This document shows, one piece after another, positions 1 to 64,000 of a stretch of DNA of 64,000 nt. Source of the DNA: Arcanobacterium pinnipediorum (GTDB lineage: Bacteria > Actinomycetota > Actinomycetes > Actinomycetales > Actinomycetaceae). The DNA is taken from the NCBI RefSeq assembly GCF_023973165.1, contig NZ_CP099547.1, positions 1,178,001 to 1,242,000 of the forward strand, given 5' to 3'. Positions within the stretch are counted from its first letter, which is position 1, and each line of letters begins with the position of its first letter. A program made the position numbers and the translations under genes. The notes beneath the pieces were generated by a model. It saw nothing but the letters and a program-made list of their open reading frames with translations, did not search any database and had not been told where the DNA came from.

Positions 1-1
1 C

Positions 2-1720
2 CTTGCCACCGTTGATATGAGCGCACCTTTGCCAGAATATTGGAAATTCACTGACTTAACTCCTGGCGTGAGCTACCAGATCCAAGTACGTGCGCAAAAC
101 GCTGGCGGTTGGGGTGAATGGAGTCCACTGTCTGACCCTGTTCTCATTCCAGCTGATCAAGAAGCATTCAAAATGCAGATCGACGAATCTGGTTTTGGCG
201 CCTTTGTCCATCCCAACGGACACGTAGCGACGGTGAGCTGGGCACCAACGGGTAACGAACCGGAGCACGCTGTCTATCTCATTCGTATCGAATGCGTCAA
301 AGCATGCGGTGCTAACTTCAAGAGCCATATTAAGCAATACTATGCTCACGATGATCTAACCAACTGGAAGATCGAGAACCTACCCGCCGGTGTTTACCAT
401 GCCCAAATCAAGCTCATTAATGGAAATCAGTCGTCACAGACTCTGACCTCTGATGCATTTACCATTGGGAACCCCACGGAAATCGCCGATCCTCAGCTCG
501 TCGTATCACCAACTACAGATATAGATCCGGCAAAGCCCACCACGTTCACAGTCACTGGCACTGGATACCTCGGTGACGGTGCTACCCTAGGCGTTTACGT
601 GGTTATTGCAGACACCTCCGCATGGACTCCAGGTACTACTCCTGATGTCAATCGGATTAAAGACTACAAATTTTACACTCATGTTCCTGCGTCCCATATC
701 GTCAATGGTCAGTTCAGCTCCACCTTCGATGTTTCAGCACATACATTTGAGCCAGGCAAGCAGTATTTCGTTGCCACAATGGCAGCACATGCGCTGTCTG
801 TTGTGGATCGCTCCTTGGATCAACGAGTGGATCTGACACTCAAAGAAGAAGTTGCTCCGCAACCTGAGCAACCCGACGTCGTCGATCCGGATCCGGAACC
901 AGACACCGGTGATACCACACCAGACACACCAAACACCGGTGATACCACACCAGACACACCAAACACCGGCGATACCACACCAGACACGCCAAACACCGGT
1001 GATACCACACCAGACACGCCAAACACCGGCGATACCACACCAGACACGCCAAACACCGGCGATACCACACCAGACACACCAAACACCGGTGATACCACAC
1101 CAGACACGCCAAACACCGGCGATACCACACCAGACAAGCCGGAAACTGAATCCCCAGAATCTGGTGATAGTGAAAATCCAGCTGTGAGCGTCGAAGCTTT
1201 CGAAAATGGCAAGCCCGTCAATTCCTTCATTCACGGCACACCAACCGTAGTGGAATTCGTCTTCAGCAATGCTCGCGAAGGCTCGACGTGGAAGGTGGAA
1301 TTACGCTCTGATCCTATTTCACTGGGAACTGTCACAGTTAAGGACGGTCGAGCAAAGCTCACAATCAGTGCAGAAACTGCTGCTAAGTTCGTTGCCGGTA
1401 TGCACAGTTTGGAGTTTAGTGAAGTTGGCGTCGATAACCCTGCAAGCTTCAAACTTCCATGGGTGGTCAAAGCTGCCAAGACAATCACACCCGGAGTGCA
1501 GACAAACCACAAAGACGGCAAACACAACGAAAAGTCCACCACGGATAAGAACGCTGAGCAAACAAATACAACAAAAGCCGATAACACTAAGGACATGGCC
1601 ACAACTCCATCTTCAACTCTGGCACGCACTGGTGTGGAGACCATTGCACTCGCCTTGTTGAGTCTTACGTTGGTAGTTGCTGGCGTAGCTGCACGTAGTT
1701 CTCGCAAGTTCCACAGCTAA
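2..1720 (+). CDS. Cell-wall-anchored surface protein with Fn3-like domain (5' end outside window)
   Basis: The reading frame is open from base 2, so the true start lies upstream and only the C-terminal part is present. The first ~45 visible residues look like the end of a fibronectin type III domain (LTPGVSYQIQVRAQNAGG, then WSPLSDPV). More beta-rich domains follow, then seven DTTPDTPNTG repeats plus a degenerate eighth, then another globular domain. The C-terminus is a sortase signal: LARTG, a hydrophobic helix (ALALLSLTLVVAGVA) and a basic tail (RSSRKFHS). LAxTG is the motif used by class E sortases in actinobacteria. The Pro/Thr/Asp repeat probably acts as a wall-spanning stalk that displays the Fn3 part. 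The binding partner is unknown. A strong hairpin terminator follows directly. Confidence 0.88.
   Translation, partial: LATVDMSAPLPEYWKFTDLTPGVSYQIQVRAQNAGGWGEWSPLSDPVLIPADQEAFKMQIDESGFGAFVHPNGHVATVSWAPTGNEPEHAVYLIRIECVKACGANFKSHIKQYYAHDDLTNWKIENLPAGVYHAQIKLINGNQSSQTLTSDAFTIGNPTEIADPQLVVSPTTDIDPAKPTTFTVTGTGYLGDGATLGVYVVIADTSAWTPGTTPDVNRIKDYKFYTHVPASHIVNGQFSSTFDVSAHTFEPGKQYFVATMAAHALSVVDRSLDQRVDLTLKEEVAPQPEQPDVVDPDPEPDTGDTTPDTPNTGDTTPDTPNTGDTTPDTPNTGDTTPDTPNTGDTTPDTPNTGDTTPDTPNTGDTTPDTPNTGDTTPDKPETESPESGDSENPAVSVEAFENGKPVNSFIHGTPTVVEFVFSNAREGSTWKVELRSDPISLGTVTVKDGRAKLTISAETAAKFVAGMHSLEFSEVGVDNPASFKLPWVVKAAKTITPGVQTNHKDGKHNEKSTTDKNAEQTNTTKADNTKDMATTPSSTLARTGVETIALALLSLTLVVAGVAARSSRKFHS
911..1150 (+). 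repeat. Tandem 30-bp coding repeat (DTTPDTPNTG)
   Basis: There are eight consecutive 30-bp units, the last diverging after its first half. Full units differ only at synonymous sites (ACACACC or ACACGCC, CCGGT or CCGGC). That is typical of recent expansion by slippage or unequal recombination. The repeat keeps the frame, so copy-number change would alter stalk length without disrupting the protein. Confidence 0.95.
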
Positions 1721-1735
1721 TTTCGAGCTAAAAGA

Positions 1736-1767
1736 AATGTGGCCGATCCAAAACGATCGGCCACATT
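1736..1767 (+). terminator. Hairpin terminator after the surface protein gene
   Basis: A perfect 13-bp stem (AATGTGGCCGATC with its complement) encloses a 6-base loop and begins 15 bases after the stop codon. The T-rich stretch behind it is only moderate. Confidence 0.85.
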
Positions 1768-1868
1768 CTCTTGTCTCTATTGCCCCACCAGTTCAACCTT
1801 TATACGACCATTCCAAGCTATGACAAATATTTTCGCTTAATATTCCCGCCAAACGCTATGAACCAGGG

Positions 1869-1913
1869 ATCTAAAATCTTCATCGACGCAAACTATCCTT
1901 ATGTATTTTAGAT
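1869..1913. promoter_or_regulatory. Inverted repeat ATCTAAAAT...ATTTTAGAT upstream of the Crp/Fnr cassette
   Basis: Two perfect 9-bp inverted arms are separated by 27 bases and lie about 80 bases before the first gene of the cassette. The arms could be operator half-sites, but the spacing is longer than a single Crp/Fnr site. The role is unknown. The rest of 1768-1993 holds a small hairpin (ATGGGC...GCCCAT near 1950) and the ribosome binding site TAAGGAAG. Confidence 0.3.
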
Positions 1914-1993
1914 TACTGAACTGTGCACACAAGCCGCGTACTTTGAAAATGGGCATGAACGTCACGCCCATTATTTAAATAAGGAAGTTTATT

Positions 1994-2455
1994 ATGAATA
2001 CTCATACCTCTAACCACAATCCTATCTCGCCGCGACTTATCTCCTATATTACAGCTGGAGGTATCGGAGGAATTGCCGGCGGTCTCGTTTTTGGAATGAT
2101 GATGTCGATGATGGGAATGTTGCCCATGATCGCTGGGATGATCGGATCAGAATCTCCGGTCATCGGTTTCGCACTACATATGGTGATATCTGTTGCCTTC
2201 GGTCTGCTCGCTGGTGGCCTTTCGGCGTTCATACCTGCACAAACGTTGGGACAACGGATTATCTTTGCTATAGGTCTAGGAGTAGCTCTTTGGATTATCG
2301 GTCCTTTAACAACAATGCCTCTTATGATGGGCCAGCCTATCTTCCAAATTGGGCAGGTAGCAATGATGTCGCTTATGGGTCACATTATTTACGCAATGAT
2401 CACTGTATTTACAGCTAAAGCTTTTCTGCCTTATTTGGCAAGCAAGACAGCATGA
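1994..2455 (+). CDS. Small polytopic membrane protein of unknown function
   Basis: This 153-residue protein has about four hydrophobic helices, rich in Gly, Met and Ile (for example GGIGGIAGGLVFGMMMSMMG). It has a polar N-terminus and no obvious catalytic motif. A TAAGGAAG ribosome binding site precedes the ATG. The stop overlaps the possible ATG of the Crp/Fnr gene by four bases, implying translational coupling. The many methionines on the helix faces could suit metal or redox ligand handling, but that is speculation. I do not recognise a named family with certainty. Confidence 0.75.
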   Translation: MNTHTSNHNPISPRLISYITAGGIGGIAGGLVFGMMMSMMGMLPMIAGMIGSESPVIGFALHMVISVAFGLLAGGLSAFIPAQTLGQRIIFAIGLGVALWIIGPLTTMPLMMGQPIFQIGQVAMMSLMGHIIYAMITVFTAKAFLPYLASKTA

Positions 2456-3222
2456 CCTACCCTTGTAGTGTGAATAACCCACACAGCAACAGAACAAGTT
2501 CTACTTCCGAAATTAGCGATATGCATTCGCATAGTGACCAATTCCAACCATGTTTGCGTGAAGTAGATCTTTTTACCCAAATTCCGCAGGAAGAGTTAAT
2601 TGAGTTTAACCGTATCCTGCCGCGCAAAACTTTTACTGCTGGTCATATTATCTACGATCCACTTCGCCCAGAGGTAACGTTATTTATTGTCAAGACTGGC
2701 CGAGTAAGAATTTTCCAAATAAATCCCAATGGGAAAACATTCACCTTAGCAATCTATAGACCGGGTGACATTTTTGGGAATATGCCCATTATCGGGCAGT
2801 ATCTTAGCTCTAGCTATGCAGAAGCAATTGAAGAATCTACGCTATGCCAGCTCAGTATGGCTGACGTGGAATCATATTTCTTGGCAGATCTTCGTATTTC
2901 GCAAGAGCTTACTCGTATCTTGGCAAAACGCGTAACTGATTTGGAGAACCGGCTCAGTGATATGGCGCTTCGGCCTCTTGCTCAGCGCTTGGCTTCACTT
3001 CTGCTAACAACCGGACAACCGTCGTCTATCCCGTGGAAAAATCATTTGACAGTGACGATGACCCATGAACAATTAGCAAGTTTGGCTGGCTCGACCAGAG
3101 AAGCTGTCAGTAAAACTCTGGCCGACTTAGCACGTCGCGGAATGATCACCCAGAAACGTGGTTCGATTATTTTGCTCCAACCCAAACAACTTCAAATTTT
3201 TAAGGACGTTCTCGATGAATAG
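2452..3222 (+). CDS. Crp/Fnr family transcriptional regulator
   Basis: A cyclic-nucleotide-binding-type beta-roll spans about residues 35-150 (including YRPGDIFGNMPIIG), followed by a long dimer helix. A winged helix-turn-helix occupies about residues 195-250, with the recognition region HEQLASLAGSTREAVSKTL. There is no N-terminal four-cysteine set like that of Fnr, so an iron-sulphur sensor is unlikely; the effector is unknown. The ATG at 2452 overlaps the upstream stop (ATGA). An in-frame ATG at 2521 is an alternative that would trim a low-complexity N-terminus. It is probably co-transcribed with both neighbours and may autoregulate the cassette. Confidence 0.88.
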   Translation: MTYPCSVNNPHSNRTSSTSEISDMHSHSDQFQPCLREVDLFTQIPQEELIEFNRILPRKTFTAGHIIYDPLRPEVTLFIVKTGRVRIFQINPNGKTFTLAIYRPGDIFGNMPIIGQYLSSSYAEAIEESTLCQLSMADVESYFLADLRISQELTRILAKRVTDLENRLSDMALRPLAQRLASLLLTTGQPSSIPWKNHLTVTMTHEQLASLAGSTREAVSKTLADLARRGMITQKRGSIILLQPKQLQIFKDVLDE

Positions 3223-3583
3223 CACCAAACTTATTGCCGTCTACAATGCCCATGGTGGTTTCCAGGGTGAACTTACCTACCTTATGGGCAAGATTATGGG
3301 TAAAACCCAGTGCGCGTTATGCGATATTACCCATGGTTTAAATCCCTTGGGGAAAAGCTCATGGAAGCAAGCCGCATCAGCAGCCCCGCTACCTCTTGAG
3401 ACTGTTCATTTAAATGAGATGGATGCTCGTACGGCACGAGTTATGGCAACAACTAATGCTCCGGCAATTATTATGTTGAGCGACGAAGCAGACTACGAAC
3501 TGGTGAACACTGCAGAAATCGAAGAGTGCGCCAAGGACCCGCAACGTCTGCTTGACTTGATTAATTCAAAGATTAACGCTTAA
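3215..3583 (+). CDS. Conserved hypothetical protein with CALCDITHG motif
   Basis: The ATG at 3215 has an AAGGAC ribosome binding site and overlaps the stop of the regulator gene by 8 bases, so the pair is translationally coupled. The 122-residue product starts with a beta strand (KLIAVYNAHGG) and carries CALCDITHG, a CxxC motif with a nearby His. It then has KSSWK and a second half ending in a helix. CxxC plus the alpha/beta pattern could mean a thiol-redox or metal-binding role. No enzyme activity can be assigned. A strong hairpin follows immediately after the stop. Confidence 0.8.
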   Translation: MNSTKLIAVYNAHGGFQGELTYLMGKIMGKTQCALCDITHGLNPLGKSSWKQAASAAPLPLETVHLNEMDARTARVMATTNAPAIIMLSDEADYELVNTAEIEECAKDPQRLLDLINSKINA

Positions 3584-3616
3584 GGTGCCGTGGTAGGTCT
3601 TTACCACCACGGCACC
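3584..3616 (+). terminator. Terminator of the Crp/Fnr cassette
   Basis: An 11-bp perfect stem (GGTGCCGTGGT with its complement) starts one base after the TAA stop. It could also serve the converging importer operon, whose last gene ends at 3673. Confidence 0.8.
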
Positions 3617-3672
3617 AACGAAGGTATTGAAATTATCGGAGCTAATCGGCCAGATTCACGTCGATGAGCACA

Positions 3673-4437
3673 TCAGTGATTGATCAACGTGCGCACGTAC
3701 TCAGTTGTTCCGTGGTTAGCAACTTCATCTGGAGTATCGTATTGCTCGATAGCCCCGTCTTTGAGAACCAGAACCTTAGAACCAAGTTTGAGTGCCTCAG
3801 CAGTATCGTGAGTGACGAATAAACAGGTCAGTTCTTCTTGTGCGACGATGTCGACAATCTCATCTTGGAGCGATCTGCGAGTAATTTCATCGACTGCCCC
3901 AAAGGGCTCGTCCATCAACAAAATCCGCGGACGCCCAGCAATCGAGCGCGCTATCCCAACTCGCTGAGCTTGTCCACCAGATAGTTGGGCAGGCATTCGG
4001 TCCAACAGTTCCGGATCGAGACCCGCGATCTTGATGGCTCGTTCAATATCTGCTTTAATTTCTTCTTTTGAGGCACCAGAAATCTTTGGGACATAGCCGA
4101 TATTTTGCGCCACGCTTAGGTGCGGGAAAAGGACCGAACCTTGAACTGCGTAGCCGATGCTACGGCGCAATTTGACTAATTCGTTAGTAGCGGGAGCAGG
4201 GGTTGCAACTTTCGTTCCATCAACCATGATGGTCCCGCTATCTGGAGCCACGAGCCCATTGACCATTTTCAAGAGCGTAGACTTCCCACTACCGGACTCT
4301 CCCAAGATCGTCAGAAACTCTCCCTTTTTTACGGATAGCGAAAGCGATTCAATAATGGTTTTATCTCCGTAGGATTTTTTTACGTCGTCAAAACTAATCA
4401 TGATTTCGCTGCCCTCATTGGGCTGGTGTGTCGTCAT
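3673..4437 (-). CDS. ABC importer ATPase, OpuC/EgtV type
   Basis: This 254-residue ATPase drives the partner permease encoded upstream. It has Walker A GESGSGKST, the ABC signature LSGGQAQRVG, Walker B ILLMDEP, and the switch His in FVTHD. Many glycine betaine ATPases carry a C-terminal CBS pair; this one stops after the ATPase domain, as CBS-less relatives do. The ATG at 4437 overlaps the permease stop by 4 bases. An internal ATG at 4401 (start MISFDDVKKSYG) also fits the usual family beginning. The substrate is probably a quaternary amine (choline or betaine) or ergothioneine, judged from the partner. Confidence 0.9.
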   Translation of the reverse strand: MTTHQPNEGSEIMISFDDVKKSYGDKTIIESLSLSVKKGEFLTILGESGSGKSTLLKMVNGLVAPDSGTIMVDGTKVATPAPATNELVKLRRSIGYAVQGSVLFPHLSVAQNIGYVPKISGASKEEIKADIERAIKIAGLDPELLDRMPAQLSGGQAQRVGIARSIAGRPRILLMDEPFGAVDEITRRSLQDEIVDIVAQEELTCLFVTHDTAEALKLGSKVLVLKDGAIEQYDTPDEVANHGTTEYVRTLINH

Positions 4438-5978
4438 TTTGCGGTCCCTTTCGTCTGCTCTAACGTGGCAAGGAAGTCTCGAGCTACCTCAGCTGGAGTA
4501 GCTCCATTGTTCTCAACTCGAGAGTTCATTGAAATCATTGCTTCTTCGTCAATCGTTCCTTCTAGGCTCTCTAGAATCTCACGCAGTTGTGGATACATGC
4601 GTAGGACGTCACCGCGAATAACGTTCATGCAGTCATAGGCTGGGTAGAAACCGAGGTTGTCTTCCAACACCGTCAATCCAGAATCAGCCAATTCACCATC
4701 AGTTGTAAAGATCGGCATCGCCTGTATCTGCCCACTACGCATAGCTTCGTACTTCAAACCAACATCAATATCTTTGGTGCTGCCAAATTCGATACGGTAG
4801 GCTGCGGTAAGCCCGTTATATCCATCAAGCCGCTCAAAGAAATCTGGTTCCGCCCCGAAAACTAACTGGTCTGCGATAGGAGCAAGATCCGAAATAGTTT
4901 TCAGATTGTACTGCTTGGCGAGTTCATCAGGTACCGCTATACCATAGGTATTTTGGAACCCGTATGAGGTAATCCACTCCATGTCATAGTCATTTTGATA
5001 CTGCTCAACCAGCTTGGGGAAATCGGCTTGCGCGTAGTTGCTATCATGCTTTAACACTGCAGCCCATCCGGTTCCAGTGTATTCAGGGTAGATATCGAAA
5101 TCACCCTTCTCCATGCCAGGATGGATATTGGACGTGCCACCGCCTACGCCTTGAGTAATCTGCACCTTCAGGTCAGTTTCAGCCTCAATCTTTTGCTTTA
5201 AAATCTCACCGATAATGTATTGTTCCGTCATAGGTTTGGTAGCGATGTGAATAGTAGTACCACTTTGTTGAACGCCCACAACCACCACTGGCACAAGCAG
5301 AGCAGCCAAGAACGTGGTTCCTAGCGCAGAAACAGCGACCCGATTACGCTTAGCACCCGGTGCAAGAAGTTTTGCAAACAAGCCGATTAAAGCATCTGAG
5401 ACAAGCGCGAGGATAGCAATGAGTAAACTTCCTGCCACCGTCATAGCAGTGTTATTTAAGGTAATACCGCGATAGATCGCAACGCCTAGGCCACCAGCAC
5501 CAACAAAGGACGCAATACCGGCAAGCGCGATTGTCATAACAACCATATTCCGCAGTCCCGAAACAATCACGGGCAACGCTAGCGGCATCTTAATTTTCCA
5601 CAGCAGTTGCCGGCGAGTAGAGCCCATTCCGCGCGCGGCTTCCACGAGCAAAGGATCGACGTTCGTCAATCCGGTATAGGTTGCTCGAACCATGGGAAGC
5701 AAACCGTAAATGGTCAAAGCGATAATGGCGGTGGTATTGCCGATACCGGTTAGTGGAATCAAAAAACCGAGCATCGAGATCGACGGAATGGTGTAAACAA
5801 AATTTGCCGTACCCATTACGATGCCACTGGCTTGTTTACGCTCAGCAGCACCGACGCCGAGGCTGATTCCGATGATGCAGGCCATGATTATGGAGATCGA
5901 ACATATCAGGAGGTGCTGAAGGAATAGCTCGAAGAAAAACGAGTGTCTAGTCCATAATAATTGGATAATTTCACCCAC
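4434..5978 (-). CDS. Fused permease and substrate-binding protein, EgtU/OpuFB type
   Basis: In one 514-residue chain, residues ~1-215 form an OpuB-type membrane permease (EAARGMGSTRRQLLWKIKMP matches the EAA loop that contacts the ATPase). Residues ~235-510 form an OpuAC-type binding domain starting at TTIHIATKPMTEQYI. The segment QGVGGGTSNIHPGMEKGDFD followed by IYPEYTGTGW is the ligand-pocket signature of choline and ergothioneine binders. The fusion and length are as known for EgtU. The binding domain lies outside, tethered to the last helix. It is first in a two-gene operon with its ATPase. Choline, betaine and ergothioneine cannot be told apart by eye. Confidence 0.88.
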   Translation of the reverse strand: MGEIIQLLWTRHSFFFELFLQHLLICSISIIMACIIGISLGVGAAERKQASGIVMGTANFVYTIPSISMLGFLIPLTGIGNTTAIIALTIYGLLPMVRATYTGLTNVDPLLVEAARGMGSTRRQLLWKIKMPLALPVIVSGLRNMVVMTIALAGIASFVGAGGLGVAIYRGITLNNTAMTVAGSLLIAILALVSDALIGLFAKLLAPGAKRNRVAVSALGTTFLAALLVPVVVVGVQQSGTTIHIATKPMTEQYIIGEILKQKIEAETDLKVQITQGVGGGTSNIHPGMEKGDFDIYPEYTGTGWAAVLKHDSNYAQADFPKLVEQYQNDYDMEWITSYGFQNTYGIAVPDELAKQYNLKTISDLAPIADQLVFGAEPDFFERLDGYNGLTAAYRIEFGSTKDIDVGLKYEAMRSGQIQAMPIFTTDGELADSGLTVLEDNLGFYPAYDCMNVIRGDVLRMYPQLREILESLEGTIDEEAMISMNSRVENNGATPAEVARDFLATLEQTKGTAK

Positions 5979-6121
5979 GAGAGTGACCGCGCTTTCTAAA
6001 TATACCTATGATTGTCATGCCTAGATAAAGTTTAAACTATCATTGCGTAAAAACCTATGCTGCACACGATAAAAATGAGCAGACCATGTTGATCTAATCG
6101 ATTGAGCTACCCTATTGTTAA

Positions 6122-6150
6122 TTGAGTTCTTTAGTATTTTTTGGGATAAT
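6122..6150 (+). promoter_or_regulatory. Candidate promoter of the SulP transporter
   Basis: TTGAGT at 6122-6127 and GATAAT at 6145-6150 are separated by 17 bases, as in a housekeeping sigma promoter, in the 258-base divergent gap between the importer and SulP genes. The predicted leader is about 80 bases. Confidence 0.45.
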
Positions 6151-6236
6151 GTACAATGTTCTAGGCATCCGTAGTAGTCGTAGTTTGCACAGTAACCCAC
6201 TTTATTTTACGTCGCTCCGTAGCGCCTGAAAGCACC

Positions 6237-7925
6237 TTGTTTCTTAAGCTCAAAGGTCGTGATCTTTCGTTGCATTTTTCCACCGTTACTAGACATCTAC
6301 ATTCCCTACTACCTACGAAAGATGACTACCTCCACGCAAACCTCAAACACGATTTGATCGCGGGGCTAACAGTTGGCATCGTTGCCCTCCCCCTCGCCCT
6401 CGCATTCGGAGTTTCTTCCGGGGTCGGGGCAGCTGCCGGACTAGTCACAGCCATTATTGCTGGGCTCATTGCCGCTATCTTCGGTGGATCACATGTTCAA
6501 GTCTCTGGGCCAACCGGGGCAATGGTCGTCATTCTAGCCCCGATTGTTGCCGAACATGGCGCAAATTCCATCGTGCTTCTTTCTCTTATGGCTGGTGGCA
6601 TAGTTTTAGCTCTGGGCTTGTTGGGGCTCGGCCGAGCCGTTTCGCTTATTCCGTGGTCTGTAGTCGAAGGCTTTACGTTAGGAATTGCCACACTTATCGC
6701 CCTACAGCAAATACCGCTAGCGATGGGCACAAGAATTCCAGCAGGCGTCAAATCACTTCGTGGTGCGTATCTCGCCGTCGTTGACGCGAACTGGACAGTT
6801 TCGGTGTTCACTCTCGCAATTGTTGGGATAACGATGCTGATCATTATTGGTTCTTCGCGGATCTCTGCGACGTTCCCGGCCTCTTTGGTTGCAGTTATCG
6901 TCGTCTCGGTAATTACCTACATCGCAAAATTAACCATACCGACTATCGGCGCCCTTCCAGATTCACTACCTGCACCGAGATTGCCACTGATTCGTTGGGA
7001 TTTGCTCAGTGAACTTGCTCCAGCTGCATGTGCAGTTGCGCTCTTGGCTGCGATTGAATCATTACTTTCGGCCCGTGTTGCTGCTGGGATGCCTGGGCAA
7101 GGTTCTTATGCTCCTGATCGCGAACTGGTGGGTCAAGGTTTAGCTTCTATCGGATCAGGATTGTTTGGCGGAATGCCGGCAACCGGAGCCATTGCACGAA
7201 CCGCCGTCAATGTGAAATCTGGAGCAACAAGCCGATTATCTGCGGTCACCCACTCAATTCTCCTCGCTGCAATCGTGTACTTCGCAGCTGGCCTAGTCAG
7301 TCATATTCCGTTAGCTGCCTTAGCTGGAGTGTTGCTTGTTACTGCGGTACGCATGGTATCTTTCGCGACGATTCGCCAAGTTACTGGCTCAACTCGAGGA
7401 GATCGGCTTATTTTCTGGACGACGGCGTTTATCACGGTCGTTTTCGATCTTGTAGCAGCTATCGCCTTCGGCGTCGTCATTGCTATTCTTTGGGCAATGT
7501 ACCAACTATCGCGACTATCTGGTGTTGTTCAGTTGACGTTACCGGGTGAGAAAATGAAGAACGACGAACGAATCGTCTATTTCCGTCTTGATGGTTCGAT
7601 GTTCTTTGGCGCTGCTGAGCGCATTGTCACCGAATTAGCTACGGTGCCTCAATCTGTTGAAGTCGTTATTTTATCTATGTCTCACGTTGGGATTTTAGAT
7701 GCTTCTGGAGCTAAGCACCTCGCTGAGGTGGTTATCGAGCTGAACCGACGCGGTATTACGACGATGATCAAGGGCTTACGTCCAGAGCACGTACGGGCGG
7801 CACAGAATGTGGGTGTGATTACTTCGCTTACGTCTCCGGAATATTTATTTGACTCTATAGATGATGCCACTGAGGCTGCACGTGAGCTTATTGCACAACA
7901 CGTTGCTGCAGAACAGGGTTCTTGA
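6237..7925 (+). CDS. SulP family anion transporter with STAS domain
   Basis: A SulP/SLC26 transporter for sulfate, bicarbonate or another anion. The core starts with HDLIAGLTVGIVALPLALAF and runs through 10-14 membrane segments to about residue 430 (GGMPATGAIARTAVNVKSGA is the family signature after the mid-protein helices). A cytoplasmic STAS domain spans ~445-550, with the conserved loop GILDASGAKHL. The longest frame begins with a TTG at 6237 that has no clear ribosome binding site, so the true start may be an internal codon before HDLIAG. Full-length family members are about this size. The substrate cannot be told from sequence; an actinobacterial bicarbonate or sulfate role is plausible. 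Confidence 0.9.
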   Translation: MFLKLKGRDLSLHFSTVTRHLHSLLPTKDDYLHANLKHDLIAGLTVGIVALPLALAFGVSSGVGAAAGLVTAIIAGLIAAIFGGSHVQVSGPTGAMVVILAPIVAEHGANSIVLLSLMAGGIVLALGLLGLGRAVSLIPWSVVEGFTLGIATLIALQQIPLAMGTRIPAGVKSLRGAYLAVVDANWTVSVFTLAIVGITMLIIIGSSRISATFPASLVAVIVVSVITYIAKLTIPTIGALPDSLPAPRLPLIRWDLLSELAPAACAVALLAAIESLLSARVAAGMPGQGSYAPDRELVGQGLASIGSGLFGGMPATGAIARTAVNVKSGATSRLSAVTHSILLAAIVYFAAGLVSHIPLAALAGVLLVTAVRMVSFATIRQVTGSTRGDRLIFWTTAFITVVFDLVAAIAFGVVIAILWAMYQLSRLSGVVQLTLPGEKMKNDERIVYFRLDGSMFFGAAERIVTELATVPQSVEVVILSMSHVGILDASGAKHLAEVVIELNRRGITTMIKGLRPEHVRAAQNVGVITSLTSPEYLFDSIDDATEAARELIAQHVAAEQGS

Positions 7926-8065
7926 GAAGAGTTTGTGTTCCGTTGCTCATGTCTGCTAACTCACGCTAAATCCGTATCGCGCACATTAATGCGGAAAAAC
8001 GTTGGTTGGTCTGCTATTGCAGCGCAAAGGCTCATCGTCGTGGGAGCCAACGACACCGTGGGTAG

Positions 8066-9964
8066 GTGTATCCTAAACATGATCAGACTCGTCTTTTAAC
8101 AGTATCTGAAAGCCTACCTGACAGTATGAAGTCCTTTACGAAAATCTTGGGTTCCCATCGTTCAACGTTAGCTGTCATCGCCGCAGTGATTGGCGCCGTC
8201 GTCGGTTTAGCTTCTGTCGTATTCCATTATTGTATCGAGGGCTGGACCTATCTGATGACCGGCTACTCCGACTATTCCGCACATGCGGGCGCAAGCCACG
8301 GCTTTTTAGGGTGGGGCGCATGGTTTGTTATTCTCACTCCTGCGATCTCCGGATTTTTGTATGGCCCGATGATTACGAAGTGGGCACCTTCAGCGCGCGG
8401 CCACGGTATTCCCGAGGTCATGTTAGCGGTCAAGCGTAAAGGCGGGAAAATTCCTGGCGCTGTTGCAGTAGTGAAAATTATTGCCTCGGCCTTAACCTTA
8501 GGCGGCGGTGGCTCAGTTGGACGCGAAGGCCCAATTGTTCAAGTCGGAGCAGCCCTAGGTTCATCGATCGCTAATAAGTTACATTTGACTACCCGCCAAG
8601 TCGTGCTCTTTGTGGGCTGTGGTTGTGCTGCCGGTATTGCTGCTACCTTCAACGCTCCCCTAGCTGGCGCAGTGTTTGCACTGGAACTTATTTTGATTAA
8701 CTTCACCGCCGAGACTTTCGGCATGTGCGTGATCGCAGCGGTTGCGTCCTCGCTGGTTGGGCATGCCTTCTTAGACGACGTCCCCGTCGTCGCTATTCCC
8801 TACGTATTGCGCGTCGGCAATAGCATTGACTTCATCTTGATTATTCTCATCGGTTTTATCGCAGCCCTAGCCGGCCTCGGATTTTCAAAGATCTTGTATG
8901 CGGTAGAAGATGTCATCGACTCCGTCTATCACCTACCAGAATGGGCCCGCCCCGGCATTGGCGGTATCGCAATCGGCGTCATGCTCTATTTCTTGCCGGA
9001 AATGTATGGCTCGGGATATCCGATTCAACTTGACGCGCTCGAAGGAAAATACGCTATCGGATTCTTGCTACTTTTAGCCCTCATGCGTGCACTATTTACT
9101 GCCACAACCATCGGTATCGGTGGTTCCGGTGGTGTTTTTGCCCCCACCCTTTTCATCGGTGCGATGGTCGGTTCTGCTTTCGGTCAGGCAATTGCGCCAC
9201 TGACAAGCACTTCCGCCTCAGTTTTCGGTGTCATCGGAATGGGAGCAGCGTTTGCTGGCGCTGCCCGCGCCCCCATGACTGGCGTTCTGATCATTATCGA
9301 AATGACCGGACAGTATTCATTAATTATGCCGATGATGCTAGCTGTGGTGGTAGCTACCGCCACCAGCCGGTTCTTAACCCGTAAGACGATCTACACAACC
9401 AAGCTCATCCGGCGCGGCGACATTCTCGACGATCCGGTTGACAACACCTTAGTTGGACGCGTCCCAGCCGCAAAGCTCATGACGCCGGTACCTGCTACGG
9501 TCACTACTTCTGCAACGATTCGCGAAGCAAACCACGTCCTTGTTCGCACCCAAGGAACACGGATACCAGTTACTGACGACGACGGAAAATACGTCGGCTG
9601 TTTCACCGCGTTAATCTGGGCGCATGTATCGACTGAGGGAATCTCGCCAGATACCCCGCTGTCCGCCATCGATTTAGACCATACCTATATCACGCCCGAG
9701 ATGCTCCCAACCCAGGTTCTTTCGTCACTTATCGACAACAACGCTTCGGCCGTCGTCGTCATTAACGACGATGAAACAATTGCCGGATGGGTAACCCAAC
9801 GTGACTTGGTACGCCTGATCCATAAGCAACAGCGTGCTGCGCTGTCTGCTATCGAAAACGAATCATCGTTCGGCTCGCGCTGGTTGATGAAACATCCACA
9901 GGGATTGCGACCACGCCGGATCGAGAGCATACGAGCACGTAGCAGGCGTAAGAAGAATCAATGA
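8066..9964 (+). CDS. ClC family chloride channel/transporter with CBS pair
   Basis: A ClC-type anion channel or H+/Cl- antiporter. Selectivity motifs are visible: GREGP at about residues 152-156 (its Glu is the gating residue), GIGGSGGVFAP and GSGYP. About ten membrane helices are followed by a C-terminal CBS pair at about 470-600 (LMTPVPATV, TRIPVTDDDGKYVG, then WVTQRDLVR), which often binds nucleotides. The frame opens with GTG at 8066, but the ATG at 8126 (MKSFTKILGSH) is an equally good start; neither has a strong ribosome binding site. It lies 140 bases after SulP, so the two anion transporters may be co-expressed. Confidence 0.9.
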   Translation: MYPKHDQTRLLTVSESLPDSMKSFTKILGSHRSTLAVIAAVIGAVVGLASVVFHYCIEGWTYLMTGYSDYSAHAGASHGFLGWGAWFVILTPAISGFLYGPMITKWAPSARGHGIPEVMLAVKRKGGKIPGAVAVVKIIASALTLGGGGSVGREGPIVQVGAALGSSIANKLHLTTRQVVLFVGCGCAAGIAATFNAPLAGAVFALELILINFTAETFGMCVIAAVASSLVGHAFLDDVPVVAIPYVLRVGNSIDFILIILIGFIAALAGLGFSKILYAVEDVIDSVYHLPEWARPGIGGIAIGVMLYFLPEMYGSGYPIQLDALEGKYAIGFLLLLALMRALFTATTIGIGGSGGVFAPTLFIGAMVGSAFGQAIAPLTSTSASVFGVIGMGAAFAGAARAPMTGVLIIIEMTGQYSLIMPMMLAVVVATATSRFLTRKTIYTTKLIRRGDILDDPVDNTLVGRVPAAKLMTPVPATVTTSATIREANHVLVRTQGTRIPVTDDDGKYVGCFTALIWAHVSTEGISPDTPLSAIDLDHTYITPEMLPTQVLSSLIDNNASAVVVINDDETIAGWVTQRDLVRLIHKQQRAALSAIENESSFGSRWLMKHPQGLRPRRIESIRARSRRKKNQ

Positions 9965-10084
9965 CACTGCCTGACGGCGGCTAACCATCTGTGGTGAAGT
10001 AGCGCACTTTCTACTGCACAACTCATGTAGTTGAAGATCAAAGTAATATCCTGATGCTATGGGTTTTATCGCGATAACGACGTG

Positions 10085-10108
10085 CTGTACGTGTTGTGAC
10101 ACGTACAG
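10085..10108. other. Perfect hairpin downstream of the ClC gene
   Basis: CTGTACGTGT and its exact complement enclose a 4-base loop. There is no T tract, so it may be a weak terminator or an RNA stabiliser. A second stem (AGGCTGAG...CTCAGCCT, about 10168-10204) lies between it and the next gene and could act as a leader hairpin. Confidence 0.4.
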
Positions 10109-10225
10109 TCTCGCGGTCTCCCCTAGCACGCTTATATAGCGTTGCGTATTTTCCTATGTACCGATTGAGGCTGAGCTAGGCCTCTCGGTAGTCCTTCTCA
10201 GCCTGCTGTTTTGAGAAGGAATCTC

Positions 10226-11137
10226 ATGAATAACAACATTGTTAGAAACCACCGTAGCCGCAGTTTCGTTCTCACAACCATTAGTGCTCTGATGATGCTC
10301 CTAGTTGCCTGCTCTCCTAGCATTACTTCAACACCGCTTCCACAGCAAGGCTCACCTTCTAGTGAGGTCTCACCTGCCAACTCCACCAACTTTCGTAGCC
10401 TAAAAGAAATTCAAGACTCCGCAACGATACGCATCGGCATTTTCTCCGATAAAGCACCGTTTGGATCGGTGAACTCTGAAGGTGAATACGTGGGATATGA
10501 CGTAGAATTTGGCAAACGGATCGGACAAGACCTAGGTGTTGACGTCGAATGGGTTCCAGTCGAAGCCGCATCACGCGTCGAATTCCTTGAATCTGGAAAA
10601 GTAGATATAATTCTCGCTAACTTCACTGTCACTAATGAGCGAGCAGAAAAAGTAGATTTTGCCGACCCTTACATGAAAGTGGCGCTGGGTGTCGCCACTC
10701 CGCAAAATAACCCCTTAACTGTCGCGAAAGACATCGATAAGCGCAACGTCGTCGTCGTTAAAGGAACCACCGCCGATACATTCCTTGCCAAAAATTATCC
10801 GAACCTTAAGGTCACCAAGTTTGAGCAGTACACTGAAGTGACAAACGCACTTGCAGACGGCCGCGCGGACGCTTGGGTAACTGACAATACTGAAGCGCTT
10901 GCCTGGACTGGTCAAACATCTGATTGGGTCACGTCGATCGATAATTTTGGCGAGGAGTCCTATATCGCTCCTGCAGTTAGCAAGGGCAACACCGAATTGC
11001 GCACCTGGTTGAATAACGAGCTGGATGCTCTTGCTCCCGAAAAGTTCTTCCACAAGGCTTTTGAATCGACGTTGCGCCCGGTGTATGGCACTGCCGTAGA
11101 TCCTGATTCGCTCGTTGTTGAGGGCGGCGAACGCTAG
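10226..11137 (+). CDS. Polar amino acid ABC transporter, substrate-binding lipoprotein
   Basis: A type II periplasmic-binding-fold protein (303 residues). The N-terminus is a lipoprotein signal (basic NHRSRS, hydrophobic ALMMLLVACS with the lipobox Cys), then a Ser/Pro linker, so the mature protein is tethered to the outer membrane face. The bilobal domain begins near IRIGIFSDKAPFG and includes GYDVEFGKRI, DIILANFTVTNERA and a hinge at VVVVKGTTAD, all typical of glutamate/aspartate/glutamine binders. The ATG at 10226 is chosen because of AGAAGGA 5 bases upstream. First gene of a four-gene importer operon. Confidence 0.92.
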   Translation: MNNNIVRNHRSRSFVLTTISALMMLLVACSPSITSTPLPQQGSPSSEVSPANSTNFRSLKEIQDSATIRIGIFSDKAPFGSVNSEGEYVGYDVEFGKRIGQDLGVDVEWVPVEAASRVEFLESGKVDIILANFTVTNERAEKVDFADPYMKVALGVATPQNNPLTVAKDIDKRNVVVVKGTTADTFLAKNYPNLKVTKFEQYTEVTNALADGRADAWVTDNTEALAWTGQTSDWVTSIDNFGEESYIAPAVSKGNTELRTWLNNELDALAPEKFFHKAFESTLRPVYGTAVDPDSLVVEGGER

Positions 11138-11797
11138 ATGGATATCGCAGTTTTAGAGCAGTGGCTGCCTTTCTACGTACAAGCGGCCCTGCTCACCCTG
11201 CGCATTGGTGTGATCGGCACTGCGTTAGCGTTCGTGGTGGGTCTCATCTGTGAGTCCCTTCGAGAGCTGCGCGTGCCGGTCATCGGCCAGATAGTGACAG
11301 GCTACGTTGAAATTTCCCGTAATACGCCCCTGCTTGTCCAACTCTTCTTCCTCTATTTTGGACTACCTAAGCTGGGTATTGTGCTCGACGGGGAGAGTGC
11401 AGCAATTATTGGTTTAACCTTCCTCGGTGGCTCTTACATGATCGAAGCTCTGCGATCGGGTTTCGGATCGGTGACAAAGGTGCAGCGAGAATCGGCGCTT
11501 GCATTGGGGATGAAACGTCAAGAGGTTATTCGATACGTTGTTTTACCTCAAGCCCTCGCATACGCTCTGCCCGCACTCATGGCTAACGTTATATTTTTAA
11601 TTAAAGAAACATCGGTGGTGAGCGTTGTCGCGCTTCCTGATCTGGTCTACGTTGCCAAAGAGCAAATCGGTAATACGTACACGACGAATGAGGCCCTTGC
11701 ACTACTTGTAGTTTCGTATGCGGTTATCCTCGTGCCGATCGTCTTACTTGCAGTGGGGCTGGAAAGGAGGGTTCGCCATGGGCTTGTGGGCAAGTGA
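11138..11797 (+). CDS. Amino acid ABC transporter permease (HisM/GlnP type)
   Basis: The ATG directly follows the stop of the binding-protein gene, so translation is coupled. The 219-residue protein has about five membrane helices. The EAA loop (ESALALGMKRQEVIRYVVLP) docks on the ATPase. The motif RNTPLLVQLFFLYFGLP is characteristic of polar amino acid permeases. It should pair with the second permease encoded next. Its last 20 bases overlap that gene and carry its ribosome binding site. Confidence 0.92.
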   Translation: MDIAVLEQWLPFYVQAALLTLRIGVIGTALAFVVGLICESLRELRVPVIGQIVTGYVEISRNTPLLVQLFFLYFGLPKLGIVLDGESAAIIGLTFLGGSYMIEALRSGFGSVTKVQRESALALGMKRQEVIRYVVLPQALAYALPALMANVIFLIKETSVVSVVALPDLVYVAKEQIGNTYTTNEALALLVVSYAVILVPIVLLAVGLERRVRHGLVGK

Positions 11798-12485
11798 ATT
11801 TATAACACAAGTTAATGCCAGCGTTCTTTTTGAAGGTTCAAACTTTGTCCGGCTTTTGAGCGGATTGTGGGTATCGCTACGGATCGCACTCATTGCAATG
11901 GCAGGCAGTATCGCACTCGGTATCCCGCTCGGTATCGCAATGACTTCTAAGCACACATGGGTTCGGTTTATTCTCAAAGTGTATGTGGAGGCGATGCGCC
12001 TCATGCCACAAATCGTCGTGCTTTTTATTGTGTTCTTCTCCCTCGCCCGCGATTTTAACCTTAATCTTTCCGGGGAGGTCGCAGCGATTTTCGCTTTTAT
12101 CCTTTGGGGTTCGGCGGAGATGGGCGATCTAGTGCGCGCAGCGATTCGTGCGGTTCCTGCGCATCAGTATGAATCGGCGCTTGCGTTGGGTCTTCGGCCG
12201 ATGCAGGTCCATTATTATGTGGTGATTGCGCAAGCTGTGCGCTCACTTCTTCCCACCACAGTTAATCTCACTACCCGCATGATTAAAACCACCTCGCTGG
12301 TAGCCCTTATCGGAGTAGTTGAAGTACTCAAAGTAGGCCAGCAAATCATCGACGCTAATCGGTTTGAACATCCGGGGGCTGCGTTGTGGGTCTACGGCAC
12401 AATTTTCGTTCTTTATTTTCTCGTCTGCTTCCCTATCGCGTGGTTTTCGCGACGACTCGAACACAGATGGGGGCACGTTTCTTGA
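11778..12485 (+). CDS. Amino acid ABC transporter permease, second subunit
   Basis: The ATG at 11778 is preceded by AAGGAGG 7 bases upstream, inside the end of the first permease gene; the longer frame upstream of it is only overlap. The 235-residue protein has the same fold as its neighbour: RLMPQIVVLFIVFFSLA corresponds to the RNTP region and ESALALGLRPMQVHYYVVIA is the EAA loop. A heterodimeric permease is expected, as in the glutamate uptake systems GluCD of corynebacteria (family knowledge). Confidence 0.9.
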   Translation: MGLWASEFITQVNASVLFEGSNFVRLLSGLWVSLRIALIAMAGSIALGIPLGIAMTSKHTWVRFILKVYVEAMRLMPQIVVLFIVFFSLARDFNLNLSGEVAAIFAFILWGSAEMGDLVRAAIRAVPAHQYESALALGLRPMQVHYYVVIAQAVRSLLPTTVNLTTRMIKTTSLVALIGVVEVLKVGQQIIDANRFEHPGAALWVYGTIFVLYFLVCFPIAWFSRRLEHRWGHVS

Positions 12486-12495
12486 TGGAGGAGTT

Positions 12496-13272
12496 ATGAA
12501 TACTATTGAGTCGACGACGGCGGTTCGGTTGCGCAACGTCACCAAGACTTACGATAACGCAGTGCGCGCGCTGCAAGACGTCAGCCTTGAGGTATTGCGT
12601 GGTGAAGTAGTGGCGATTATCGGACCGTCGGGCTGCGGTAAATCGACGCTACTGCGCACGATTAATGGATTAGAGAAGATCGATTCAGGGAGTATCGAAA
12701 TCAACGGCACTACTGTTAGTTCAGAAAAAGTGCGGTGGGAGGAGGTGCGCCAAGATGTAGGTATGGTGTTTCAAAGCTATGATCTTTTTGGCCATCTTAG
12801 CGTCTTGGATAATCTTATGCTCGCACCACGAGTTGTGCGGGGAAAGGATCGCGCGCTGGTACGGGAACAAGCTTTAGCTCTGCTAGCGCGCGTGGGACTA
12901 GCTGACCGCGCAGATTCCTATCCGCGCCAACTCTCTGGTGGGCAAAAGCAACGCGTGGCGATCGTGCGCGCGCTGATGATGGATCCCCATGTCCTTCTTC
13001 TCGATGAGGTAACTGCTTCGCTTGACCCAGAAATGGTTCGCGAAGTTCTCGACGTCATTATCGATCTTGCTCATGATGGAATGACGATGTTGCTCGTCAC
13101 CCATGAGATGGCTTTTGCCCGCGCAATAGCTGACCGCGTCATATTTATGGATCACGGGCGTATCAAAGAGGTGGCACGCGCAGAGAAATTCTTTACCGAT
13201 CCTGGTAGCCAACGAGCTCGACAATTCCTCGATACGTTTATTTTCCAAGGGAAAAATCCGCCGAAAAGCTGA
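12496..13272 (+). CDS. Amino acid ABC transporter ATPase (GlnQ/GluA type)
   Basis: The ATG at 12496 follows GGAGGAG and lies 10 bases after the permease stop. The 258-residue ATPase has Walker [10 protein letters not shown], signature [11 protein letters not shown], Walker [16 protein letters not shown] and switch His in VTHEM. The D-loop TASLDPEMV is the hallmark of polar amino acid ATPases. It completes a binding protein-permease-permease-ATPase operon. No CBS or ACT regulatory domain follows. Confidence 0.92.
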
Positions 13273-13312
13273 GGAGTGTACTAGGCGCTACCAACAGCCT
13301 TCGTTCGATATC

Positions 13313-13462
13313 CTAACTAATCCAATGCTCTACGTAAGCGATTAATCCTACCAATGCACCTAGGGACATACCTATATACAGCCACCAGTTACTTCCAGAA
13401 GCATAGATTTGGGAATATTCATCGTTTTCGTTTTTGAAACCATGTTTGTTCTTTGACGCCAT
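13313..13462 (-). CDS. Small single-pass membrane protein, 49 residues
   Basis: The ATG at 13462 has a GAGGAG ribosome binding site 6 bases upstream. The protein has a hydrophilic charged head (MASKNKHGFKNENDEY), then NWWLYIGMSLGALVGLIAYV as a transmembrane helix, and a short end (EHWIS). It is encoded on the opposite strand to both flanking operons, converging with the amino acid importer and divergent from the siderophore gene. The amphipathic layout and good start signal make it a likely real gene. The function is unknown. Confidence 0.6.
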   Translation of the reverse strand: MASKNKHGFKNENDEYSQIYASGSNWWLYIGMSLGALVGLIAYVEHWIS

Positions 13463-13610
13463 CGTCTACTCCTCAACTTCGTTAGTGCCAATACCACGCA
13501 TCTTACCGCTGGTTCTTAAACCACTTTATGTGCTGATTTCTATTCGCTTCATTTTAACATATGCCAGAACTATGGAGACCCTCAAACTGAATAATGAGCT
13601 TACTATATGC

Positions 13611-13629
13611 TTAGGTTAGGCTAACCTTG
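13611..13629 (+). promoter_or_regulatory. DtxR/IdeR iron-box
   Basis: TTAGGTTAGGCTAACCTTG matches the 19-bp DtxR/IdeR operator (TTAGGTTAGSCTAACCTAA) at all but the last two positions. It lies about 94 bases before the siderophore-interacting protein start, where repression by the iron-bound regulator would be expected. The regulator gene itself is not in this window. Confidence 0.8.
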
Positions 13630-13651
13630 GCTAGTAGATCTAAATGTGTCA

Positions 13652-13690
13652 AAATTAGCTGTGGGCACCGAAATTAGCTGTGTGGCACCG
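13652..13690. repeat. Two direct repeats of 19/20 bases between iron-box and gene
   Basis: AAATTAGCTGTGGGCACCG at 13652-13670 is followed directly by AAATTAGCTGTGTGGCACCG at 13671-13690. The copies differ by one extra base pair. They sit in the presumed 5' leader of the siderophore gene. They could be a remnant of a mobile-element end or a regulatory repeat. Confidence 0.6.
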
Positions 13691-13722
13691 AACTCGCACT
13701 CAACTGCTTAGGAGGTAGAACA

Positions 13723-14478
13723 ATGGGCAAAGGCGTTTACGGGGCAATCATGAAAATGTTGCGGGCAGAAAATCTTCCCTGCACTGTGACTAAGGTATGG
13801 ATGCTCAGTCCGACGATGAAGGCCGTGCGGGTCTCCTCACCGGATTTTATTCGTACCCACCGACCTGCGGAAGGTGAATATTTACGTTGTTGGTTCCCGC
13901 ATCCAGATAGACCTGCGAAAGAATCGATGCGTGGATACACCTTGACCGATGTCGACTATGAGACTGGGGAATTCACGCTATTGTTTCTGCTTCACCAGCC
14001 AGCCGGACCAGCTAGTTCCTGGGTAGGCAATGCCAAAGTTGGCGACAGTTTCGATGCCTCGTATTATGGCTCAGCACCTTTTGCAATCCCCCAACCAGCC
14101 CCGAAAGGGTTTGTGTTCATCGCCGATGCTGCTGGCATCCCCTACGTCAACGCGATGATCGACCAACTTGCAGAGAAGTTCCCGGTTAAAATATGGATGC
14201 TTGATTGGCATCCCAGCGACCATGAGATCCCAATCCACAGCCACCGAAATCTCACCGTAGATTGGGTAGAACCCAACGCGGTTGCTCTCTTAGAAAAAGC
14301 ACAGCAATTCTCCTGGGATGGATGGTTCCCGCATCTGATTTGCGAGGCGAAAATTCTTTTGAAAACCCGGCGCTACCTACTTAAAGAGGTAGGCATTTCT
14401 AAAGACCTCATGCATGCGCAGGCATACTGGATCAAGGGCAAAGCTATGGGCAGTGACCGAGACACTGACGCCAGTTGA
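13723..14478 (+). CDS. Siderophore-interacting FAD-binding reductase
   Basis: A member of the SIP/ViuB family, which uses NAD(P)H and FAD to reduce ferric siderophores in the cytoplasm. The N-terminal FAD-binding beta-barrel includes MRGYTLTDVDYETGEFTLLF (the RxYT FAD motif). Then come GPASSWVGNAKVGDSF, the NAD(P)H domain FIADAAGIPYVNAMI, and a C-terminal EAKILLKTRRYLLKEVGI helix-turn. At 251 residues it is the normal length. The ATG at 13723 has TTAGGAGG just upstream. The iron-box in the promoter supports iron-starvation induction. A strong ribosome binding site right after its stop now leads only into a 14-codon frame. Confidence 0.92.
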   Translation: MGKGVYGAIMKMLRAENLPCTVTKVWMLSPTMKAVRVSSPDFIRTHRPAEGEYLRCWFPHPDRPAKESMRGYTLTDVDYETGEFTLLFLLHQPAGPASSWVGNAKVGDSFDASYYGSAPFAIPQPAPKGFVFIADAAGIPYVNAMIDQLAEKFPVKIWMLDWHPSDHEIPIHSHRNLTVDWVEPNAVALLEKAQQFSWDGWFPHLICEAKILLKTRRYLLKEVGISKDLMHAQAYWIKGKAMGSDRDTDAS

Positions 14479-14488
14479 AGGAGGCGTA

Positions 14489-14533
14489 ATGGGGTTACGT
14501 CAAGGTTTCGACATCGTCGAGAACTTGACATAA
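14489..14533 (+). pseudogene. 14-codon open frame with strong ribosome binding site, probable gene remnant
   Basis: GAAGGAGGCGTA leads into an ATG and 14 codons (MGLRQGFDIVENLT) before TAA. A signal this good, placed 10 bases after the siderophore gene, suggests that a second operon gene once began here and was lost when the region beyond was rearranged. It could also be a leader peptide. The stretch 14534-14595 holds nothing else I can support. Confidence 0.3.
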
Positions 14534-14595
14534 ACATACAGAAACACGCTCGACACCTAACCTAACTGGATCGAAAACCCAGCTACGCCAGTGTT

Positions 14596-15177
14596 TTATA
14601 AAGGTAAGGCGTATAGAAAGAGAATCAACACCGGATAGACTACTCTTAAAGAAATCTTCAGACGATACCGATCCAGCCGCGCTGCGTCCAAGGCGCCCTC
14701 CTCGATTGCCGCGTGCACCGCACAATCTGGCTCAACCGTGTGGGTACAGTCCGAGAAAAAGCACCCGTGCGCAACATCCAAGATATCGCTGAAAACACGT
14801 GCGATTGATTCTTCATCTTCGACGACGGCGATCTCGCGTACACCAGGCGAATCAATCAAAATTAATCCATTATGAGTGTGTAGTGTCCGGCGCGTAGTTT
14901 TATGCCGGCCTTTACCATCACCTTCACGCACCTGCTCGGTAGCTAAAACAGCGCCGGTAAGCAGGTTAATCATCGTAGATTTTCCAGCACCTGAGCGACC
15001 AAAGACTACGGCAGTCTTTCCACTGCCAAGCGCATTGATTAACTCAGTAAAACTTTGCGAATCATCTTGGGTGGTAACAAAAACCTGATCAACTACTGTA
15101 GCGACGCTCTCCAAAGTACGCTTAGCTTCGGCGTCATCCACTAAATCTGACTTTATTGCCACTAACCAGGCCTCTAC
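14596..15177 (-). pseudogene. rsgA: 5'-truncated rsgA (ribosome-associated GTPase)
   Basis: The circularly permuted GTPase order of RsgA is present: G4-like KSDL, then Walker A GRSGAGKST, then G3 DSPGVREI. It is followed by the zinc-binding pattern C-x4-C-x-H-x5-C (GCFFSDCTHTVEPDCAV). The N-terminal OB-fold and the start of the GTPase domain are missing. Instead the frame runs upstream, without a stop, into the C-terminal part of a phage portal gene (27 portal-like residues ending RQNG). The extreme C-terminus (YPVLILFLYALPL) is also unusual for the family and may mark a frameshift. RsgA normally matures the 30S subunit, so this copy is almost certainly inactive. Confidence 0.8.
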
Positions 15178-15178
15178 C

Positions 15179-16278
15179 CCGTTCTGCCGAGGCACCGCAT
15201 ACCCATCCATCCGCGACTTGTAATCCCCACGCAAGAGCCCCTCGAGGTTGAACTTCACCTAGACCTGTGGTTTCTCACGGTCACTCAGGAGAGTTTTAGT
15301 AATGGCTTGTTCCCAGCGGATAACCCACGGATCAAGCGTCTACTTCACAAACTCCAATGACTGCTGTTCGATGTTAGAGAAGCTGGATTTTTCGAGGTCT
15401 CCGACCATGTGTGGTGGGATGCAGAAGATACGCGCGATTTCATTGATCTGAAACTTCCGTGTCTCCAAAAACTGCGCCTGCTCAGGAGAGACAGAAATAG
15501 GCGTGTATTTCATGCCCTCTTCCAACACCGCGATCTTGTTACCATTCCTCGCGCCGCCAAAGGTGGACTGCCAGGAATCGCGAACGCGGGCCGGATCCTT
15601 AATCGTGCCTGGGTGTTCGAGCACACCACCCGGAGCCGCACCATTAGCAAAAAAGCTCGCCCCATAGTCCTCGGTAGCCTGAGCTAAGCCGATGGCGTTC
15701 TTGGCCATCGCAATCGGCGAATACCCAACCAACTCATCAAAACCCAGACCAGGAATATGCAACACGTCCCGCGCGTCAAGGGTGAAGTTTTCGAACCTAC
15801 CCGTTGGTTCATCCCACGTGCGTTGATACTCGTAATACAACCGTCCAGCCTCATCACGGCCAACTGTCATTCGGCTTGGCATGAGCGGATACAGGCCGAT
15901 GACCTCATCGGGGCCGTTTCTGAGCACTTGAGCAAACGCGTTACCCCACAACAACAAGTGCGTCATGAGAGTTTCACGGAAAACAAAGGATGTCATCTCC
16001 GGGTTCGGCTCATCATGCAACAACCTATAAAGCGGATGATCCAGTGCCTTCGCCTTCGCACCATCAGAACTCTGCTGGTAAACATGCAACGACAGACCAG
16101 CAATAGCTTCGGCCAAAATCCGCACACAACTGTAGACGGCGGTCATCTGCATCGCGCTGCGCTCCGTCACCGGACGGCCCGACGAGGTCGCCCCGAAGAA
16201 AAAGCTGTAGCCAGAGCTGATCGCGTGATCGTCAGCGGTGCGGGTAGTGTCGCCACGCAACCAGTCAAAAAGTCCCAT
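15179..16278 (-). pseudogene. Phage portal protein (HK97 type), broken by two amber codons and truncated
   Basis: It starts MGLFDWLRGDTTR with a GGAAGTG ribosome binding site. The body has the HK97-portal hallmarks AVYSCVRILAEAIAGLSL, GNAFAQVLRN and NEIARIFCIPPHMVGDLEK. The first TAG is at 15340-15342, after SLEFVK; the same frame then continues with family-like TLDPWVIRWEQAITKTLLSD. A second TAG follows KPQV, and after it FNLEGLLRGDYKSRMDGYAV is again portal sequence. At about 15177 it fuses in frame to rsgA. Portal proteins form the dodecameric DNA gate of the capsid, so this copy cannot work. The cut marks the left edge of the prophage; protease, capsid and tail genes that should follow are absent. 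Confidence 0.88.
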
Positions 16279-16311
16279 GTAACTTCACTTCCGTTCTGAT
16301 TAAATAGAGAA

Positions 16312-17121
16312 ATGAGCACTCACTCGATAGAAACGTTTTTGCTAGCCCCTGAACTATCGGGCAAAGCTAGTTCTGAGCACGTGAAAGCATGGCTGAAATA
16401 CAGAGCAGGTGGCGGCGTAAAAGATCCTGACAGTTCCAAAGAGTGCCGAGACTTTTACCAGTTGATGTGGGGCTCCATGCTTGCTGGGATCGGCATGGAG
16501 CTAAGACCATGCCCAGAGAGGTTCAGTCAAAATCCCATCAAGTACGTGCAGGGTGACTGGATGTGTTCCGTCTGGAATACATTGAAGCAAGGTCTCCAAA
16601 TCCAGTACGGTACATCCACGTGGTGGGCGAAGCCGCACATAGAGAACACTTTCAAAGGCAATGCTGTAACTGAACAGACTTTCAAAGCACTTTTGATCCA
16701 CTTCGACGAGTTCACTGAGATACTTGCCGATAGCTCCCTTCAAGAGTTCGTTCGATCCGCATATACACTGGCAAACTTGATCGTTGTACCTGACGGTTTC
16801 AATTCGGCGCGAGCCCTACCCACAAAAGATTATTGGGACAAAACTCTTCGCTTATACTTCGAACACTTCAATCCGACTAAACCGCTCACTTACAAGTCTG
16901 CTTACGATGTCGGCACACCATTTCATCGGCTCATAAATGCGAGCCTTGAGAATGGTGATGCGTTGTTCTTGAGTGATTGGCTCGACGAGACCGGCTGTGT
17001 ATTAAATCTCCCGTCAAACAAACCAGCATCCATTGAGGAATGGCGCGGCTTGCTCATCGAGATGACTAGAAGGATCGAATCCAGACGTAACCGAATGCGA
17101 GATCGTATCCCTAAGTCATAG
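16312..17121 (+). CDS. Unknown 269-residue protein, prophage cargo gene in reverse orientation
   Basis: A complete frame lies between terminase and portal genes but on the opposite strand. It fills the gap where the portal normally follows the terminase directly, and its stop overlaps the terminase end by 6 bases. It has no signal peptide or membrane helix and is rich in Trp and Phe. Notable segments are VKDPDSSKECRDFYQLMWGS, the central ANLIVVPDGFNSARALPTKD and YWDKTLRLYFEHFN, and a basic C-terminus (RRIESRRNRMRDRIPKS). The D-x-S...YHxxLW-like start and the GN-x-PxxFNxxR middle resemble a family of unknown function near DUF6994; this is not verified. The autonomous position suggests a moron such as a defence or superinfection gene. 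Confidence 0.75.
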   Translation: MSTHSIETFLLAPELSGKASSEHVKAWLKYRAGGGVKDPDSSKECRDFYQLMWGSMLAGIGMELRPCPERFSQNPIKYVQGDWMCSVWNTLKQGLQIQYGTSTWWAKPHIENTFKGNAVTEQTFKALLIHFDEFTEILADSSLQEFVRSAYTLANLIVVPDGFNSARALPTKDYWDKTLRLYFEHFNPTKPLTYKSAYDVGTPFHRLINASLENGDALFLSDWLDETGCVLNLPSNKPASIEEWRGLLIEMTRRIESRRNRMRDRIPKS

Positions 17122-18720
17122 AACAAGTATTCCTCGCGCGTCATAAACGCTGCCACTGACGTGTCCAGCGCCGCATCTGACTGCTCCGTCGAGGGGCATG
17201 ATCGTAGCGACAACCCCGTCGATCTTCTCAGTGCTCTTTTGCTTGTCAGGCTTAATGTTGCCTGCCGGGTCGGTGCGCACGTGAATGTTGTCTACCATCC
17301 ATGACAGCACTGGGTGGGCGCCATGGGCGAGCTTGCCTTCTAGGGCGAGTTTCATGAGTTCTTTTGATGGTGGGCTCATGTCTTTGAATCCTTGCCCGAA
17401 GGGAACGACGGTGAAACCGAGTCCTTCGAGGTTTTGGCTCATTTGGACTGCTCCCCACCGGTCGAACGCGATCTGCCGAATATCGAACCGTGTGCCTAGT
17501 TCTTCGATTAATGCCTCGATAGCACTGTAGTGGACGACGTTTCCTTCCGTGGTCTGCAGGAACCCTTGCTGTTCCCATAAGGCATAGGGCACGTGATCGC
17601 GAGCCACACGGAGTTTGAGGTTGTCTTGCGGTATCCAAAACCACGGCGCAATCACATACGATTCGTCACCTGTTTGGGGTGGGAAGACGAGGACGAATGC
17701 TGTGATATCTGTCGTGGAGGCGAGGTCGAGCCCGCCAAAGCAAACCCGGCCTTCCAGATCAGATAGATCAACGGACGCTGAGTTTTGGTTCCAGACGTGC
17801 ATGGGCATCCACCGCACGCTTTGTTTGACCCATTGGTTGAGTCGTAACTGTCTGAAGGTGTTTTCTTCGGCAGGGTTTTGCTTCGCACTCGTGCAGGCTT
17901 GGCGGACTTTTTCGATCGGGACAGTGATTCCCAGAGACGGGTTAGCCTTCGCCCAGACCTTCTCATCTGTCCAGTCATCTTGCGCGTCGGCACCATAGAT
18001 CACTGGATAGAACGTCGGGTCATGCTTTTTACCAGCAAGGATGTCTGTGGCTTTTTCATGCTGCTCATAGCAAATGCTATGGGTATCGGTTCCGGCGGTG
18101 GTGATGAGGAAGTACAACGGTTGGGTGCGAGCATCACCAGATCCCTTGGTCATAACGTCGAAGAGTGCCCGGTTGGGTTGGGTGTGGAGTTCGTCGAAGA
18201 CGACGCCGGAGATGTTGAATCCGTGCTTCGAATACGCCTCAGCTGACAAGACTTGGTAGAAGCTGTTAGTGGGCTTGTAGATGATCCGTTTCTGACTAGC
18301 CAGAATCTTCACGCGTTTGGATAAGGCGCGGCTCATGCGGATCATGTCGGCTGCGACTTCGAAAACGATCGAGGCTTGCTGGCGGTCTGCCGCGCACCCG
18401 TAGACTTCGGCGCGTTCTTCCCCATCCCCACATGTCAGCAGTAGCGCAACAGCGGCAGCGAGCTCGGACTTGCCCATTTTCTTGGGTATTTCAACGTAGG
18501 CGGTGGTGAACTGTCGGTAGCCATCTGGTTTGATAGTGCCGAATAGGTCACGGATGATTTGCTCTTGCCAATCGATGAGCTGGAATGGTTTACCTGACCA
18601 GCGGCCTTTCGTGTGCTTGAGCGCTTGAATGAAAGCAACCGCGAAATCGGCCTTACGCCTGTCATAGCGAGAGCAGTCAGCCATGAACCGGGTTGGCGTG
18701 TATTCGGTCAGGGTTCGCAT
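17116..18720 (-). CDS. Phage terminase large subunit
   Basis: The DNA-packaging motor ATPase and nuclease, 534 residues, apparently intact. The N-terminal ATPase has a Walker A-like YVEIPKKMGKSELAA and Walker B GVVFDELH, with coupling motif LITTAGTDT. The C-terminal RNase H-like nuclease includes GGLDLASTTDITAF and a later acidic region ending KSTEKIDGVVATIMPLDGAV, typical of HK97-type TerL. The ATG at 18720 has an excellent AGGAGGAGGCG site. It lies downstream of two small genes, the methyltransferase, metK and TerS on the same strand. Packaging would need the portal, which is broken here. Confidence 0.95.
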   Translation of the reverse strand: MRTLTEYTPTRFMADCSRYDRRKADFAVAFIQALKHTKGRWSGKPFQLIDWQEQIIRDLFGTIKPDGYRQFTTAYVEIPKKMGKSELAAAVALLLTCGDGEERAEVYGCAADRQQASIVFEVAADMIRMSRALSKRVKILASQKRIIYKPTNSFYQVLSAEAYSKHGFNISGVVFDELHTQPNRALFDVMTKGSGDARTQPLYFLITTAGTDTHSICYEQHEKATDILAGKKHDPTFYPVIYGADAQDDWTDEKVWAKANPSLGITVPIEKVRQACTSAKQNPAEENTFRQLRLNQWVKQSVRWMPMHVWNQNSASVDLSDLEGRVCFGGLDLASTTDITAFVLVFPPQTGDESYVIAPWFWIPQDNLKLRVARDHVPYALWEQQGFLQTTEGNVVHYSAIEALIEELGTRFDIRQIAFDRWGAVQMSQNLEGLGFTVVPFGQGFKDMSPPSKELMKLALEGKLAHGAHPVLSWMVDNIHVRTDPAGNIKPDKQKSTEKIDGVVATIMPLDGAVRCGAGHVSGSVYDARGILVL

Positions 18721-18791
18721 GCTAGTCGCCTCCTCCTGTTGGGCATAAGAATAGCCCCAGAGACCGGGGCGTGGTTAGAGCACTGTGCGGG

Positions 18792-18986
18792 TTAGATCAG
18801 TTCATCGAGTACGGCGTATTCGGCGCGGCGGGCTTCGAGCTGGAGGGCGATAATACTAGCATGGAAGGCGTTCTTTTCCCTGCCCAGCTTTGCCTTGAGA
18901 GCAGTGATCTCGGCTTGGCGGTGTTGCATGACCTCGATGGTGAGACCGTCCTTGATTGCTTGTTGATCGGTTTCGAATTCGGTCAT
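18792..18986 (-). CDS. Small coiled-coil phage protein, 64 residues
   Basis: The start MTEFETDQQAIKDGLT at 18986 overlaps the stop of the upstream small gene (ATGA), so the pair is coupled. The product is almost entirely helical, with heptad-like spacing (EVMQHRQAEITALKAKLGRE), and is probably a coiled coil. It is located just before TerL. The function is unknown. Confidence 0.6.
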   Translation of the reverse strand: MTEFETDQQAIKDGLTIEVMQHRQAEITALKAKLGREKNAFHASIIALQLEARRAEYAVLDELI

Positions 18987-19165
18987 CGTTGAAGGTGTTT
19001 TCCGAGCTGGTAGGCGGCTTCGAGCATGGCTTTCAAGCCCCACACGCTGACTTCGAGGAAATCCTCGCTGTCGCTGCGACGGACTTCAAGATCGCCTCGG
19101 TTTTGGATTTCGAGACTGTTTTGTTTGGCGATGTCGAGAAGCTGCACGGCTATTTCCTTGTTCAT
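18983..19165 (-). CDS. Small phage protein, DUF6900-like, 60 residues
   Basis: The ATG at 19165 is preferred because CTAGGGAGG lies at ideal spacing; upstream in-frame starts lack this. Residues SDSEDFLEVSVWGLKAMLEA with a following AYQLGKHL match the pattern of small phage proteins I associate with DUF6900 (not verified). It overlaps the next gene by 4 bases. The function is unknown. Confidence 0.6.
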   Translation of the reverse strand: MNKEIAVQLLDIAKQNSLEIQNRGDLEVRRSDSEDFLEVSVWGLKAMLEAAYQLGKHLQR

Positions 19166-19266
19166 GACCATCCTCCCTAGCTGTTCGTGTTTGGTCATAT
19201 GCATATAGCCATATCCTTGCGCGCTTATCCAGTACTTTTTGGCTTATGTACGAGGGAGAATAGCGG

Positions 19267-20511
19267 TCATGATCCTACCCGTTCAACGTCCTTGACCAGA
19301 TCCAAATACCTGTACTGCTTACCGTCACGCACACAGGTAATACCAGCGGCGTCACCGGTGTGCTCAGCATAGCGGCGAAGAATAACGCTCGCGTATTTCT
19401 CATCGATCTCCATGCAATAGCAGATACGATCGGTTGCCTCGCACGCCATCAATGTCGAACCGGAGCCTGCGAAGGTATCGAGCACGATCGCATTCGCTTG
19501 GGTCGAGTTCCCAATCGGATATGCGAGCAGATCCAACGGCTTCGATGTCGGATGATCACTGTTTTTGCGGGGTTTGGCAAAGTTCCAGATCGTGGTCTGC
19601 TTCCGGTCGGCATACCAGCGGTGTTTACCTGTTTTCTCCCACCCATAGAGCACCGGCTCGTGTTGCCATTGATATGGAGATCGGCCAAGAACGAGTGAGT
19701 CTTTGACCCAGATGCAGCATCCGGACAAGTAGAATCCAGCATCGTTAAAAGCACGTCGGAAGTTCAGTCCTTCAGTGTCAGCATGGAAGACATACGCGCT
19801 CGCACCCTTCTCACACGCGCTTGCCATATTCGTAAATGCTGATAGCAGGAAGTCGTAGAACTTGTCGGCGGCCATCTTGTCGTTCTTGATGGACAAGCCT
19901 GAGCCTGATTCAAAGGCGACATTGTATGGCGGATCGGTGAGCACGAGGTTCGCGCGCTTACCACCCATCAAAGTCTCGACGTCGTCAGTGCTGGTGGCAT
20001 CGCCGCACACTAACCGGTGGCGGCCTACCGTCCACACATCCCCACGCTTAACGAACGCGGCGGCTACTAACGCTGCGGTGAGGTCGAAATCATCATCTTC
20101 AACCTCGCCTTCATCCAACGAGCCGATGAGTTGAGCGATCTCGGCGTCGTCAAAACCAGTCAGTTCCGCATCGAAATCACTCGCGTCAAGATCGGCAATC
20201 AAGAGGGCGAGTTTATCGTTATCCCATTCGCCACTGATCTTGTTGAGCGCAATGTTCAGGGCTTTCTCGCGGGTCTCATCCAGCTCAACAACAATCACGT
20301 CAACGTCCGTATGTCCAAGGTCTTCGAGCACCTTCAAACGCTGGTGCCCACCCACGACATGCCCAGTGGTTTGGTTCCAAATGACAGGCTCAACATACCC
20401 GAACTCGGTGAGTGACCGCTTGAGCTTCTCATACTCGACATCACCGGGCTTCAGGTCCTTGCGGGGGTTGTAGTCCGCGGGTTTCAGCTCACTAATCGGC
20501 ATTGTTTTCAT
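19267..20511 (-). CDS. Phage DNA methyltransferase with ParB-like N-terminal domain
   Basis: Residues ~1-100 are a ParB/sulfiredoxin-like domain (NPRKDLKPGDVEYEKLKRSL, then GHVVGGHQRLKVLEDLGH). Residues ~160-410 are an amino-methyltransferase of beta order: DPPYNV precedes the SAM-binding FAGSGSTLMACE. It would make N6-adenine or N4-cytosine and is common in actinophage and staphylococcal prophages. It appears intact, unlike most of the prophage, so it may still modify host DNA. The gene begins within the end of the broken metK; possible ATGs are at 20517, 20511 and 20502. No cognate restriction enzyme is visible, so it is best seen as an orphan that protects phage DNA. Confidence 0.92.
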   Translation of the reverse strand: MKTMPISELKPADYNPRKDLKPGDVEYEKLKRSLTEFGYVEPVIWNQTTGHVVGGHQRLKVLEDLGHTDVDVIVVELDETREKALNIALNKISGEWDNDKLALLIADLDASDFDAELTGFDDAEIAQLIGSLDEGEVEDDDFDLTAALVAAAFVKRGDVWTVGRHRLVCGDATSTDDVETLMGGKRANLVLTDPPYNVAFESGSGLSIKNDKMAADKFYDFLLSAFTNMASACEKGASAYVFHADTEGLNFRRAFNDAGFYLSGCCIWVKDSLVLGRSPYQWQHEPVLYGWEKTGKHRWYADRKQTTIWNFAKPRKNSDHPTSKPLDLLAYPIGNSTQANAIVLDTFAGSGSTLMACEATDRICYCMEIDEKYASVILRRYAEHTGDAAGITCVRDGKQYRYLDLVKDVERVGS

Positions 20512-21678
20512 AAGCATACTTGGTCACCGCCTTCTCTAGCGCGTCAACGTGAGCGAACGAGTTCTCCCAATGCAGGCCCGCATGGCCGAAGTGCCCATAG
20601 GTTGAGTAGCGGGTGTAGCCGGGTGCTCGCAGACCAAGAGCATCAATAATCGCACCGGGGCGAAGCGCGAACACCTCGCGTGCAGCACGGGTGAGCATCT
20701 CATCGCAATACTCACCCGTGCCAAGGGTGTCGATCGTAAACGCCACCGGGTTGGCCTTCCCAATCGCATAGCTGATCGCCACCTGGCACTCAGCTGCGAG
20801 GTGGGCATCAACAATGGTTTTCGCAATCAGACGCGCCATATAAGCACCCGACCTGTCAACCTTGGACGCATCCTTACCACTAAACGCTCCACCACCATGC
20901 GGGCCAAGACCACCATAGGTATCAACCATGAGCTTACGCCCTGTCAAACCGGTGTCAGCCTTCGGGCAACCCACGGTAAACATGCCCGACGGGTTAATAA
21001 GAATCTCGGTATCAGCACCGATCGGCAAATACGGCTTACACGCCGGGCAACAATCAAAGTTTTCACCTCAGCCGCAAGCTCATCCAGATCCTTGGCTGGA
21101 TCGTGTTGGATGGAGACCACCACGGTCTCGATCGCTACTGGCTGCCCAGCCTGGTCATAACGAACTGTCACCTGCGCCTTACCATCGGACTTAATACCAG
21201 CAATAGTACCCTGCTTGCGAGCATCGTCAAGACGACCACAGATCTCATGTGCGAGCACGAGCGGCAACGTTTAACGTTGAGGCGTTTCGGCTGTGGCATA
21301 GCCGTAAACTGTGCCTTGGTCGCCAGCGCCTTGGAGTGCGAATTCGGTGTCGTCACCGAAGCGTGCCTCAAAGGATTTGGAGACTCCTGCGTTGATGTCT
21401 GGTGATTGGCGGTGTGTCCAAACAAGAACGCGGAACTTCCACGGCTTATAGCCCGCCTTCACTAGCGCGTAGCGCACCGATTCACGGATGCGGGGACGTA
21501 CCTTCGTCGTGATCTCGCCCGTGACAATAATCCGATGACCAGACGCCTTAACCTCCACAGCTACACGCGCAGTTGGGTCGTCGTAGAGAATATCATCAAG
21601 GACCGTATCGGCGATTCTGTCGCAGAGCTTATCAGGATGGCCGATACAAGTGGCCTCAGCAGTCTTCGTAGCAGACAT
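20492..21678 (-). pseudogene. metK: Phage-borne metK (S-adenosylmethionine synthetase), two lesions
   Basis: The frame starts at 21678 with MSATKTAEATCIGHPDKLCD (the ATP-binding GHPDK). It runs to GAGDQGTVYGYATAETPQR and stops at TAA (21271-21273). The same frame continues TLPLVLAHEICGRL, exactly what follows in MetK. Removing the six bases TAAACG restores QRLPLVLAHE, so a 6-bp insertion made the stop. A second lesion near 21045-21065 shifts the frame. The new frame carries the rest of the enzyme: INPSGMFTVGCPKADTGLTG, DTYGGLGPHGGGAFSGKD and KVDRSGAYMARL. The C-terminal domain ends at TAG next to the methyltransferase. An intact version would have supplied SAM to the adjacent methylase. Confidence 0.9.
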
Positions 21679-21756
21679 ACACACACTCGCTTTCAAAGAA
21701 ACAGGGCAGAGCAAAGCGCCCACCCGTAAACACAGGCAGGCAAAAGAAAGAAAGAG

Positions 21757-22329
21757 CTAGGAGCGGGCTTTGAGGAGCTGTTCCATCACGTCATCACCAG
21801 GAGCGCCGCCCGAATAATCACTCGTGCACGTAGCACGCAAAATCTCGTAAATCTCATACCAATACACATTCGCTTGCTTACCAAACGACTGCGACATAGC
21901 AACAAACGGAGACGCGATCGCAGCACCCGTCGTCGGATGTTTACCGAGCAGACCGAACTTCGAAATCGCCTGCTCACACTGCACATACCGAGCAAACGCC
22001 CGCGCATAAGATTCAATCAAGCGCGGGGCCACAAACTGTGAACAGCCACGGGCATCGAGCCACTGCCACGTTTCTCGATAGACCAAGTCAGCGCCAAGCG
22101 GTTTACCATCACCCTGAACCTCAGAAAGATAATCCGAGGGTTCGGGCATTGTCTCCCCAGCAAGTATCGCACCATCACCAATATCGCTGCCTTCAAAATC
22201 AAAAGGCTCATTAAGCGGATCTTCAAGGCGGGTCGTATTACGTCCTGCTGCGAGCTTCTCATTCAACGCATCAGGCTTCGCACCTGCGCGCACGCGGCGG
22301 CCACCTCGGTTGGTGCCGTCTTTCGCCAT
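21757..22329 (-). CDS. Phage terminase small subunit (P27 type)
   Basis: The start MAKDGTNRGG at 22329 has an AAGGAG site 8 bases upstream; the longer frame is not supported. The 190-residue protein opens with the P27-like basic patch GGRRVRAGAKPDALNEKLAAGR. Then comes an acidic linker and the helical core DLVYRETWQWLDARGCSQFV with AFARYVQCEQAISKFGLLGK, ending at SFGKQANVYWYEIYEILRAT. TerS recognises phage DNA ends and loads TerL. Here it is separated from TerL by metK, the methyltransferase and two small genes, which is unusual but seen in actinobacterial prophages. Confidence 0.85.
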   Translation of the reverse strand: MAKDGTNRGGRRVRAGAKPDALNEKLAAGRNTTRLEDPLNEPFDFEGSDIGDGAILAGETMPEPSDYLSEVQGDGKPLGADLVYRETWQWLDARGCSQFVAPRLIESYARAFARYVQCEQAISKFGLLGKHPTTGAAIASPFVAMSQSFGKQANVYWYEIYEILRATCTSDYSGGAPGDDVMEQLLKARS

Positions 22330-22409
22330 GATGCATCTCCTTATCATTGGTCGATACGGCCTTGAATCGGAGGCCAGGAGTGGCACCCCACTGCCTGTTA
22401 TTCCTATTT

Positions 22410-22415
22410 TATAAT
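22410..22415 (+). promoter_or_regulatory. -10 box (TATAAT) of a probable leaderless transcript
   Basis: A perfect TATAAT ends 7 bases before the ATG at 22422, so transcription would begin on or next to the start codon. The -35 region is not recognisable and there is no ribosome binding site before the ATG. This fits leaderless translation, which is common in actinobacteria. Confidence 0.55.
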
Positions 22416-22421
22416 GGATGT

Positions 22422-23330
22422 ATGTGTTTAGAGCGTGACATTGACTTCGGGCGTGCGCGTCGTATGCGCTGCGGACGGTGCGGACACGAAGAACTCGTTA
22501 GCCATGACTGGGTGGAAAGCTGGGAACAAGGCAAGGAATTCTGCCCTGGCTGCGGAATTGACTGCACCGAAGAAGACCGCGCTCGCCCCACATACGAACC
22601 GGATGATCCATCGATCGTCGACGAATCTGTCAGCCAGATGTTCTGGTACCACACCAGCACGATCCCTGACTGGCCACAGAAGGACTTCGATCCGCGGGAG
22701 AAATTAACTCCAAAGACCGTTCAACGCATGACGAGAATGTGCGGTATAGGAGCTGTCGACCGCTGGGTTGAACAACAGAAATCCAAAGCACTTCACCTCG
22801 GCACCTACGAAGCAGCGATCGAGAACATGCTCAGGCGCATGGGTGACCAACCAGAGGGCGATGTCCCGTTCTATCTGTACCGAGTAGTGCTCGACGATGC
22901 TGCATGCATCGAGCCGGGAATTCATTGCGAGCCAACGAACTTGGTCGGTGATGCACTACCAAAGGAGTTTCTGAGCCCAGGACATTCCGTCTACCGCTAC
23001 GTCAACGAACACGAGGATGAAGGTAGCATTTCGTTGGCTCTTACCGCAGACGCGATTACGTCGGTATCCAGTATTCGAATACCCGTAGCGGCCAATGTGC
23101 CAGCTAGGCAGAGGGAACGCCTGTTTACGTGGCAGGACGTTCAGATGAAGGTCGAGAAAGCGGGTGTACCTGACCGGGTACGGCACCGTTTAGCAGGTGC
23201 GTTCAGGGCCGTGAGCGCAAGCAATACCTACCCTCTCAATCTGGATCTACTCGACGGGCTGGTTGACCTCATCCAATATCCCTCTCATGTCCTCGCGCTT
23301 CTTGATTCCGTGAAGCCCCGACTCATCTGA
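22422..23330 (+). CDS. Zinc-ribbon protein with possible ADP-ribosyltransferase-like core, prophage cargo
   Basis: This 302-residue protein is encoded against the phage genes, between TerS and an SH3 protein, under its own promoter. Residues ~15-50 form a zinc ribbon (MRCGRCGHEELVSHDW, then FCPGCGIDC: two CxxC pairs). After an acidic linker, the core has FWYHTSTIPDWP, KALHLGTYEAAIENML, DVPFYLYRVVLDD, YRYVNEHEDEGSISLAL and a helical C-terminus. The YHTS...LHLGTYEAA...ED-G-ISLA pattern resembles the H-Y-E layout of ADP-ribosyltransferase or RES-type folds; this is my inference from spacing only. Opposite orientation and autonomous expression suggest a cargo gene for defence or toxicity rather than virion assembly. 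Confidence 0.75.
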   Translation: MCLERDIDFGRARRMRCGRCGHEELVSHDWVESWEQGKEFCPGCGIDCTEEDRARPTYEPDDPSIVDESVSQMFWYHTSTIPDWPQKDFDPREKLTPKTVQRMTRMCGIGAVDRWVEQQKSKALHLGTYEAAIENMLRRMGDQPEGDVPFYLYRVVLDDAACIEPGIHCEPTNLVGDALPKEFLSPGHSVYRYVNEHEDEGSISLALTADAITSVSSIRIPVAANVPARQRERLFTWQDVQMKVEKAGVPDRVRHRLAGAFRAVSASNTYPLNLDLLDGLVDLIQYPSHVLALLDSVKPRLI

Positions 23331-23472
23331 GTCAGCACCCCTGGGTCAATACCCTGTTTGATTCGTTCATTTTACGCACGGTTGGCCCCGCCCGCTGACC
23401 TTCCCAACACTCGTAGAGATCGAGAGCCCCAACCCCTCACTAAATTCTTGGCTGTGCCAAGCTTTTCAGCTG

Positions 23473-23811
23473 TCAGTTAAGCTGGTCGAGGCTGCGGTTG
23501 GGGATCCATCCTTCTTCACCTCGATCGTTGCGACACCACGACCACCCTGATTGAGCGTCGTTATGAATGCGCTCAACGCGTTCACCAACACGAGCTGCTA
23601 ATTCAGTGGTGTCATATGGTCGAATCACAGTCGCATTGTTGCCATCAATAGCGAGATGTCGAGCTGGCACCCAGCCGGAACCCTTGTATGCGGTGACGAA
23701 AACGAATTCAGGCCAGTCACTTGTGCGGTGCTCGACGACGACCTCATCATCGACTTCCACCCGCAATGGTGGACGGTTCGGGATTTGGTGATCACAGGTC
23801 AAAACAAACAT
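23473..23811 (-). CDS. Protein with two SH3-like domains
   Basis: About 112 residues contain two SH3-type folds: VEVDDEVVVEHRT...GWVPARHL at ~15-55 and VGERVERIHNDAQSGWSWC...EGWIPNRSL at ~75-115. The ALYDY-like and GW-P-xxL positions are well kept. The ATG at 23811 or a GTG at 23829 may start it; neither has a strong ribosome binding site. Such variant SH3 proteins are usually chromosomal and of unknown role, so this may be cargo. There is no signal peptide, so cytoplasmic ligand binding is likely. Confidence 0.65.
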   Translation of the reverse strand: MFVLTCDHQIPNRPPLRVEVDDEVVVEHRTSDWPEFVFVTAYKGSGWVPARHLAIDGNNATVIRPYDTTELAARVGERVERIHNDAQSGWSWCRNDRGEEGWIPNRSLDQLN

Positions 23812-23850
23812 GTAACAATTATCTTGCACCGATAATTGACTGGCAAGGAC

Positions 23851-24228
23851 TCAATACGTGTAAACCCGCGATGCTTGCCTCCAGCGGTCGTCATCGAGCG
23901 CGCTCTGGCGTGAGTGGCGGGGCTTGCACAAGCTCCGCAGGTTGTCGAAGTCGTGGGTGCCGCCGTGTTCAAGCGGGAGCACGTGGTGGACTTCCTGCAC
24001 GGGTGTGTACCGACCGGCCTCGAGGCAGTCTTCGCAGAGCGGGTGCTGGGCGACGTAGGCAGCGCGGATCTTACGCCACCGCGACCCGTAGCGGCGGTTG
24101 ATCTTCGGGTCGCGCTGGTACTTGCAGTAGCGTGCGTCTTCCGCCTTGGCATGGGCCTTGCAGAAGCGTTCACGGGTCAATTCAGGGCAACCAGGGTGGG
24201 AGCACGGGGACGCTGGTTTAACTGGCAT
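23851..24228 (-). CDS. Phage HNH endonuclease
   Basis: The start MPVKPASPCSHPGC at 24228 is chosen for AAAGGAGC upstream. The 125-residue protein has a zinc-binding N-terminus (CSHPGCPEL..RFCKAH) and an HNH domain: LCEDCLEAGRYTPVQEVHHV, LPLEHGGTHDFDNLRSLCKP and a final His. Small HNH nucleases beside TerS nick DNA during packaging in HK97-type phages (family knowledge). All catalytic positions look intact. The 155 bases between it and the broken regulator gene hold only sequence without a clear frame. Confidence 0.88.
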   Translation of the reverse strand: MPVKPASPCSHPGCPELTRERFCKAHAKAEDARYCKYQRDPKINRRYGSRWRKIRAAYVAQHPLCEDCLEAGRYTPVQEVHHVLPLEHGGTHDFDNLRSLCKPRHSRQSALDDDRWRQASRVYTY

Positions 24229-24539
24229 CGCTTTTGCTCCTTTCCTGAGCATGGTGAAGCCCCAAGCTCCCGATGCTGGGTTCTTGGGGCTTGTCCTACT
24301 TTTCAACCACCTACATCGTCTCATAGGAAAAGGCGCATATGCATCCGCCGTTCTTGACACCTTTTAACGCACTGGGTGCACACCTATAGCCGTCCATACA
24401 GTGCGGTCGCGAGACGAGCCAAGGCGCGCGGCTTCTTTTGGTAGGCGGTGGTGCATTCGACGTAGAGATGGTTGCAGATCTGCTGAACCGCATCCTCTTG
24501 GGTTCCTTCGCCGAAGAAGAACGCTTCCAGCACTAAACG

Positions 24540-25936
24540 GGCTCTTCGGATTTTGGCGGGGTTAGGGGATGTGAAAGTGGTGAAGATAGTTCATGCTTAG
24601 AGTGTGAGCAAAAAACCTGAAACTATCTTCACCAGTTCTGATCCTAACGTAATCGTGGCTCGTTTGCTGAGTTTAAAAGATGTTGTGCCTGTGGCTTATC
24701 ATCGTCACGGACCACACCAGTCAATCGAGATCGAGCAAGATCTTAACACCGTGGTGTGTCCTCGATGCAAGGTACGGGCACGAGTCAAGGATAGGCCACG
24801 AGTTCCTTATATCGATCTGCCCGTTTACGGACGCCCCATGGGTTTGATCTGGCGTAAACACCGCTGGTATTGTCCTAACCATCAATGCGATATGGGGTCA
24901 TGGACAAGCCAGGACAAACGCATTGCTAGTAGACACTGTCGGTTAACGACCAGGGCAGCTAAATGGGCGACCAGGCAAGTAGGAATGGGACGGACAATAA
25001 GTGAAGTCGCTGCCGAGCTGGGCTGTGATTGGCACACGATTAACCATACCGTGACCGTCTACGGGCAGGCCTTACTTGATGCTGATCGTAAACGTTTATC
25101 TCAAACTCCTGCAATCGGTCTTGACGAGACAAGTTTCGTTCGTTTGAACAAACGCCCTACCCAATATGTGACCACGCTATGCGATGTAGCCAACCACCAG
25201 ATCATTGATATTATTCCAAGCCGTAACTATGTTGAGGTTGCCCGTTTCCTTCACCGCTTCCCTACCTATTGGAAACAAGGAATCAGCTATGCCACACTCG
25301 ATATGAGCCCGGCCTACCGGGCTGTTTTCAACGTGGTCACACCACACGCTACCCAAGTCGCTGACCACTTCCACGTCATCACATTAGCTAACCGAGCCCT
25401 TGATCGTGTACGCCGGCGTGTTCAACAACAAACACTTGGACACCGCGGACGAAAAACCGACCCGCTCTACCGTATAAGACGCCAACTTGTCTACGGACAA
25501 GAAAAACTCACCGATAAAACACAACATCGGATCGAATCACTTTTACGCTTAGGAGACCCTCATGGTGAAGTCGCTATCGCTTACCGTGTCAAAGAACGCC
25601 TCCGAAATTTCTACGCTCAAGACAACATCACCACCGCTCAAACCATGCTTGATCAACTCATCAACCACACCAGCCAGGACTTCATGCCCCAAGAAATCCA
25701 ACAACTTAGCCGAACACTTAAAAACTGGTATCACCAGATCCTGGCCTACCACCACGCCCGCCTATCGAACTCGATCACCGAAGCCATGAACAACCTCATC
25801 AAACGCATCAAAAGAATCGGCTACGGATTTACCAACTTCACCAACTACCGCATCAGATGCCTCCTCTACGCAGGCAAACCCAACTGGCGACTCCTCAACA
25901 CAATCTTCCCCTAACCCCGCCAAAATCCGAAGAGCC
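24540..25936 (+). mobile_element. ISL3-family insertion sequence, complete (1397 bp)
   Basis: The 30-bp terminal inverted repeats are perfect (beginning GGCTCTTCGGATTTTGGCGG, 24540-24569 and 25907-25936). They are flanked by the 8-bp target duplication ACTAAACG (24532-24539 and 25937-25944), the size typical of ISL3. The transposase stop codon lies inside the right repeat. With intact ends, target duplication and transposase it looks young and potentially active. It interrupts a phage late regulator. Confidence 0.95.
24604..25914 (+). CDS. ISL3-family transposase
   Basis: 436 residues from GTG at 24604. The N-terminal ISL3 zinc finger (VVCPRCKVRARVKDRPR...RWYCPNHQC) is followed by a helix-turn-helix (GRTISEVAAELGCDWHTINH). 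The catalytic DDE region comes next: GLDETSF, LDMSPAYRAVF and the Glu in ITEAMNNLIKRIKRIGYGF. No frameshift or stop is seen. It is closely related to, but clearly distinct from, the transposase at 29926-31236, so the two elements are different members of one family, not recent copies. Confidence 0.95.
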   Translation: MSKKPETIFTSSDPNVIVARLLSLKDVVPVAYHRHGPHQSIEIEQDLNTVVCPRCKVRARVKDRPRVPYIDLPVYGRPMGLIWRKHRWYCPNHQCDMGSWTSQDKRIASRHCRLTTRAAKWATRQVGMGRTISEVAAELGCDWHTINHTVTVYGQALLDADRKRLSQTPAIGLDETSFVRLNKRPTQYVTTLCDVANHQIIDIIPSRNYVEVARFLHRFPTYWKQGISYATLDMSPAYRAVFNVVTPHATQVADHFHVITLANRALDRVRRRVQQQTLGHRGRKTDPLYRIRRQLVYGQEKLTDKTQHRIESLLRLGDPHGEVAIAYRVKERLRNFYAQDNITTAQTMLDQLINHTSQDFMPQEIQQLSRTLKNWYHQILAYHHARLSNSITEAMNNLIKRIKRIGYGFTNFTNYRIRCLLYAGKPNWRLLNTIFP

Positions 25937-26136
25937 ACTAAACGGTCGTCCTCGGAGATGATTTCCTATGCTGGGAGGAACCAGTCCATGTATTGACGCG
26001 CCTCCACATATCGTGCCTTGTAGGTATCGATGCGTTCGATCGTGGCCATGATCCTGTTCTCGCTTGCGTGGAGATCGCCTGATAGCGGCGTGCCGTCTAT
26101 TCTTGGGGACGCTGGGCTGGCCACTGAACTAACTGA

Positions 26137-26514
26137 AACATTCATTTTATCGACTGGTTTCTTTGGACTTCAGTGTTCTGAGAAATCATTTGACTACATT
26201 TCCATCAAGATCTTGTACCCCGATTTGAAATCCTAAAGAACTACCCAAGCGCCGCAACTCAACAAACTGTTAGTAACGCTGATATCGCAAACTTCATGAT
26301 CACGATTACAGATGAAAATATTCGAACGTTTTCCAAACTGACATCCGACATGTTCAAGATGTTGAATGCCAACGCACTTGAAAAACGGAAATTGATCGAA
26401 CTGCGCGATTGGCTTCATCCACTATTGATGTATGGGCAGGCAGTTATCAGGGTCTACGCTTTTATCGGATCTGCGCCAGTGATTCTTCCTAGAACAAATC
26501 AGGAAACCTTTTGA
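26137..26514 (+). pseudogene. Remnant of a type I restriction specificity subunit (hsdS C-terminus)
   Basis: The frame is open from 26137 without a start codon at its head and ends at TGA (26514). The last part reads NADIANFMITITDENIRTF, then ALEKRKLIELRDWLHPLLMY and GQAVI. This is the conserved end of HsdS, where a helix joins to LRDWLLPMLMNGQ-type motifs. The upstream part (FGLQCSEKSFDYISIKILYP) lacks a clear domain. No hsdM or hsdR is nearby. It probably marks a lost restriction system next to the prophage. The bases 26515-26705 contain no gene I can support. Confidence 0.55.
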
Positions 26515-26705
26515 CGCCCTCGGGCACTCAGGCCGTCCGGCCGCCCTCCAAGGATTCAGATCGGCCCTAACCGCGCCTCCCCAACGAGCACTGCACCCAC
26601 CGGAAAAACAGAAAACCGCTTGAAAGCCGCGTAGTTCCAAAGAAAACACGACCCTCAAGGGGTTTATCCCGCGCCCAAATTTATGTATCAAAATGAGCGT
26701 CTTAA

Positions 26706-26781
26706 TGGTGGAGCATAGGGGATTCGAACCCCTGACCTTTTCATTGCGAACGAAACGCGCTACCAACTGCGCCAATGCCCC
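26706..26781 (-). tRNA. tRNA-Ala (anticodon CGC)
   Basis: A full 76-base cloverleaf including CCA. The acceptor GGGGCAT pairs with ATGCTCC, the D arm is GCGCAGTTGGTAGCGC, the anticodon loop TTCGCAA gives CGC, and the T arm has GGTTCGAATCCCC. It reads GCG alanine codons. Confidence 0.95.
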
Positions 26782-26855
26782 GTAACACAGACATATTACC
26801 AAGTTTTTGTGGATATATAAAATTTCGAGCCAATCATATATGAGAACATGAGTAC

Positions 26856-27590
26856 ATGAATCGAACGCTAGGCAAAAGAACGGTACAGGCATTGATCTGC
26901 ATATTGTTCGGCTGGCTCACTATTCCGGGCATAGGGCCAGATATCTTCACACTTGAAGAAAATCTTGGATGGAAAGTTGGTCCAGATCAGTGGCGTGGCC
27001 CGCTGTCCGTTGAACCAGATTACCGCATCACCGATCAAGAATTAGCCACCTTGATCGAGGCTATCTCCACACGTTCAACTACACCAATTCCCGAATATAA
27101 TCGCACCGAATTCGGACCGGCATGGTCCGACGTCGATCACAACGGTTGCGATACCCGCAACGATGTTCTTGCTCGCGATCTTGACGACGTCGAATTCAAG
27201 CCTGGAACCCATAATTGCATCGTTATGCGCGGAGATTTTATCGAACCCTATACCGGGCTACATACATCATTTCAGCGTGGCCAACATACTTCCACACTTA
27301 TTCAAATTGACCACGTCGTTGCGCTCGCCGATGCCTGGCGATCTGGGGCATGGTCGTGGCCAGCACATAAACGCGAACAGTTCGCAAATGACCCGTTAAA
27401 CCTACTTGCCGTCGACTGCGATCAAAACCAGGACAAAGGTTCGGCAAATGCTGCTCAATGGCTTCCCGAAAATAGGAGTTTTCACTGTAGCTACGTAACT
27501 CAGCAGTTACGCGTAAAAGCTAAATGGGGATTATCGATGACGCAACGCGAACGATTAACTATCGAACGAATTCTCTCTAGGTGTGGCTGA
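26856..27590 (+). CDS. Secreted HNH-type nuclease (DUF1524/GmrSD C-terminal type)
   Basis: 244 residues. The N-terminal LICILFGWLTIPGIG is a hydrophobic segment that looks like a signal peptide or anchor. The nuclease core follows: DVDHNGCDTRNDVLARDL, IQIDHVVALADAWRSGAWSW (the DHV active site) and NQDKGSANAAQWLP, as in the family of DUF1524-containing actinobacterial secreted proteins. It begins 75 bases after the tRNA, on the opposite strand. The ribosome binding site is weak. It probably cuts extracellular DNA, for nutrition or competition. It is convergent with the LssY_C gene. Confidence 0.87.
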   Translation: MNRTLGKRTVQALICILFGWLTIPGIGPDIFTLEENLGWKVGPDQWRGPLSVEPDYRITDQELATLIEAISTRSTTPIPEYNRTEFGPAWSDVDHNGCDTRNDVLARDLDDVEFKPGTHNCIVMRGDFIEPYTGLHTSFQRGQHTSTLIQIDHVVALADAWRSGAWSWPAHKREQFANDPLNLLAVDCDQNQDKGSANAAQWLPENRSFHCSYVTQQLRVKAKWGLSMTQRERLTIERILSRCG

Positions 27591-27612
27591 GCCTGCCGGA
27601 ACTGAGCCACAC
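27581..27612. terminator. Possible shared hairpin between convergent genes
   Basis: GTGTGGCT pairs with AGCCACAC across a 16-base loop, between the stop codons of the DUF1524 gene (plus) and the LssY_C gene (minus). There is no T tract on either side, so the call is tentative. Confidence 0.45.
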
Positions 27613-27628
27613 CCGACCAGATAAAAAG

Positions 27629-28975
27629 TTACTTTCCGCGAGTAACATCTCCACGGCGCCGAATAGAGTAGACCCATTCGCGTACTGAAGGCGCAGAGAA
27701 AACCAACACTAGTAAAACGGACATTCCTGCTTCGATATACAATGGATAATTAGTGGTTTGATTCCCCCACAATAAAATCATTTCGCCAGTCGCAGCGAGC
27801 GAAGCAATGATCAGGAATACTAGTCGTGGCCACCGGTACTGCCGAATTGTTAAGACCAACAAAACAAAACACATGACGACGACGATGATTGCAGAAATAG
27901 CAAGCACTGCTCCCTCACTCAGGCCACCTTGCGGCAACGACCAGGTTTCGACAGCAAATAGTGCCAATAACGACACACATAGTTGCAACACCAACAAAAG
28001 GCCAACGAACATCAATGATTTCGGCGGCAATTTCTCATTCAAGAACTCATTGCTCGTATCAAGGTCAAGATAATCAGCTTGATCGAGATCAATACCTGCC
28101 GCCACTGCCCTGCTATGTGCACCGCTCACATCAAGAACCGGCATATCGCCGTCAGTCATCACTGAGTCACCGCCGCCATTTTGATCATGGAACGGAGTGG
28201 AGAAATTTTCAATAACTGATACGCCTGCGTCTTTATCGTGATATCGCACTGTGTCGATGACGTAATCACGTTCCGCATCCACATCCGCATCAATTTTATG
28301 GGTGATTTGTAACGTCATTGTTGACAGTCCAACGGCACGGTCATACGTTCCAGCAGCTAACCAATCTACGCTTCGGCCACCGGGCAACTTCCAACCATCA
28401 GGCACTTTCCAAAACCGAATGTGGTGACGCTGAGCCGCGTTTCCATCGACCTCTTGTTGGTAAGCGAAATCATGGCGATTGCCAAACAAGAAAAGATCCG
28501 AGACCGGTGCAGCTGGATAAGACTTGCGGGTAATCGAAGAGCGCACAATGCCCAGCGAGGAGCGTAACGTAATCTCATCCGCTTGAATCCATCCAGCCCG
28601 GCGCATTGCGGCATGAATATCATCGGCCGAACCATTTACGGCAAGATTTACCGGGTCTCCCAGCAAGCCATCGGCAGTTTTAGTCCGCGCCATAAAGTAG
28701 TCTGGCAAATACCAGGTAGTAAACATCTGGTGGAGCCGAGGTAACGCAAAATAAGTTAATAGAAGCCAGAAAACGATCAACGATACAACAGCTTGCCAAC
28801 TAAAGGTCAGCCCAGAAAGAAACAGAAGAAGGACGAACCAGAAAGTCAAAAATAATCCATAAGCAGCAAACGCACTGTCAACGAAACTGTAGAGTCGTTT
28901 GCGCGTTATAGTCTTTACTGGTTGTCGAGCCTGATAAACCGGTGGTTTATGCGGTTGTAGATAGTCTTTGGCCAT
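27629..28975 (-). CDS. Membrane protein with LssY C-terminal domain
   Basis: 448 residues. Two hydrophobic helices lie near the N-terminus (LFLTFWFVLLLFLSGLTF and VVSLIVFWLLLTYFALP). A soluble domain follows at ~95-300, with GDPVNLAVNGSADDIHAAMR, ITLRSSLGIVRSSITRKSYP and FAYQQEVDGNAAQRHHIRFW, which match the LssY_C domain. Four more helices are near the C-terminus, ending in a basic tail. LssY_C is found beside PAP2-type phosphatases; here it stands alone in a membrane frame. The catalytic role is unknown. It converges with the DUF1524 gene. Confidence 0.75.
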   Translation of the reverse strand: MAKDYLQPHKPPVYQARQPVKTITRKRLYSFVDSAFAAYGLFLTFWFVLLLFLSGLTFSWQAVVSLIVFWLLLTYFALPRLHQMFTTWYLPDYFMARTKTADGLLGDPVNLAVNGSADDIHAAMRRAGWIQADEITLRSSLGIVRSSITRKSYPAAPVSDLFLFGNRHDFAYQQEVDGNAAQRHHIRFWKVPDGWKLPGGRSVDWLAAGTYDRAVGLSTMTLQITHKIDADVDAERDYVIDTVRYHDKDAGVSVIENFSTPFHDQNGGGDSVMTDGDMPVLDVSGAHSRAVAAGIDLDQADYLDLDTSNEFLNEKLPPKSLMFVGLLLVLQLCVSLLALFAVETWSLPQGGLSEGAVLAISAIIVVVMCFVLLVLTIRQYRWPRLVFLIIASLAATGEMILLWGNQTTNYPLYIEAGMSVLLVLVFSAPSVREWVYSIRRRGDVTRGK

Positions 28976-29115
28976 GCTGACTCCTAAAGATAATTACAAA
29001 ATTAATTATCGACGATCTACTTCTGCATTAAGAACCGAACCGATAATATTTCTCCTCATCCTACCAGTTACCCCCTCCATATTTTCCCAAATCAGGAGAT
29101 TCATTAGGTAAAACC

Positions 29116-29144
29116 GACTCTTAGTGTTTTAGCAGGGTTAGAGG
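29116..29144 (+). repeat. Solo decayed ISL3-type terminal repeat
   Basis: The 29 bases starting GACTCTTAGTGTTTTAGCAG align to the left ends of both complete ISL3 elements, agreeing at about 22 of 29 positions with the one at 24540. No matching right end or transposase follows, so it is a relic. Confidence 0.5.
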
Positions 29145-29565
29145 AAGACATTGCTGCGGACTCGCCAGTTGAGTTGGCGGTGTGAGGTAGTGAGCGGGTG
29201 TAGTAGTTAGCCGGAATGGTAGTTCTCAGCCTCTGGGGTTGCGGTGCTTAACCTGGATTCTTCTTTCTGCTCCATGGGAGGATAGCAACCTATTCTCCTT
29301 ACCTTTCTTCTCCTTGCCAGCTCTGAGCATATCGTCCAAACACCCGGTTATCCTAGCTACTACCCGATAGACACTGTTTCCCCCCTGCCAACCAACCGGC
29401 AACGACCCATAACTACTGTTTTTATGCTGACCACGCCACAAACAGCATTTATCCCGCCTGCCTACCCTCAGCAATCTAGTTAAATAACCATATCCAGCCA
29501 ACTAAACCAGATTTTATACTGAAATGTCGGTTTTCTAGGGTTGGTGATGAGGTTTGCCTGTTTCA

Positions 29566-29627
29566 AAACCGGGGTATTTGGGGCGATGTCCCCGTATATG
29601 AGGACATCGCCCCAAATACCCCGGTTT
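29566..29627. repeat. Perfect 26-bp inverted repeat with 10-base loop
   Basis: AAACCGGGGTATTTGGGGCG with six more bases (29566-29591) is exactly complemented at 29602-29627 around the loop CCGTATATGA. There is no T tract. Such length without mismatch is unusual and could be a strong terminator, a transposon end pair, or a hairpin-forming replication or recombination site. Confidence 0.85.
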
Positions 29628-29861
29628 CGGCACAACTTATAGTCTTATCCAGGCCGAAGCCATGCCAGATGGTAGATGAAATGGGATATGGAAGGATCGG
29701 CCGGTGGTTGAAGCTGGATTTGGAGGGATTGACTGGTAGTTGTAATGAGGTTTATTGATAAGACTCGCAAAAGTAACCGTTGACCTGGTATGAGATAGCT
29801 ATTTCAACATCACGACCCGCTATACTAAACATACTTCCGAGTTAGAAGCAGCGGCATTTTC

Positions 29862-31493
29862 GGCTCTTCGCGTTTTAGCGGGGTGTGGAGATGCAGAAGT
29901 GGTGAAGGTAGTTCATGCTTAGAGTGTGAATCAAAAACTTGAACGTACCTTCACCGCTTATGATCCTACCGTAATTCTTGCTCGGCTTGTGAGTTTGAAA
30001 GATATTCGCGTCTTGGCGTATCACCGTCATGGCTCTCAACAGGAAATCGAAATTGAACAAGTCCTTAAGAGACCAACATGCCCACGTTGTGAAAGTCTTG
30101 CACGCGTTAAAGAAAGGCCAAGAGTACGGTATATAGATTTACCTGTCTATGGTCGGTCTATGAGCTTGTTATGGCGTAAGCACCGCTGGTATTGTCCAAA
30201 CGTTGCATGTGATGTTGGTTCATGGACAAGTCAAGATAAACGTATTGCTGCTCAACGTTGCCAGATGACTACCAGGGCAGCTAAATGGGCGACCCAGCAA
30301 GTAGGCATGGGACGAACAATTAGCGAAGTCGCAGCTGAACTTGGTTGTTCTTGGCACACAGTCAATGATGCAGTAACTATGTATGGTCAAGTGTTACTAC
30401 AAGCAGACCGTAAGCGTTTAAACAAGACTCACGCAATCGGGCTTGATGAAACAAGTTTCGTTCGCATACAAGGACACCGCACAAGTTATGTCACTACGGT
30501 ATGTGACGTCGAGCATCATCAAATCATTGATATTATCCCAAGCTGTAACTACATAGACGTAGCCCGCTATTTAAAAGACCAGCCCAACGCTTGGAAAGCA
30601 CGAATCCGCTATGCCACTTTAGACATGAGCCCAACATACCGTGCTGTGTATAACGTGGTATTACCCCAGGCAACTCAAATAGCTGATCATTTCCATGTGA
30701 TTACGTTAGCCAATCGTGTGTTAGATACTGTACGTAGACGCGTACAAAATCAGACCTTGGGACACCGTGGGCATAAAAAAGATCCTTTATACAAGATTCG
30801 GCGTTTACTGACATATGGTAGTGAAAAACTACTGCCAGCAATGGTCCAGCGTCTAGAAAGCATGCTTGTGTTAGGAGATCCTCACGCTGAAGTAGCGATT
30901 GCGTATCGGATAAAAGAACGCTTACGAGAGTTTTATCAGCAAACAGATCTTGGTGTTGCGACCACCATGCTTGCAGAATTGATACAAACATGCCTGGATG
31001 TGGCTATGCCCCCAGAAATTCAGCAGCTAGGACGCACGCTACAACGATGGCAGCTTCAAATCTTGGCGTATCATCAAACGCATCTTTCTAATTCCATCAC
31101 CGAGGCGTTAAACAATCTCATCAAACGTATTAAACGTATCGGATTTGGGTTCACGAATTTCAACAACTATCGCATTCGTGCATTACTGTATGCCGGTAAA
31201 CCTAACTGGAGACTGCTGCATAATATCTTCGTGTAACCTGTTTACCAGTGAGAAGATCACAAGGCATTTTCTATCATCGAGTGTTGCTCGCACTAACACC
31301 AACGGGTTAACAAAGACAATGTATGTTGCTTACTTTTATATAGTTATTCCGGGCCACTAAAAATCTCATCACCACCACATTAACGCCAACGAAAACACAG
31401 CTGCTAACTTTAAAATCACTACACCAGCACCTGATACTAGGCCAGTAAACCCACCGAGTAACAACGTTTCACCCCGCTAAAACGCGAAGAGCC
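29862..31493 (+). mobile_element. ISL3-family insertion sequence, complete (1632 bp)
   Basis: Terminal repeats begin GGCTCTTCGCGTTTTAGCGG (24 bp perfect). They are flanked by the 8-bp duplication GCATTTTC (29854-29861 and 31494-31501). The element is about 235 bp longer than the one at 24540 because of a non-coding tail at 31237-31470 between transposase and right end. The tail shows no gene I can support. Confidence 0.95.
29926..31236 (+). CDS. ISL3-family transposase
   Basis: 436 residues from GTG at 29926. It keeps the zinc finger (CPRCESLARVKERPR...RWYCPNVACD), the helix-turn-helix GRTISEVAAELGCSWHTVND, and the catalytic segments GLDETSF, LDMSPTYRAVY and ITEALNNLIKRIKRIGFGF. The bases just before the start (GTTCATGCTTAGAGTGTGA) are shared with the other element, so promoter and start are conserved between them. 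It appears intact. Confidence 0.95.
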   Translation: MNQKLERTFTAYDPTVILARLVSLKDIRVLAYHRHGSQQEIEIEQVLKRPTCPRCESLARVKERPRVRYIDLPVYGRSMSLLWRKHRWYCPNVACDVGSWTSQDKRIAAQRCQMTTRAAKWATQQVGMGRTISEVAAELGCSWHTVNDAVTMYGQVLLQADRKRLNKTHAIGLDETSFVRIQGHRTSYVTTVCDVEHHQIIDIIPSCNYIDVARYLKDQPNAWKARIRYATLDMSPTYRAVYNVVLPQATQIADHFHVITLANRVLDTVRRRVQNQTLGHRGHKKDPLYKIRRLLTYGSEKLLPAMVQRLESMLVLGDPHAEVAIAYRIKERLREFYQQTDLGVATTMLAELIQTCLDVAMPPEIQQLGRTLQRWQLQILAYHQTHLSNSITEALNNLIKRIKRIGFGFTNFNNYRIRALLYAGKPNWRLLHNIFV

Positions 31494-31645
31494 GCATTTT
31501 CCCAATCACGCGCACTAAGATCTGAAACGCCAATAAGATGCGAAGCACCGATAAAACGCAACGCGATACCAAGACCCGAAGCACCACAAAGCCATCCGAT
31601 TGATCTGTAGCCACCCAGGTACAGGAACGAACACATAAAACAAAT

Positions 31646-31669
31646 GCCGACCAAGCAAACTTGGTCGGC
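31646..31669 (-). terminator. Terminator of tRNA-Ala (GGC)
   Basis: GCCGACCAAG and its exact complement around a 4-base loop, just past the 3' end of the tRNA on the minus strand and followed by ATTTGTTTT. Confidence 0.9.
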
Positions 31670-31674
31670 TTTAT

Positions 31675-31750
31675 TGGTGGAGCATAGGGGATTCGAACCC
31701 CTGACCTCTTCCATGCCATGGAAGCGCGCTACCAACTGCGCCAATGCCCC
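31675..31750 (-). tRNA. tRNA-Ala (anticodon GGC)
   Basis: A 76-base cloverleaf with encoded CCA. The anticodon stem CTTCC/GGAAG holds the loop ATGGCAT, giving GGC for GCC/GCU alanine codons. The acceptor, D and T arms are nearly identical to the tRNA-Ala at 26706. Confidence 0.95.
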
Positions 31751-31824
31751 GAAGAACGAATTTAATCTTAGCCAGTTATGCTACAAAATGCCAACTAGCA
31801 CGTTACACTAAGGCGTGAAACAAA

Positions 31825-32481
31825 TCACTGCGAACTTGACACCAGTGTTCCTGCGCTGAATTTCCACCTATTCCACGATTTCACCCGATACTGCGGGTGA
31901 GAATTCGGCCGGATAACAAGCTCTGCCCAATGGCAATTATCAGGGCCGTGGAGCATAGTCCACTCGGAAGGGTTTTGCCCCATCAACTTCGTAACCCCAT
32001 TAACTATCGCTGAGCCATGGGAGACGAAAAGGAGAATATGGTCTTCGTCGTCGGCTTGGGCCCACTGCACATATTCTTCGATCGCCTGTGCCACACTTAG
32101 CCCATTGGCGTCCCTGGTCTGGACGCCGGCAACATCTGGCTCAATACCTGCTCGCCATTTCTCCCATGCTTGCGGATATGCAGCGTGAATCTCGGCGGAG
32201 GTCATTCCTTCCCACATGCCGTATCCGCGTTCTCGCAATCGCTGATCTGTTTCGACCGCCAATCCAGTTATATCCCCGACAGCTTGCGCAGTTGATAGCG
32301 CACGTTGCAAGTCTGAGGAGATAATTCGGGTGATAGCAAAAGAATTTAATTCGCGCGCAACTTGCCGTGCTTGTTCGAAACCGACGTCGTTAAGCGGAGT
32401 ATCTTGAGTACCTTGGATACGTAGCTGTGCATTGTTGGCGGTTTGGCCATGGCGCAAAAGCAGGATTCGGTTAACCCCCAC
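31825..32481 (-). CDS. Histidine phosphatase family protein (phosphoglycerate mutase-like)
   Basis: 218 residues with the catalytic LLRHGQTANN near the N-terminus, the phosphate-pocket SSDLQRALSTAQ, the general acid region RLRERGYGMWEG, and the second His in FVSHGSAI. The family covers many phosphatases. In actinobacteria the member that follows rsfS is often annotated as an acid phosphatase or glucosyl-3-phosphoglycerate phosphatase, but the substrate here is not known. It is last in the operon nadD, acidic protein, rsfS, phosphatase, 9 bases after rsfS. Confidence 0.88.
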   Translation of the reverse strand: MGVNRILLLRHGQTANNAQLRIQGTQDTPLNDVGFEQARQVARELNSFAITRIISSDLQRALSTAQAVGDITGLAVETDQRLRERGYGMWEGMTSAEIHAAYPQAWEKWRAGIEPDVAGVQTRDANGLSVAQAIEEYVQWAQADDEDHILLFVSHGSAIVNGVTKLMGQNPSEWTMLHGPDNCHWAELVIRPNSHPQYRVKSWNRWKFSAGTLVSSSQ

Positions 32482-32490
32482 GCTACGGCC

Positions 32491-32961
32491 CTACGAAAGT
32501 TGATCTGCCGAGGTGGTTGCGTCATCTCCGGTTGCGTTATCGATACCGCCAGAGAAGTAGGCTGCGAGGGCTGATTCTTGGGCGGCTTCAGAGGCTTGAA
32601 TATCCTCCGGAAGCTCGATAATCGGGCAGTCTCCCCACAGCTTTTCGAGGGCATAAAATTCGCGATCTTCATCTTGTTGGACGTGGACCATGAGAATACC
32701 AAAGTCAAGGAGCACCCAGTGTGCTTCACCTTCCATGCCTTCGCGCCGCTTGCGCCGGCAACCTACCTTGTGAAGCGCTTCTTCAACAGCGTCGACGATG
32801 GCGCGCACTTGGCGTTCGGTAGAACCTGAGACGACGAGGAACGCGTCAGTTAGCGCTAGGCGTTCGGCAACGTCGATCGCGGTAATTGAGGTCGCTTTGA
32901 CGTCAGATGCTGCACGTGCAGCGATAATGGTTAGGTCTATAGCTTCTTGAGTTGCGCTCAC
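32491..32961 (-). CDS. rsfS: Ribosomal silencing factor RsfS
   Basis: 156 residues. It binds L14 and blocks subunit joining in starvation (family knowledge). The domain is clear: DVAERLALTDAFLVVSGSTE, AIVDAVEEALHKVG, EGEAHWVLLDFGILMVHVQQ and REFYALEKLWGD. A ~35-residue acidic tail after the domain is specific to this lineage. It stands downstream of nadD, as in most bacteria. Confidence 0.93.
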   Translation of the reverse strand: MSATQEAIDLTIIAARAASDVKATSITAIDVAERLALTDAFLVVSGSTERQVRAIVDAVEEALHKVGCRRKRREGMEGEAHWVLLDFGILMVHVQQDEDREFYALEKLWGDCPIIELPEDIQASEAAQESALAAYFSGGIDNATGDDATTSADQLS

Positions 32962-33016
32962 TGGGTTCCTTACATATTTTGGATAGCTAACTATTGTGTG
33001 TAGAAGATTGGTCTAT

Positions 33017-34138
33017 CTATAACAATAGTTCGGTAGTGTAGGTAGTTACTGATTGATCGGAAAACGAAGAGAATAATAAGGATTGAAGTCCAAGCCCGAC
33101 GAGTATGCCTACTAGTGTTGCGATCAGCAAGAGCAGAATGTAGTTCAAAATCGTACGACGTGGGCTGATTTCTTTATCTAGATCGTCTTCTTCATAGTAT
33201 GCCATGCTACCACGAGCATCGGGATCATCTGTTTGCTCACTGCTGGTAGGAGCTTGTGGAGCCTCTTTCTCAGGATCGGTGAGCTGGGCTAGTTCTTCTG
33301 CCTCGAGGTCTGCTCCTTCTGGCATAACAGAGGTGCGCGCGATATCCCCGGTGTTTAGTGCGGTTTGCTCATCTGCCGTAGGTTGACGGCGTGTCATTGA
33401 TAATAGTCGCTCGCGCATCTGCCCATTATCGGCTGCCTCAGCATCATCTGCAGGCTCATCGTCTGAGGCATCTTGAGGTTGCGCCTCGTCTTGCGTTCCC
33501 GCCTCGCTCACCTCAGGTTGGACAACCTCGCTGGAGACCTCGTCAGCCTCTGCCTCTTCCTTGTGGGGATCAGCTGTCTCTTCGCTCATCTTGGGCTCAT
33601 CGTGAGCTTGGGAGGTATCTAGGGCGGGCATGGTAGCTGATTGCTCATGATCTTCCGCCGAGCCTACCGCAGACTTTGCTTGAGTTTCTGGCTGGAGATC
33701 TTGGCCGGCGCCATCTGATTCCCCGGTATCTTCATCTGCCTTGTCTTGTTGAGCAGATAGCTGGGTTAGATCTGGTGCGCCTTGCGCATCGTCTTTTTGT
33801 TCTTCGTGGGAAAGCTTGAATCGTGCGAAAACCGATGTTCGTTCAGGCTTGCTCTCTGAAGGGTCTGGGGTATTCGTAGCTGGGCTGGAAGAGGTAGTTG
33901 GGGAAGAATCACTGCCCGCGCTGCCAGTAGTACTTTCTTCATGTGTGGCCTGCGAATCTTCGGTTACCGCAGCGAAGGTACCTGTTTCAGCTTTGCGGGC
34001 TTCGCGCAATTCTTTTCGTGAGGGACGACGCAGATGTAGTTCCGTTGTTTCACTGATGTTGACGCCATCAGCGGGACGGACGCTGAGCTTGCCCTGTTCC
34101 TTCAGCTGCCGACGACTTAATCGCGTTTCGTCACTCAT
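33017..34138 (-). CDS. Acidic low-complexity protein with C-terminal membrane helix
   Basis: 373 residues, mostly disordered. It opens with [15 protein letters not shown] and [13 protein letters not shown], short basic motifs typical of actinobacterial proteins in this locus. About 200 residues of Glu/Asp/Ser/Gln-rich linker follow. The tail has one helix ([20 protein letters not shown]) and a short external end. It overlaps nadD by 8 bases and precedes rsfS. No catalytic domain is visible. It probably sits in the membrane with a cytoplasmic disordered arm. Confidence 0.75.
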
Positions 34139-34871
34139 GGCTTTCCATCCCTTTCACAGAATTCTTTAATTCATCTATTTGATCAGTATAACTGCCCGTG
34201 ATGGGAGTCAGGGCTGTTGTTTGCGCTTCTTCTGGTCTATATAGATGATACTTGTTGATGTACTGTACTACTCCATCGGGAACCAAATACCATGCAGGCA
34301 CCCCTTCGCGCACTCGGCGTCGTATCCCAGTAGAAGAAATCGCCATAGCCGGAATTTCTAGTAAAGAAACCCCATCTGTGGGCAGTCCGGTCATGTCGAG
34401 TTCATGGCCTGGCCTACTAACGCCAACAAAATGTGCCAGCTTCCACAGCTCTTGGGAGTCTTTCCATTGCAAGATTTGTGGCAAAACATCAGCTCCGGTG
34501 ATAAAGAATAACTCATCGCCTGGATAGAAGTTGCGCATCTCACGCAACGTATCGACCGTGTAGGTTTTACCACCGCGGTCAATATCGACTCGCGAGACCG
34601 AAAACAGCGGATTTGACGCCGTAGCGATTACGGTCATGAGATATCGATGTTCGCCTAAGGAAATATGACGATCGGTTTTGAACGGGTTGTCACCTGCAGG
34701 CACAAAAACGACCTCGTCAAGCCCAAAGACGTGCTGAGCTTCTGAAGCCGCTACGAGATGCCCATGATGGATCGGATCAAAAGTTCCACCCATAATTCCG
34801 ATACGCCGACGCGCCCTTGGGCTATGCGAGCCAGTGGGCGAGGCGGAGGATGCATATCGGGAACTGTCCAT
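34131..34871 (-). CDS. nadD: Nicotinate-nucleotide adenylyltransferase
   Basis: It makes deamido-NAD from nicotinate mononucleotide and ATP. After ~22 extra residues comes [20 protein letters not shown] (the nucleotidyltransferase HxGH motif). Then [40 protein letters not shown] and the C-terminal [10 protein letters not shown] motif. Position 34871 is the farthest ATG; an internal start near GIMGG is possible. About 220 residues is the usual family length. First gene of the operon that continues into the acidic protein and rsfS. Confidence 0.93.
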
Positions 34872-35039
34872 GAATATATGGTACCTGATCAGGCTGGTGA
34901 CAATGAAAAAAGCAGGAATTCTCGTCCAAATTTGTATGCTAGAAACGAAATATTTCCACAGTGGGAATATCTGTAAGTTTTATGCGTTAAGGTTGATGTC
35001 AACACACTTAGTGATTTAACTCCAACGAAAGGTTCCCCA

Positions 35040-35405
35040 ATGGCAACCGTTGAAATAACAGCCGAAAACTTCAAAGATCACGTCAAGTCTGGTATTACCG
35101 TACTTGATTTTTGGGCCGAGTGGTGTGGTCCGTGCCGTATGTTTGGCCCAACTTTCGAAGCTGTTTCTGAACAGCACCCTGAAGTTACCTTCGGAAAGGT
35201 GAATACCGAAGAGCAAACCGAACTTGCCCAAGCTTTCCAAGTCATGTCAATTCCAACGGTGATGGTATTCCGCGATGGTATTCGTCTCTTCGGTGGACCA
35301 GGCGCTCTCAACCGTGATCAACTCCAGGCTTTGGTTAAGCAGGCTAGCGAGTTGGATATGGATGAAGTTCGTGCACAACTTGAACAAGCTGATGCTCAGC
35401 AGTAA
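35040..35405 (+). CDS. trxA: Thioredoxin
   Basis: 121 residues. The thioredoxin fold has the active site WCGPC at residues 28-32, the cis-Pro loop SIPTVMVF and the start TVEITAENFKDHV. A C-terminal helix of about 15 residues (MDEVRAQLEQADAQQ) extends past the usual end. It reduces disulfides in the cytoplasm. It is transcribed away from nadD, with a GAAAGG ribosome binding site and a strong terminator, so it is probably monocistronic. No thioredoxin reductase is nearby. Confidence 0.93.
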   Translation: MATVEITAENFKDHVKSGITVLDFWAEWCGPCRMFGPTFEAVSEQHPEVTFGKVNTEEQTELAQAFQVMSIPTVMVFRDGIRLFGGPGALNRDQLQALVKQASELDMDEVRAQLEQADAQQ

Positions 35406-35453
35406 ATACTGAGAAACAATCGTCGTTTCTGATGTGTTCACATCAGAGATGGG

Positions 35454-35502
35454 GTGTGGTCGTATAAGAGAGTCTAGCTCTCCTGTGCGACCACACTTTT
35501 TT
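35454..35502 (+). terminator. Rho-independent terminator of trxA
   Basis: GTGTGGTCG pairs with CGACCACAC, with an inner stem (GAGAG...CTCTC), and six T follow. This is a textbook terminator. Confidence 0.92.
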
Positions 35503-35562
35503 ATAATCTTCACCGTCACCTATCAGTGCGTCAGGATCTTTATGCCCGCCGGGTTCACTGGC

Positions 35563-35688
35563 ACCTGAACCACAAGTAGCCGATTCGGTAACGCCGAGCC
35601 ACTAAACATCCAATCGGGTAACACCTGAACCACAAGTATCCGATCCGGTAGCACATGCCCCACTAAACTCCCGATCCGGTAACACCTG
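35563..35688. repeat. Degenerate 30-bp tandem repeat (four units)
   Basis: Units start at 35563, 35593, 35623 and 35653 (the last is 31 bases), with a partial fifth. Each ends in a short palindrome followed by GGTARC: CCGATTCGGTAAC, CCAATCGGGTAAC, CCGATCCGGTAGC and CCGATCCGGTAAC. Units 1 and 3 share ACCTGAACCACAAGTA; units 2 and 4 share CCACTAAAC. The stretch has no coding frame. The role is unknown: binding array, or ends of a nested mobile element. Confidence 0.75.
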
Positions 35689-35749
35689 CTGTTATTGGTG
35701 AATTTGCCGGTGGAGTTGGCCCGATTCTTTAGTTACCGCTTCGGCTAGT

Positions 35750-36700
35750 TTAGATAAGTGATTGAGGCTTGACTTCAACCCCGGCTCGCCCGCTCAATAA
35801 CGGAAGCACCCCGCGAATGAGTGATCCTAAGTCTGTGGGTAGGGACGCTGGTAAAACTACCACGCCATCTGCAGCCCCCAAGCCTACCCATCGTTCGATT
35901 GAGTCAGCGACTTCGTGAACCGTACCAATAATTTTGGGCACGTCCGGGAAAAGTGGCACCCCAGTGATTGCTTCGATAAGGAGAGCGCGCTCGTGGGCGG
36001 CTTGTGCCGTTGCTGAAATTACGATTCCAATATCGACGACGACGGGGAGGTTTCGCCCCACTTCATGGGCGGCTGCACGAATACCGTAACGCAACCCGCG
36101 CGCTACATGCGGATCAGGTACCCGCAATCTGACCATATCGGCGAATTTTGCCACGCTAGCTGTCAGTTCCGCTGTTAGTGATTGTGCGCGGATATTGACG
36201 ATTAATCCAACTCCGGCGCTACGAACATCGTGCATAGCACGACATAGATCATCATTAAAGTCAGTTTGGCCGTCAATAGTTATCGCCAATGATGCCCAAC
36301 TGTGCGAAACAACGCCAACCGCTTCACAGCCTTGTGCGAGGGCTCGCGGATGTGCCTCAACCTCCATCACAACGCCTAGTCCAGGAATGGAGCATAATTG
36401 CGAACCGACACTAACAGTATCCATACCTAGTTGCCGATGGGCACTATCGGCAACAAACTCAGCCGATAAGGCTACGAAATCGAGCCCACCGCCAGCTGCC
36501 GCTCGCGTAGCTGCCGCCATCTTGCCGTAGTGGAATGGTTCGACGTCGATCTCAGTTAACGATCCGCACGTCTGGGCGCCTAGGAGCGAGAGGTCGATTC
36601 CCATCCATGCCGCTGTCGTATGCTCTAGTTGACTTGACTCATCATCTTGCATCTTTGCGTGCATCAGCGCTTGACGGCTGACATTCAAATCAATTGTCAT
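35750..36700 (-). CDS. Divergent luciferase-like (LLM) oxidoreductase-type protein
   Basis: 316 residues from the ATG at 36700 with GAGGGA upstream; the upstream in-frame ATG is less likely. The C-terminal VHEVADSIERWVGLGAADGV then VVLPASLPTDLGSLIRGVLP is the usual end of flavin-dependent LLM monooxygenases (NtaA/SnaA type). The N-terminal EPFHYGKMAAATRAAAGGGL is also as expected. The middle departs from the family, with no obvious flavin phosphate motif. It may bind F420 or FMN weakly or be a non-enzymatic relative. It is isolated, with no partner flavin reductase. Confidence 0.65.
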   Translation of the reverse strand: MTIDLNVSRQALMHAKMQDDESSQLEHTTAAWMGIDLSLLGAQTCGSLTEIDVEPFHYGKMAAATRAAAGGGLDFVALSAEFVADSAHRQLGMDTVSVGSQLCSIPGLGVVMEVEAHPRALAQGCEAVGVVSHSWASLAITIDGQTDFNDDLCRAMHDVRSAGVGLIVNIRAQSLTAELTASVAKFADMVRLRVPDPHVARGLRYGIRAAAHEVGRNLPVVVDIGIVISATAQAAHERALLIEAITGVPLFPDVPKIIGTVHEVADSIERWVGLGAADGVVVLPASLPTDLGSLIRGVLPLLSGRAGVEVKPQSLI

Positions 36701-37008
36701 GATGATCCCTCGCATACGATCATAAAGATAATTTCTCTAGGCCAATTGATTGAGCCCATTAATAGGAATGTACTCCCTTCACGGTTGTCAGACAACACAT
36801 TCGCATTACTTTTCCTTGAATAACTCTTGACTAACGGGTGCTAAATTAAAACTTTTCCCCATAAAACCGCCAAAAGCAAGCTGTCGATTGAGTACAGTGA
36901 AATGCCACACGTTAATGCCAGAAAAGACTAAATTACGTCCAGATCTAACTTTACAAACCCAGCAAGTGCCTTATCTTACTATCTGCACATCGTGCTATTT
37001 ATACTGAA
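36701..37008. other. Gene-free 308-base gap before the obgE terminator
   Basis: An A/T-rich stretch. TTGACT occurs near 36828, but no matching -10 at the usual distance is convincing. No coding frame, RNA fold or repeat was recognised. Confidence 0.5.
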
Positions 37009-37052
37009 ATAGTTGAACCGGACTTAGATTTTCCTAGGTCCGGTTCAACTAT
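37009..37052 (-). terminator. Terminator of the rne-rplU-rpmA-obgE cluster
   Basis: An 18-bp stem (ATAGTTGAACCGGACYTA with its complement, one G-T pair) starts 14 bases after the obgE stop on the minus strand. There is no strong T tract. Confidence 0.8.
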
Positions 37053-37066
37053 TGCGGTATTAAAGA

Positions 37067-38596
37067 TTAATCTTCGATGTGGTCATCTGGCTCAGTCCAT
37101 ACACCAGCTTGCCGTTCCATCCACAATTCCTGGCGTGCAGCTTCTTTAGCGTCCATCATCTCATAGTACTGACTCTTGCGTTCTCGACGTGTAGGTCGGC
37201 TTACCTCATCAAGGCGAATATCGGTACCACGCGGACTTAACAACTCTGCTCCGGTACCCATCGTAGGCTCCCAGTCGAAAATCATTCCGTCTTCTTCAGT
37301 GCCGATAACAACCATATCCCCTGCATGGGCTCCGGCTTTCATCAGTGCTTTTTCAACGCCTAAAATATTCAACCGGTCGGCCAAATAACCAACTGCCTCA
37401 TCATTAGAGAAATCGGTTTGGCTAACCCAACGCTCGGGTTTCGAACCACGAATCTGGAAGAAGATCTTCTCCCCTTGCCGGCGCTGCGTAACCGTAAACG
37501 AGGAGTCTTCTTTCTTCTCCAACGGACGAATAATTGGGCGCTGAGCTTGCTGAGTAACTTCTTGGGCGCGAATATGCTCTACGATCTCCCCCAGCGCAAA
37601 ACCGAGCTCACGCAATCCTTCACGCGATACCGCCGAGACACTAAAGACTGCCAAACCGCGTGCCTTCAACTCATCTGTAACAAATTCGGCGAGCTCACGT
37701 GCATCAGGCACATCAATCTTATTGAGTACCACGATACGTGGACGCTGCATTAACGGCACCCGTCCTTCGATCGGAGGAATCGTCTCCGAATACGCGGAAA
37801 GCTCGGCCTCAATAGTTTCCAGATCGCTGATCGGATCACGTCCTGGTTCAAGTGTTGCGCAATCAAGCACATGCACAATTGCGGCACAGCGCTCAATATG
37901 GCGCAAGAACTCATGCCCTAGGCCCTTACCTTGCGACGCACCTGGAATCAGACCCGGAACATCAGCAAGCGTATAACGCATCTGCCCAGCTTCAACAACA
38001 CCTAAATGCGGAACAAGGGTGGTAAACGGGTAATCAGCAATTTTCGGACGAGCAGCAGACATCGCTGCGATGAGCGACGATTTTCCAGCAGAGGGAAAGC
38101 CAACGAGCGCCACATCAGCAACAGACTTCAGTTCAAGAACGACGTCGATCGCCTGACCTTCTTCGCCAAGTAACGCAAACCCGGGAGCTTTTCGTTTCGG
38201 GGAAGCAAGCGCGGCATTTCCTAACCCGCCTTGGCCACCTTCAGCAATAATAATTTCTACGTCAGCGCCGGTCATATCAGCCAATATATTGCCGTCTATA
38301 TCTTTGACGACTGTACCATTAGGAACTTTGACAATCAGATCTTCACCGCGCTTACCATGACGCAGATCTCCGCCACCAGGCTTACCGTTAGTTGCCTTTA
38401 AATGCGGAGTGTGGTGTAATCCCAGGAGCGTTGTTTCTTGAGGATCAACCCGAAAAACGATATCTCCACCGTGACCACCATTTGCCCCATCTGGGCCACC
38501 CAGTGGCTTGAACTTTTCCCGGCGAACCGAAGCTGCGCCATTGCCTCCTTTGCCTGCCTGCAGGTGGAGAACGACTCGATCAATAAAGTTTGCCAT
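37067..38596 (-). CDS. obgE: GTPase ObgE/CgtA
   Basis: 509 residues from the ATG at 38596 (AAGGAAC before it; 12 extra upstream residues are not supported). The N-terminal Obg glycine-rich domain runs from [20 protein letters not shown] to ~155. The G domain has [26 protein letters not shown] and NKIDV. The C-terminal OCT domain at ~360-430 is typical ([20 protein letters not shown]), and a charged tail follows. Obg is essential for late 50S assembly and stress signalling. It follows rpmA on the same strand, with a hairpin between that may reduce read-through. Confidence 0.96.
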
Positions 38597-38631
38597 GTGG
38601 ATATGTTCCTTTAAAAGCTGATGTATAAGCA

Positions 38632-38667
38632 CGAGAGGGTGGAGAGCCTATGCCCTCCACCCTCTCG
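38632..38667 (-). terminator. Hairpin between rpmA and obgE
   Basis: CGAGAGGGTGGAG and its complement, 13 bp, around a 10-base loop. It would end most ribosomal-protein mRNA before obgE. There is no T tract, so termination may be partial. Confidence 0.7.
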
Positions 38668-38693
38668 AGTATGTCGTATGGGACTCGTGCCAA

Positions 38694-38951
38694 TCAGGCC
38701 TGAGCCGCGACGATGTTTACAACCTTGCGATCACGGCGAGTACCAAACTCAACGTGACCAGTCTCAAGTGCAAACAACGTGTCATCCTTACCGCGGCCAA
38801 CATTGGCACCCGGGTGGAAGTGAGTGCCACGCTGACGCACGAGGATCTCGCCTGCGTTAACAAATTGGCCACCGAAACGCTTAACGCCGAGGCGCTTTGC
38901 ATTAGAGTCGCGACCGTTGCTAGTAGAGCTAGCGCCCTTCTTATGTGCCAT
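38694..38951 (-). CDS. rpmA: 50S ribosomal protein L27
   Basis: 85 residues: [20 protein letters not shown], then [20 protein letters not shown] and [16 protein letters not shown]. The N-terminus reaches the peptidyl transferase centre. It lacks the cleaved leader found in Firmicutes. It follows rplU by 50 bases. Confidence 0.98.
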
Positions 38952-39001
38952 GTCTTAGACCTTCTTCTTTTTAACAGCTCGTTAGACGGTAAGTTAAACG
39001 A

Positions 39002-39307
39002 TCACTTAATGTCGGTGATCTTAATGCGGGTAAGCTTCTGGCGATGACCTTGACGCTTACGGTAACCGGTCTTGTTCTTGTACTTGATGATGGAGATCTT
39101 TGGACCTTTTTCATCGCGGACAATCTCGGCGCTAACCTTGGCTTTGATGCCATCGGCCGCTGAGGTGATCTTGTCACCGTCGACGAGCATGATCGGCTCT
39201 AGCTCGACCTTGTCGCCAGCTTCGCCTGCAATCTTGTCCACAACGACGACGGAACCGACAGACACCTTTTCTTGGCGGCCGCCTACCTTGACAATCGCGT
39301 AAACCAC
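39002..39307 (-). CDS. rplU: 50S ribosomal protein L21
   Basis: 101 residues from GTG at 39307: [20 protein letters not shown] and the C-terminal [20 protein letters not shown] typical of L21, which binds 23S rRNA. The longer frame upstream is ruled out because family members begin MVYAIV. The start has only a weak GAGATGAG site. It lies downstream of rne with a 156-base gap that may hold a leader. Confidence 0.97.
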
Positions 39308-39463
39308 GTTCTGCTCATCTCTGTCGAAACTGATGCACCCGATTTCGGATGCCCTGAAAATTATTAGCGCGATAAAGCACGCCAGCAACTAACGATACTG
39401 AAACACTGGAGCTGATACAAGTTCATATCGAGCGATTCAGGCCACAATTCCTGGCATGCCTCC

Positions 39464-42052
39464 TCACTTCTTCAATGGAAAACTCATAAAAGTCGCTGTT
39501 GCCGGGCCAGTTGGAGTAATTGTTCCCGACGAGGAGACCCTGCGTCGAGTTTTCTTCACTGCTGGCTCTCCATCCGTGCCTGCCGGCTGCTTCTGACTAG
39601 AGGCCGCTGGTTGGTCTGGAGCGGAAGCTTGTGCGTTTGGAGCGGAATCTGATGCGCCTGGAGTAGCTTCAGCTATCTCTAGCGTGGGTTCTAGTTCCTT
39701 CTTAGAGGTTGCCTTCTTGCGGCCACGTGCGGTTGTGGTACCACTTTCAGACGATCTCGTAGCTGAATTCTTCCGTGGACGCCCACGTTTTGGCCGCGGT
39801 TGAGCTTCGACTTCCCCATCATGATCCAGCTCTGAATTCTGCTCTTGAGCTGAGGTGTCTACCTGACTATCAGATTCTTCATGCTTTGTGGTAGCAGCGG
39901 CAGCAATATTCGCTAGTGCAGCTTTGACCTCTTCGTGCTTCGGATCAGACTCCGCTACTTTAGCGCTGTCTTTTTTCTGCGATTCTTTCTTCGACGCACG
40001 CTGGTTTGACGGCATTTCTTCGTCTTTTTCAACTGGGTGATCGTGGGTGATATACCCGCGCCCCTCACAGCATTCACACGTGGTAGAAAAAGCCTCAACT
40101 AGGCCCTGCCCGACTCGTTTGCGCGTCATTTGCACCAAGCCTAACGACGTCACTTCGGCGACTTGATGGCGGGTGCGATCTCGACCCAGGCATTCGATTA
40201 GTCGGCGCAAAACCAGATCACGATTAGCTTCTAACACCATATCGATAAAATCAACGACGATAATGCCACCGATATCGCGCAACCGCAGTTGGCGCACGAT
40301 CTCTTCAGCTGCCTCGAGATTGTTGCGAGTAACTGTTTCTTCGAGGGATCCGCCCGAGCCAGTGAATTTCCCGGTATTGACATCAATAACGGTCATTGCT
40401 TCGGTGCGATCAATAACTAAAGATCCTCCAGAAGGAAGGAATACTTTGCGATCAAATGCTTTTTGAAGCTGCTCATCAACGCGATTGTCCTGGAAGATAT
40501 CCTTTGGCGAATCCCATTTTTCTAGCCGATCAACGAGTTCCGGCGACAGCTCTTCAACATAGTGCGAGATGGTCGACCACGCGTTATCGCCAGAGATCTT
40601 CAAGCTGCGGAAATCTTCATTGAAGATATCGCGCACTACTCGCACAGCCAGTTCTGGCTCGCCTTTGAGCAAAGTCGGGGCATTCTTCGAGGACTTCGAT
40701 TTGCGCTCGATCTCTGCCCACGCCTTCATCAATCGCTCAACATCTTGTTTGAGTTGCTCTTCGCTGGCACCTTCTGCGGCGGTGCGCACAATGACGCCGT
40801 GTTCTGCAGGCACGACTTCTTTAAGTATTTTCTTTAACCGATTGCGTTCGCGTTCGGGAAGTTTGCGGGAAATTCCCGTCATTGCTCCACTCGGAACTAA
40901 CACGAGATGGCGTCCGGCAAGAGTAATTTGCGCGGTGAGCCGAGCGCCTTTGTGCCCAATCGGATCTTTGGTAACTTGAACCAGCACCGGATCGCCAGAC
41001 TTAAGCGCCTGCTCAATCTTGCGCGGTTTTCCTTCTAGTCCAGCCGCGTCCCAATTGACTTCACCAGCATAAAGAACCGCGTTTCGACCTTTGCCAATAT
41101 CAACGAAGGCTGCTTCCATCGACGGCAATACGTTTTGGACCCGCCCCAGGTAGACGTTACCAACCATAGAGGATTGGGTATGCCGTGCGACGTAGTGCTC
41201 AACTAAGATTCCGTCTTCAATCACAGCAATTTGGTTAAGCCCGTCACGTTCGCGGATAAGCATGTCGCGATCCACAGATTCGCGGCGTGCTAGATATTCC
41301 GATTCGGTAATAGTTTGGCGACGTCGACCTGATTCCCGGCCTTCTTTGCGCCGTTGGCGTTTCGCTTCAAGTCGGGTTGATCCCTTTGGTGCCGTTACTT
41401 CATCTGCCACAGCTTCTGTGGAACGGCGTCGACGACGACGGCGCACTGCCGGCTCGTCATTTTCGGTTTCCGGTTCGTCAACCTCTACCTGTGCCGATTT
41501 AGTTTTCTTTGTTTTACGTGGCGCTGGGGATGCTTCGGCCTCCGCTACACCTTCACTATCTTCTGGACGAGGCTGCTCAACGGTTGTGGTTTCTGCTTCC
41601 GCAGCACGCCGACCTCCGCGTGTTCCGCGGCGGCGTTTACGAGCAGTATCTGCGCCTTCTTCTGTTTCTTCAGGCACTACTTCAGGCGCTTGGGCACTAT
41701 CCTCAGCCACGGGTGCTTCTTTAACAGTTTTACGACTACGTCGAGCTTGCACAGCCCTAGTGACATCTGGTTCTTGGAACAATAGTGACGTCATCGGTGG
41801 AACTACTGGCACTTCAGGTACAACTGCTGGTTGTGTTTCTTCTTCGTGGCCAGCAAAGAAAACAATAGAAGTAGGTTTAGACGCTTTCGTTGTTCTCTTC
41901 CGAGGCTTTTTCGATAGCTCATCTAAAGATTGCGCAACAGATTGAGCAGCTTGTGCTTTGCGTTCTTTTTGTTTCACAGGCGTTTTACGACTGCGTTTGC
42001 GCGTTGTTCCATTTTCTTCTGGCACAACATTATCCATGGCTTCATCCGCCAT
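39464..42052 (-). CDS. rne: Ribonuclease E/G
   Basis: 862 residues from the ATG at 42052 (AGGGGG upstream). The catalytic core lies in the middle (~270-700): S1 domain STVGN-like SMVGNVYLGRVQNVLPSMEA, FVDIGKGRNAVLYAGEVNWD, the 5' sensor and RNase H regions, and the DNase I-like motif GGIIVVDFIDM. The Zn-link CECCEGRG follows. Both ends are long, disordered, and basic/acidic, as in actinobacterial RNase E, where they bind partners. It handles mRNA decay and rRNA/tRNA processing. It heads the cluster rne, rplU, rpmA, obgE. Confidence 0.95.
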   Translation of the reverse strand: MADEAMDNVVPEENGTTRKRSRKTPVKQKERKAQAAQSVAQSLDELSKKPRKRTTKASKPTSIVFFAGHEEETQPAVVPEVPVVPPMTSLLFQEPDVTRAVQARRSRKTVKEAPVAEDSAQAPEVVPEETEEGADTARKRRRGTRGGRRAAEAETTTVEQPRPEDSEGVAEAEASPAPRKTKKTKSAQVEVDEPETENDEPAVRRRRRRRSTEAVADEVTAPKGSTRLEAKRQRRKEGRESGRRRQTITESEYLARRESVDRDMLIRERDGLNQIAVIEDGILVEHYVARHTQSSMVGNVYLGRVQNVLPSMEAAFVDIGKGRNAVLYAGEVNWDAAGLEGKPRKIEQALKSGDPVLVQVTKDPIGHKGARLTAQITLAGRHLVLVPSGAMTGISRKLPERERNRLKKILKEVVPAEHGVIVRTAAEGASEEQLKQDVERLMKAWAEIERKSKSSKNAPTLLKGEPELAVRVVRDIFNEDFRSLKISGDNAWSTISHYVEELSPELVDRLEKWDSPKDIFQDNRVDEQLQKAFDRKVFLPSGGSLVIDRTEAMTVIDVNTGKFTGSGGSLEETVTRNNLEAAEEIVRQLRLRDIGGIIVVDFIDMVLEANRDLVLRRLIECLGRDRTRHQVAEVTSLGLVQMTRKRVGQGLVEAFSTTCECCEGRGYITHDHPVEKDEEMPSNQRASKKESQKKDSAKVAESDPKHEEVKAALANIAAAATTKHEESDSQVDTSAQEQNSELDHDGEVEAQPRPKRGRPRKNSATRSSESGTTTARGRKKATSKKELEPTLEIAEATPGASDSAPNAQASAPDQPAASSQKQPAGTDGEPAVKKTRRRVSSSGTITPTGPATATFMSFPLKK

Positions 42053-42103
42053 CGGATACCCCCTATTTTCATATATGTGCACCCCATATATGACGTTTAT
42101 ATA

Positions 42104-42196
42104 TCACAGCCTTAGCTGTGGAAAGTCTCGTTGGGCAGCTGCCCCGGCAGCAACGCTTGTGCGGCGCACTTGAACAGCTTTGGCAGTTTGATGCAT
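42104..42196 (-). CDS. Possible 30-residue leader peptide upstream of rne
   Basis: MHQTAKAVQVRRTSVAAGAA plus a ten-residue tail (QRDFPQLRL end) is preceded by AGAGAGG at good spacing. It is rich in Ala and Arg and lies 52 bases before the rne start, on the same strand. It may be a regulatory upstream frame or chance. The stretch 42197-42553 otherwise contains no gene or RNA I can support; a small hairpin CACAGC..GCTGTG overlaps its end. Confidence 0.3.
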   Translation of the reverse strand: MHQTAKAVQVRRTSVAAGAAAQRDFPQLRL

Positions 42197-42553
42197 AACA
42201 ACCTCTCTACATTCTACATCTTTTGCCCTTCAATCACATCCCCGTTTAGCTCACTATCCCCGTAACGAGACCTTCCAAAGGGCTAGCCAGGCTCACACCA
42301 GGCACCTTGTTCCCATCACCAAAAGCACCCATACGCACGCACAATAGGTCAAAAATCCTAAAATTGCTCGAAGTATTTTCGCGTTTTAACTGGCAGAGCG
42401 CAGCTAAATAAGACATGATTACATTATGGATCCAATGTGTCCCTAAAACACTCATCAGCTCAGCTCATAAGCGTTGCAGGTCACAATGGATCGGGCCTGA
42501 CAGCCCAATCGAATAATTACCCTAACTTACAGGTCGCACGGAAGGTGAATAAG

Positions 42554-44053
42554 GTGGATGTCCTCGACCTTGCGCGGTGGCAGTTCGGTATTACGACGGT
42601 ATACCACTTCATTCTGGTACCTCTTACTATCGGGCTTTCCCCACTCGTTGCATATTTACAAACGAAATGGCTTCGTACAGGTGACGCCAAATGGCTTAAA
42701 CTGTCCGAATTCTTTGGAAAAATTCTTCTCATCAACTTTGCTCTAGGTGTTGCCACAGGTATCGTCCAGGAATTCCAGTTTGGAATGACCTGGTCAGAAT
42801 ACTCACGCTACGTTGGCGATATCTTTGGTGCCCCGCTCGCTTTTGAAGCATTGCTCGCATTCTTCCTCGAATCAGTATTCCTCGGAGTATGGATTTTTGG
42901 CCGCGGACGCATCTCCCCTAAAGCACACACAATTTCAATCTGGCTCGTTGCCCTCGGTACGAATATTTCTGCACTATTTATCCTCGCAGCTAATTCGTTC
43001 ATGCAAAACCCAGTAGGCGCAGTAGTCAATCCAGAAACCGGCCGTGCAGAGCTTGACGGCATGGGCGGCTTCCTTGAAGTTGTCTTCTCAACCACGACGC
43101 TCTACGCATTCGCACACACAATCTCCGCATCACTCATGGTTGCTGGCGCGATGATCGCTGGCATATCGATCTGGTGGATTGTTCGCAACGTTAAGCGCAA
43201 GAACGAGATCGAAGCTCGAGAGCTGTGGAAACCAGCTGCACAATTCGGTCTCAAAGTTCTCGCCGTTGCCGGCATCTTGGCAGTGGTAACCGGCCACTTC
43301 ATGGGCCAGCACATGTACAACACTCAGCCAACCAAAATGGCTGCAGCAATGGGCATCGTACAAAATGAGGAAAATGCCCCACTGGCTCTTCTCCTCACCG
43401 GTACTGAGCTCACCGAAGATAACCTCATCACGCTGCCGATCCCAGGCCTTGAGTCCTTCATGGTTACCAATCATTTCTCCGGCCCAGAATCCATGATTAC
43501 TGGAGCAACTGAGCTCCAAGAAAAATATACGGAACTCTTTAGCGAAGAATACGGCGATGAAGTTAACTACATCCCTAACCCATTCATCGCCTTCTACTCA
43601 TTCCGTATCATGATGCTCCTTGGCTTCATCTCTCTAGGACTAGCTGCTGCAGGCCTGTGGATGCTACGCGGTGATCGACTCATCCGCTCTGGCGGTGCTG
43701 CTAAGCTCTATGTTTGGACGATCCCGCTACCATACATCGCTTCCACCTTCGGCTGGATCCTGACTGAAATGGGCCGTCAGCCTTGGGTCGTCTATCCAAA
43801 TATGAATACCGAAATGGTTGCTACCCCATCACAAATGGTCAAGCAACTCACCGACTTCGGCGTCTCTCAAAACGTCGTTCCGGTCGAAGTATTTATCTCA
43901 CTCGTTATCTTCACATTGCTCTACGCAGCACTCGGCGTCGTCTGGTACATTCTCATCAAGCGTTACGTACGCGAAGGTGTCAATCCAACCAAGGACGTCA
44001 CCCTCGAATTCGATCACACTAATCCCGATGCAAAGCTTGGCTTTGCATACTGA
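42554..44053 (+). CDS. cydA: Cytochrome bd ubiquinol oxidase subunit I
   Basis: The start is taken as GTG at 42554, since the product then begins MDVLDLARWQFGITTVYHF, the normal beginning of actinobacterial CydA, with GGAAGG 8 bases upstream. The 499 residues hold nine or so helices, the early heme ligand His (VYHF), the GRQPW motif after the quinol loop (MGRQPWVVYPNM) and the short Q-loop form. It oxidises quinol and reduces O2 at low oxygen tension. First gene of cydAB, followed by cydDC. Confidence 0.96.
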   Translation: MDVLDLARWQFGITTVYHFILVPLTIGLSPLVAYLQTKWLRTGDAKWLKLSEFFGKILLINFALGVATGIVQEFQFGMTWSEYSRYVGDIFGAPLAFEALLAFFLESVFLGVWIFGRGRISPKAHTISIWLVALGTNISALFILAANSFMQNPVGAVVNPETGRAELDGMGGFLEVVFSTTTLYAFAHTISASLMVAGAMIAGISIWWIVRNVKRKNEIEARELWKPAAQFGLKVLAVAGILAVVTGHFMGQHMYNTQPTKMAAAMGIVQNEENAPLALLLTGTELTEDNLITLPIPGLESFMVTNHFSGPESMITGATELQEKYTELFSEEYGDEVNYIPNPFIAFYSFRIMMLLGFISLGLAAAGLWMLRGDRLIRSGGAAKLYVWTIPLPYIASTFGWILTEMGRQPWVVYPNMNTEMVATPSQMVKQLTDFGVSQNVVPVEVFISLVIFTLLYAALGVVWYILIKRYVREGVNPTKDVTLEFDHTNPDAKLGFAY

Positions 44054-44070
44054 GGAAAGGGCACATAACA

Positions 44071-45210
44071 ATGGAACTATCATTCCTTCAAATTCTGTGG
44101 TTCATCCTCATTATCGTATTGTGGATCGGCTACGTTACCCTCGAAGGCTTCGGATTTGGTACTGGCATGTTACTCAAGATTTTGCCACGTAACGAAAAAG
44201 AACGCCGCTTGCAACTCAACACCATCGGCCCGCACTGGGACGGAAACGAAGTATTCCTACTGACAGCCGGCGGTGCCACATTCGCAGCATTCCCCGAATG
44301 GTATGCCACCATGTTCTCCGGAATGTATCTTGCGCTTGTCCTCGTTCTCGTCTTGCTCATTGTGCGAATTTCTGCGATCGAATGGCGGGGCAAGATTGAC
44401 TCTGATAAATGGCGCGCCGCATGGGATACTCTCCACACCGGATCAGCATGGCTAGTTGCTCTCGTATGGGGCGTTGCATTTGGCAACTTGGTTCAAGGCA
44501 TGGCCATCCAGGTTGGCAACTACGAAGTAGCAGGCGATCCAGCGAGCTTCGTTGCTGCTGATCCAAGCCAGGTTGATGCCGCACTTCAAGCAGGTGCACA
44601 GCACTTCCTCACCGGTGGGTTCTTCTCACTGTTCACTCCATTTACGATCGTGGCAGGACTTGTTGTAGTCAGCTTGTTCCTCACCCACGGCGCCCTATGG
44701 TTAGCACTTAAGACCACCGGCGATTTCTCCGCACGAGCAAAAGATTTTGCAAAGAAGACCTCCCTCGTCTCCACCGGCCTCACCGCCGTTTGGGCACTGT
44801 GGGCATTCTTCGCTTACTCCACAACATGGTTTGCTCTGATCCCGCTCGCACTAGCCGCTATCGGTTTACTAGTCTCCACTTTCGTTACCCTCAAAGGCAA
44901 CGAGAAAGCCGGATTCTTTGCCAATATGGCTGCTGTTGCCTTCGCCGTCGTCTTCATCTTTATGACCACCGTGCCATACGCACTAAAGTCTTCAATCGAT
45001 GAAAACTACAGCTTGACACTCGTTCAAGCCTCGGCCACATCTGCTACTCAAACAGTGATGACAATCGCTGCAGTTGTCTTTGTGCCAATCGTTGCGGTAT
45101 ATACCGTCTGGTCCTACATCTCCTTCTCTCGCCGGTTGAGCGTAGAGTCGATGTCCGATGATCCAGCTGGTCTCCACCCAACTAAGGTTCGCCGTTTCGA
45201 ACACGTCTAA
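44071..45210 (+). CDS. cydB: Cytochrome bd ubiquinol oxidase subunit II
   Basis: 379 residues, about nine helices. It starts with LQILWFILIIVLWIGYVTLE, with the family motifs GFGFGTGMLLK and GPHWDGNEVFLLTAGGATFA. It forms the heterodimer with CydA. The gap is 17 bases with GAGGAAAGG before the ATG. A large hairpin after the stop separates it from cydD. Confidence 0.95.
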   Translation: MELSFLQILWFILIIVLWIGYVTLEGFGFGTGMLLKILPRNEKERRLQLNTIGPHWDGNEVFLLTAGGATFAAFPEWYATMFSGMYLALVLVLVLLIVRISAIEWRGKIDSDKWRAAWDTLHTGSAWLVALVWGVAFGNLVQGMAIQVGNYEVAGDPASFVAADPSQVDAALQAGAQHFLTGGFFSLFTPFTIVAGLVVVSLFLTHGALWLALKTTGDFSARAKDFAKKTSLVSTGLTAVWALWAFFAYSTTWFALIPLALAAIGLLVSTFVTLKGNEKAGFFANMAAVAFAVVFIFMTTVPYALKSSIDENYSLTLVQASATSATQTVMTIAAVVFVPIVAVYTVWSYISFSRRLSVESMSDDPAGLHPTKVRRFEHV

Positions 45211-45281
45211 GTGTTTCTAACGCATAACCTTCGTGCTTGAACTGCTATGCATAACTAGCCTAGCTACACACAAGCAAATCA

Positions 45282-45322
45282 CTGGCGGGGTGGTAACGGA
45301 AAATCCGTTACCACCCCGCCAG
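45282..45322 (+). terminator. Hairpin after cydB
   Basis: A perfect 19-bp stem (CTGGCGGGGTGGTAACGGA with its complement) has an AAA loop. It lies about 70 bases past the stop, without a T tract. It may limit transcription into cydD. The rest of 45323-45540 holds no gene. Confidence 0.8.
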
Positions 45323-45540
45323 CATGTCCATTAAACACATACCTTATGTATGTAGATCTGCTCTGGGAATACACCACTACCCCAGCTCCTGCAAAGCGAC
45401 ATAGTAGGACTTCCGCTCCACTACTGCCCTCCGAGTGTGAGCGGTGTTATTGCGCGAAATTCCACTCTCAAACTACCGTTTTAACATCAGCACGCTAGAC
45501 TAAAGTCATAGAGAATGTTCCCTTGCCTGGTGAGGACACT

Positions 45541-47202
45541 GTGAAACCTTTTGATCCACGTCTGTTGCGTTACGCACGAGCCACTGGTCGCTATCTAGCA
45601 TTGCTCGTCGGTATCGGATTGTTAATTACTGCCCTCATTGGCAGTCAAACCTATCTCATCGCAAGCATCATCTCCCCGATTTTCTACACTCGCCAAGCAC
45701 CACACAACATCGCTACCCTCATAGCTCTTCTCTTAGGCGTATTCCTTGCTCGCGCAGTACTTAGCTATATTCAAGGAGCAATCGGCCACCGTTCTGCCTT
45801 GCGTGTTATCAGCCAGCTGCGCACCCGCGTGATCGACCACGCCGCAAACCTCGGTTCACGCTGGCTCTCTAACGGCAACACTAACGAAGTCGTCACCCTA
45901 ACAACACGCGGCCTTGATGACCTAGAAGACTATTTCGTCCATTTCCTCCCCGAACTTTTCCTCACCGCCACTGCTACCCCGCTTTTATTATGTGTAGTAG
46001 CCTATATGGACTTCCTCAGTGCCGTGATGATCGTGGCCTGCCTACCGTTGATTCCTATTTTCATGATTCTCATCGGGAAAATGACCGCTTCCTACTCTGC
46101 CCAGCGCCTTTCAACTATGCAACGCCTGGGAGCTCAACTCTTGGACTTACTTGCTGGACTACCCACTCTTAAAGGAGTGGGCCGCGAAGTAGGACCTGCA
46201 AAACGGGTCGAAGAATTGGGATTATCTTTTGCCCAGCGCACCATGAATACCCTGTATGTTGCTTTCTTGTCCGGGGCGGCACTCGAATTCATTACCACCT
46301 TAACAACTGCGCTGGTAGCAGTATCTATCGGTTTACGAATGGTCACGGGGCACGTTTTACTTTTTGAAGGTCTCGTCGTCATCATGCTTACTCCAGAAGT
46401 GTTACGACCCCTTCGCGAAGTGGGCACACAATTCCATGCCTCGGCAAACGGGGTTGCAGCAGCTAATCGAGTATTCAAGATTTTAGAAACCAAACCCTAC
46501 CAACACACCGGCAACCTCCCCATCCCCGATATGACGGCTACCGAAATTCGCTTAGAGAACGTCAGTGTATACGCTCCTGGCAGAGCCACAATCGCGCCGT
46601 CTTCATTATCTGCAGTGATTGCCCCCGGTAAAGTTACAGTTATTCGCGGCGCATCTGGAGCTGGGAAATCAACCACCATTAATACACTACTGGGGTTAAT
46701 ACCTGTTTCTGCTGGGCGAATTCTTATCGGAGATAACGACCTCGCCACGTTGGATCGCCAAGCCTGGTGGTCGAATATCACCTGGGTAACGCAACGCCCC
46801 GCTCTAGTCCCGGGAACACTGGCTGAGAACCTAGGTAGCGACCCCTCCACAGCCGAGGCGCAATACGCTGCAGACCTTACCGGCTTTAGCCACGTCGTCA
46901 ACGATCTTCCCGCAGGATGGAACACCATCATCGGACAAGGCGGAACCGGGTTATCTGTAGGTCAACGCCAACGCCTGGCACTGACCAAAGCTCTGGTGTC
47001 CACCTCTCAAATCGTTATACTTGATGAGCCTTCAGCACATCTAGACGCCGAAGCCGAAGAATACGTCACCACCGTCATCAAAGAACTACGTACCCGCGGG
47101 CATACGGTTATTGTGATCGCACACCGTGCCGCCATGGCTGATATAGCAGATAGCATCATGGATGTCACCGCCGAGAGCCGAGTAGCTGGAGAAACCCTAT
47201 GA
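45541..47202 (+). CDS. cydD: ABC exporter subunit CydD
   Basis: 553 residues from GTG at 45541 (GGTGAGG before it). Six transmembrane helices span ~20-310. The ATPase has Walker A GASGAGKST, signature LSVGQRQRLAL and Walker B IVILDEPSAHLD. CydDC pumps cysteine or glutathione (or heme in recent work) and is required to assemble cytochrome bd. It overlaps cydC by 4 bases (ATGA), so the pair is coupled. Confidence 0.93.
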   Translation: MKPFDPRLLRYARATGRYLALLVGIGLLITALIGSQTYLIASIISPIFYTRQAPHNIATLIALLLGVFLARAVLSYIQGAIGHRSALRVISQLRTRVIDHAANLGSRWLSNGNTNEVVTLTTRGLDDLEDYFVHFLPELFLTATATPLLLCVVAYMDFLSAVMIVACLPLIPIFMILIGKMTASYSAQRLSTMQRLGAQLLDLLAGLPTLKGVGREVGPAKRVEELGLSFAQRTMNTLYVAFLSGAALEFITTLTTALVAVSIGLRMVTGHVLLFEGLVVIMLTPEVLRPLREVGTQFHASANGVAAANRVFKILETKPYQHTGNLPIPDMTATEIRLENVSVYAPGRATIAPSSLSAVIAPGKVTVIRGASGAGKSTTINTLLGLIPVSAGRILIGDNDLATLDRQAWWSNITWVTQRPALVPGTLAENLGSDPSTAEAQYAADLTGFSHVVNDLPAGWNTIIGQGGTGLSVGQRQRLALTKALVSTSQIVILDEPSAHLDAEAEEYVTTVIKELRTRGHTVIVIAHRAAMADIADSIMDVTAESRVAGETL

Positions 47203-48959
47203 TTCATCCTTTTCCGCGCGAACAACGCCAGGCACTGCACCGAGCGGTGCGTTTACTTGACGTCGATAAGAAAAAATTCAGCTGGTCAGTTCTAGCTGGG
47301 TCGAGCGCTATCGGCTCCACTGTAGGGCTCGGTGCTACCGCAGCGTGGATGATTGCCCGAGCCGCACAGTTACCTCCCGTACTTGACCTGAGCGTCGCAT
47401 CAGTAGGTGTGCGCGCATTCGGCGTCGGGAAAGCAATTTTCCGTTATCTCGAACGCATCGCCTCCCATTGGGTTGCACTCCACGGAATGGCTACATTACG
47501 CACCCAGCTCTACCGAGAACTAGCCAACTCCTCAACCGACGTCGTGACCTCGCTCAAACGTGGCGACGTCCTGACCCGCACCAACGCCGACGTCGACGAA
47601 ATTGGTCTCGTTGTAGTCCAATCCTTACTGCCGATGGCCGTTGCCACACTCGTATCCATTCTAACCCTTGGAATCCTCGGCTTCCTCTCCCCACTGATCG
47701 CACTCATAGTGGCCATCGCGCTCTTCATTTCTGGCATCATAGGACCGCTCCTAGCAATGACCGGCGCAGCACTTGCCGAACAAGGCAAAATTACCACTCG
47801 CGCCCAACTCAACGAACAATCCCTTTACTTACTCGAACATGCCGAACAACTGCGCGTATCTGGACTCCAGTCAGCTACCGAATCGAGCCGGCAGGCCACC
47901 GAAGAAGCAATCTGGAAACAGCGCGATGCTGCTGCACGCTATACCGCATTGGCTAGCGGACTCGACGTCCTTGCACTAGCGCTTGCCGTAGTAGGGGCAA
48001 TAATTGTTGGCTCCTGGCAAGTAAGCGCCGGAAGTTTGAGTGAAATTAACCTTGTGGTATGCGTCCTTACTCCGCTTTCCGCCTTCGAAGCAACTGCGCG
48101 AATGCCTCAAGCGTTTATCCAGCTCACTCGTTCTGGAACCGCCGCCCAACGAGTAATGGCAATTATTGACCAGGCTAGTACCTCCCCCGCAGCAACCCAA
48201 ACACCTGTTATTGCCCGGAAAACACCCCTACTGGCCCACAATATGGTTGCTGGCTGGCCCGGAAATAAAGAGGTTAGCGCCCCGCTGAACCTCCACATTG
48301 AACCTGGAACATCCCTAGCAATCGTTGGCCCATCAGGTATTGGAAAATCCACTATTTTACACACTCTAGCTGGGCTGATTAAACCCCACACGGGCAGCGT
48401 AACCCTAGCACAACACCCGGTGTCAGAAATTGCACGCTCCACACTTTCCCACCACATCAGCTTCACCGCCGAAGACGCCCACATCTTTGACACCAGCATC
48501 CTAGAAAATCTACGCGTCGCACGAGCCGACATTACCCCCGAACAAGCCCGTGACCTCCTAGCCCAAGCAGGGCTCAGCTCATGGCTTGCAGATCTCCCCG
48601 ACGGCGTCGATACCGAACTCGGCGCCGATGCAGTGCGTGTTTCTGGCGGTGAACGTCGCCGGCTCCTCCTAGCACGCGCATTTGCCTCCCCCGCCGATAT
48701 CCTATTAATAGATGAACCCGGCGAACATCTCGATCCTGAGACTGCTGATCTCTTACTCCGCGATATTCTCAGTGCTAGTAACGCTCAGCGATCCGTCGTC
48801 GTCGTTACCCATCGCCTAACTCCACTCGATGCTGCTGATCACGTTATTGTACTTGGCCCCGACGATACCGGGCGTGCAACGATCGTTGATGAAGGACAAC
48901 ATCACGAGCTGTTAGCACGCAACCGCCACTATGCGTGGTCACTTGCCCAAGAAGGATAA
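47199..48959 (+). CDS. cydC: ABC exporter subunit CydC
   Basis: 586 residues: membrane domain to ~330, then Walker A GPSGIGKST, signature VSGGERRRLLL and Walker B ILLIDEPGEHLD. It forms the heterodimeric exporter with CydD. The ATG at 47199 overlaps the cydD stop. The next gene, a histidine kinase, begins 5 bases after this stop, suggesting that the sensor is co-transcribed with the oxidase maturation genes. Confidence 0.93.
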   Translation: MIHPFPREQRQALHRAVRLLDVDKKKFSWSVLAGSSAIGSTVGLGATAAWMIARAAQLPPVLDLSVASVGVRAFGVGKAIFRYLERIASHWVALHGMATLRTQLYRELANSSTDVVTSLKRGDVLTRTNADVDEIGLVVVQSLLPMAVATLVSILTLGILGFLSPLIALIVAIALFISGIIGPLLAMTGAALAEQGKITTRAQLNEQSLYLLEHAEQLRVSGLQSATESSRQATEEAIWKQRDAAARYTALASGLDVLALALAVVGAIIVGSWQVSAGSLSEINLVVCVLTPLSAFEATARMPQAFIQLTRSGTAAQRVMAIIDQASTSPAATQTPVIARKTPLLAHNMVAGWPGNKEVSAPLNLHIEPGTSLAIVGPSGIGKSTILHTLAGLIKPHTGSVTLAQHPVSEIARSTLSHHISFTAEDAHIFDTSILENLRVARADITPEQARDLLAQAGLSSWLADLPDGVDTELGADAVRVSGGERRRLLLARAFASPADILLIDEPGEHLDPETADLLLRDILSASNAQRSVVVVTHRLTPLDAADHVIVLGPDDTGRATIVDEGQHHELLARNRHYAWSLAQEG

Positions 48960-48963
48960 GCCA

Positions 48964-50604
48964 ATGGATTCCAACCATCTTACCGCGGTCATCTCCCACG
49001 CCCTCGAACTCACCGGACAACTAGACCGAAACGCAGCCTATCAACACTTCGTTGACTCAGCGCGTGAACTGACCGGAGCAAAATTTGCCGCCCTGGCAGT
49101 CCTCGACTCCCACGGGGAAACCATGGAGTTTGTCCAATCTGGAATGGATCGCCTAGCTGCAGCCATGATCGGGCGCCCGCCGCGCGGGCACGGCGTATTT
49201 GCTGATACGCCGGTCAACGGATGGCTTATCGTCAACGACCTTCCCTCGTATGCCAATCGGTATGGTTTTCCACCCGGGCATCCGATTATGCAAAACTATC
49301 TTGGCGTTGCAGTTTCGGTTAAAGAACAAGTTTGGGGACGGCTCTACTTAACCGATAAGCCCGGTGGCTTCACTGACGACGACGGCGCCCAAATGGAGAT
49401 TCTTGCCCGCGCCGCAGCGATCGCAGCACAAAATTCACAAATGTTTGCCCGCTCGCAAAATAGAGCACGCTGGCTAACAGCTTCACAAAATATTGTTGCT
49501 TCACTACTTGAAGGATCAGATGAAGATGTTGCCTTGCAAGTCATCGTGCATGAAATGCGAATAGCGGCCCAAGCAGATGTAGCCATCATGGTTTTGCCAT
49601 CGATCCAAAATACGTGGGTTTCAGAAATTGTTGACGGCGAAGGCGCAGAAAGCCTCCTAGGTATTCGGTTTCCCGAAACTGGACGCGCTATGACGGTTGT
49701 TAATGAACAAGCCGGTCTAGTAGTCGATTCGATGCAACGGTTGCGTACAGTGCGCGTAGCACAGTTGCGCAATTACGGCCCGGCACTCTACGCTCCTCTC
49801 GCCTCCAAATCTGCTGGAACCGGCGTTATCTTGCTCTTGCGTAATGTCAGCGGTGTGGAATTTAATCTCCACGATCTTGCTATGGCAGAAAACGCAGCCA
49901 AACAGGCTGCTATTGCGTTGGAGCTAGCTGAAGCCCGGCACAACGAAGAACTGGCCTCCGAGCTTGACGAGCGCTCTCGAATCGGGCGCGATTTACACGA
50001 TTTAGCTATCCAGCAGCTATTTGCCTCTGGAATGCACATCACGGCGGTCAAAGAAGATCTCGTTGCAAAAGGCTACGCTGATGAAGTAGCCTCCGCCCTA
50101 GATCAAGCAATTTCCTCAATCGACGAATCAGTGCGCCAAATCCGTGTCATTGTTCAATCCTTGCGCGACGATTCCGCCTCTGTTGCGTTAGTCGAACGCT
50201 TAGAACAAGAAACGAAGGTCGCCCTCCAAGTCTTGAATTTTGCTCCCTCGCTCATCATTAGCTGGAATGGCGAAGTAGCCACAGATGACGATACCTTTGC
50301 CTTAATTGACGATGCCGTAGGCGCCGATATTTCCGACGACGTCGTCGCCGTTGTTCGCGAAGGACTATCCAATGCGGCCCGGCACGCCCATGCATCGTCA
50401 GTAGCAGTAAAACTCTCAGTAGAACCAACGCATGTGCGCATCGAGGTAGTCGATGATGGACGCGGTGTTACCCAGTCACTGGGACGTCGCTCCGGTTTAT
50501 CGAACCTAGCGGCTCGAGCGCGACGTCACCATGGCACGTTTACTATTTCACCTCGCGAAGACACCCAAGGTACTCGAGTTGCCTGGGAAGCACCCCTGAT
50601 GTGA
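48964..50604 (+). CDS. GAF-domain sensor histidine kinase (NarX/DevS-like)
   Basis: 546 residues without membrane helices. Two GAF domains occupy ~20-175 and ~190-335. A HisKA_3 domain follows, with the phospho-acceptor His345 in RIGRDLHDLAIQQLFASG. The HATPase domain has VVREGLSNAARHAHASSV (N box) and VVDDGRGV. The layout matches DevS/DosT-type gas or redox sensors, but no heme-ligand can be seen. The ATG at 48964 has AAGGATAA upstream, 5 bases after cydC. Convergent with a LuxR-type regulator that is the likely partner. Confidence 0.9.
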   Translation: MDSNHLTAVISHALELTGQLDRNAAYQHFVDSARELTGAKFAALAVLDSHGETMEFVQSGMDRLAAAMIGRPPRGHGVFADTPVNGWLIVNDLPSYANRYGFPPGHPIMQNYLGVAVSVKEQVWGRLYLTDKPGGFTDDDGAQMEILARAAAIAAQNSQMFARSQNRARWLTASQNIVASLLEGSDEDVALQVIVHEMRIAAQADVAIMVLPSIQNTWVSEIVDGEGAESLLGIRFPETGRAMTVVNEQAGLVVDSMQRLRTVRVAQLRNYGPALYAPLASKSAGTGVILLLRNVSGVEFNLHDLAMAENAAKQAAIALELAEARHNEELASELDERSRIGRDLHDLAIQQLFASGMHITAVKEDLVAKGYADEVASALDQAISSIDESVRQIRVIVQSLRDDSASVALVERLEQETKVALQVLNFAPSLIISWNGEVATDDDTFALIDDAVGADISDDVVAVVREGLSNAARHAHASSVAVKLSVEPTHVRIEVVDDGRGVTQSLGRRSGLSNLAARARRHHGTFTISPREDTQGTRVAWEAPLM

Positions 50605-50642
50605 TGGCCAACTTGTTATAGGCCACCCTGCCGTAGCTAGGG

Positions 50643-51296
50643 CTAGCTTCCCGCGTTACGCCAGCCAGCAGCACGCTGACCTGCTACCCATGCCGCTACC
50701 TGGGTGCGGCGCTGCATTCCCATCTTTGACAACAACGAAGTGATATGGTTCTTCACAGTCTTTTCTGCGACGCCAAGCTTTTCACCAATTTCCCGATTGG
50801 AAAGGCCATCGCCGATGAGCTGTAAGACTTTACGTTCCGAAGGAGTCAGATCGGCGGTAGGATCATCATGATCGGCTCGCCGGCGCGTAACAGTGCGTTC
50901 ATCTAAGAGCACTCTACCATCGGCAACTGCACGAATAACATCAGTGATTTCCGCACCCCGCACCGATTTGAGCAAATACGCTTTGGCTCCAGCATCCAAG
51001 GCTTCGGCCAACGCATCGTCGTCGTCAAAAGACGTTAAGACGATGCATTTAACTTGCGGAACGCGCTCGCGTAGTTCTCGAATGATATCGATACCAGTAC
51101 CATCGGGTAACCGCAGATCAACAAGGGCAACTTGCGGGATCATGAGTTCAGCACGGCGCACAGCCTCGGCAACTGAGCCAGCTTCTGCAATAACGTGCAG
51201 ACCATTAGCGCGATCTACGACTTCGGCGATACCGCGACGCACGACTTCGTGGTCATCGATAATCATGACACTTATTTGGGTATTTTCTTCACTCAC
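50643..51296 (-). CDS. NarL/LuxR family response regulator
   Basis: 217 residues from GTG at 51296. The receiver domain has Asp14/Asp15, phospho-acceptor Asp60 (VALVDLRLPDGTG) and the Lys in AYLLKSVRG. A linker follows, then the LuxR-type helix-turn-helix TPSERKVLQLIGDGLSNREI with GVAEKTVKNHITSLLSKMG. Members close to DevR/LiaR act with cytoplasmic HisKA_3 kinases. It converges with the kinase gene 39 bases away, so the two are probably one system. It may control the cyd genes; this is inferred from location. Confidence 0.9.
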   Translation of the reverse strand: MSEENTQISVMIIDDHEVVRRGIAEVVDRANGLHVIAEAGSVAEAVRRAELMIPQVALVDLRLPDGTGIDIIRELRERVPQVKCIVLTSFDDDDALAEALDAGAKAYLLKSVRGAEITDVIRAVADGRVLLDERTVTRRRADHDDPTADLTPSERKVLQLIGDGLSNREIGEKLGVAEKTVKNHITSLLSKMGMQRRTQVAAWVAGQRAAGWRNAGS

Positions 51297-51306
51297 GATA
51301 CTCAGT

Positions 51307-52161
51307 CTACCTTGGACGGCGCTGACATGCCGGACACACATGCGAAGAACGATTCATAAACGTTATCCGTTCGATCAACGTGCCACAGCGCTCACATGGT
51401 TGGCCCGTTTTGCCATAAACATGGAGCGAACGATCAAAGTAACCGGACTCGCCATTGACGTTGACATATAACTTATCGAAGGATGTACCACCGAGTGCTA
51501 CTGCGCGTTCCATCACGTCCCGAGCGTGGTGATACAGATCGGTGATGCGGCTAAGGGGCAAGGTTGGGGCTAACTGTTGGGGATGGATGCGCGCCAGCCA
51601 TAGGGCTTCATCGGCGTAAATATTGCCGATGCCTGAAGCTATGTTTTGGTTGAGTAAGGCACGCTTGATTTCGGTGCGACGGCGCTTAACGTCTTGTGCG
51701 ATATGCGAAAAATCAGCTAGTGGGTCAAGAAGATCGCGACCAATATGGCTTACCGTAGTGGGGATGACTGCTAGCTCGGTGCCAAGCCCGCCTGGTCCGC
51801 CGTCGATAGTTGGCTGAAACTGATCTGGATGAAGATAGCCGAAGGTACGCTGATCGACAAAATCTAGGCTGGTCGCATCGGTAAACTCAAATCGAGCCCG
51901 CACGTGTGCACTGTTAGTATTGATCCGAAACTGCCCTGACATCCCCAAATGAGCAACCAGTGCCTGCGTTGGGGTAACAAACCACATGAACTTCCCCCGG
52001 CGCGCTATCTCCAAGATAGTATCGCCAACGAGCGGGCGTAACCCATGCGGAGACATTCGAGCTACTCGCGGATGAAGTTCAACAACATTGTCAATAGTTT
52101 TACCAACAACATGGGGTAGCAACCCGCGCCGGATAGTCTCAACTTCTGGCAATTCTGGCAT
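51307..52161 (-). CDS. mutM: Formamidopyrimidine-DNA glycosylase
   Basis: 284 residues. The N-terminal PELPEVETIRRGL carries the catalytic Pro2 and Glu3. Also visible are the H2TH segment QNIASGIGNIYADEALW and the C-terminal zinc finger (CERCGTLIERITFMNRSSHV, then CPACQ). It removes 8-oxoguanine and FaPy lesions. It is in the cluster recG, rsmD, coaD, coiled-coil protein, DUF177, rnc, mutM, a common actinobacterial order. Confidence 0.95.
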   Translation of the reverse strand: MPELPEVETIRRGLLPHVVGKTIDNVVELHPRVARMSPHGLRPLVGDTILEIARRGKFMWFVTPTQALVAHLGMSGQFRINTNSAHVRARFEFTDATSLDFVDQRTFGYLHPDQFQPTIDGGPGGLGTELAVIPTTVSHIGRDLLDPLADFSHIAQDVKRRRTEIKRALLNQNIASGIGNIYADEALWLARIHPQQLAPTLPLSRITDLYHHARDVMERAVALGGTSFDKLYVNVNGESGYFDRSLHVYGKTGQPCERCGTLIERITFMNRSSHVCPACQRRPR

Positions 52162-52175
52162 AGCGGCGCGCTTCG

Positions 52176-52883
52176 TTACACTTGTGCTGCGCTATCAGCG
52201 CTTACACCTAGACGGTGATACGCATCTTGGCACGCGGCAAGTTTAGCTGCTTTGCGCGAGGTTGCCTGCCCACTACCCCACATCTGATCAGCGATAAAAA
52301 CGCGGGCAGTATAGACTTTCGCATGGTCTGGGCCTTGCCCGTCAATCTGGTATGTGACATCACCTGTTATGCCCAACTCACGCGCTTTTTCCTCCATTGC
52401 GGTTCGCCAGTCAAGCGCCGGACCCATGTGTGTTGCTTCAATAATCTTGTCGTGTAAATGCTTGCGCACAGTAGCAATAACGACGTCGATACCGCACGCT
52501 TCGTATGTGGCTGCGATCAAGGATTCCACAGTATCGGAAAGGATGGAATCTTTTTCTCGCCCGCCCGTTTGTTCTTCGCCCTTGCCCAGCCGGATATACG
52601 AGCCAAGGTTCAAGCTGCGAGCGATATCTGCCAAGGCACGTTCAGAAACCGCAGCAGACTTAATCTTCGATAACTCTCCTTCAGATTTTTCCGGATATTC
52701 ATGGAAAATCTGTTCTGCGACAACCGCTCCGAGAATGGAATCTCCCAGAAATTCTAGGCGTTCGTTGTGTTGAGTGCCGTGTTCATAGGCCCACGATCGG
52801 TGAGTGAGTGCCAAGATCAACAACTCTTGCGGGATCTGAACTCCCCAGGCACTGAGGAGTTGCTGAGAATCATGTTCGTGCAT
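52176..52883 (-). CDS. rnc: Ribonuclease III
   Basis: 235 residues. The catalytic domain has the motif NERLEFLGDSILGAVVAEQI. The C-terminal dsRNA-binding domain starts around DWRTAMEEKARELG and ends KAAKLAACQDAYHRLGV. It cuts structured rRNA precursors and mRNA. It overlaps the DUF177 stop by one base (TAATG), so the two are translationally coupled. Confidence 0.95.
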   Translation of the reverse strand: MHEHDSQQLLSAWGVQIPQELLILALTHRSWAYEHGTQHNERLEFLGDSILGAVVAEQIFHEYPEKSEGELSKIKSAAVSERALADIARSLNLGSYIRLGKGEEQTGGREKDSILSDTVESLIAATYEACGIDVVIATVRKHLHDKIIEATHMGPALDWRTAMEEKARELGITGDVTYQIDGQGPDHAKVYTARVFIADQMWGSGQATSRKAAKLAACQDAYHRLGVSADSAAQV

Positions 52884-53434
52884 TATTCGTCCTTGAGCTG
52901 TTGGGCGAGAGCATCGAGCGCAGCGAAGGCCGGATTAACAAACTCGTGCTTATGATCAGGTGGTAACTCACTCCAAGGTTGGCCGCACTGCGGGCACAGT
53001 CCCTGACAATCTGGGGAACACACCGGGGTAAACGGTAGTGCTAGCACTAAGGCGTCACGAATGATAGGTGCAAGATCAATATGCATATCTTCAATGACAG
53101 GCATATCTTCAATCTCCTCATCGCCTTCACTCATGAGTGCTTCACGGCGCTCGGGCCAAAAAACGAGTTCTGCCACCGCTTCATCCATAGGCTGGGTAAT
53201 ATCCCGAGCACACCGTGAGCACTGCCCATAAGCGACAGTTACAACATTTCCTTGCACGAAAATACCTTCGGAAACTGATTGCAGTGTGAGGTAGGCTTTA
53301 ACCTCGCTACCTTCAGGTATTCCGATAAGCCCCACTCCCCATTCTTCTAACGCTGGGAGTACCAGATCCAACTGTTTAGTGGTTCCAGAGACGACGTCGG
53401 AGACCGACACAACGTATGGGGATCGTAGATCCAT
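52883..53434 (-). CDS. DUF177/YceD family protein
   Basis: 183 residues. The segment VYGQCSRCARDITQPMDEAV-type (CSRCARDI) and the CxxC pairs CSPDCQGLCPQCGQPW are the YceD hallmark; a metal-binding or RNA-processing role is suspected. The rpmF gene (L32), often just downstream, is missing; here rnc follows directly. Confidence 0.88.
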   Translation of the reverse strand: MDLRSPYVVSVSDVVSGTTKQLDLVLPALEEWGVGLIGIPEGSEVKAYLTLQSVSEGIFVQGNVVTVAYGQCSRCARDITQPMDEAVAELVFWPERREALMSEGDEEIEDMPVIEDMHIDLAPIIRDALVLALPFTPVCSPDCQGLCPQCGQPWSELPPDHKHEFVNPAFAALDALAQQLKDE

Positions 53435-53534
53435 AAATGATACTTCTTTCTAAGTTCTCTCGTTACCGTCAGCACGTGACGGGGTTGGAAGCTGAGCAGT
53501 AATGGGATATTAGCCTAGCAAAAATACCCAGAGC

Positions 53535-54041
53535 TTACTGTTCTTGGCTTCGGCGCTGTGCCAAAACCCCTTGTCCAGCTGCAATTTGTTCTTGGAGATG
53601 CATCAGTTGGGTAGCTAGCTCAGCTAAGGTCTGCTCAGAGTATTGATTCGCGCCGTTGATCAGTTGGCTGGCCTTTTGGTGCGCTTCATCTACGATACGG
53701 GTAGCTTGGGACTTTGCCGCTACAGTTATCTGATCTTGAGCCACGAGCCGCGAGGCTTGTTCTCGCGCTTCGGCAAGAATCGAGTCTGCTTCTTCATGGG
53801 CTTGACGCAACACAACTTCGGCGTCGTCTCGAGCCTGATCGGATACGCGACCGGCCTGGGAAAGTACTGCATCGGCTTGCTTGATCTGATCGGGAACAAT
53901 ATCGCGCGCGGTATCGAGTAGATCAATAATTTCTGACCGATTGACTAAAACTGATGCGGACAACGGCATATTTTTTGCGTTGACAACAATATCGTATAGT
54001 TCATCTAAAATTTCGAGTAAGGACTCGCCTTGGTCGCTCAT
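53535..54041 (-). CDS. Coiled-coil protein of the coaD-DUF177 locus
   Basis: 168 residues, nearly all helix with heptads. It begins LLEILDELYDIVVNAKNMPL (a DivIVA-like start); the rest is rich in Ala/Gln/Glu, such as VVLRQAHEEADSILAEAREQ. The family is common in actinobacteria between coaD and DUF177. It is often annotated as DivIVA-like or ATP synthase B-like; the function is unknown. It overlaps coaD by 4 bases (ATGA). Confidence 0.75.
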   Translation of the reverse strand: MSDQGESLLEILDELYDIVVNAKNMPLSASVLVNRSEIIDLLDTARDIVPDQIKQADAVLSQAGRVSDQARDDAEVVLRQAHEEADSILAEAREQASRLVAQDQITVAAKSQATRIVDEAHQKASQLINGANQYSEQTLAELATQLMHLQEQIAAGQGVLAQRRSQEQ

Positions 54042-54514
54042 GCTTCCACCTTTTCTTGTAATGCTTGGGCTACGTGCGGGGCAACCATATCTTGATATGG
54101 TCCACCATAGTGAGCTAATTCTTTCACGAATGAGGACGCAATATGTGCAAGACTCGGTTCACCAACAATAAATACTGTTTCTACGCCCGATAAATGTCGA
54201 TTAAGCAAGGACATAGGCAGTTCGGAATCGTAATCTGCCGAACCTCGTACACCTTTGACGATGGCTCGAGCACCAATTGAACGAGCAAAGTCAGCAATCA
54301 GCCCGTCAACAAGTTCGACTCGTGCCCCTGGTAGATGTGCAACGGCTTGGCGTGCAAGTTCTAAGCGCTCTTCGTCGGTAAATAAGTAGTTCTTTGCTCC
54401 GTTGTGTGCAATCGCCACAACAACTTCATCGAAGATACGTAAGGCACGTTCAATAACATCGACATGGCCAAGGGTAATGGGATCAAAAGATCCTGGACAC
54501 ACTGCACAACTCAT
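54038..54514 (-). CDS. coaD: Phosphopantetheine adenylyltransferase
   Basis: 158 residues. The nucleotidyltransferase motif PGSFDPITLGHVDVIERALR (TxGH), KGVRGSADYDSELPMSLLNR and the ISSTxxR-like SLAHIASSFVKEL are all in place. It makes dephospho-CoA. It follows rsmD by 9 bases. Confidence 0.95.
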   Translation of the reverse strand: MSCAVCPGSFDPITLGHVDVIERALRIFDEVVVAIAHNGAKNYLFTDEERLELARQAVAHLPGARVELVDGLIADFARSIGARAIVKGVRGSADYDSELPMSLLNRHLSGVETVFIVGEPSLAHIASSFVKELAHYGGPYQDMVAPHVAQALQEKVEA

Positions 54515-54523
54515 ACGTTTATT

Positions 54524-55081
54524 TTACGCCTCTTGTCGCATATGGGCACTCCATAACCGCGTATCTCCCCAGCGGCGTTCCCGTTCAGCTTGTAATTGTG
54601 GTGGCCATACCGGTTGCGAACTGCGTTTTGCTCGTTCAACTAAGACCAATCCATCAGATGTCAAATGCCGTGGGAGTTGAGCCAGAATGTTGGTGAGGTG
54701 CTCATCTGGGAAATCGTAGGGCGGATCAAGGAATATGACATCAAATGGCCCATCGCTTCCTGGCTGGCTGACGTAGGTGTACACATTGGCTTTTATACAC
54801 TGCAACGGTAAGCCAGTTTCTCGAGCATTAACTGCCATGACTCGCTGGGCATCTGGCGCATTATCCACTCCGATAGCGCGACTAGCCCCGCGAGAAAGAG
54901 CCTCTAAACCAAATGCTCCAGAACCAGCAAACAGATCGAGAATTGCGCAGCCTGCGATGAAGTCGCGATGCTCTAAATGGGAAAAGAGAGCTTCGCGAAC
55001 CCGCGAGGATGTAGGGCGGGTTCCTGAGGTGGGAACTTTGAGCTGGCGTCCGCGAGCGCTTCCCGCAATAATTCGACTCAT
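54524..55081 (-). CDS. rsmD: 16S rRNA (guanine966-N2)-methyltransferase
   Basis: 185 residues. It begins RIIAGSARGRQLKVPTSGTR, with the SAM motif ILDLFAGSGAFGLEALSRGA and catalytic DVIFLDPPYDFP. It methylates G966 of 16S rRNA. It begins 8 bases after recG. Confidence 0.94.
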   Translation of the reverse strand: MSRIIAGSARGRQLKVPTSGTRPTSSRVREALFSHLEHRDFIAGCAILDLFAGSGAFGLEALSRGASRAIGVDNAPDAQRVMAVNARETGLPLQCIKANVYTYVSQPGSDGPFDVIFLDPPYDFPDEHLTNILAQLPRHLTSDGLVLVERAKRSSQPVWPPQLQAERERRWGDTRLWSAHMRQEA

Positions 55082-55089
55082 GTGTGTTC

Positions 55090-57351
55090 CTAGTTCTTTT
55101 CTAAGTATTGTCGGTTGGAGACATTTATATCAGAAATTGCGATTGCTAATGGGCGATGGTGGACTAAATCTGGGTCAGTTTTGACAAGATCGCGGGCGCT
55201 ACTTCGAGCTTGTTCGATGATCGTTTTATCGTTAACGACTGAGATGAAACGTAGTGAGCTTTGGGCTCCGGATTGGCGCGTTCCCATCACATCGCCGACA
55301 GAGCGTAGTGCAATATCGGCTTCGGCGAGTTCAAATCCGTCGTTTGTTGCGGCAAATGCCTGAACTCGCTGGGCGGCTAAACTACCCTGTATAGCTGACG
55401 TGATGGCTAAGCACAGCCCTGGTTTCGTTCCGCGTCCAACTCGTCCGCGTAGCTGGTGGAGTTGGGATAAGCCAAAACGTTGCGCATCCATAATGATCAT
55501 GAGAGTTGCTTGGGGTATATCAACTCCTACTTCAATGACGGTTGTTGAAACAAGGATCTGGGTTGTGCCGGCAATAAAATCCGTCATTGCTTGGGTTTTG
55601 TCAGAGCTTGGCATTTGGCCGTGTAAGATTCCGATACCGATTCCTGCCAGGAAGGGCAAGGATCGTAGGCGCTGACTTAATGTGAGTACATCGGCGTTGT
55701 CTGGGATATCAGTAGGCGTGAGGTGTTGGTCGACTAGGTCTGCTTCAGCATCGTTCTCGGTTGGGGATATTTGCGGGCATACAACAAATACGCGGCCACC
55801 TGATTCTACTTCTTCTCTGGCGCGTTGCCACACGCGCGCCATCCAGCGCTCGTTGTCGGCGGGGACTACTGTTGTGGAAATATTCGCGTGCTTGCGAGCT
55901 TGAAGGATTTCGACGTCGAGATCACCGAATACAGTCATGGCCAGAGTGCGAGGGATCGGGGTAGCAGTCATAACAAGAAGATGGGCGTGGTGAGCTAGCC
56001 GGTCTCGTTGGTCAACCCCGAAGCGGTGCTGTTCATCGATAACGACAAAGCCTAGGGCGCCAAGCTGGACGTTGTCGGAAAATAGTGCATGGGTGCCCAC
56101 AACGATACCAGGCTGCCCAGAGGCAAGGTTTGCTAAAGTCTGGCGTCGTTGGCTGGCAGTTAGCGAACCTGTCAGGAGATGGACTGGTATTGAACTTGGT
56201 GTACCTTCTAGTTCCCCGCTTTGGCCTATATTCTCAAGCATTTGGGTAAACGTCGCATAGTGTTGGTGGGCTAAAACTTCTGTAGGTGCAACGAATACTG
56301 CCTGGTATCCGGCATCTACAACTTGGAGCATTGCGCGCAAGGCAACAATCGTCTTACCGGCACCGACATCGCCTTGTAAGAGGCAGCGCATCGGCGTCGT
56401 TGTGCTCAGTGTCTCGCTTAGTTTTCGGCCGACGCTACGTTGTGAAGAGGTGAGTCTAAAGGGTAATCGACGGTCAAACTCGTGGGCTATTCCATCTGGT
56501 TGTGGTGTACATCGTGGGGCTGAGAGTTTACTAGCTTGGTTAGCTTGTTGGGCAAGCGCTACCTGGAGAACAAAGGCTTCTTCATGGGCGAAACGATGAC
56601 GTGCGCGATGCCATTGCGCTGAATCTTGGGGTTGATGAATGGCGAGGATGGCATCATAGCGCGATAAAAGCTGGTGAGTTTCACGATACTGTGCAGGTAA
56701 CGGGTCAGGGATCTGTGAAGCTGAAAGAGTAGGCAGAACGGTTGCTATTGCACGTTGAATATGCCACGAAGGCACTTTCGCCGTCGAATGATATATCGGA
56801 ACCGGTTTAATAATCTGGGCGTTGTCGAGATCAGCTAAGTCTTCCATGATCTCGTATTGGGGATGGGCAAGTTGCAACCGCCCACGGTAGGCAGAGACGG
56901 TGCCGGAAAATGTTGCCATAGTTCCCGGTGTTAATTGCGTTTCATGGAATGATAGCGGGCGCTTGTGTTTAGCGAAAAACGCCAAGTCTAGATCGTGTTG
57001 TCCATCTGAAATAGTGACGTTGAGAATGAAACCGGTGCGATTGTTCATCGGACGTAGATGTGTGGCAACTACGTTGGCCACCACCGTTACTGATTCGCCT
57101 TCACTGGCATGCTCAATGGGGAGTAATTGGCCGCGTTGCGCGATACGAAAAGGGGCATAGTTGATGAGGTCTTCTACAGTTTCGAGGCCGATTTTTGCCA
57201 GCGCATTGGCGCTTCGCTTGCCTATGATACGTTCAAGAGGTCGAGAAAGTGCAGTCCACGCATCTGCAGCGATAGCTGACTGTGGAGATGGATCGACTTG
57301 TGGCTTGAGGTCGTCATTGAGCGTTGTATCTAAGCGGGGTTCTTCGGTCAT
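55090..57351 (-). CDS. recG: ATP-dependent DNA helicase RecG
   Basis: 753 residues from the ATG at 57351 with AGGAGA upstream. The N-terminal wedge domain includes YAPFRIAQRGQLLPIEH and VSAYRGRLQLAHPQYEIM. Helicase motifs: I GDVGAGKTIVALRAM, II VVIDEQHRFG, III VMTATPIPRTLAM, VI STTVIEVGVDIPQAT and QLRGRVGRGTKPGLC. It rescues stalled forks and processes branched DNA. First gene of the cluster. Confidence 0.95.
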   Translation of the reverse strand: MTEEPRLDTTLNDDLKPQVDPSPQSAIAADAWTALSRPLERIIGKRSANALAKIGLETVEDLINYAPFRIAQRGQLLPIEHASEGESVTVVANVVATHLRPMNNRTGFILNVTISDGQHDLDLAFFAKHKRPLSFHETQLTPGTMATFSGTVSAYRGRLQLAHPQYEIMEDLADLDNAQIIKPVPIYHSTAKVPSWHIQRAIATVLPTLSASQIPDPLPAQYRETHQLLSRYDAILAIHQPQDSAQWHRARHRFAHEEAFVLQVALAQQANQASKLSAPRCTPQPDGIAHEFDRRLPFRLTSSQRSVGRKLSETLSTTTPMRCLLQGDVGAGKTIVALRAMLQVVDAGYQAVFVAPTEVLAHQHYATFTQMLENIGQSGELEGTPSSIPVHLLTGSLTASQRRQTLANLASGQPGIVVGTHALFSDNVQLGALGFVVIDEQHRFGVDQRDRLAHHAHLLVMTATPIPRTLAMTVFGDLDVEILQARKHANISTTVVPADNERWMARVWQRAREEVESGGRVFVVCPQISPTENDAEADLVDQHLTPTDIPDNADVLTLSQRLRSLPFLAGIGIGILHGQMPSSDKTQAMTDFIAGTTQILVSTTVIEVGVDIPQATLMIIMDAQRFGLSQLHQLRGRVGRGTKPGLCLAITSAIQGSLAAQRVQAFAATNDGFELAEADIALRSVGDVMGTRQSGAQSSLRFISVVNDKTIIEQARSSARDLVKTDPDLVHHRPLAIAISDINVSNRQYLEKN

Positions 57352-57581
57352 CACCTCTCCTTCTCTCTCCATGTAACTATGCCAGAAAAACAAGGTAGAC
57401 TGGCACGAGATGGTTGCCTAAGACTATTTTCTAACGTGGCGTTAGTAATAGCGTGGCGAACAGCACGCTTTAGTATGGCTTTTAGGCTTGGATTTTGAGC
57501 CAAATTTTAGATACACTTTTGAAGTTGCCAATTTTGGTAGAAACGTGAAAACGTTTGTTCGTCTGTATGAAGGAGAGAACC

Positions 57582-57773
57582 GTGGCGTCTGTATGTGAAG
57601 TCTGCGGCAAAGGTCCGAGCTTCGGTAAGAGCGTCTCGCACTCCCATGTGCGTACTTCGCGCCGTTGGAACCCGAACATTCAGCGTGTTCGTGCTCTCGT
57701 TAAGGGTGCGCCTAAGCGTCTGAACGTGTGCACCTCATGCCTGAAGGCCGGCAAGGTTACTCGTAACGTGTGA
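57582..57773 (+). CDS. rpmB: 50S ribosomal protein L28
   Basis: 63 residues from GTG at 57582 with AAGGAGAG. It starts [20 protein letters not shown] and ends [16 protein letters not shown]. This is the Zn-binding (C+) form with two CxxC pairs (CEVC and CTSC). The longer frame is excluded because family members begin ASVC. It is transcribed away from recG; a terminator follows, so it is monocistronic. Confidence 0.97.
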
Positions 57774-57788
57774 TCGAACCAAGCTTAA

Positions 57789-57815
57789 ATATCCCCCGAT
57801 GTTATCGGGGGATAT
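57789..57815. terminator. Bidirectional terminator between rpmB and thiL
   Basis: ATATCCCCCGAT and its perfect complement around a GTT loop, followed by TTTGTTT on the plus strand and by A-rich sequence that gives Ts on the minus strand. Confidence 0.88.
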
Positions 57816-57866
57816 TTGTTTATCTGCTTCTCAGCGCGTCCGCCGTCTTTGAGCTATGTACTGCGG

Positions 57867-58856
57867 TTACGGCAAACGAAAATGATCCCAACCAAAACCA
57901 TTTATATCAAGGCTGCGATCTGCTAACGAAATCCGGCCGTGCTGATCTGGGCCACGAACCGTGCCAATCTGGGTAAAACCAGCAGGTAGCGGTGTATCAG
58001 CATCCATCGTGCCAATAAAGCCATGATCTTCACCGCCAGATAACGCCCACTGGCGACGGTCCGCACTTAATCGTCCAGCAGCTAGCGCAATCGGACCTAA
58101 TAACGAATTCAATACCAAAGGATCGAGATCGATCCATACCCGGCTAGCCTGAGCAATCCGACCCAGATCACGAATCAGCCCATCTGAGACGTCCATCAGC
58201 GAAGCAAGAACCCCCGAACGGGCCGCCTCAAGAACGATACCCACCGGTGGTTTGGGACGTAGAAAGTCATCAATTAAACCCGCAATTCCTGGGTGAGAAT
58301 CGCTGCGATCATAGCCTGCTTGCAAAAGCTCATAACCAGCAATGCCATGCCCTAGATTGCCTGCGAAGACGACTTTGTGCCCCGGTAACGCACCGCTACG
58401 CAACAGTGGTGGGCGTCCTTCAAGATCTCCCATAACCGTGATACTGACACAGATTTCTTGCGCTGAAACAAGATCACCGCCGTCGACGCCTATCCCCCAC
58501 GGTTCACAGGCATCAGCTAAGCCTCGTGCGAAATCTTCTACCCAGTCAACGCTCGTCTCACCTGGCATTCCCAGGCCAACCACAAGCGAAACTGGGCGAG
58601 CACCCATTGCCACCGCATCGGCGATATTTTGCTGTGCTGCACGAAATCCTACGTCGAAACCCGTAGACCATTCGGTACGGAAATGGCGATCTTGAATCAA
58701 CATGTCGGTTGAGATGGTTGTATCGCCTACAACGTCGAACACTGCAGAATCATCCCCGGTTGGTACCACGGCGCTAGAGGCCACCGGCAAAATCGGAAAA
58801 ATCCGGGCAAGTATCTCAGCTTCGCTGAGGTCACGCACGCGCACCGCAGAACTCAT
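57867..58856 (-). CDS. thiL: Thiamine-monophosphate kinase
   Basis: 329 residues of the AIR-synthase-like fold: PTGDDSAVFDVVGDTTISTD, QQNIADAVAMGARPVSLVVG, GGDLVSAQEICVSITVMGDL and DVSDGLIRDLGRIAQ. It phosphorylates thiamine phosphate to the active diphosphate. It overlaps ddl (ATGA), so the two are coupled. Confidence 0.93.
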   Translation of the reverse strand: MSSAVRVRDLSEAEILARIFPILPVASSAVVPTGDDSAVFDVVGDTTISTDMLIQDRHFRTEWSTGFDVGFRAAQQNIADAVAMGARPVSLVVGLGMPGETSVDWVEDFARGLADACEPWGIGVDGGDLVSAQEICVSITVMGDLEGRPPLLRSGALPGHKVVFAGNLGHGIAGYELLQAGYDRSDSHPGIAGLIDDFLRPKPPVGIVLEAARSGVLASLMDVSDGLIRDLGRIAQASRVWIDLDPLVLNSLLGPIALAAGRLSADRRQWALSGGEDHGFIGTMDADTPLPAGFTQIGTVRGPDQHGRISLADRSLDINGFGWDHFRLP

Positions 58857-59971
58857 CTCAACCCAGTGGGACGTTCCCGTGCTAACTCAATAAGCTCGTC
58901 GAGTAACTCCGAGTAGCTCAACCCGGTGTTTTCCCACAAAACAGGATACATCGAGAAGGGCGTGAAGCCTGGAATAGTGTTGAGTTCGATAACAAATGTT
59001 TGGCCTTCTGGAGTGAGGAAGAAATCAACTCGAGCCATGCCTTCACAGCCAAAGGCATCGAAGGTTTGCACCGCCTGCGCGCGAATTTTCTCCGAAATTT
59101 CTTCCGGCACACGCGCTGGAATCGACATCTGCAACCCTTCAGTATCCAGATACTTGTGTTCAAAATCGTAGAAACCATCATCTGGAAGATCAACTAAGAC
59201 TTCGCCAACAACCGATGCGCGTGGCGCAGAGTCGTTGTGCCCGCCAAGAACTGCGCATTCGATTTCGCGGCCATTGACGCCTTGCTCAATAATAACTTTC
59301 GGATCATGAACCTGTGCCTGAGCCACTGCTCGTGGCACATCTTCAAGCTTCGTCACCCGCGAAATACCAAGTGAGGAACCTGCGCGTGCTGGCTTAACGT
59401 AAACCGGGAATTGCAACTGAGCAACCTCAGCTAACACACTCTCACGTTCATCACGCCACCTGCGGGCAGTCGCAACAACATAGGGTGCTACCGGCAAACC
59501 AGCAGATTGGAGAACAACTTTCATGTAGTGCTTATCCATACCTGCCGCGGAGGCAAACACGCCACACCCTACATATGGCACGCCGGCCATTTCCAGCAGA
59601 CCCTGAATAGTTCCATCCTCACCGAACGGCCCGTGCAACAGTGGGAAAACGACGTCGACCTTGCCCAACAAAGACAATGAATCTGCCGATTGACGATCGT
59701 ATGAAACAAGAGCTTGGGAGCCATCTCCTGCAGGAATTGTGATAGTTTGCGATGACGTTTCAACTTCCAACAAGCCCTGATCAAAGGATAACTCGCTCGG
59801 ATCGCTAGCCCCTGGAACCCAGGTGCCCTCTTTCGTAATTGCGATCGGGACAGCCTCATAACGTTGCGGATCTAGGGCACGCATAACTGCACCAGCAGTC
59901 GCGATGGAAATAGAATGTTCACCGGATGCGCCACCATAGATAACTGCGACGCGGATCTTTGAGTTTGCCAT
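58853..59971 (-). CDS. ddl: D-alanine-D-alanine ligase
   Basis: 372 residues from the ATG at 59971 (upstream starts up to 60019 also occur, with no clear ribosome binding site). ATP-grasp enzyme: VAVIYGGASGEHSISIATAG at the start, LLHGPFGEDGTIQG, VKPARAGSSLGISRV, VLVDLPDDGFYDFEHKYLD and the catalytic VIELNTIPGFTPFS. It makes the D-Ala-D-Ala of peptidoglycan. It stands between murA and thiL on the same strand. Confidence 0.94.
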   Translation of the reverse strand: MANSKIRVAVIYGGASGEHSISIATAGAVMRALDPQRYEAVPIAITKEGTWVPGASDPSELSFDQGLLEVETSSQTITIPAGDGSQALVSYDRQSADSLSLLGKVDVVFPLLHGPFGEDGTIQGLLEMAGVPYVGCGVFASAAGMDKHYMKVVLQSAGLPVAPYVVATARRWRDERESVLAEVAQLQFPVYVKPARAGSSLGISRVTKLEDVPRAVAQAQVHDPKVIIEQGVNGREIECAVLGGHNDSAPRASVVGEVLVDLPDDGFYDFEHKYLDTEGLQMSIPARVPEEISEKIRAQAVQTFDAFGCEGMARVDFFLTPEGQTFVIELNTIPGFTPFSMYPVLWENTGLSYSELLDELIELARERPTGLR

Positions 59972-60032
59972 AGCCTCTAGTTTAGCGTAGGCGTGCCCAG
60001 CGCCAAAGACCGAACTCACGAAGTATTACACG

Positions 60033-61355
60033 TTATGAGACGCGTTCAACGTCCGCATGCAATGCACGTAGTTTCGTCATGAAATGTTCATATCCACGGT
60101 TAATCAGGTCAATACCTTGGACTTGAGAGGTACCTTGGGCTGCTAAAGCTGCGATCAGATGGGAGAATCCACCACGCAAATCCGGAACGGTGATGTCAGC
60201 AGCCTGCAACGGAGTTGGGCCCATAATCACTGCAGAATGATAGTAATTTTCGGTACCAAATCGGCATCCCTTACCACCTAAGCATTCGCGATAGACCTGG
60301 ATATGGGCTCCCATTTTGTTCAATGCTTTGACAAAACCGAAGCGATTTTCATACACGGTTTCGTGAACAATTGATATTCCATTGGCTTGTGTGAGAGCTA
60401 CGACGAGGGGTTGTTGCCAATCGGTCATAAAACCTGGATGGACGTCAGTTTCGAGCGGAATTGAATTCAGTTCCCCTCCGGGATGCCAGAATCGAATACC
60501 GTCATCAGTTACATCGAATTGTCCGCCAACTTTACGGTAGACGTTCAAAAAACTCATCATCGGTTCTTGTTGGGCACCCGTAATCATAATATCGCCGCCA
60601 GTGGCAAGTGCAGCACACGCCCACGAACCAGCCTCGATACGATCTGCGATAGCGAAATGGTTATATCCGTGGAGCTCACTTACCCCTTCAATAACGATTG
60701 TGCGATCAGTAGAAACCGTGATCAGTGCGCCCATCTTTTGCAAGACAGAAATTAGATCCATGATCTCTGGTTCAACCGCAGCTCCACGAAGCTCAGTGAT
60801 ACCATCGGCGCGCACGGCAGCAAGTAAGGTTTGTTCCGTTGCACCAACAGATGGATAAGGCAACGTCACCTTGCGGGCTTTTAGGCCGCGCGGAGCCGTT
60901 AAATGCAAACCGAATTCTTGTTCGTCTCGAATCGCGCCAAAATCTTCTAATACTTGTAAATGGAAATCAACTGGCCGATCCCCGATATGGCAGCCACCCA
61001 AATCAGGTATGAAAGCTTCGCCGAGCGAATGCAACAACGGACCACAAAACAAAATAGGAATACGCGACGAACCGGCCAACAAATCCATTTCTGCCGGATC
61101 GTGCGGCAAATGAATTTTGCCGGGAGTGATCGTCACGACGCCGGCATCTTGATCGTAGTCAACATCAGCGCCGTGGAGGCGAAGCAGATCAGAAACCACA
61201 TCGACGTCGCGAATAAGTGGTACGTTACGTAGCACGGACGTCTCTTCAGTAAGCAGAGCGGCAACCATCGCTTTAGATACAAAGTTTTTTGCACCTCGCA
61301 CCGCAATTGTTCCATGCAGTGGCCGACCGCCGGTTACTTTCAAAACACCTGACAT
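60033..61355 (-). CDS. murA: UDP-N-acetylglucosamine 1-carboxyvinyltransferase
   Basis: 440 residues of the EPSP-synthase fold: VRGAKNFVSKAMVAALLTEE at the start and GGCHIGDRPVDFHLQVLEDF, holding the catalytic Cys that fosfomycin attacks, so the enzyme should be sensitive. The segment HPGFMTDWQQPLVVALTQAN and the end LINRGYEHFMTKLRALHADV are standard. It catalyses the first committed step of peptidoglycan synthesis. It precedes ddl by 60 bases. Confidence 0.94.
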   Translation of the reverse strand: MSGVLKVTGGRPLHGTIAVRGAKNFVSKAMVAALLTEETSVLRNVPLIRDVDVVSDLLRLHGADVDYDQDAGVVTITPGKIHLPHDPAEMDLLAGSSRIPILFCGPLLHSLGEAFIPDLGGCHIGDRPVDFHLQVLEDFGAIRDEQEFGLHLTAPRGLKARKVTLPYPSVGATEQTLLAAVRADGITELRGAAVEPEIMDLISVLQKMGALITVSTDRTIVIEGVSELHGYNHFAIADRIEAGSWACAALATGGDIMITGAQQEPMMSFLNVYRKVGGQFDVTDDGIRFWHPGGELNSIPLETDVHPGFMTDWQQPLVVALTQANGISIVHETVYENRFGFVKALNKMGAHIQVYRECLGGKGCRFGTENYYHSAVIMGPTPLQAADITVPDLRGGFSHLIAALAAQGTSQVQGIDLINRGYEHFMTKLRALHADVERVS

Positions 61356-61558
61356 ACGAACTCATTTCTAGACTTTCATCAACCATAGGTATTTCGCACC
61401 CGGCTATGGCCGGTATCGAAATCCGATGACATTAAGAATACCGCGAATTCATTTTAGGTTCGACTGGTCCGGTTTCAGCTCACCGTTCGCCCAATTTTCT
61501 TAACCCCATAACCACACAACAACTTGCGTCTCATATTGTGGAATGGCACTATTAGTAC

Positions 61559-62281
61559 ATGGACGAATCTCAAGGAAGTGGCGTCGGCGTTCTCGACAAA
61601 GCCGCATCAGTATTACAAGCACTCGAGCAAGGACCGCTGACGCTGGCCCAACTAGTCGGTGCCACACACTTGGCACGCCCTACCGCGCACCGCTTAGCAG
61701 TAGCACTCGAATTCCATCGCTTTGTTGGCAGAGATTCAAACGGGCGATTCATTCTTGGCCCACGCCTAAGTGAACTATCCTCGCGCGCCGGCGATGATCG
61801 TCTTCTTTCTGCAGCCAATCCAATCTTGATTGCCCTACGCGATCACACCGGCGAATCTGCCCAACTTTATCGACGCCAAGGCGATCAACATATATGCGTT
61901 GCCTCTGCCGAACGCACAACCGGTTTACGTGACTCCATCCCGGTAGGTGCCGCATTTTCGATGCAGGCTGGTTCTGTGGCCCAAGTTCTTTTAGCATGGG
62001 ATGAACCTGATAGACTCCATCGAGGCTTATATGGAGCACAATTTACTGCAACAGTCTTATCTGCGGTACGTCGTCGTGGCTGGGCACAGTCATTAGGCGA
62101 ACACGAAGCAGGAGTTGCATCGATCTCAGCACCAGTGCGCGGCCCCGACGGGCACGTCATCGCTGCAATCTCGATATCTGGACCCGTTGAACGTATGGGC
62201 CGTCAGCCCGGACGCCACTACGCCATGGCTGCCGTAGCAGCAGCAAACCGGCTCACCGACCTTCTCAAACGCAGCGAATAG
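61559..62281 (+). CDS. IclR family transcriptional regulator
   Basis: 240 residues. The winged helix-turn-helix (GVLDKAASVLQALEQGPLTL, AQLVGATHLARPTAHRLAVA) is followed by the effector domain at ~85-235 (GESAQLYRRQGDQHICVASA, DSIPVGAAFSMQAGSVAQVL, GVASISAPVRGPDGHVIAAI). The ligand is unknown; in actinobacteria an IclR protein next to leuCD controls leucine synthesis, but no leuCD is here. It is divergent from murA and 20 bases before the mannosyltransferase, likely one transcript. Confidence 0.9.
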   Translation: MDESQGSGVGVLDKAASVLQALEQGPLTLAQLVGATHLARPTAHRLAVALEFHRFVGRDSNGRFILGPRLSELSSRAGDDRLLSAANPILIALRDHTGESAQLYRRQGDQHICVASAERTTGLRDSIPVGAAFSMQAGSVAQVLLAWDEPDRLHRGLYGAQFTATVLSAVRRRGWAQSLGEHEAGVASISAPVRGPDGHVIAAISISGPVERMGRQPGRHYAMAAVAAANRLTDLLKRSE

Positions 62282-62301
62282 CTAGGGCAAGGGTAGGAAC
62301 A

Positions 62302-63435
62302 ATGCGAAAAACTCTGCTCGTGACAAATGATTTTCCGCCACGAACTGGCGGAATCCAAACATTCCTTGAAGGATTTGTCAACCAACTCGATCCGAGCCAG
62401 CTAATTGTCTATGCTTCAACGCCACCGCAAGGTCCACAAATAGCTGGAGAGTATGATTCACGCCAACCCTACACCGTCGTACGCTATCCAGGTACGACGA
62501 TGCTCCCCACTCCTCACGTTTCTCAAACCATGAGTGAGCTCATTGCCCGCTATGAAATCAAAAATGTGTGGTTCGGTGCTGCTGCGCCACTAGGCTTACT
62601 TGCCAATGCAGCACACCAGGCCGGAGCTGACCGAGTCATAGCCACCACCCACGGGCACGAAATTGGGTGGTCGATGCTCCCCGGATCGCGCCAAATGCTT
62701 CGCAAAGTCTTTGCCGACGCCGATGTGGTCACCTATCTAACAAAAGCCACCCTACATCGTCTACAACCTTTTATCGGCGATACTGCCATTATGCAGCTGC
62801 ACGGGGCCATCGATCCAGAAACCTTTGCCTTTGATCGCAAAGCTCGCACCGAACTACGCCGACGCTACGGGATTGGCCAACACGCCCCCGTCGTAGTATG
62901 CATTTCGCGCCTAGTTCCCCGAAAAGGACAAGATATCCTTATCAAAGGCTGGCATGAGGTCGTGCGTTCTTTTCCTGGAACCAAGCTCGTTATCGTTGGA
63001 AGTGGCCCTTATGAAGATACGTTGCGCGCACTTGCCCTAGCCTCTCCGGCTCACTCCGATATTATTTTTACTGGCGAAGTTCCTTATGCTGAGCTTCCCG
63101 GGCATTATTCACTGGGAGATATTTTTGCGATGCCGTGCCGTACCCGCGGTGGTGGCCTAGATATCGAGGGACTTGGGATTGTGTACTTAGAAGCCTACGC
63201 GGCTGGACTTCCGGTGGTTGCCGGTGACTCTGGTGGCGCGCCTGAAGCAGTTATTGACAAAGAAACTGGTCTGGTAGTTAATGGACGATCCGTCCCTGCA
63301 GTTGTCTCAGCAGTGAAGTACTTCCTGGATAATCCTGCGAACGCTAGAGCAATGGGAGATGCTGGCCGTGCCTGGGTAGATCAGCAGTGGCGTTGGTCGG
63401 ATGTGGCACAGCCACTGATTGAATTACTGAGCTAA
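62302..63435 (+). CDS. Glycosyltransferase family 4, PimB-like
   Basis: 377 residues of the GT-B fold. The start RKTLLVTNDFPPRTGGIQTF and HGHEIGWSMLPG are the PimB' layout (GDP-mannose:phosphatidylinositol mannoside alpha-1,6-mannosyltransferase). Also present are ISRLVPRKGQDILIKGWHEV, the EX7E-like region GLGIVYLEAYAAGLPVVAGD and DSGGAPEAVI. It would add mannose to phosphatidylinositol mannosides or lipoglycan precursors at the membrane face. It is preceded by the IclR gene. Confidence 0.88.
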   Translation: MRKTLLVTNDFPPRTGGIQTFLEGFVNQLDPSQLIVYASTPPQGPQIAGEYDSRQPYTVVRYPGTTMLPTPHVSQTMSELIARYEIKNVWFGAAAPLGLLANAAHQAGADRVIATTHGHEIGWSMLPGSRQMLRKVFADADVVTYLTKATLHRLQPFIGDTAIMQLHGAIDPETFAFDRKARTELRRRYGIGQHAPVVVCISRLVPRKGQDILIKGWHEVVRSFPGTKLVIVGSGPYEDTLRALALASPAHSDIIFTGEVPYAELPGHYSLGDIFAMPCRTRGGGLDIEGLGIVYLEAYAAGLPVVAGDSGGAPEAVIDKETGLVVNGRSVPAVVSAVKYFLDNPANARAMGDAGRAWVDQQWRWSDVAQPLIELLS

Positions 63436-63443
63436 GGTGCAAG

Positions 63444-63481
63444 CCGGTGCGCTGGGCGTAAACCGGTGCGCTGGGCGTAAA
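63444..63481. repeat. Two tandem 19-bp repeats
   Basis: CCGGTGCGCTGGGCGTAAA occurs twice in a row just after the pimB-like stop. The next nine bases (CCGTTCAAC) begin like a third, broken copy. No known role. Confidence 0.7.
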
Positions 63482-63580
63482 CCGTTCAACTAAACGCACG
63501 TCGTTGCGCTTGCGGCTAGATTTGGCGTATCTCGTGCGCCCAACCACAAGTCTTCGCTCATCTCGCGGTAAACTCATACT

Positions 63581-64000
63581 ATGAGTGAAAATCCGTTACT
63601 GAAAAAATCATCCCTACCCTTCCAACTTCCCAACTGGCAGGCAATAAAACCAGAACATATTATCCCGGCAGTTGACCAAGTCCTTGCACATCAGCGTCAA
63701 GCCTGGGAAAAGATCGCCACCGATACAGCGGCACCGACCGTAGCCAACACTATCGAAGCTATCGAGCATGCCGGCGAAGAATTCGATCGCGTACTATCTA
63801 TCGCGTTCACACTCTTCTCCTCTATCGGAACCGAAGAACTCGACGAGATCGAAGCCGCTATCGGGCCAAAACTCGCCGAACACGAAAGCTCCTATTTGCT
63901 CGATAAGCGCATCTATGAGCGCCTGCTGGCACTCGACGTCGCCAACGAAGATGCCGAAACCCAGTACTGGCTGGAAAAGGAACTCAAAGCATTCCGTTCC
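63581..64000 (+). CDS. M3 family metallopeptidase (peptidyl-dipeptidase), N-terminal part
   Basis: The first 140 codons of an M3-type protein are present and the rest lies past the window end. PFQLPNWQAIKPEHIIPAVD, then NTIEAIEHAGEEFDRVLSIA, is the N-terminal helical part of peptidyl-dipeptidase Dcp or oligopeptidase A relatives. The HExxH zinc motif is not reached. The ATG at 63581 has no ribosome binding site; TAAACT ends 6 bases before it, so a leaderless message is possible. Confidence 0.8.
   Translation, partial: MSENPLLKKSSLPFQLPNWQAIKPEHIIPAVDQVLAHQRQAWEKIATDTAAPTVANTIEAIEHAGEEFDRVLSIAFTLFSSIGTEELDEIEAAIGPKLAEHESSYLLDKRIYERLLALDVANEDAETQYWLEKELKAFRS

Follow-up and report, generated by a model that had tools for sequence, protein, structure and literature searches.

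RsgA (also YjeQ or EngC; TIGR00157, PF03193) is a GTPase of small-subunit biogenesis whose N-terminal domain adopts an OB-fold. The locus described here holds an internal fragment of an RsgA paralogue, located at 14659..15177 on the minus strand of the window, i.e. the whole analysed stretch of 64,000 nucleotides from Arcanobacterium pinnipediorum. Like the described family, the fragment has a GTPase core and a Cys/His segment, and its score of 121.7 on TIGR00157 is above the cut-off of 100. It differs by the loss of the N- and C-terminal parts. Furthermore, its clade stands apart from the canonical copy that is linked to aroA, and its relatives are usually linked to an ABC exporter.

In front of the fragment lies the remnant of a phage portal gene (15178..16278, minus strand; Pfam Phage_portal with E 9e-99, PHROG phrog_12). 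We take the portal family PF04860/phrog_12 to be of the HK97 type. The remnant keeps codons 1-367 and aligns over this range without gaps with the intact portal gene of a prophage in the same genome (L070, 434 codons), with 81% DNA identity over 1086 ungapped bases. Described portals of this type have a continuous open frame of full length, whereas the remnant carries two in-frame stops and has lost the C-terminal 67 of 434 codons.

Two further described systems are relevant to the relatives of the fragment. DrrAB-type ABC-2 exporters resemble the exporter genes that accompany the paralogue in other genomes: the ATPase at L117, one of these loci, was similar to TIGR01188 (E 1.4e-63) and one of its permeases to TIGR00025 (E 2.2e-4). 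However, both scores remained under the curated cut-offs, and the operon differs in having two permeases and an rsgA gene. In Streptomyces coelicolor, the RsgA/EngC pair SCO6149 and SCO5211 appears among WblC-activated genes and their paralogues in the context of tetracycline, according to excerpts of PMC7157823. SCO6149 is taken as the WblC-activated member, judged by the order of listing in these excerpts. The common feature is a second rsgA in an actinomycete.

The fused reading frame and its junction

A 220-codon reading frame on the minus strand (15258-14596) is present in the window, without any stop and with intact GTPase motifs. In Pfam, its residues 2-28 matched positions 284-310 of 321 of Phage_portal with E 0.009, under the curated cut-off, and residues 25-144 matched positions 51-172 of 174 of RsgA_GTPase with E 4.9e-25. 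Residues 1-31 shared 93% identity with an open portal frame of 436 codons in the same genome (C1:590337-590420) and 75-86% with nine further places in eight relatives. The portal origin of the start is certain because of these relatives, the Pfam match alone being weak.

A preliminary description of this DNA, made from the letters alone, had reported two in-frame amber codons in the portal gene, an in-frame junction with rsgA at about 15177, 27 portal-like residues before it and RsgA-like residues after it. All of these features were recovered. The TAG stops are located at 15340-15342 and 15259-15261, and L070 has none. DNA-level comparison covered five of the ten matching portal places, namely L070 and the loci L078-L081 from four congeners, and the portal homology ended exactly at 15178 in all five. 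The rsgA homology begins at 15177 (minus strand) and stops near 14660. An assignment of the first 27 residues to RsgA was rejected, as portal relatives match residues 1-31 and their homology ends at 15178. The segment LLRGD, whose absence from portal homologues had been considered, was found by eye in three of the five portal relatives, and LLRG was found in all five.

The junction at 15177..15178 (minus strand) was compared by eye with the five portal relatives and with the closest rsgA relative. The letters CGGG at the breakpoint are common to the portal relatives and L117, and the glycine codon GGG stands in the same register in both. The ends were probably joined via this CGGG match inside a shared glycine codon, which fits a deletion at a microhomology and would account for the kept frame without selection. 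Since L117 is a relative of only 57% identity, the microhomology step is what we infer from this comparison.

The junction is known from a single assembly of one strain. It was not found in viral contigs, and plasmids searched with 14400-15180 gave no match. Among phage records, 143 matched the portal DNA of the window at 60-80% identity and 175 matched the fused protein, and a scan of 84,980 named genomes yielded 29 more distant loci. The fused frame is a pseudogene. The prophage portals L080 and L081 from two congeners have lost approx. 175-220 bases at nearby inner places; because of these losses, portal decay can be regarded as recurrent in the genus.

Intact RsgA and the accessory paralogue

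Residues 21-199 of the fused frame correspond to residues 130-308 of 351 of the protein at L117, an intact RsgA-type protein from a member of the family, with 57% identity. The fragment itself corresponds to approx. residues 137-308 and is truncated at both ends. Its GTPase core with the motifs, identified by the L117 alignment and the profile, and its Cys/His segment are retained. The N-terminal domain of a functional RsgA is missing, as the homology starts at approx. residue 137 of L117 with portal codons in its place, and the complete C-terminal tail behind the Cys/His segment is missing as well, as the homology stops at approx. residue 308. The preliminary description had thus been right about the loss of the 5′ part and had not noted the truncation at the 3′ end.

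The identity of the fragment to L117 (57%) contrasts with 30-35% to the canonical RsgA of its own genome. Its closest relatives belong to other genera, with 58% (G219), 57% (G151, containing an internal stop) and 51% identity (G035). At E 1e-24, matches to the fragment occurred in 25 of 212 other genomes of the family, one of which (G018) was canonical in the tree. At the same threshold, the accessory paralogue was detected in none of the eight congeners, and the DNA of 13300-15180 had no match in them.

The genome searched comprises 1,952,277 bases in one contig and is 99.99% complete. Besides the piece in the window, one gene exceeded the cut-off in a whole-genome search for the RsgA_GTPase family. 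This gene at 331 kb comprises 355 codons in one uninterrupted frame (C1:331235-332302; RsgA_GTPase with E 2.7e-43), and the EPSP synthase gene (aroA) is located directly upstream. Each of the eight congeners has one strong RsgA-type match as an open frame of 335-376 codons.

A tree was calculated from 48 rows, i.e. 47 rsgA loci and the fossil, with a quick IQ-TREE run and SH-aLRT support and without bootstrap; L035, L036 and L040 were below the phmmer threshold and were left out. The canonical clade (17 rows, SH-aLRT 100) holds the intact copy of this strain together with the copies of four congeners. A second clade (18 rows, SH-aLRT 100) includes the fossil, which groups with L117 and L119 from G219 and G151 (SH-aLRT 99). 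Thirteen more paralogues lie outside both clades. A copy of the canonical gene as source of the fragment was rejected on account of the separate clades, and blastn of the 2.6-kb junction region against the 13-kb canonical region gave no match at E 1e-3. Judged by homology and tree position, the fused piece is a separate accessory RsgA paralogue, a dispensable second rsgA, and ribosome assembly rests on the intact gene at 331 kb. As the piece belongs to an accessory paralogue, the gene of the housekeeping GTPase was left untouched.

The prophage remnant and the origin of the fusion

The phage homology extends to approx. 26.1 kb, near the gene for tRNA-Ala(CGC) at 26706..26781 (minus strand; ARAGORN, blastn), and the remnant adjoins this tRNA both here and in the congener G004. 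Besides the portal gene, it retains on the minus strand the genes for an HNH endonuclease of the packaging module (23851..24360; phrog_144, E 1e-31), the small terminase subunit (21757..22386; phrog_83, E 3e-26), the large terminase subunit (17116..18720; 534 aa, the same length as its relative in this genome), an open ParB-N/DNA methyltransferase gene (19267..20517) and a broken phage-borne S-adenosylmethionine synthetase gene (20492..21723). The latter adjoins the ParB-N/DNA methyltransferase gene, and its Pfam S-AdoMet_synt N and C domains are found in separate frames here; in L070 and L167 the synthetase gene is one frame of 398 and 397 codons, respectively. A scan of ten ORFs from 15.3 to 24.4 kb revealed no integrase. 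A 269-codon gene without matches in Pfam, PHROGs and PADLOC is located in antisense between the portal and large terminase genes (16312-17121, plus strand). The length of this gap varies among the compared prophages.

The remnant was also hit by an ISL3-family insertion (24551..25935, plus strand; Pfam DDE_Tnp_ISL3), which is absent from the related remnant of G004, as L167 is continuous across the site. An ISL3-type element outside the remnant (approx. 29862-31495) recurs in the genome in seven more copies that are near-identical and similar in length; it is 69% identical to the copy at 24551-25935. Next to it, a short repeat at approx. 29566-29627 matches many places in the genome, in several cases on both strands, pointing to a family of palindromic repeats.

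On the side of the rsgA fragment, the neighbouring gene encodes a siderophore-interacting protein of full length (13723..14478, plus strand; Pfam SIP with E 9.5e-16). Sixteen other genomes of the family have matches to it with 31-55% identity; none of the eight congeners has one at E 1e-30, and no match was found at the other loci of the rsgA paralogue. The DNA between this gene and the fragment (14479..14658) is a relic. It has no second place in its own genome at E below 0.09, and a search of 213 family genomes at E ≤0.01 returned its own genome and one 41-base match only.

The locus is variable in the genus. In the four of eight congeners that could be placed on both flanks, the interval from the end of clcA to tRNA-Ala measured approximately 7.0 (G005), 13.3 (G008), 15.6 (G004) and 17.3 kb (G006), compared to 16.8 kb here. 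The same packaging genes adjoin the same tRNA in G004, where the large terminase occupies two frames and is not followed by any portal match. This remnant is related and is likewise broken and decaying. In G007, matching phage DNA is located approx. 13 kb from tRNA-Ala(CGC), and the packaging genes had no match in the clcA-tRNA interval of G005, G006 and G008.

The whole locus is very probably the scar of a deletion during prophage decay that reached into an accessory, ABC-linked rsgA. A prophage adjoining tRNA-Ala(CGC) would have decayed to its packaging module, and a deletion would then have joined the portal gene, after codon 367, to approx. codon 137 of a neighbouring accessory rsgA paralogue. 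This would have removed the 3′ end of the portal gene, the later phage genes, one end of the prophage and, from the paralogue, its 5′ part. The upstream ABC exporter genes would also have been lost, provided that the operon of the paralogue was complete here. The ends would have met at the CGGG match in the glycine codon, so that the frame survived by chance, and a second breakpoint or separate decay may have removed the 3′ end of rsgA near 14660. The preliminary description had already proposed that a deletion took the remaining phage genes together with the 5′ part of rsgA, and this is still the best explanation. The unbroken ancestral arrangement was present in none of the genomes searched, and the deletion is thus reconstructed and not seen. 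The missing packaging genes in G005, G006 and G008, the failure to find the siderophore gene at the other paralogue loci and the lack of matches to further operon proteins in this genome also count against this account.

The truncation at the 3′ end could also mean that the internal piece alone was inserted. Such an insertion by illegitimate recombination or horizontal transfer, with the piece conceivably being phage cargo, would explain why the fragment lacks both ends and why neither the fragment nor the siderophore gene occurs in any of the eight congeners. RsgA-like matches in records filed as phage, with at least two named rsgA among the matches listed, would be in line with it. However, these matches reached just 26-42% identity among the best 20 of 175, and several of the listed records look, in our judgement, like host DNA. 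Insertion also needs two joins for a piece of 520 bases, whereas one deletion and 3′ erosion are simpler, and the site is a place of repeated prophage decay. We consider an insertion improbable.

Two other readings concern the function of the fused gene and are both very hard to maintain. The preliminary description had implied that the strain lacks RsgA unless another copy exists elsewhere, and the fragment is clearly an RsgA homologue by its RsgA_GTPase match and its TIGR00157 score. A search of the genome for a second rsgA, as it had suggested, led to the intact frame beside aroA that groups with the canonical genes from four congeners, by which a life without RsgA is refuted at the sequence level and retains next to no credibility. 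A working chimeric gene with a portal-derived start and a GTPase core would fit the 220 codons without a stop and the kept GTPase motifs, but such a protein would lack the N-terminal part and the C-terminal tail of RsgA. Upstream, there is only the portal gene with its two stops, and no clear ribosome-binding site was seen by eye before the GTG of the fused frame, so a working chimera appears extremely unlikely. As the strain keeps its normal RsgA gene, the fusion is mostly a case of ordinary genome decay. It illustrates that accessory host genes can be lost through a deletion at a prophage in decay, with an in-frame chimera left behind that a gene caller may annotate as 'RsgA', and it calls for caution, as one broken copy does not equal the loss of a housekeeping gene.

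The ABC exporter-rsgA operon in relatives

The fossil itself is of little importance; the side result on the operon of its relatives matters more and is a better lead than the fusion. Genes for an ATPase, two permeases and the second rsgA were consecutive on one strand in 14 of the 17 clade rows besides the fossil (L072, L073, L076, L117, L118, L120, L122, L123, L125 and L127-L131). A relic of the ATPase gene is kept in G151, and none of the ABC genes was found within the fetched stretch of L121 and L124. Among the 13 paralogues outside the two clades, several of which lie on short contigs, permeases were found in none and an ATPase match nearby in one (L137). Directly upstream of the fossil rsgA, the ABC ATPase and the two permeases are absent, with phage DNA there instead. 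The genome of this strain had no match to the TPR-like and second permease proteins of L117 in searches run without a positive control.

In Pfam, the ATPase of L117 belonged to ABC_tran, and both permeases reached ABC2_membrane with 26.4 and 22.5 bits at a cut-off of 26.9. One permease of L072 was tested and had no match. A TPR-like protein, so named on the basis of weak matches, is encoded ahead of the ATPase in seven of the 14 operons, in one case split in two frames and in another as a short piece.

By analogy with the S. coelicolor pair as it appears in the excerpts cited above, a role of the ABC exporter-RsgA operon under translation stress is plausible. The published promoter motif of the WblC/WhiB7 type was found in none of the 14 operons, neither in a strict nor in a loose form, in a stretch of up to 2 kb before the ATPase gene, and the loose motif was also absent from the opposite strand; these searches were run without a positive control. 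In the literature searched, with few subscription journals among it, linkage of an RsgA gene to an ABC exporter was not found described. Tentatively, and with distinctly less than even confidence, we suggest that the TPR-like protein, the ABC-2-type exporter and the second RsgA may form an undescribed operon type of the Actinomycetaceae that acts as a two-layer protection module. The exporter would remove a compound that targets the ribosome, and the paralogous RsgA would mature or repair stalled small subunits. The module would have been gained, moved and lost between species and would be seen in the middle of its loss here. The occurrence of another RsgA immediately after the exporter genes in 14 family genomes points to a testable module that borders on both ribosome assembly and export. 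In a comparison with defence-system models, six other proteins tested gave no match, and the two RsgA proteins weakly matched dynamin-like and other NTPase models with a best E of 4e-8.
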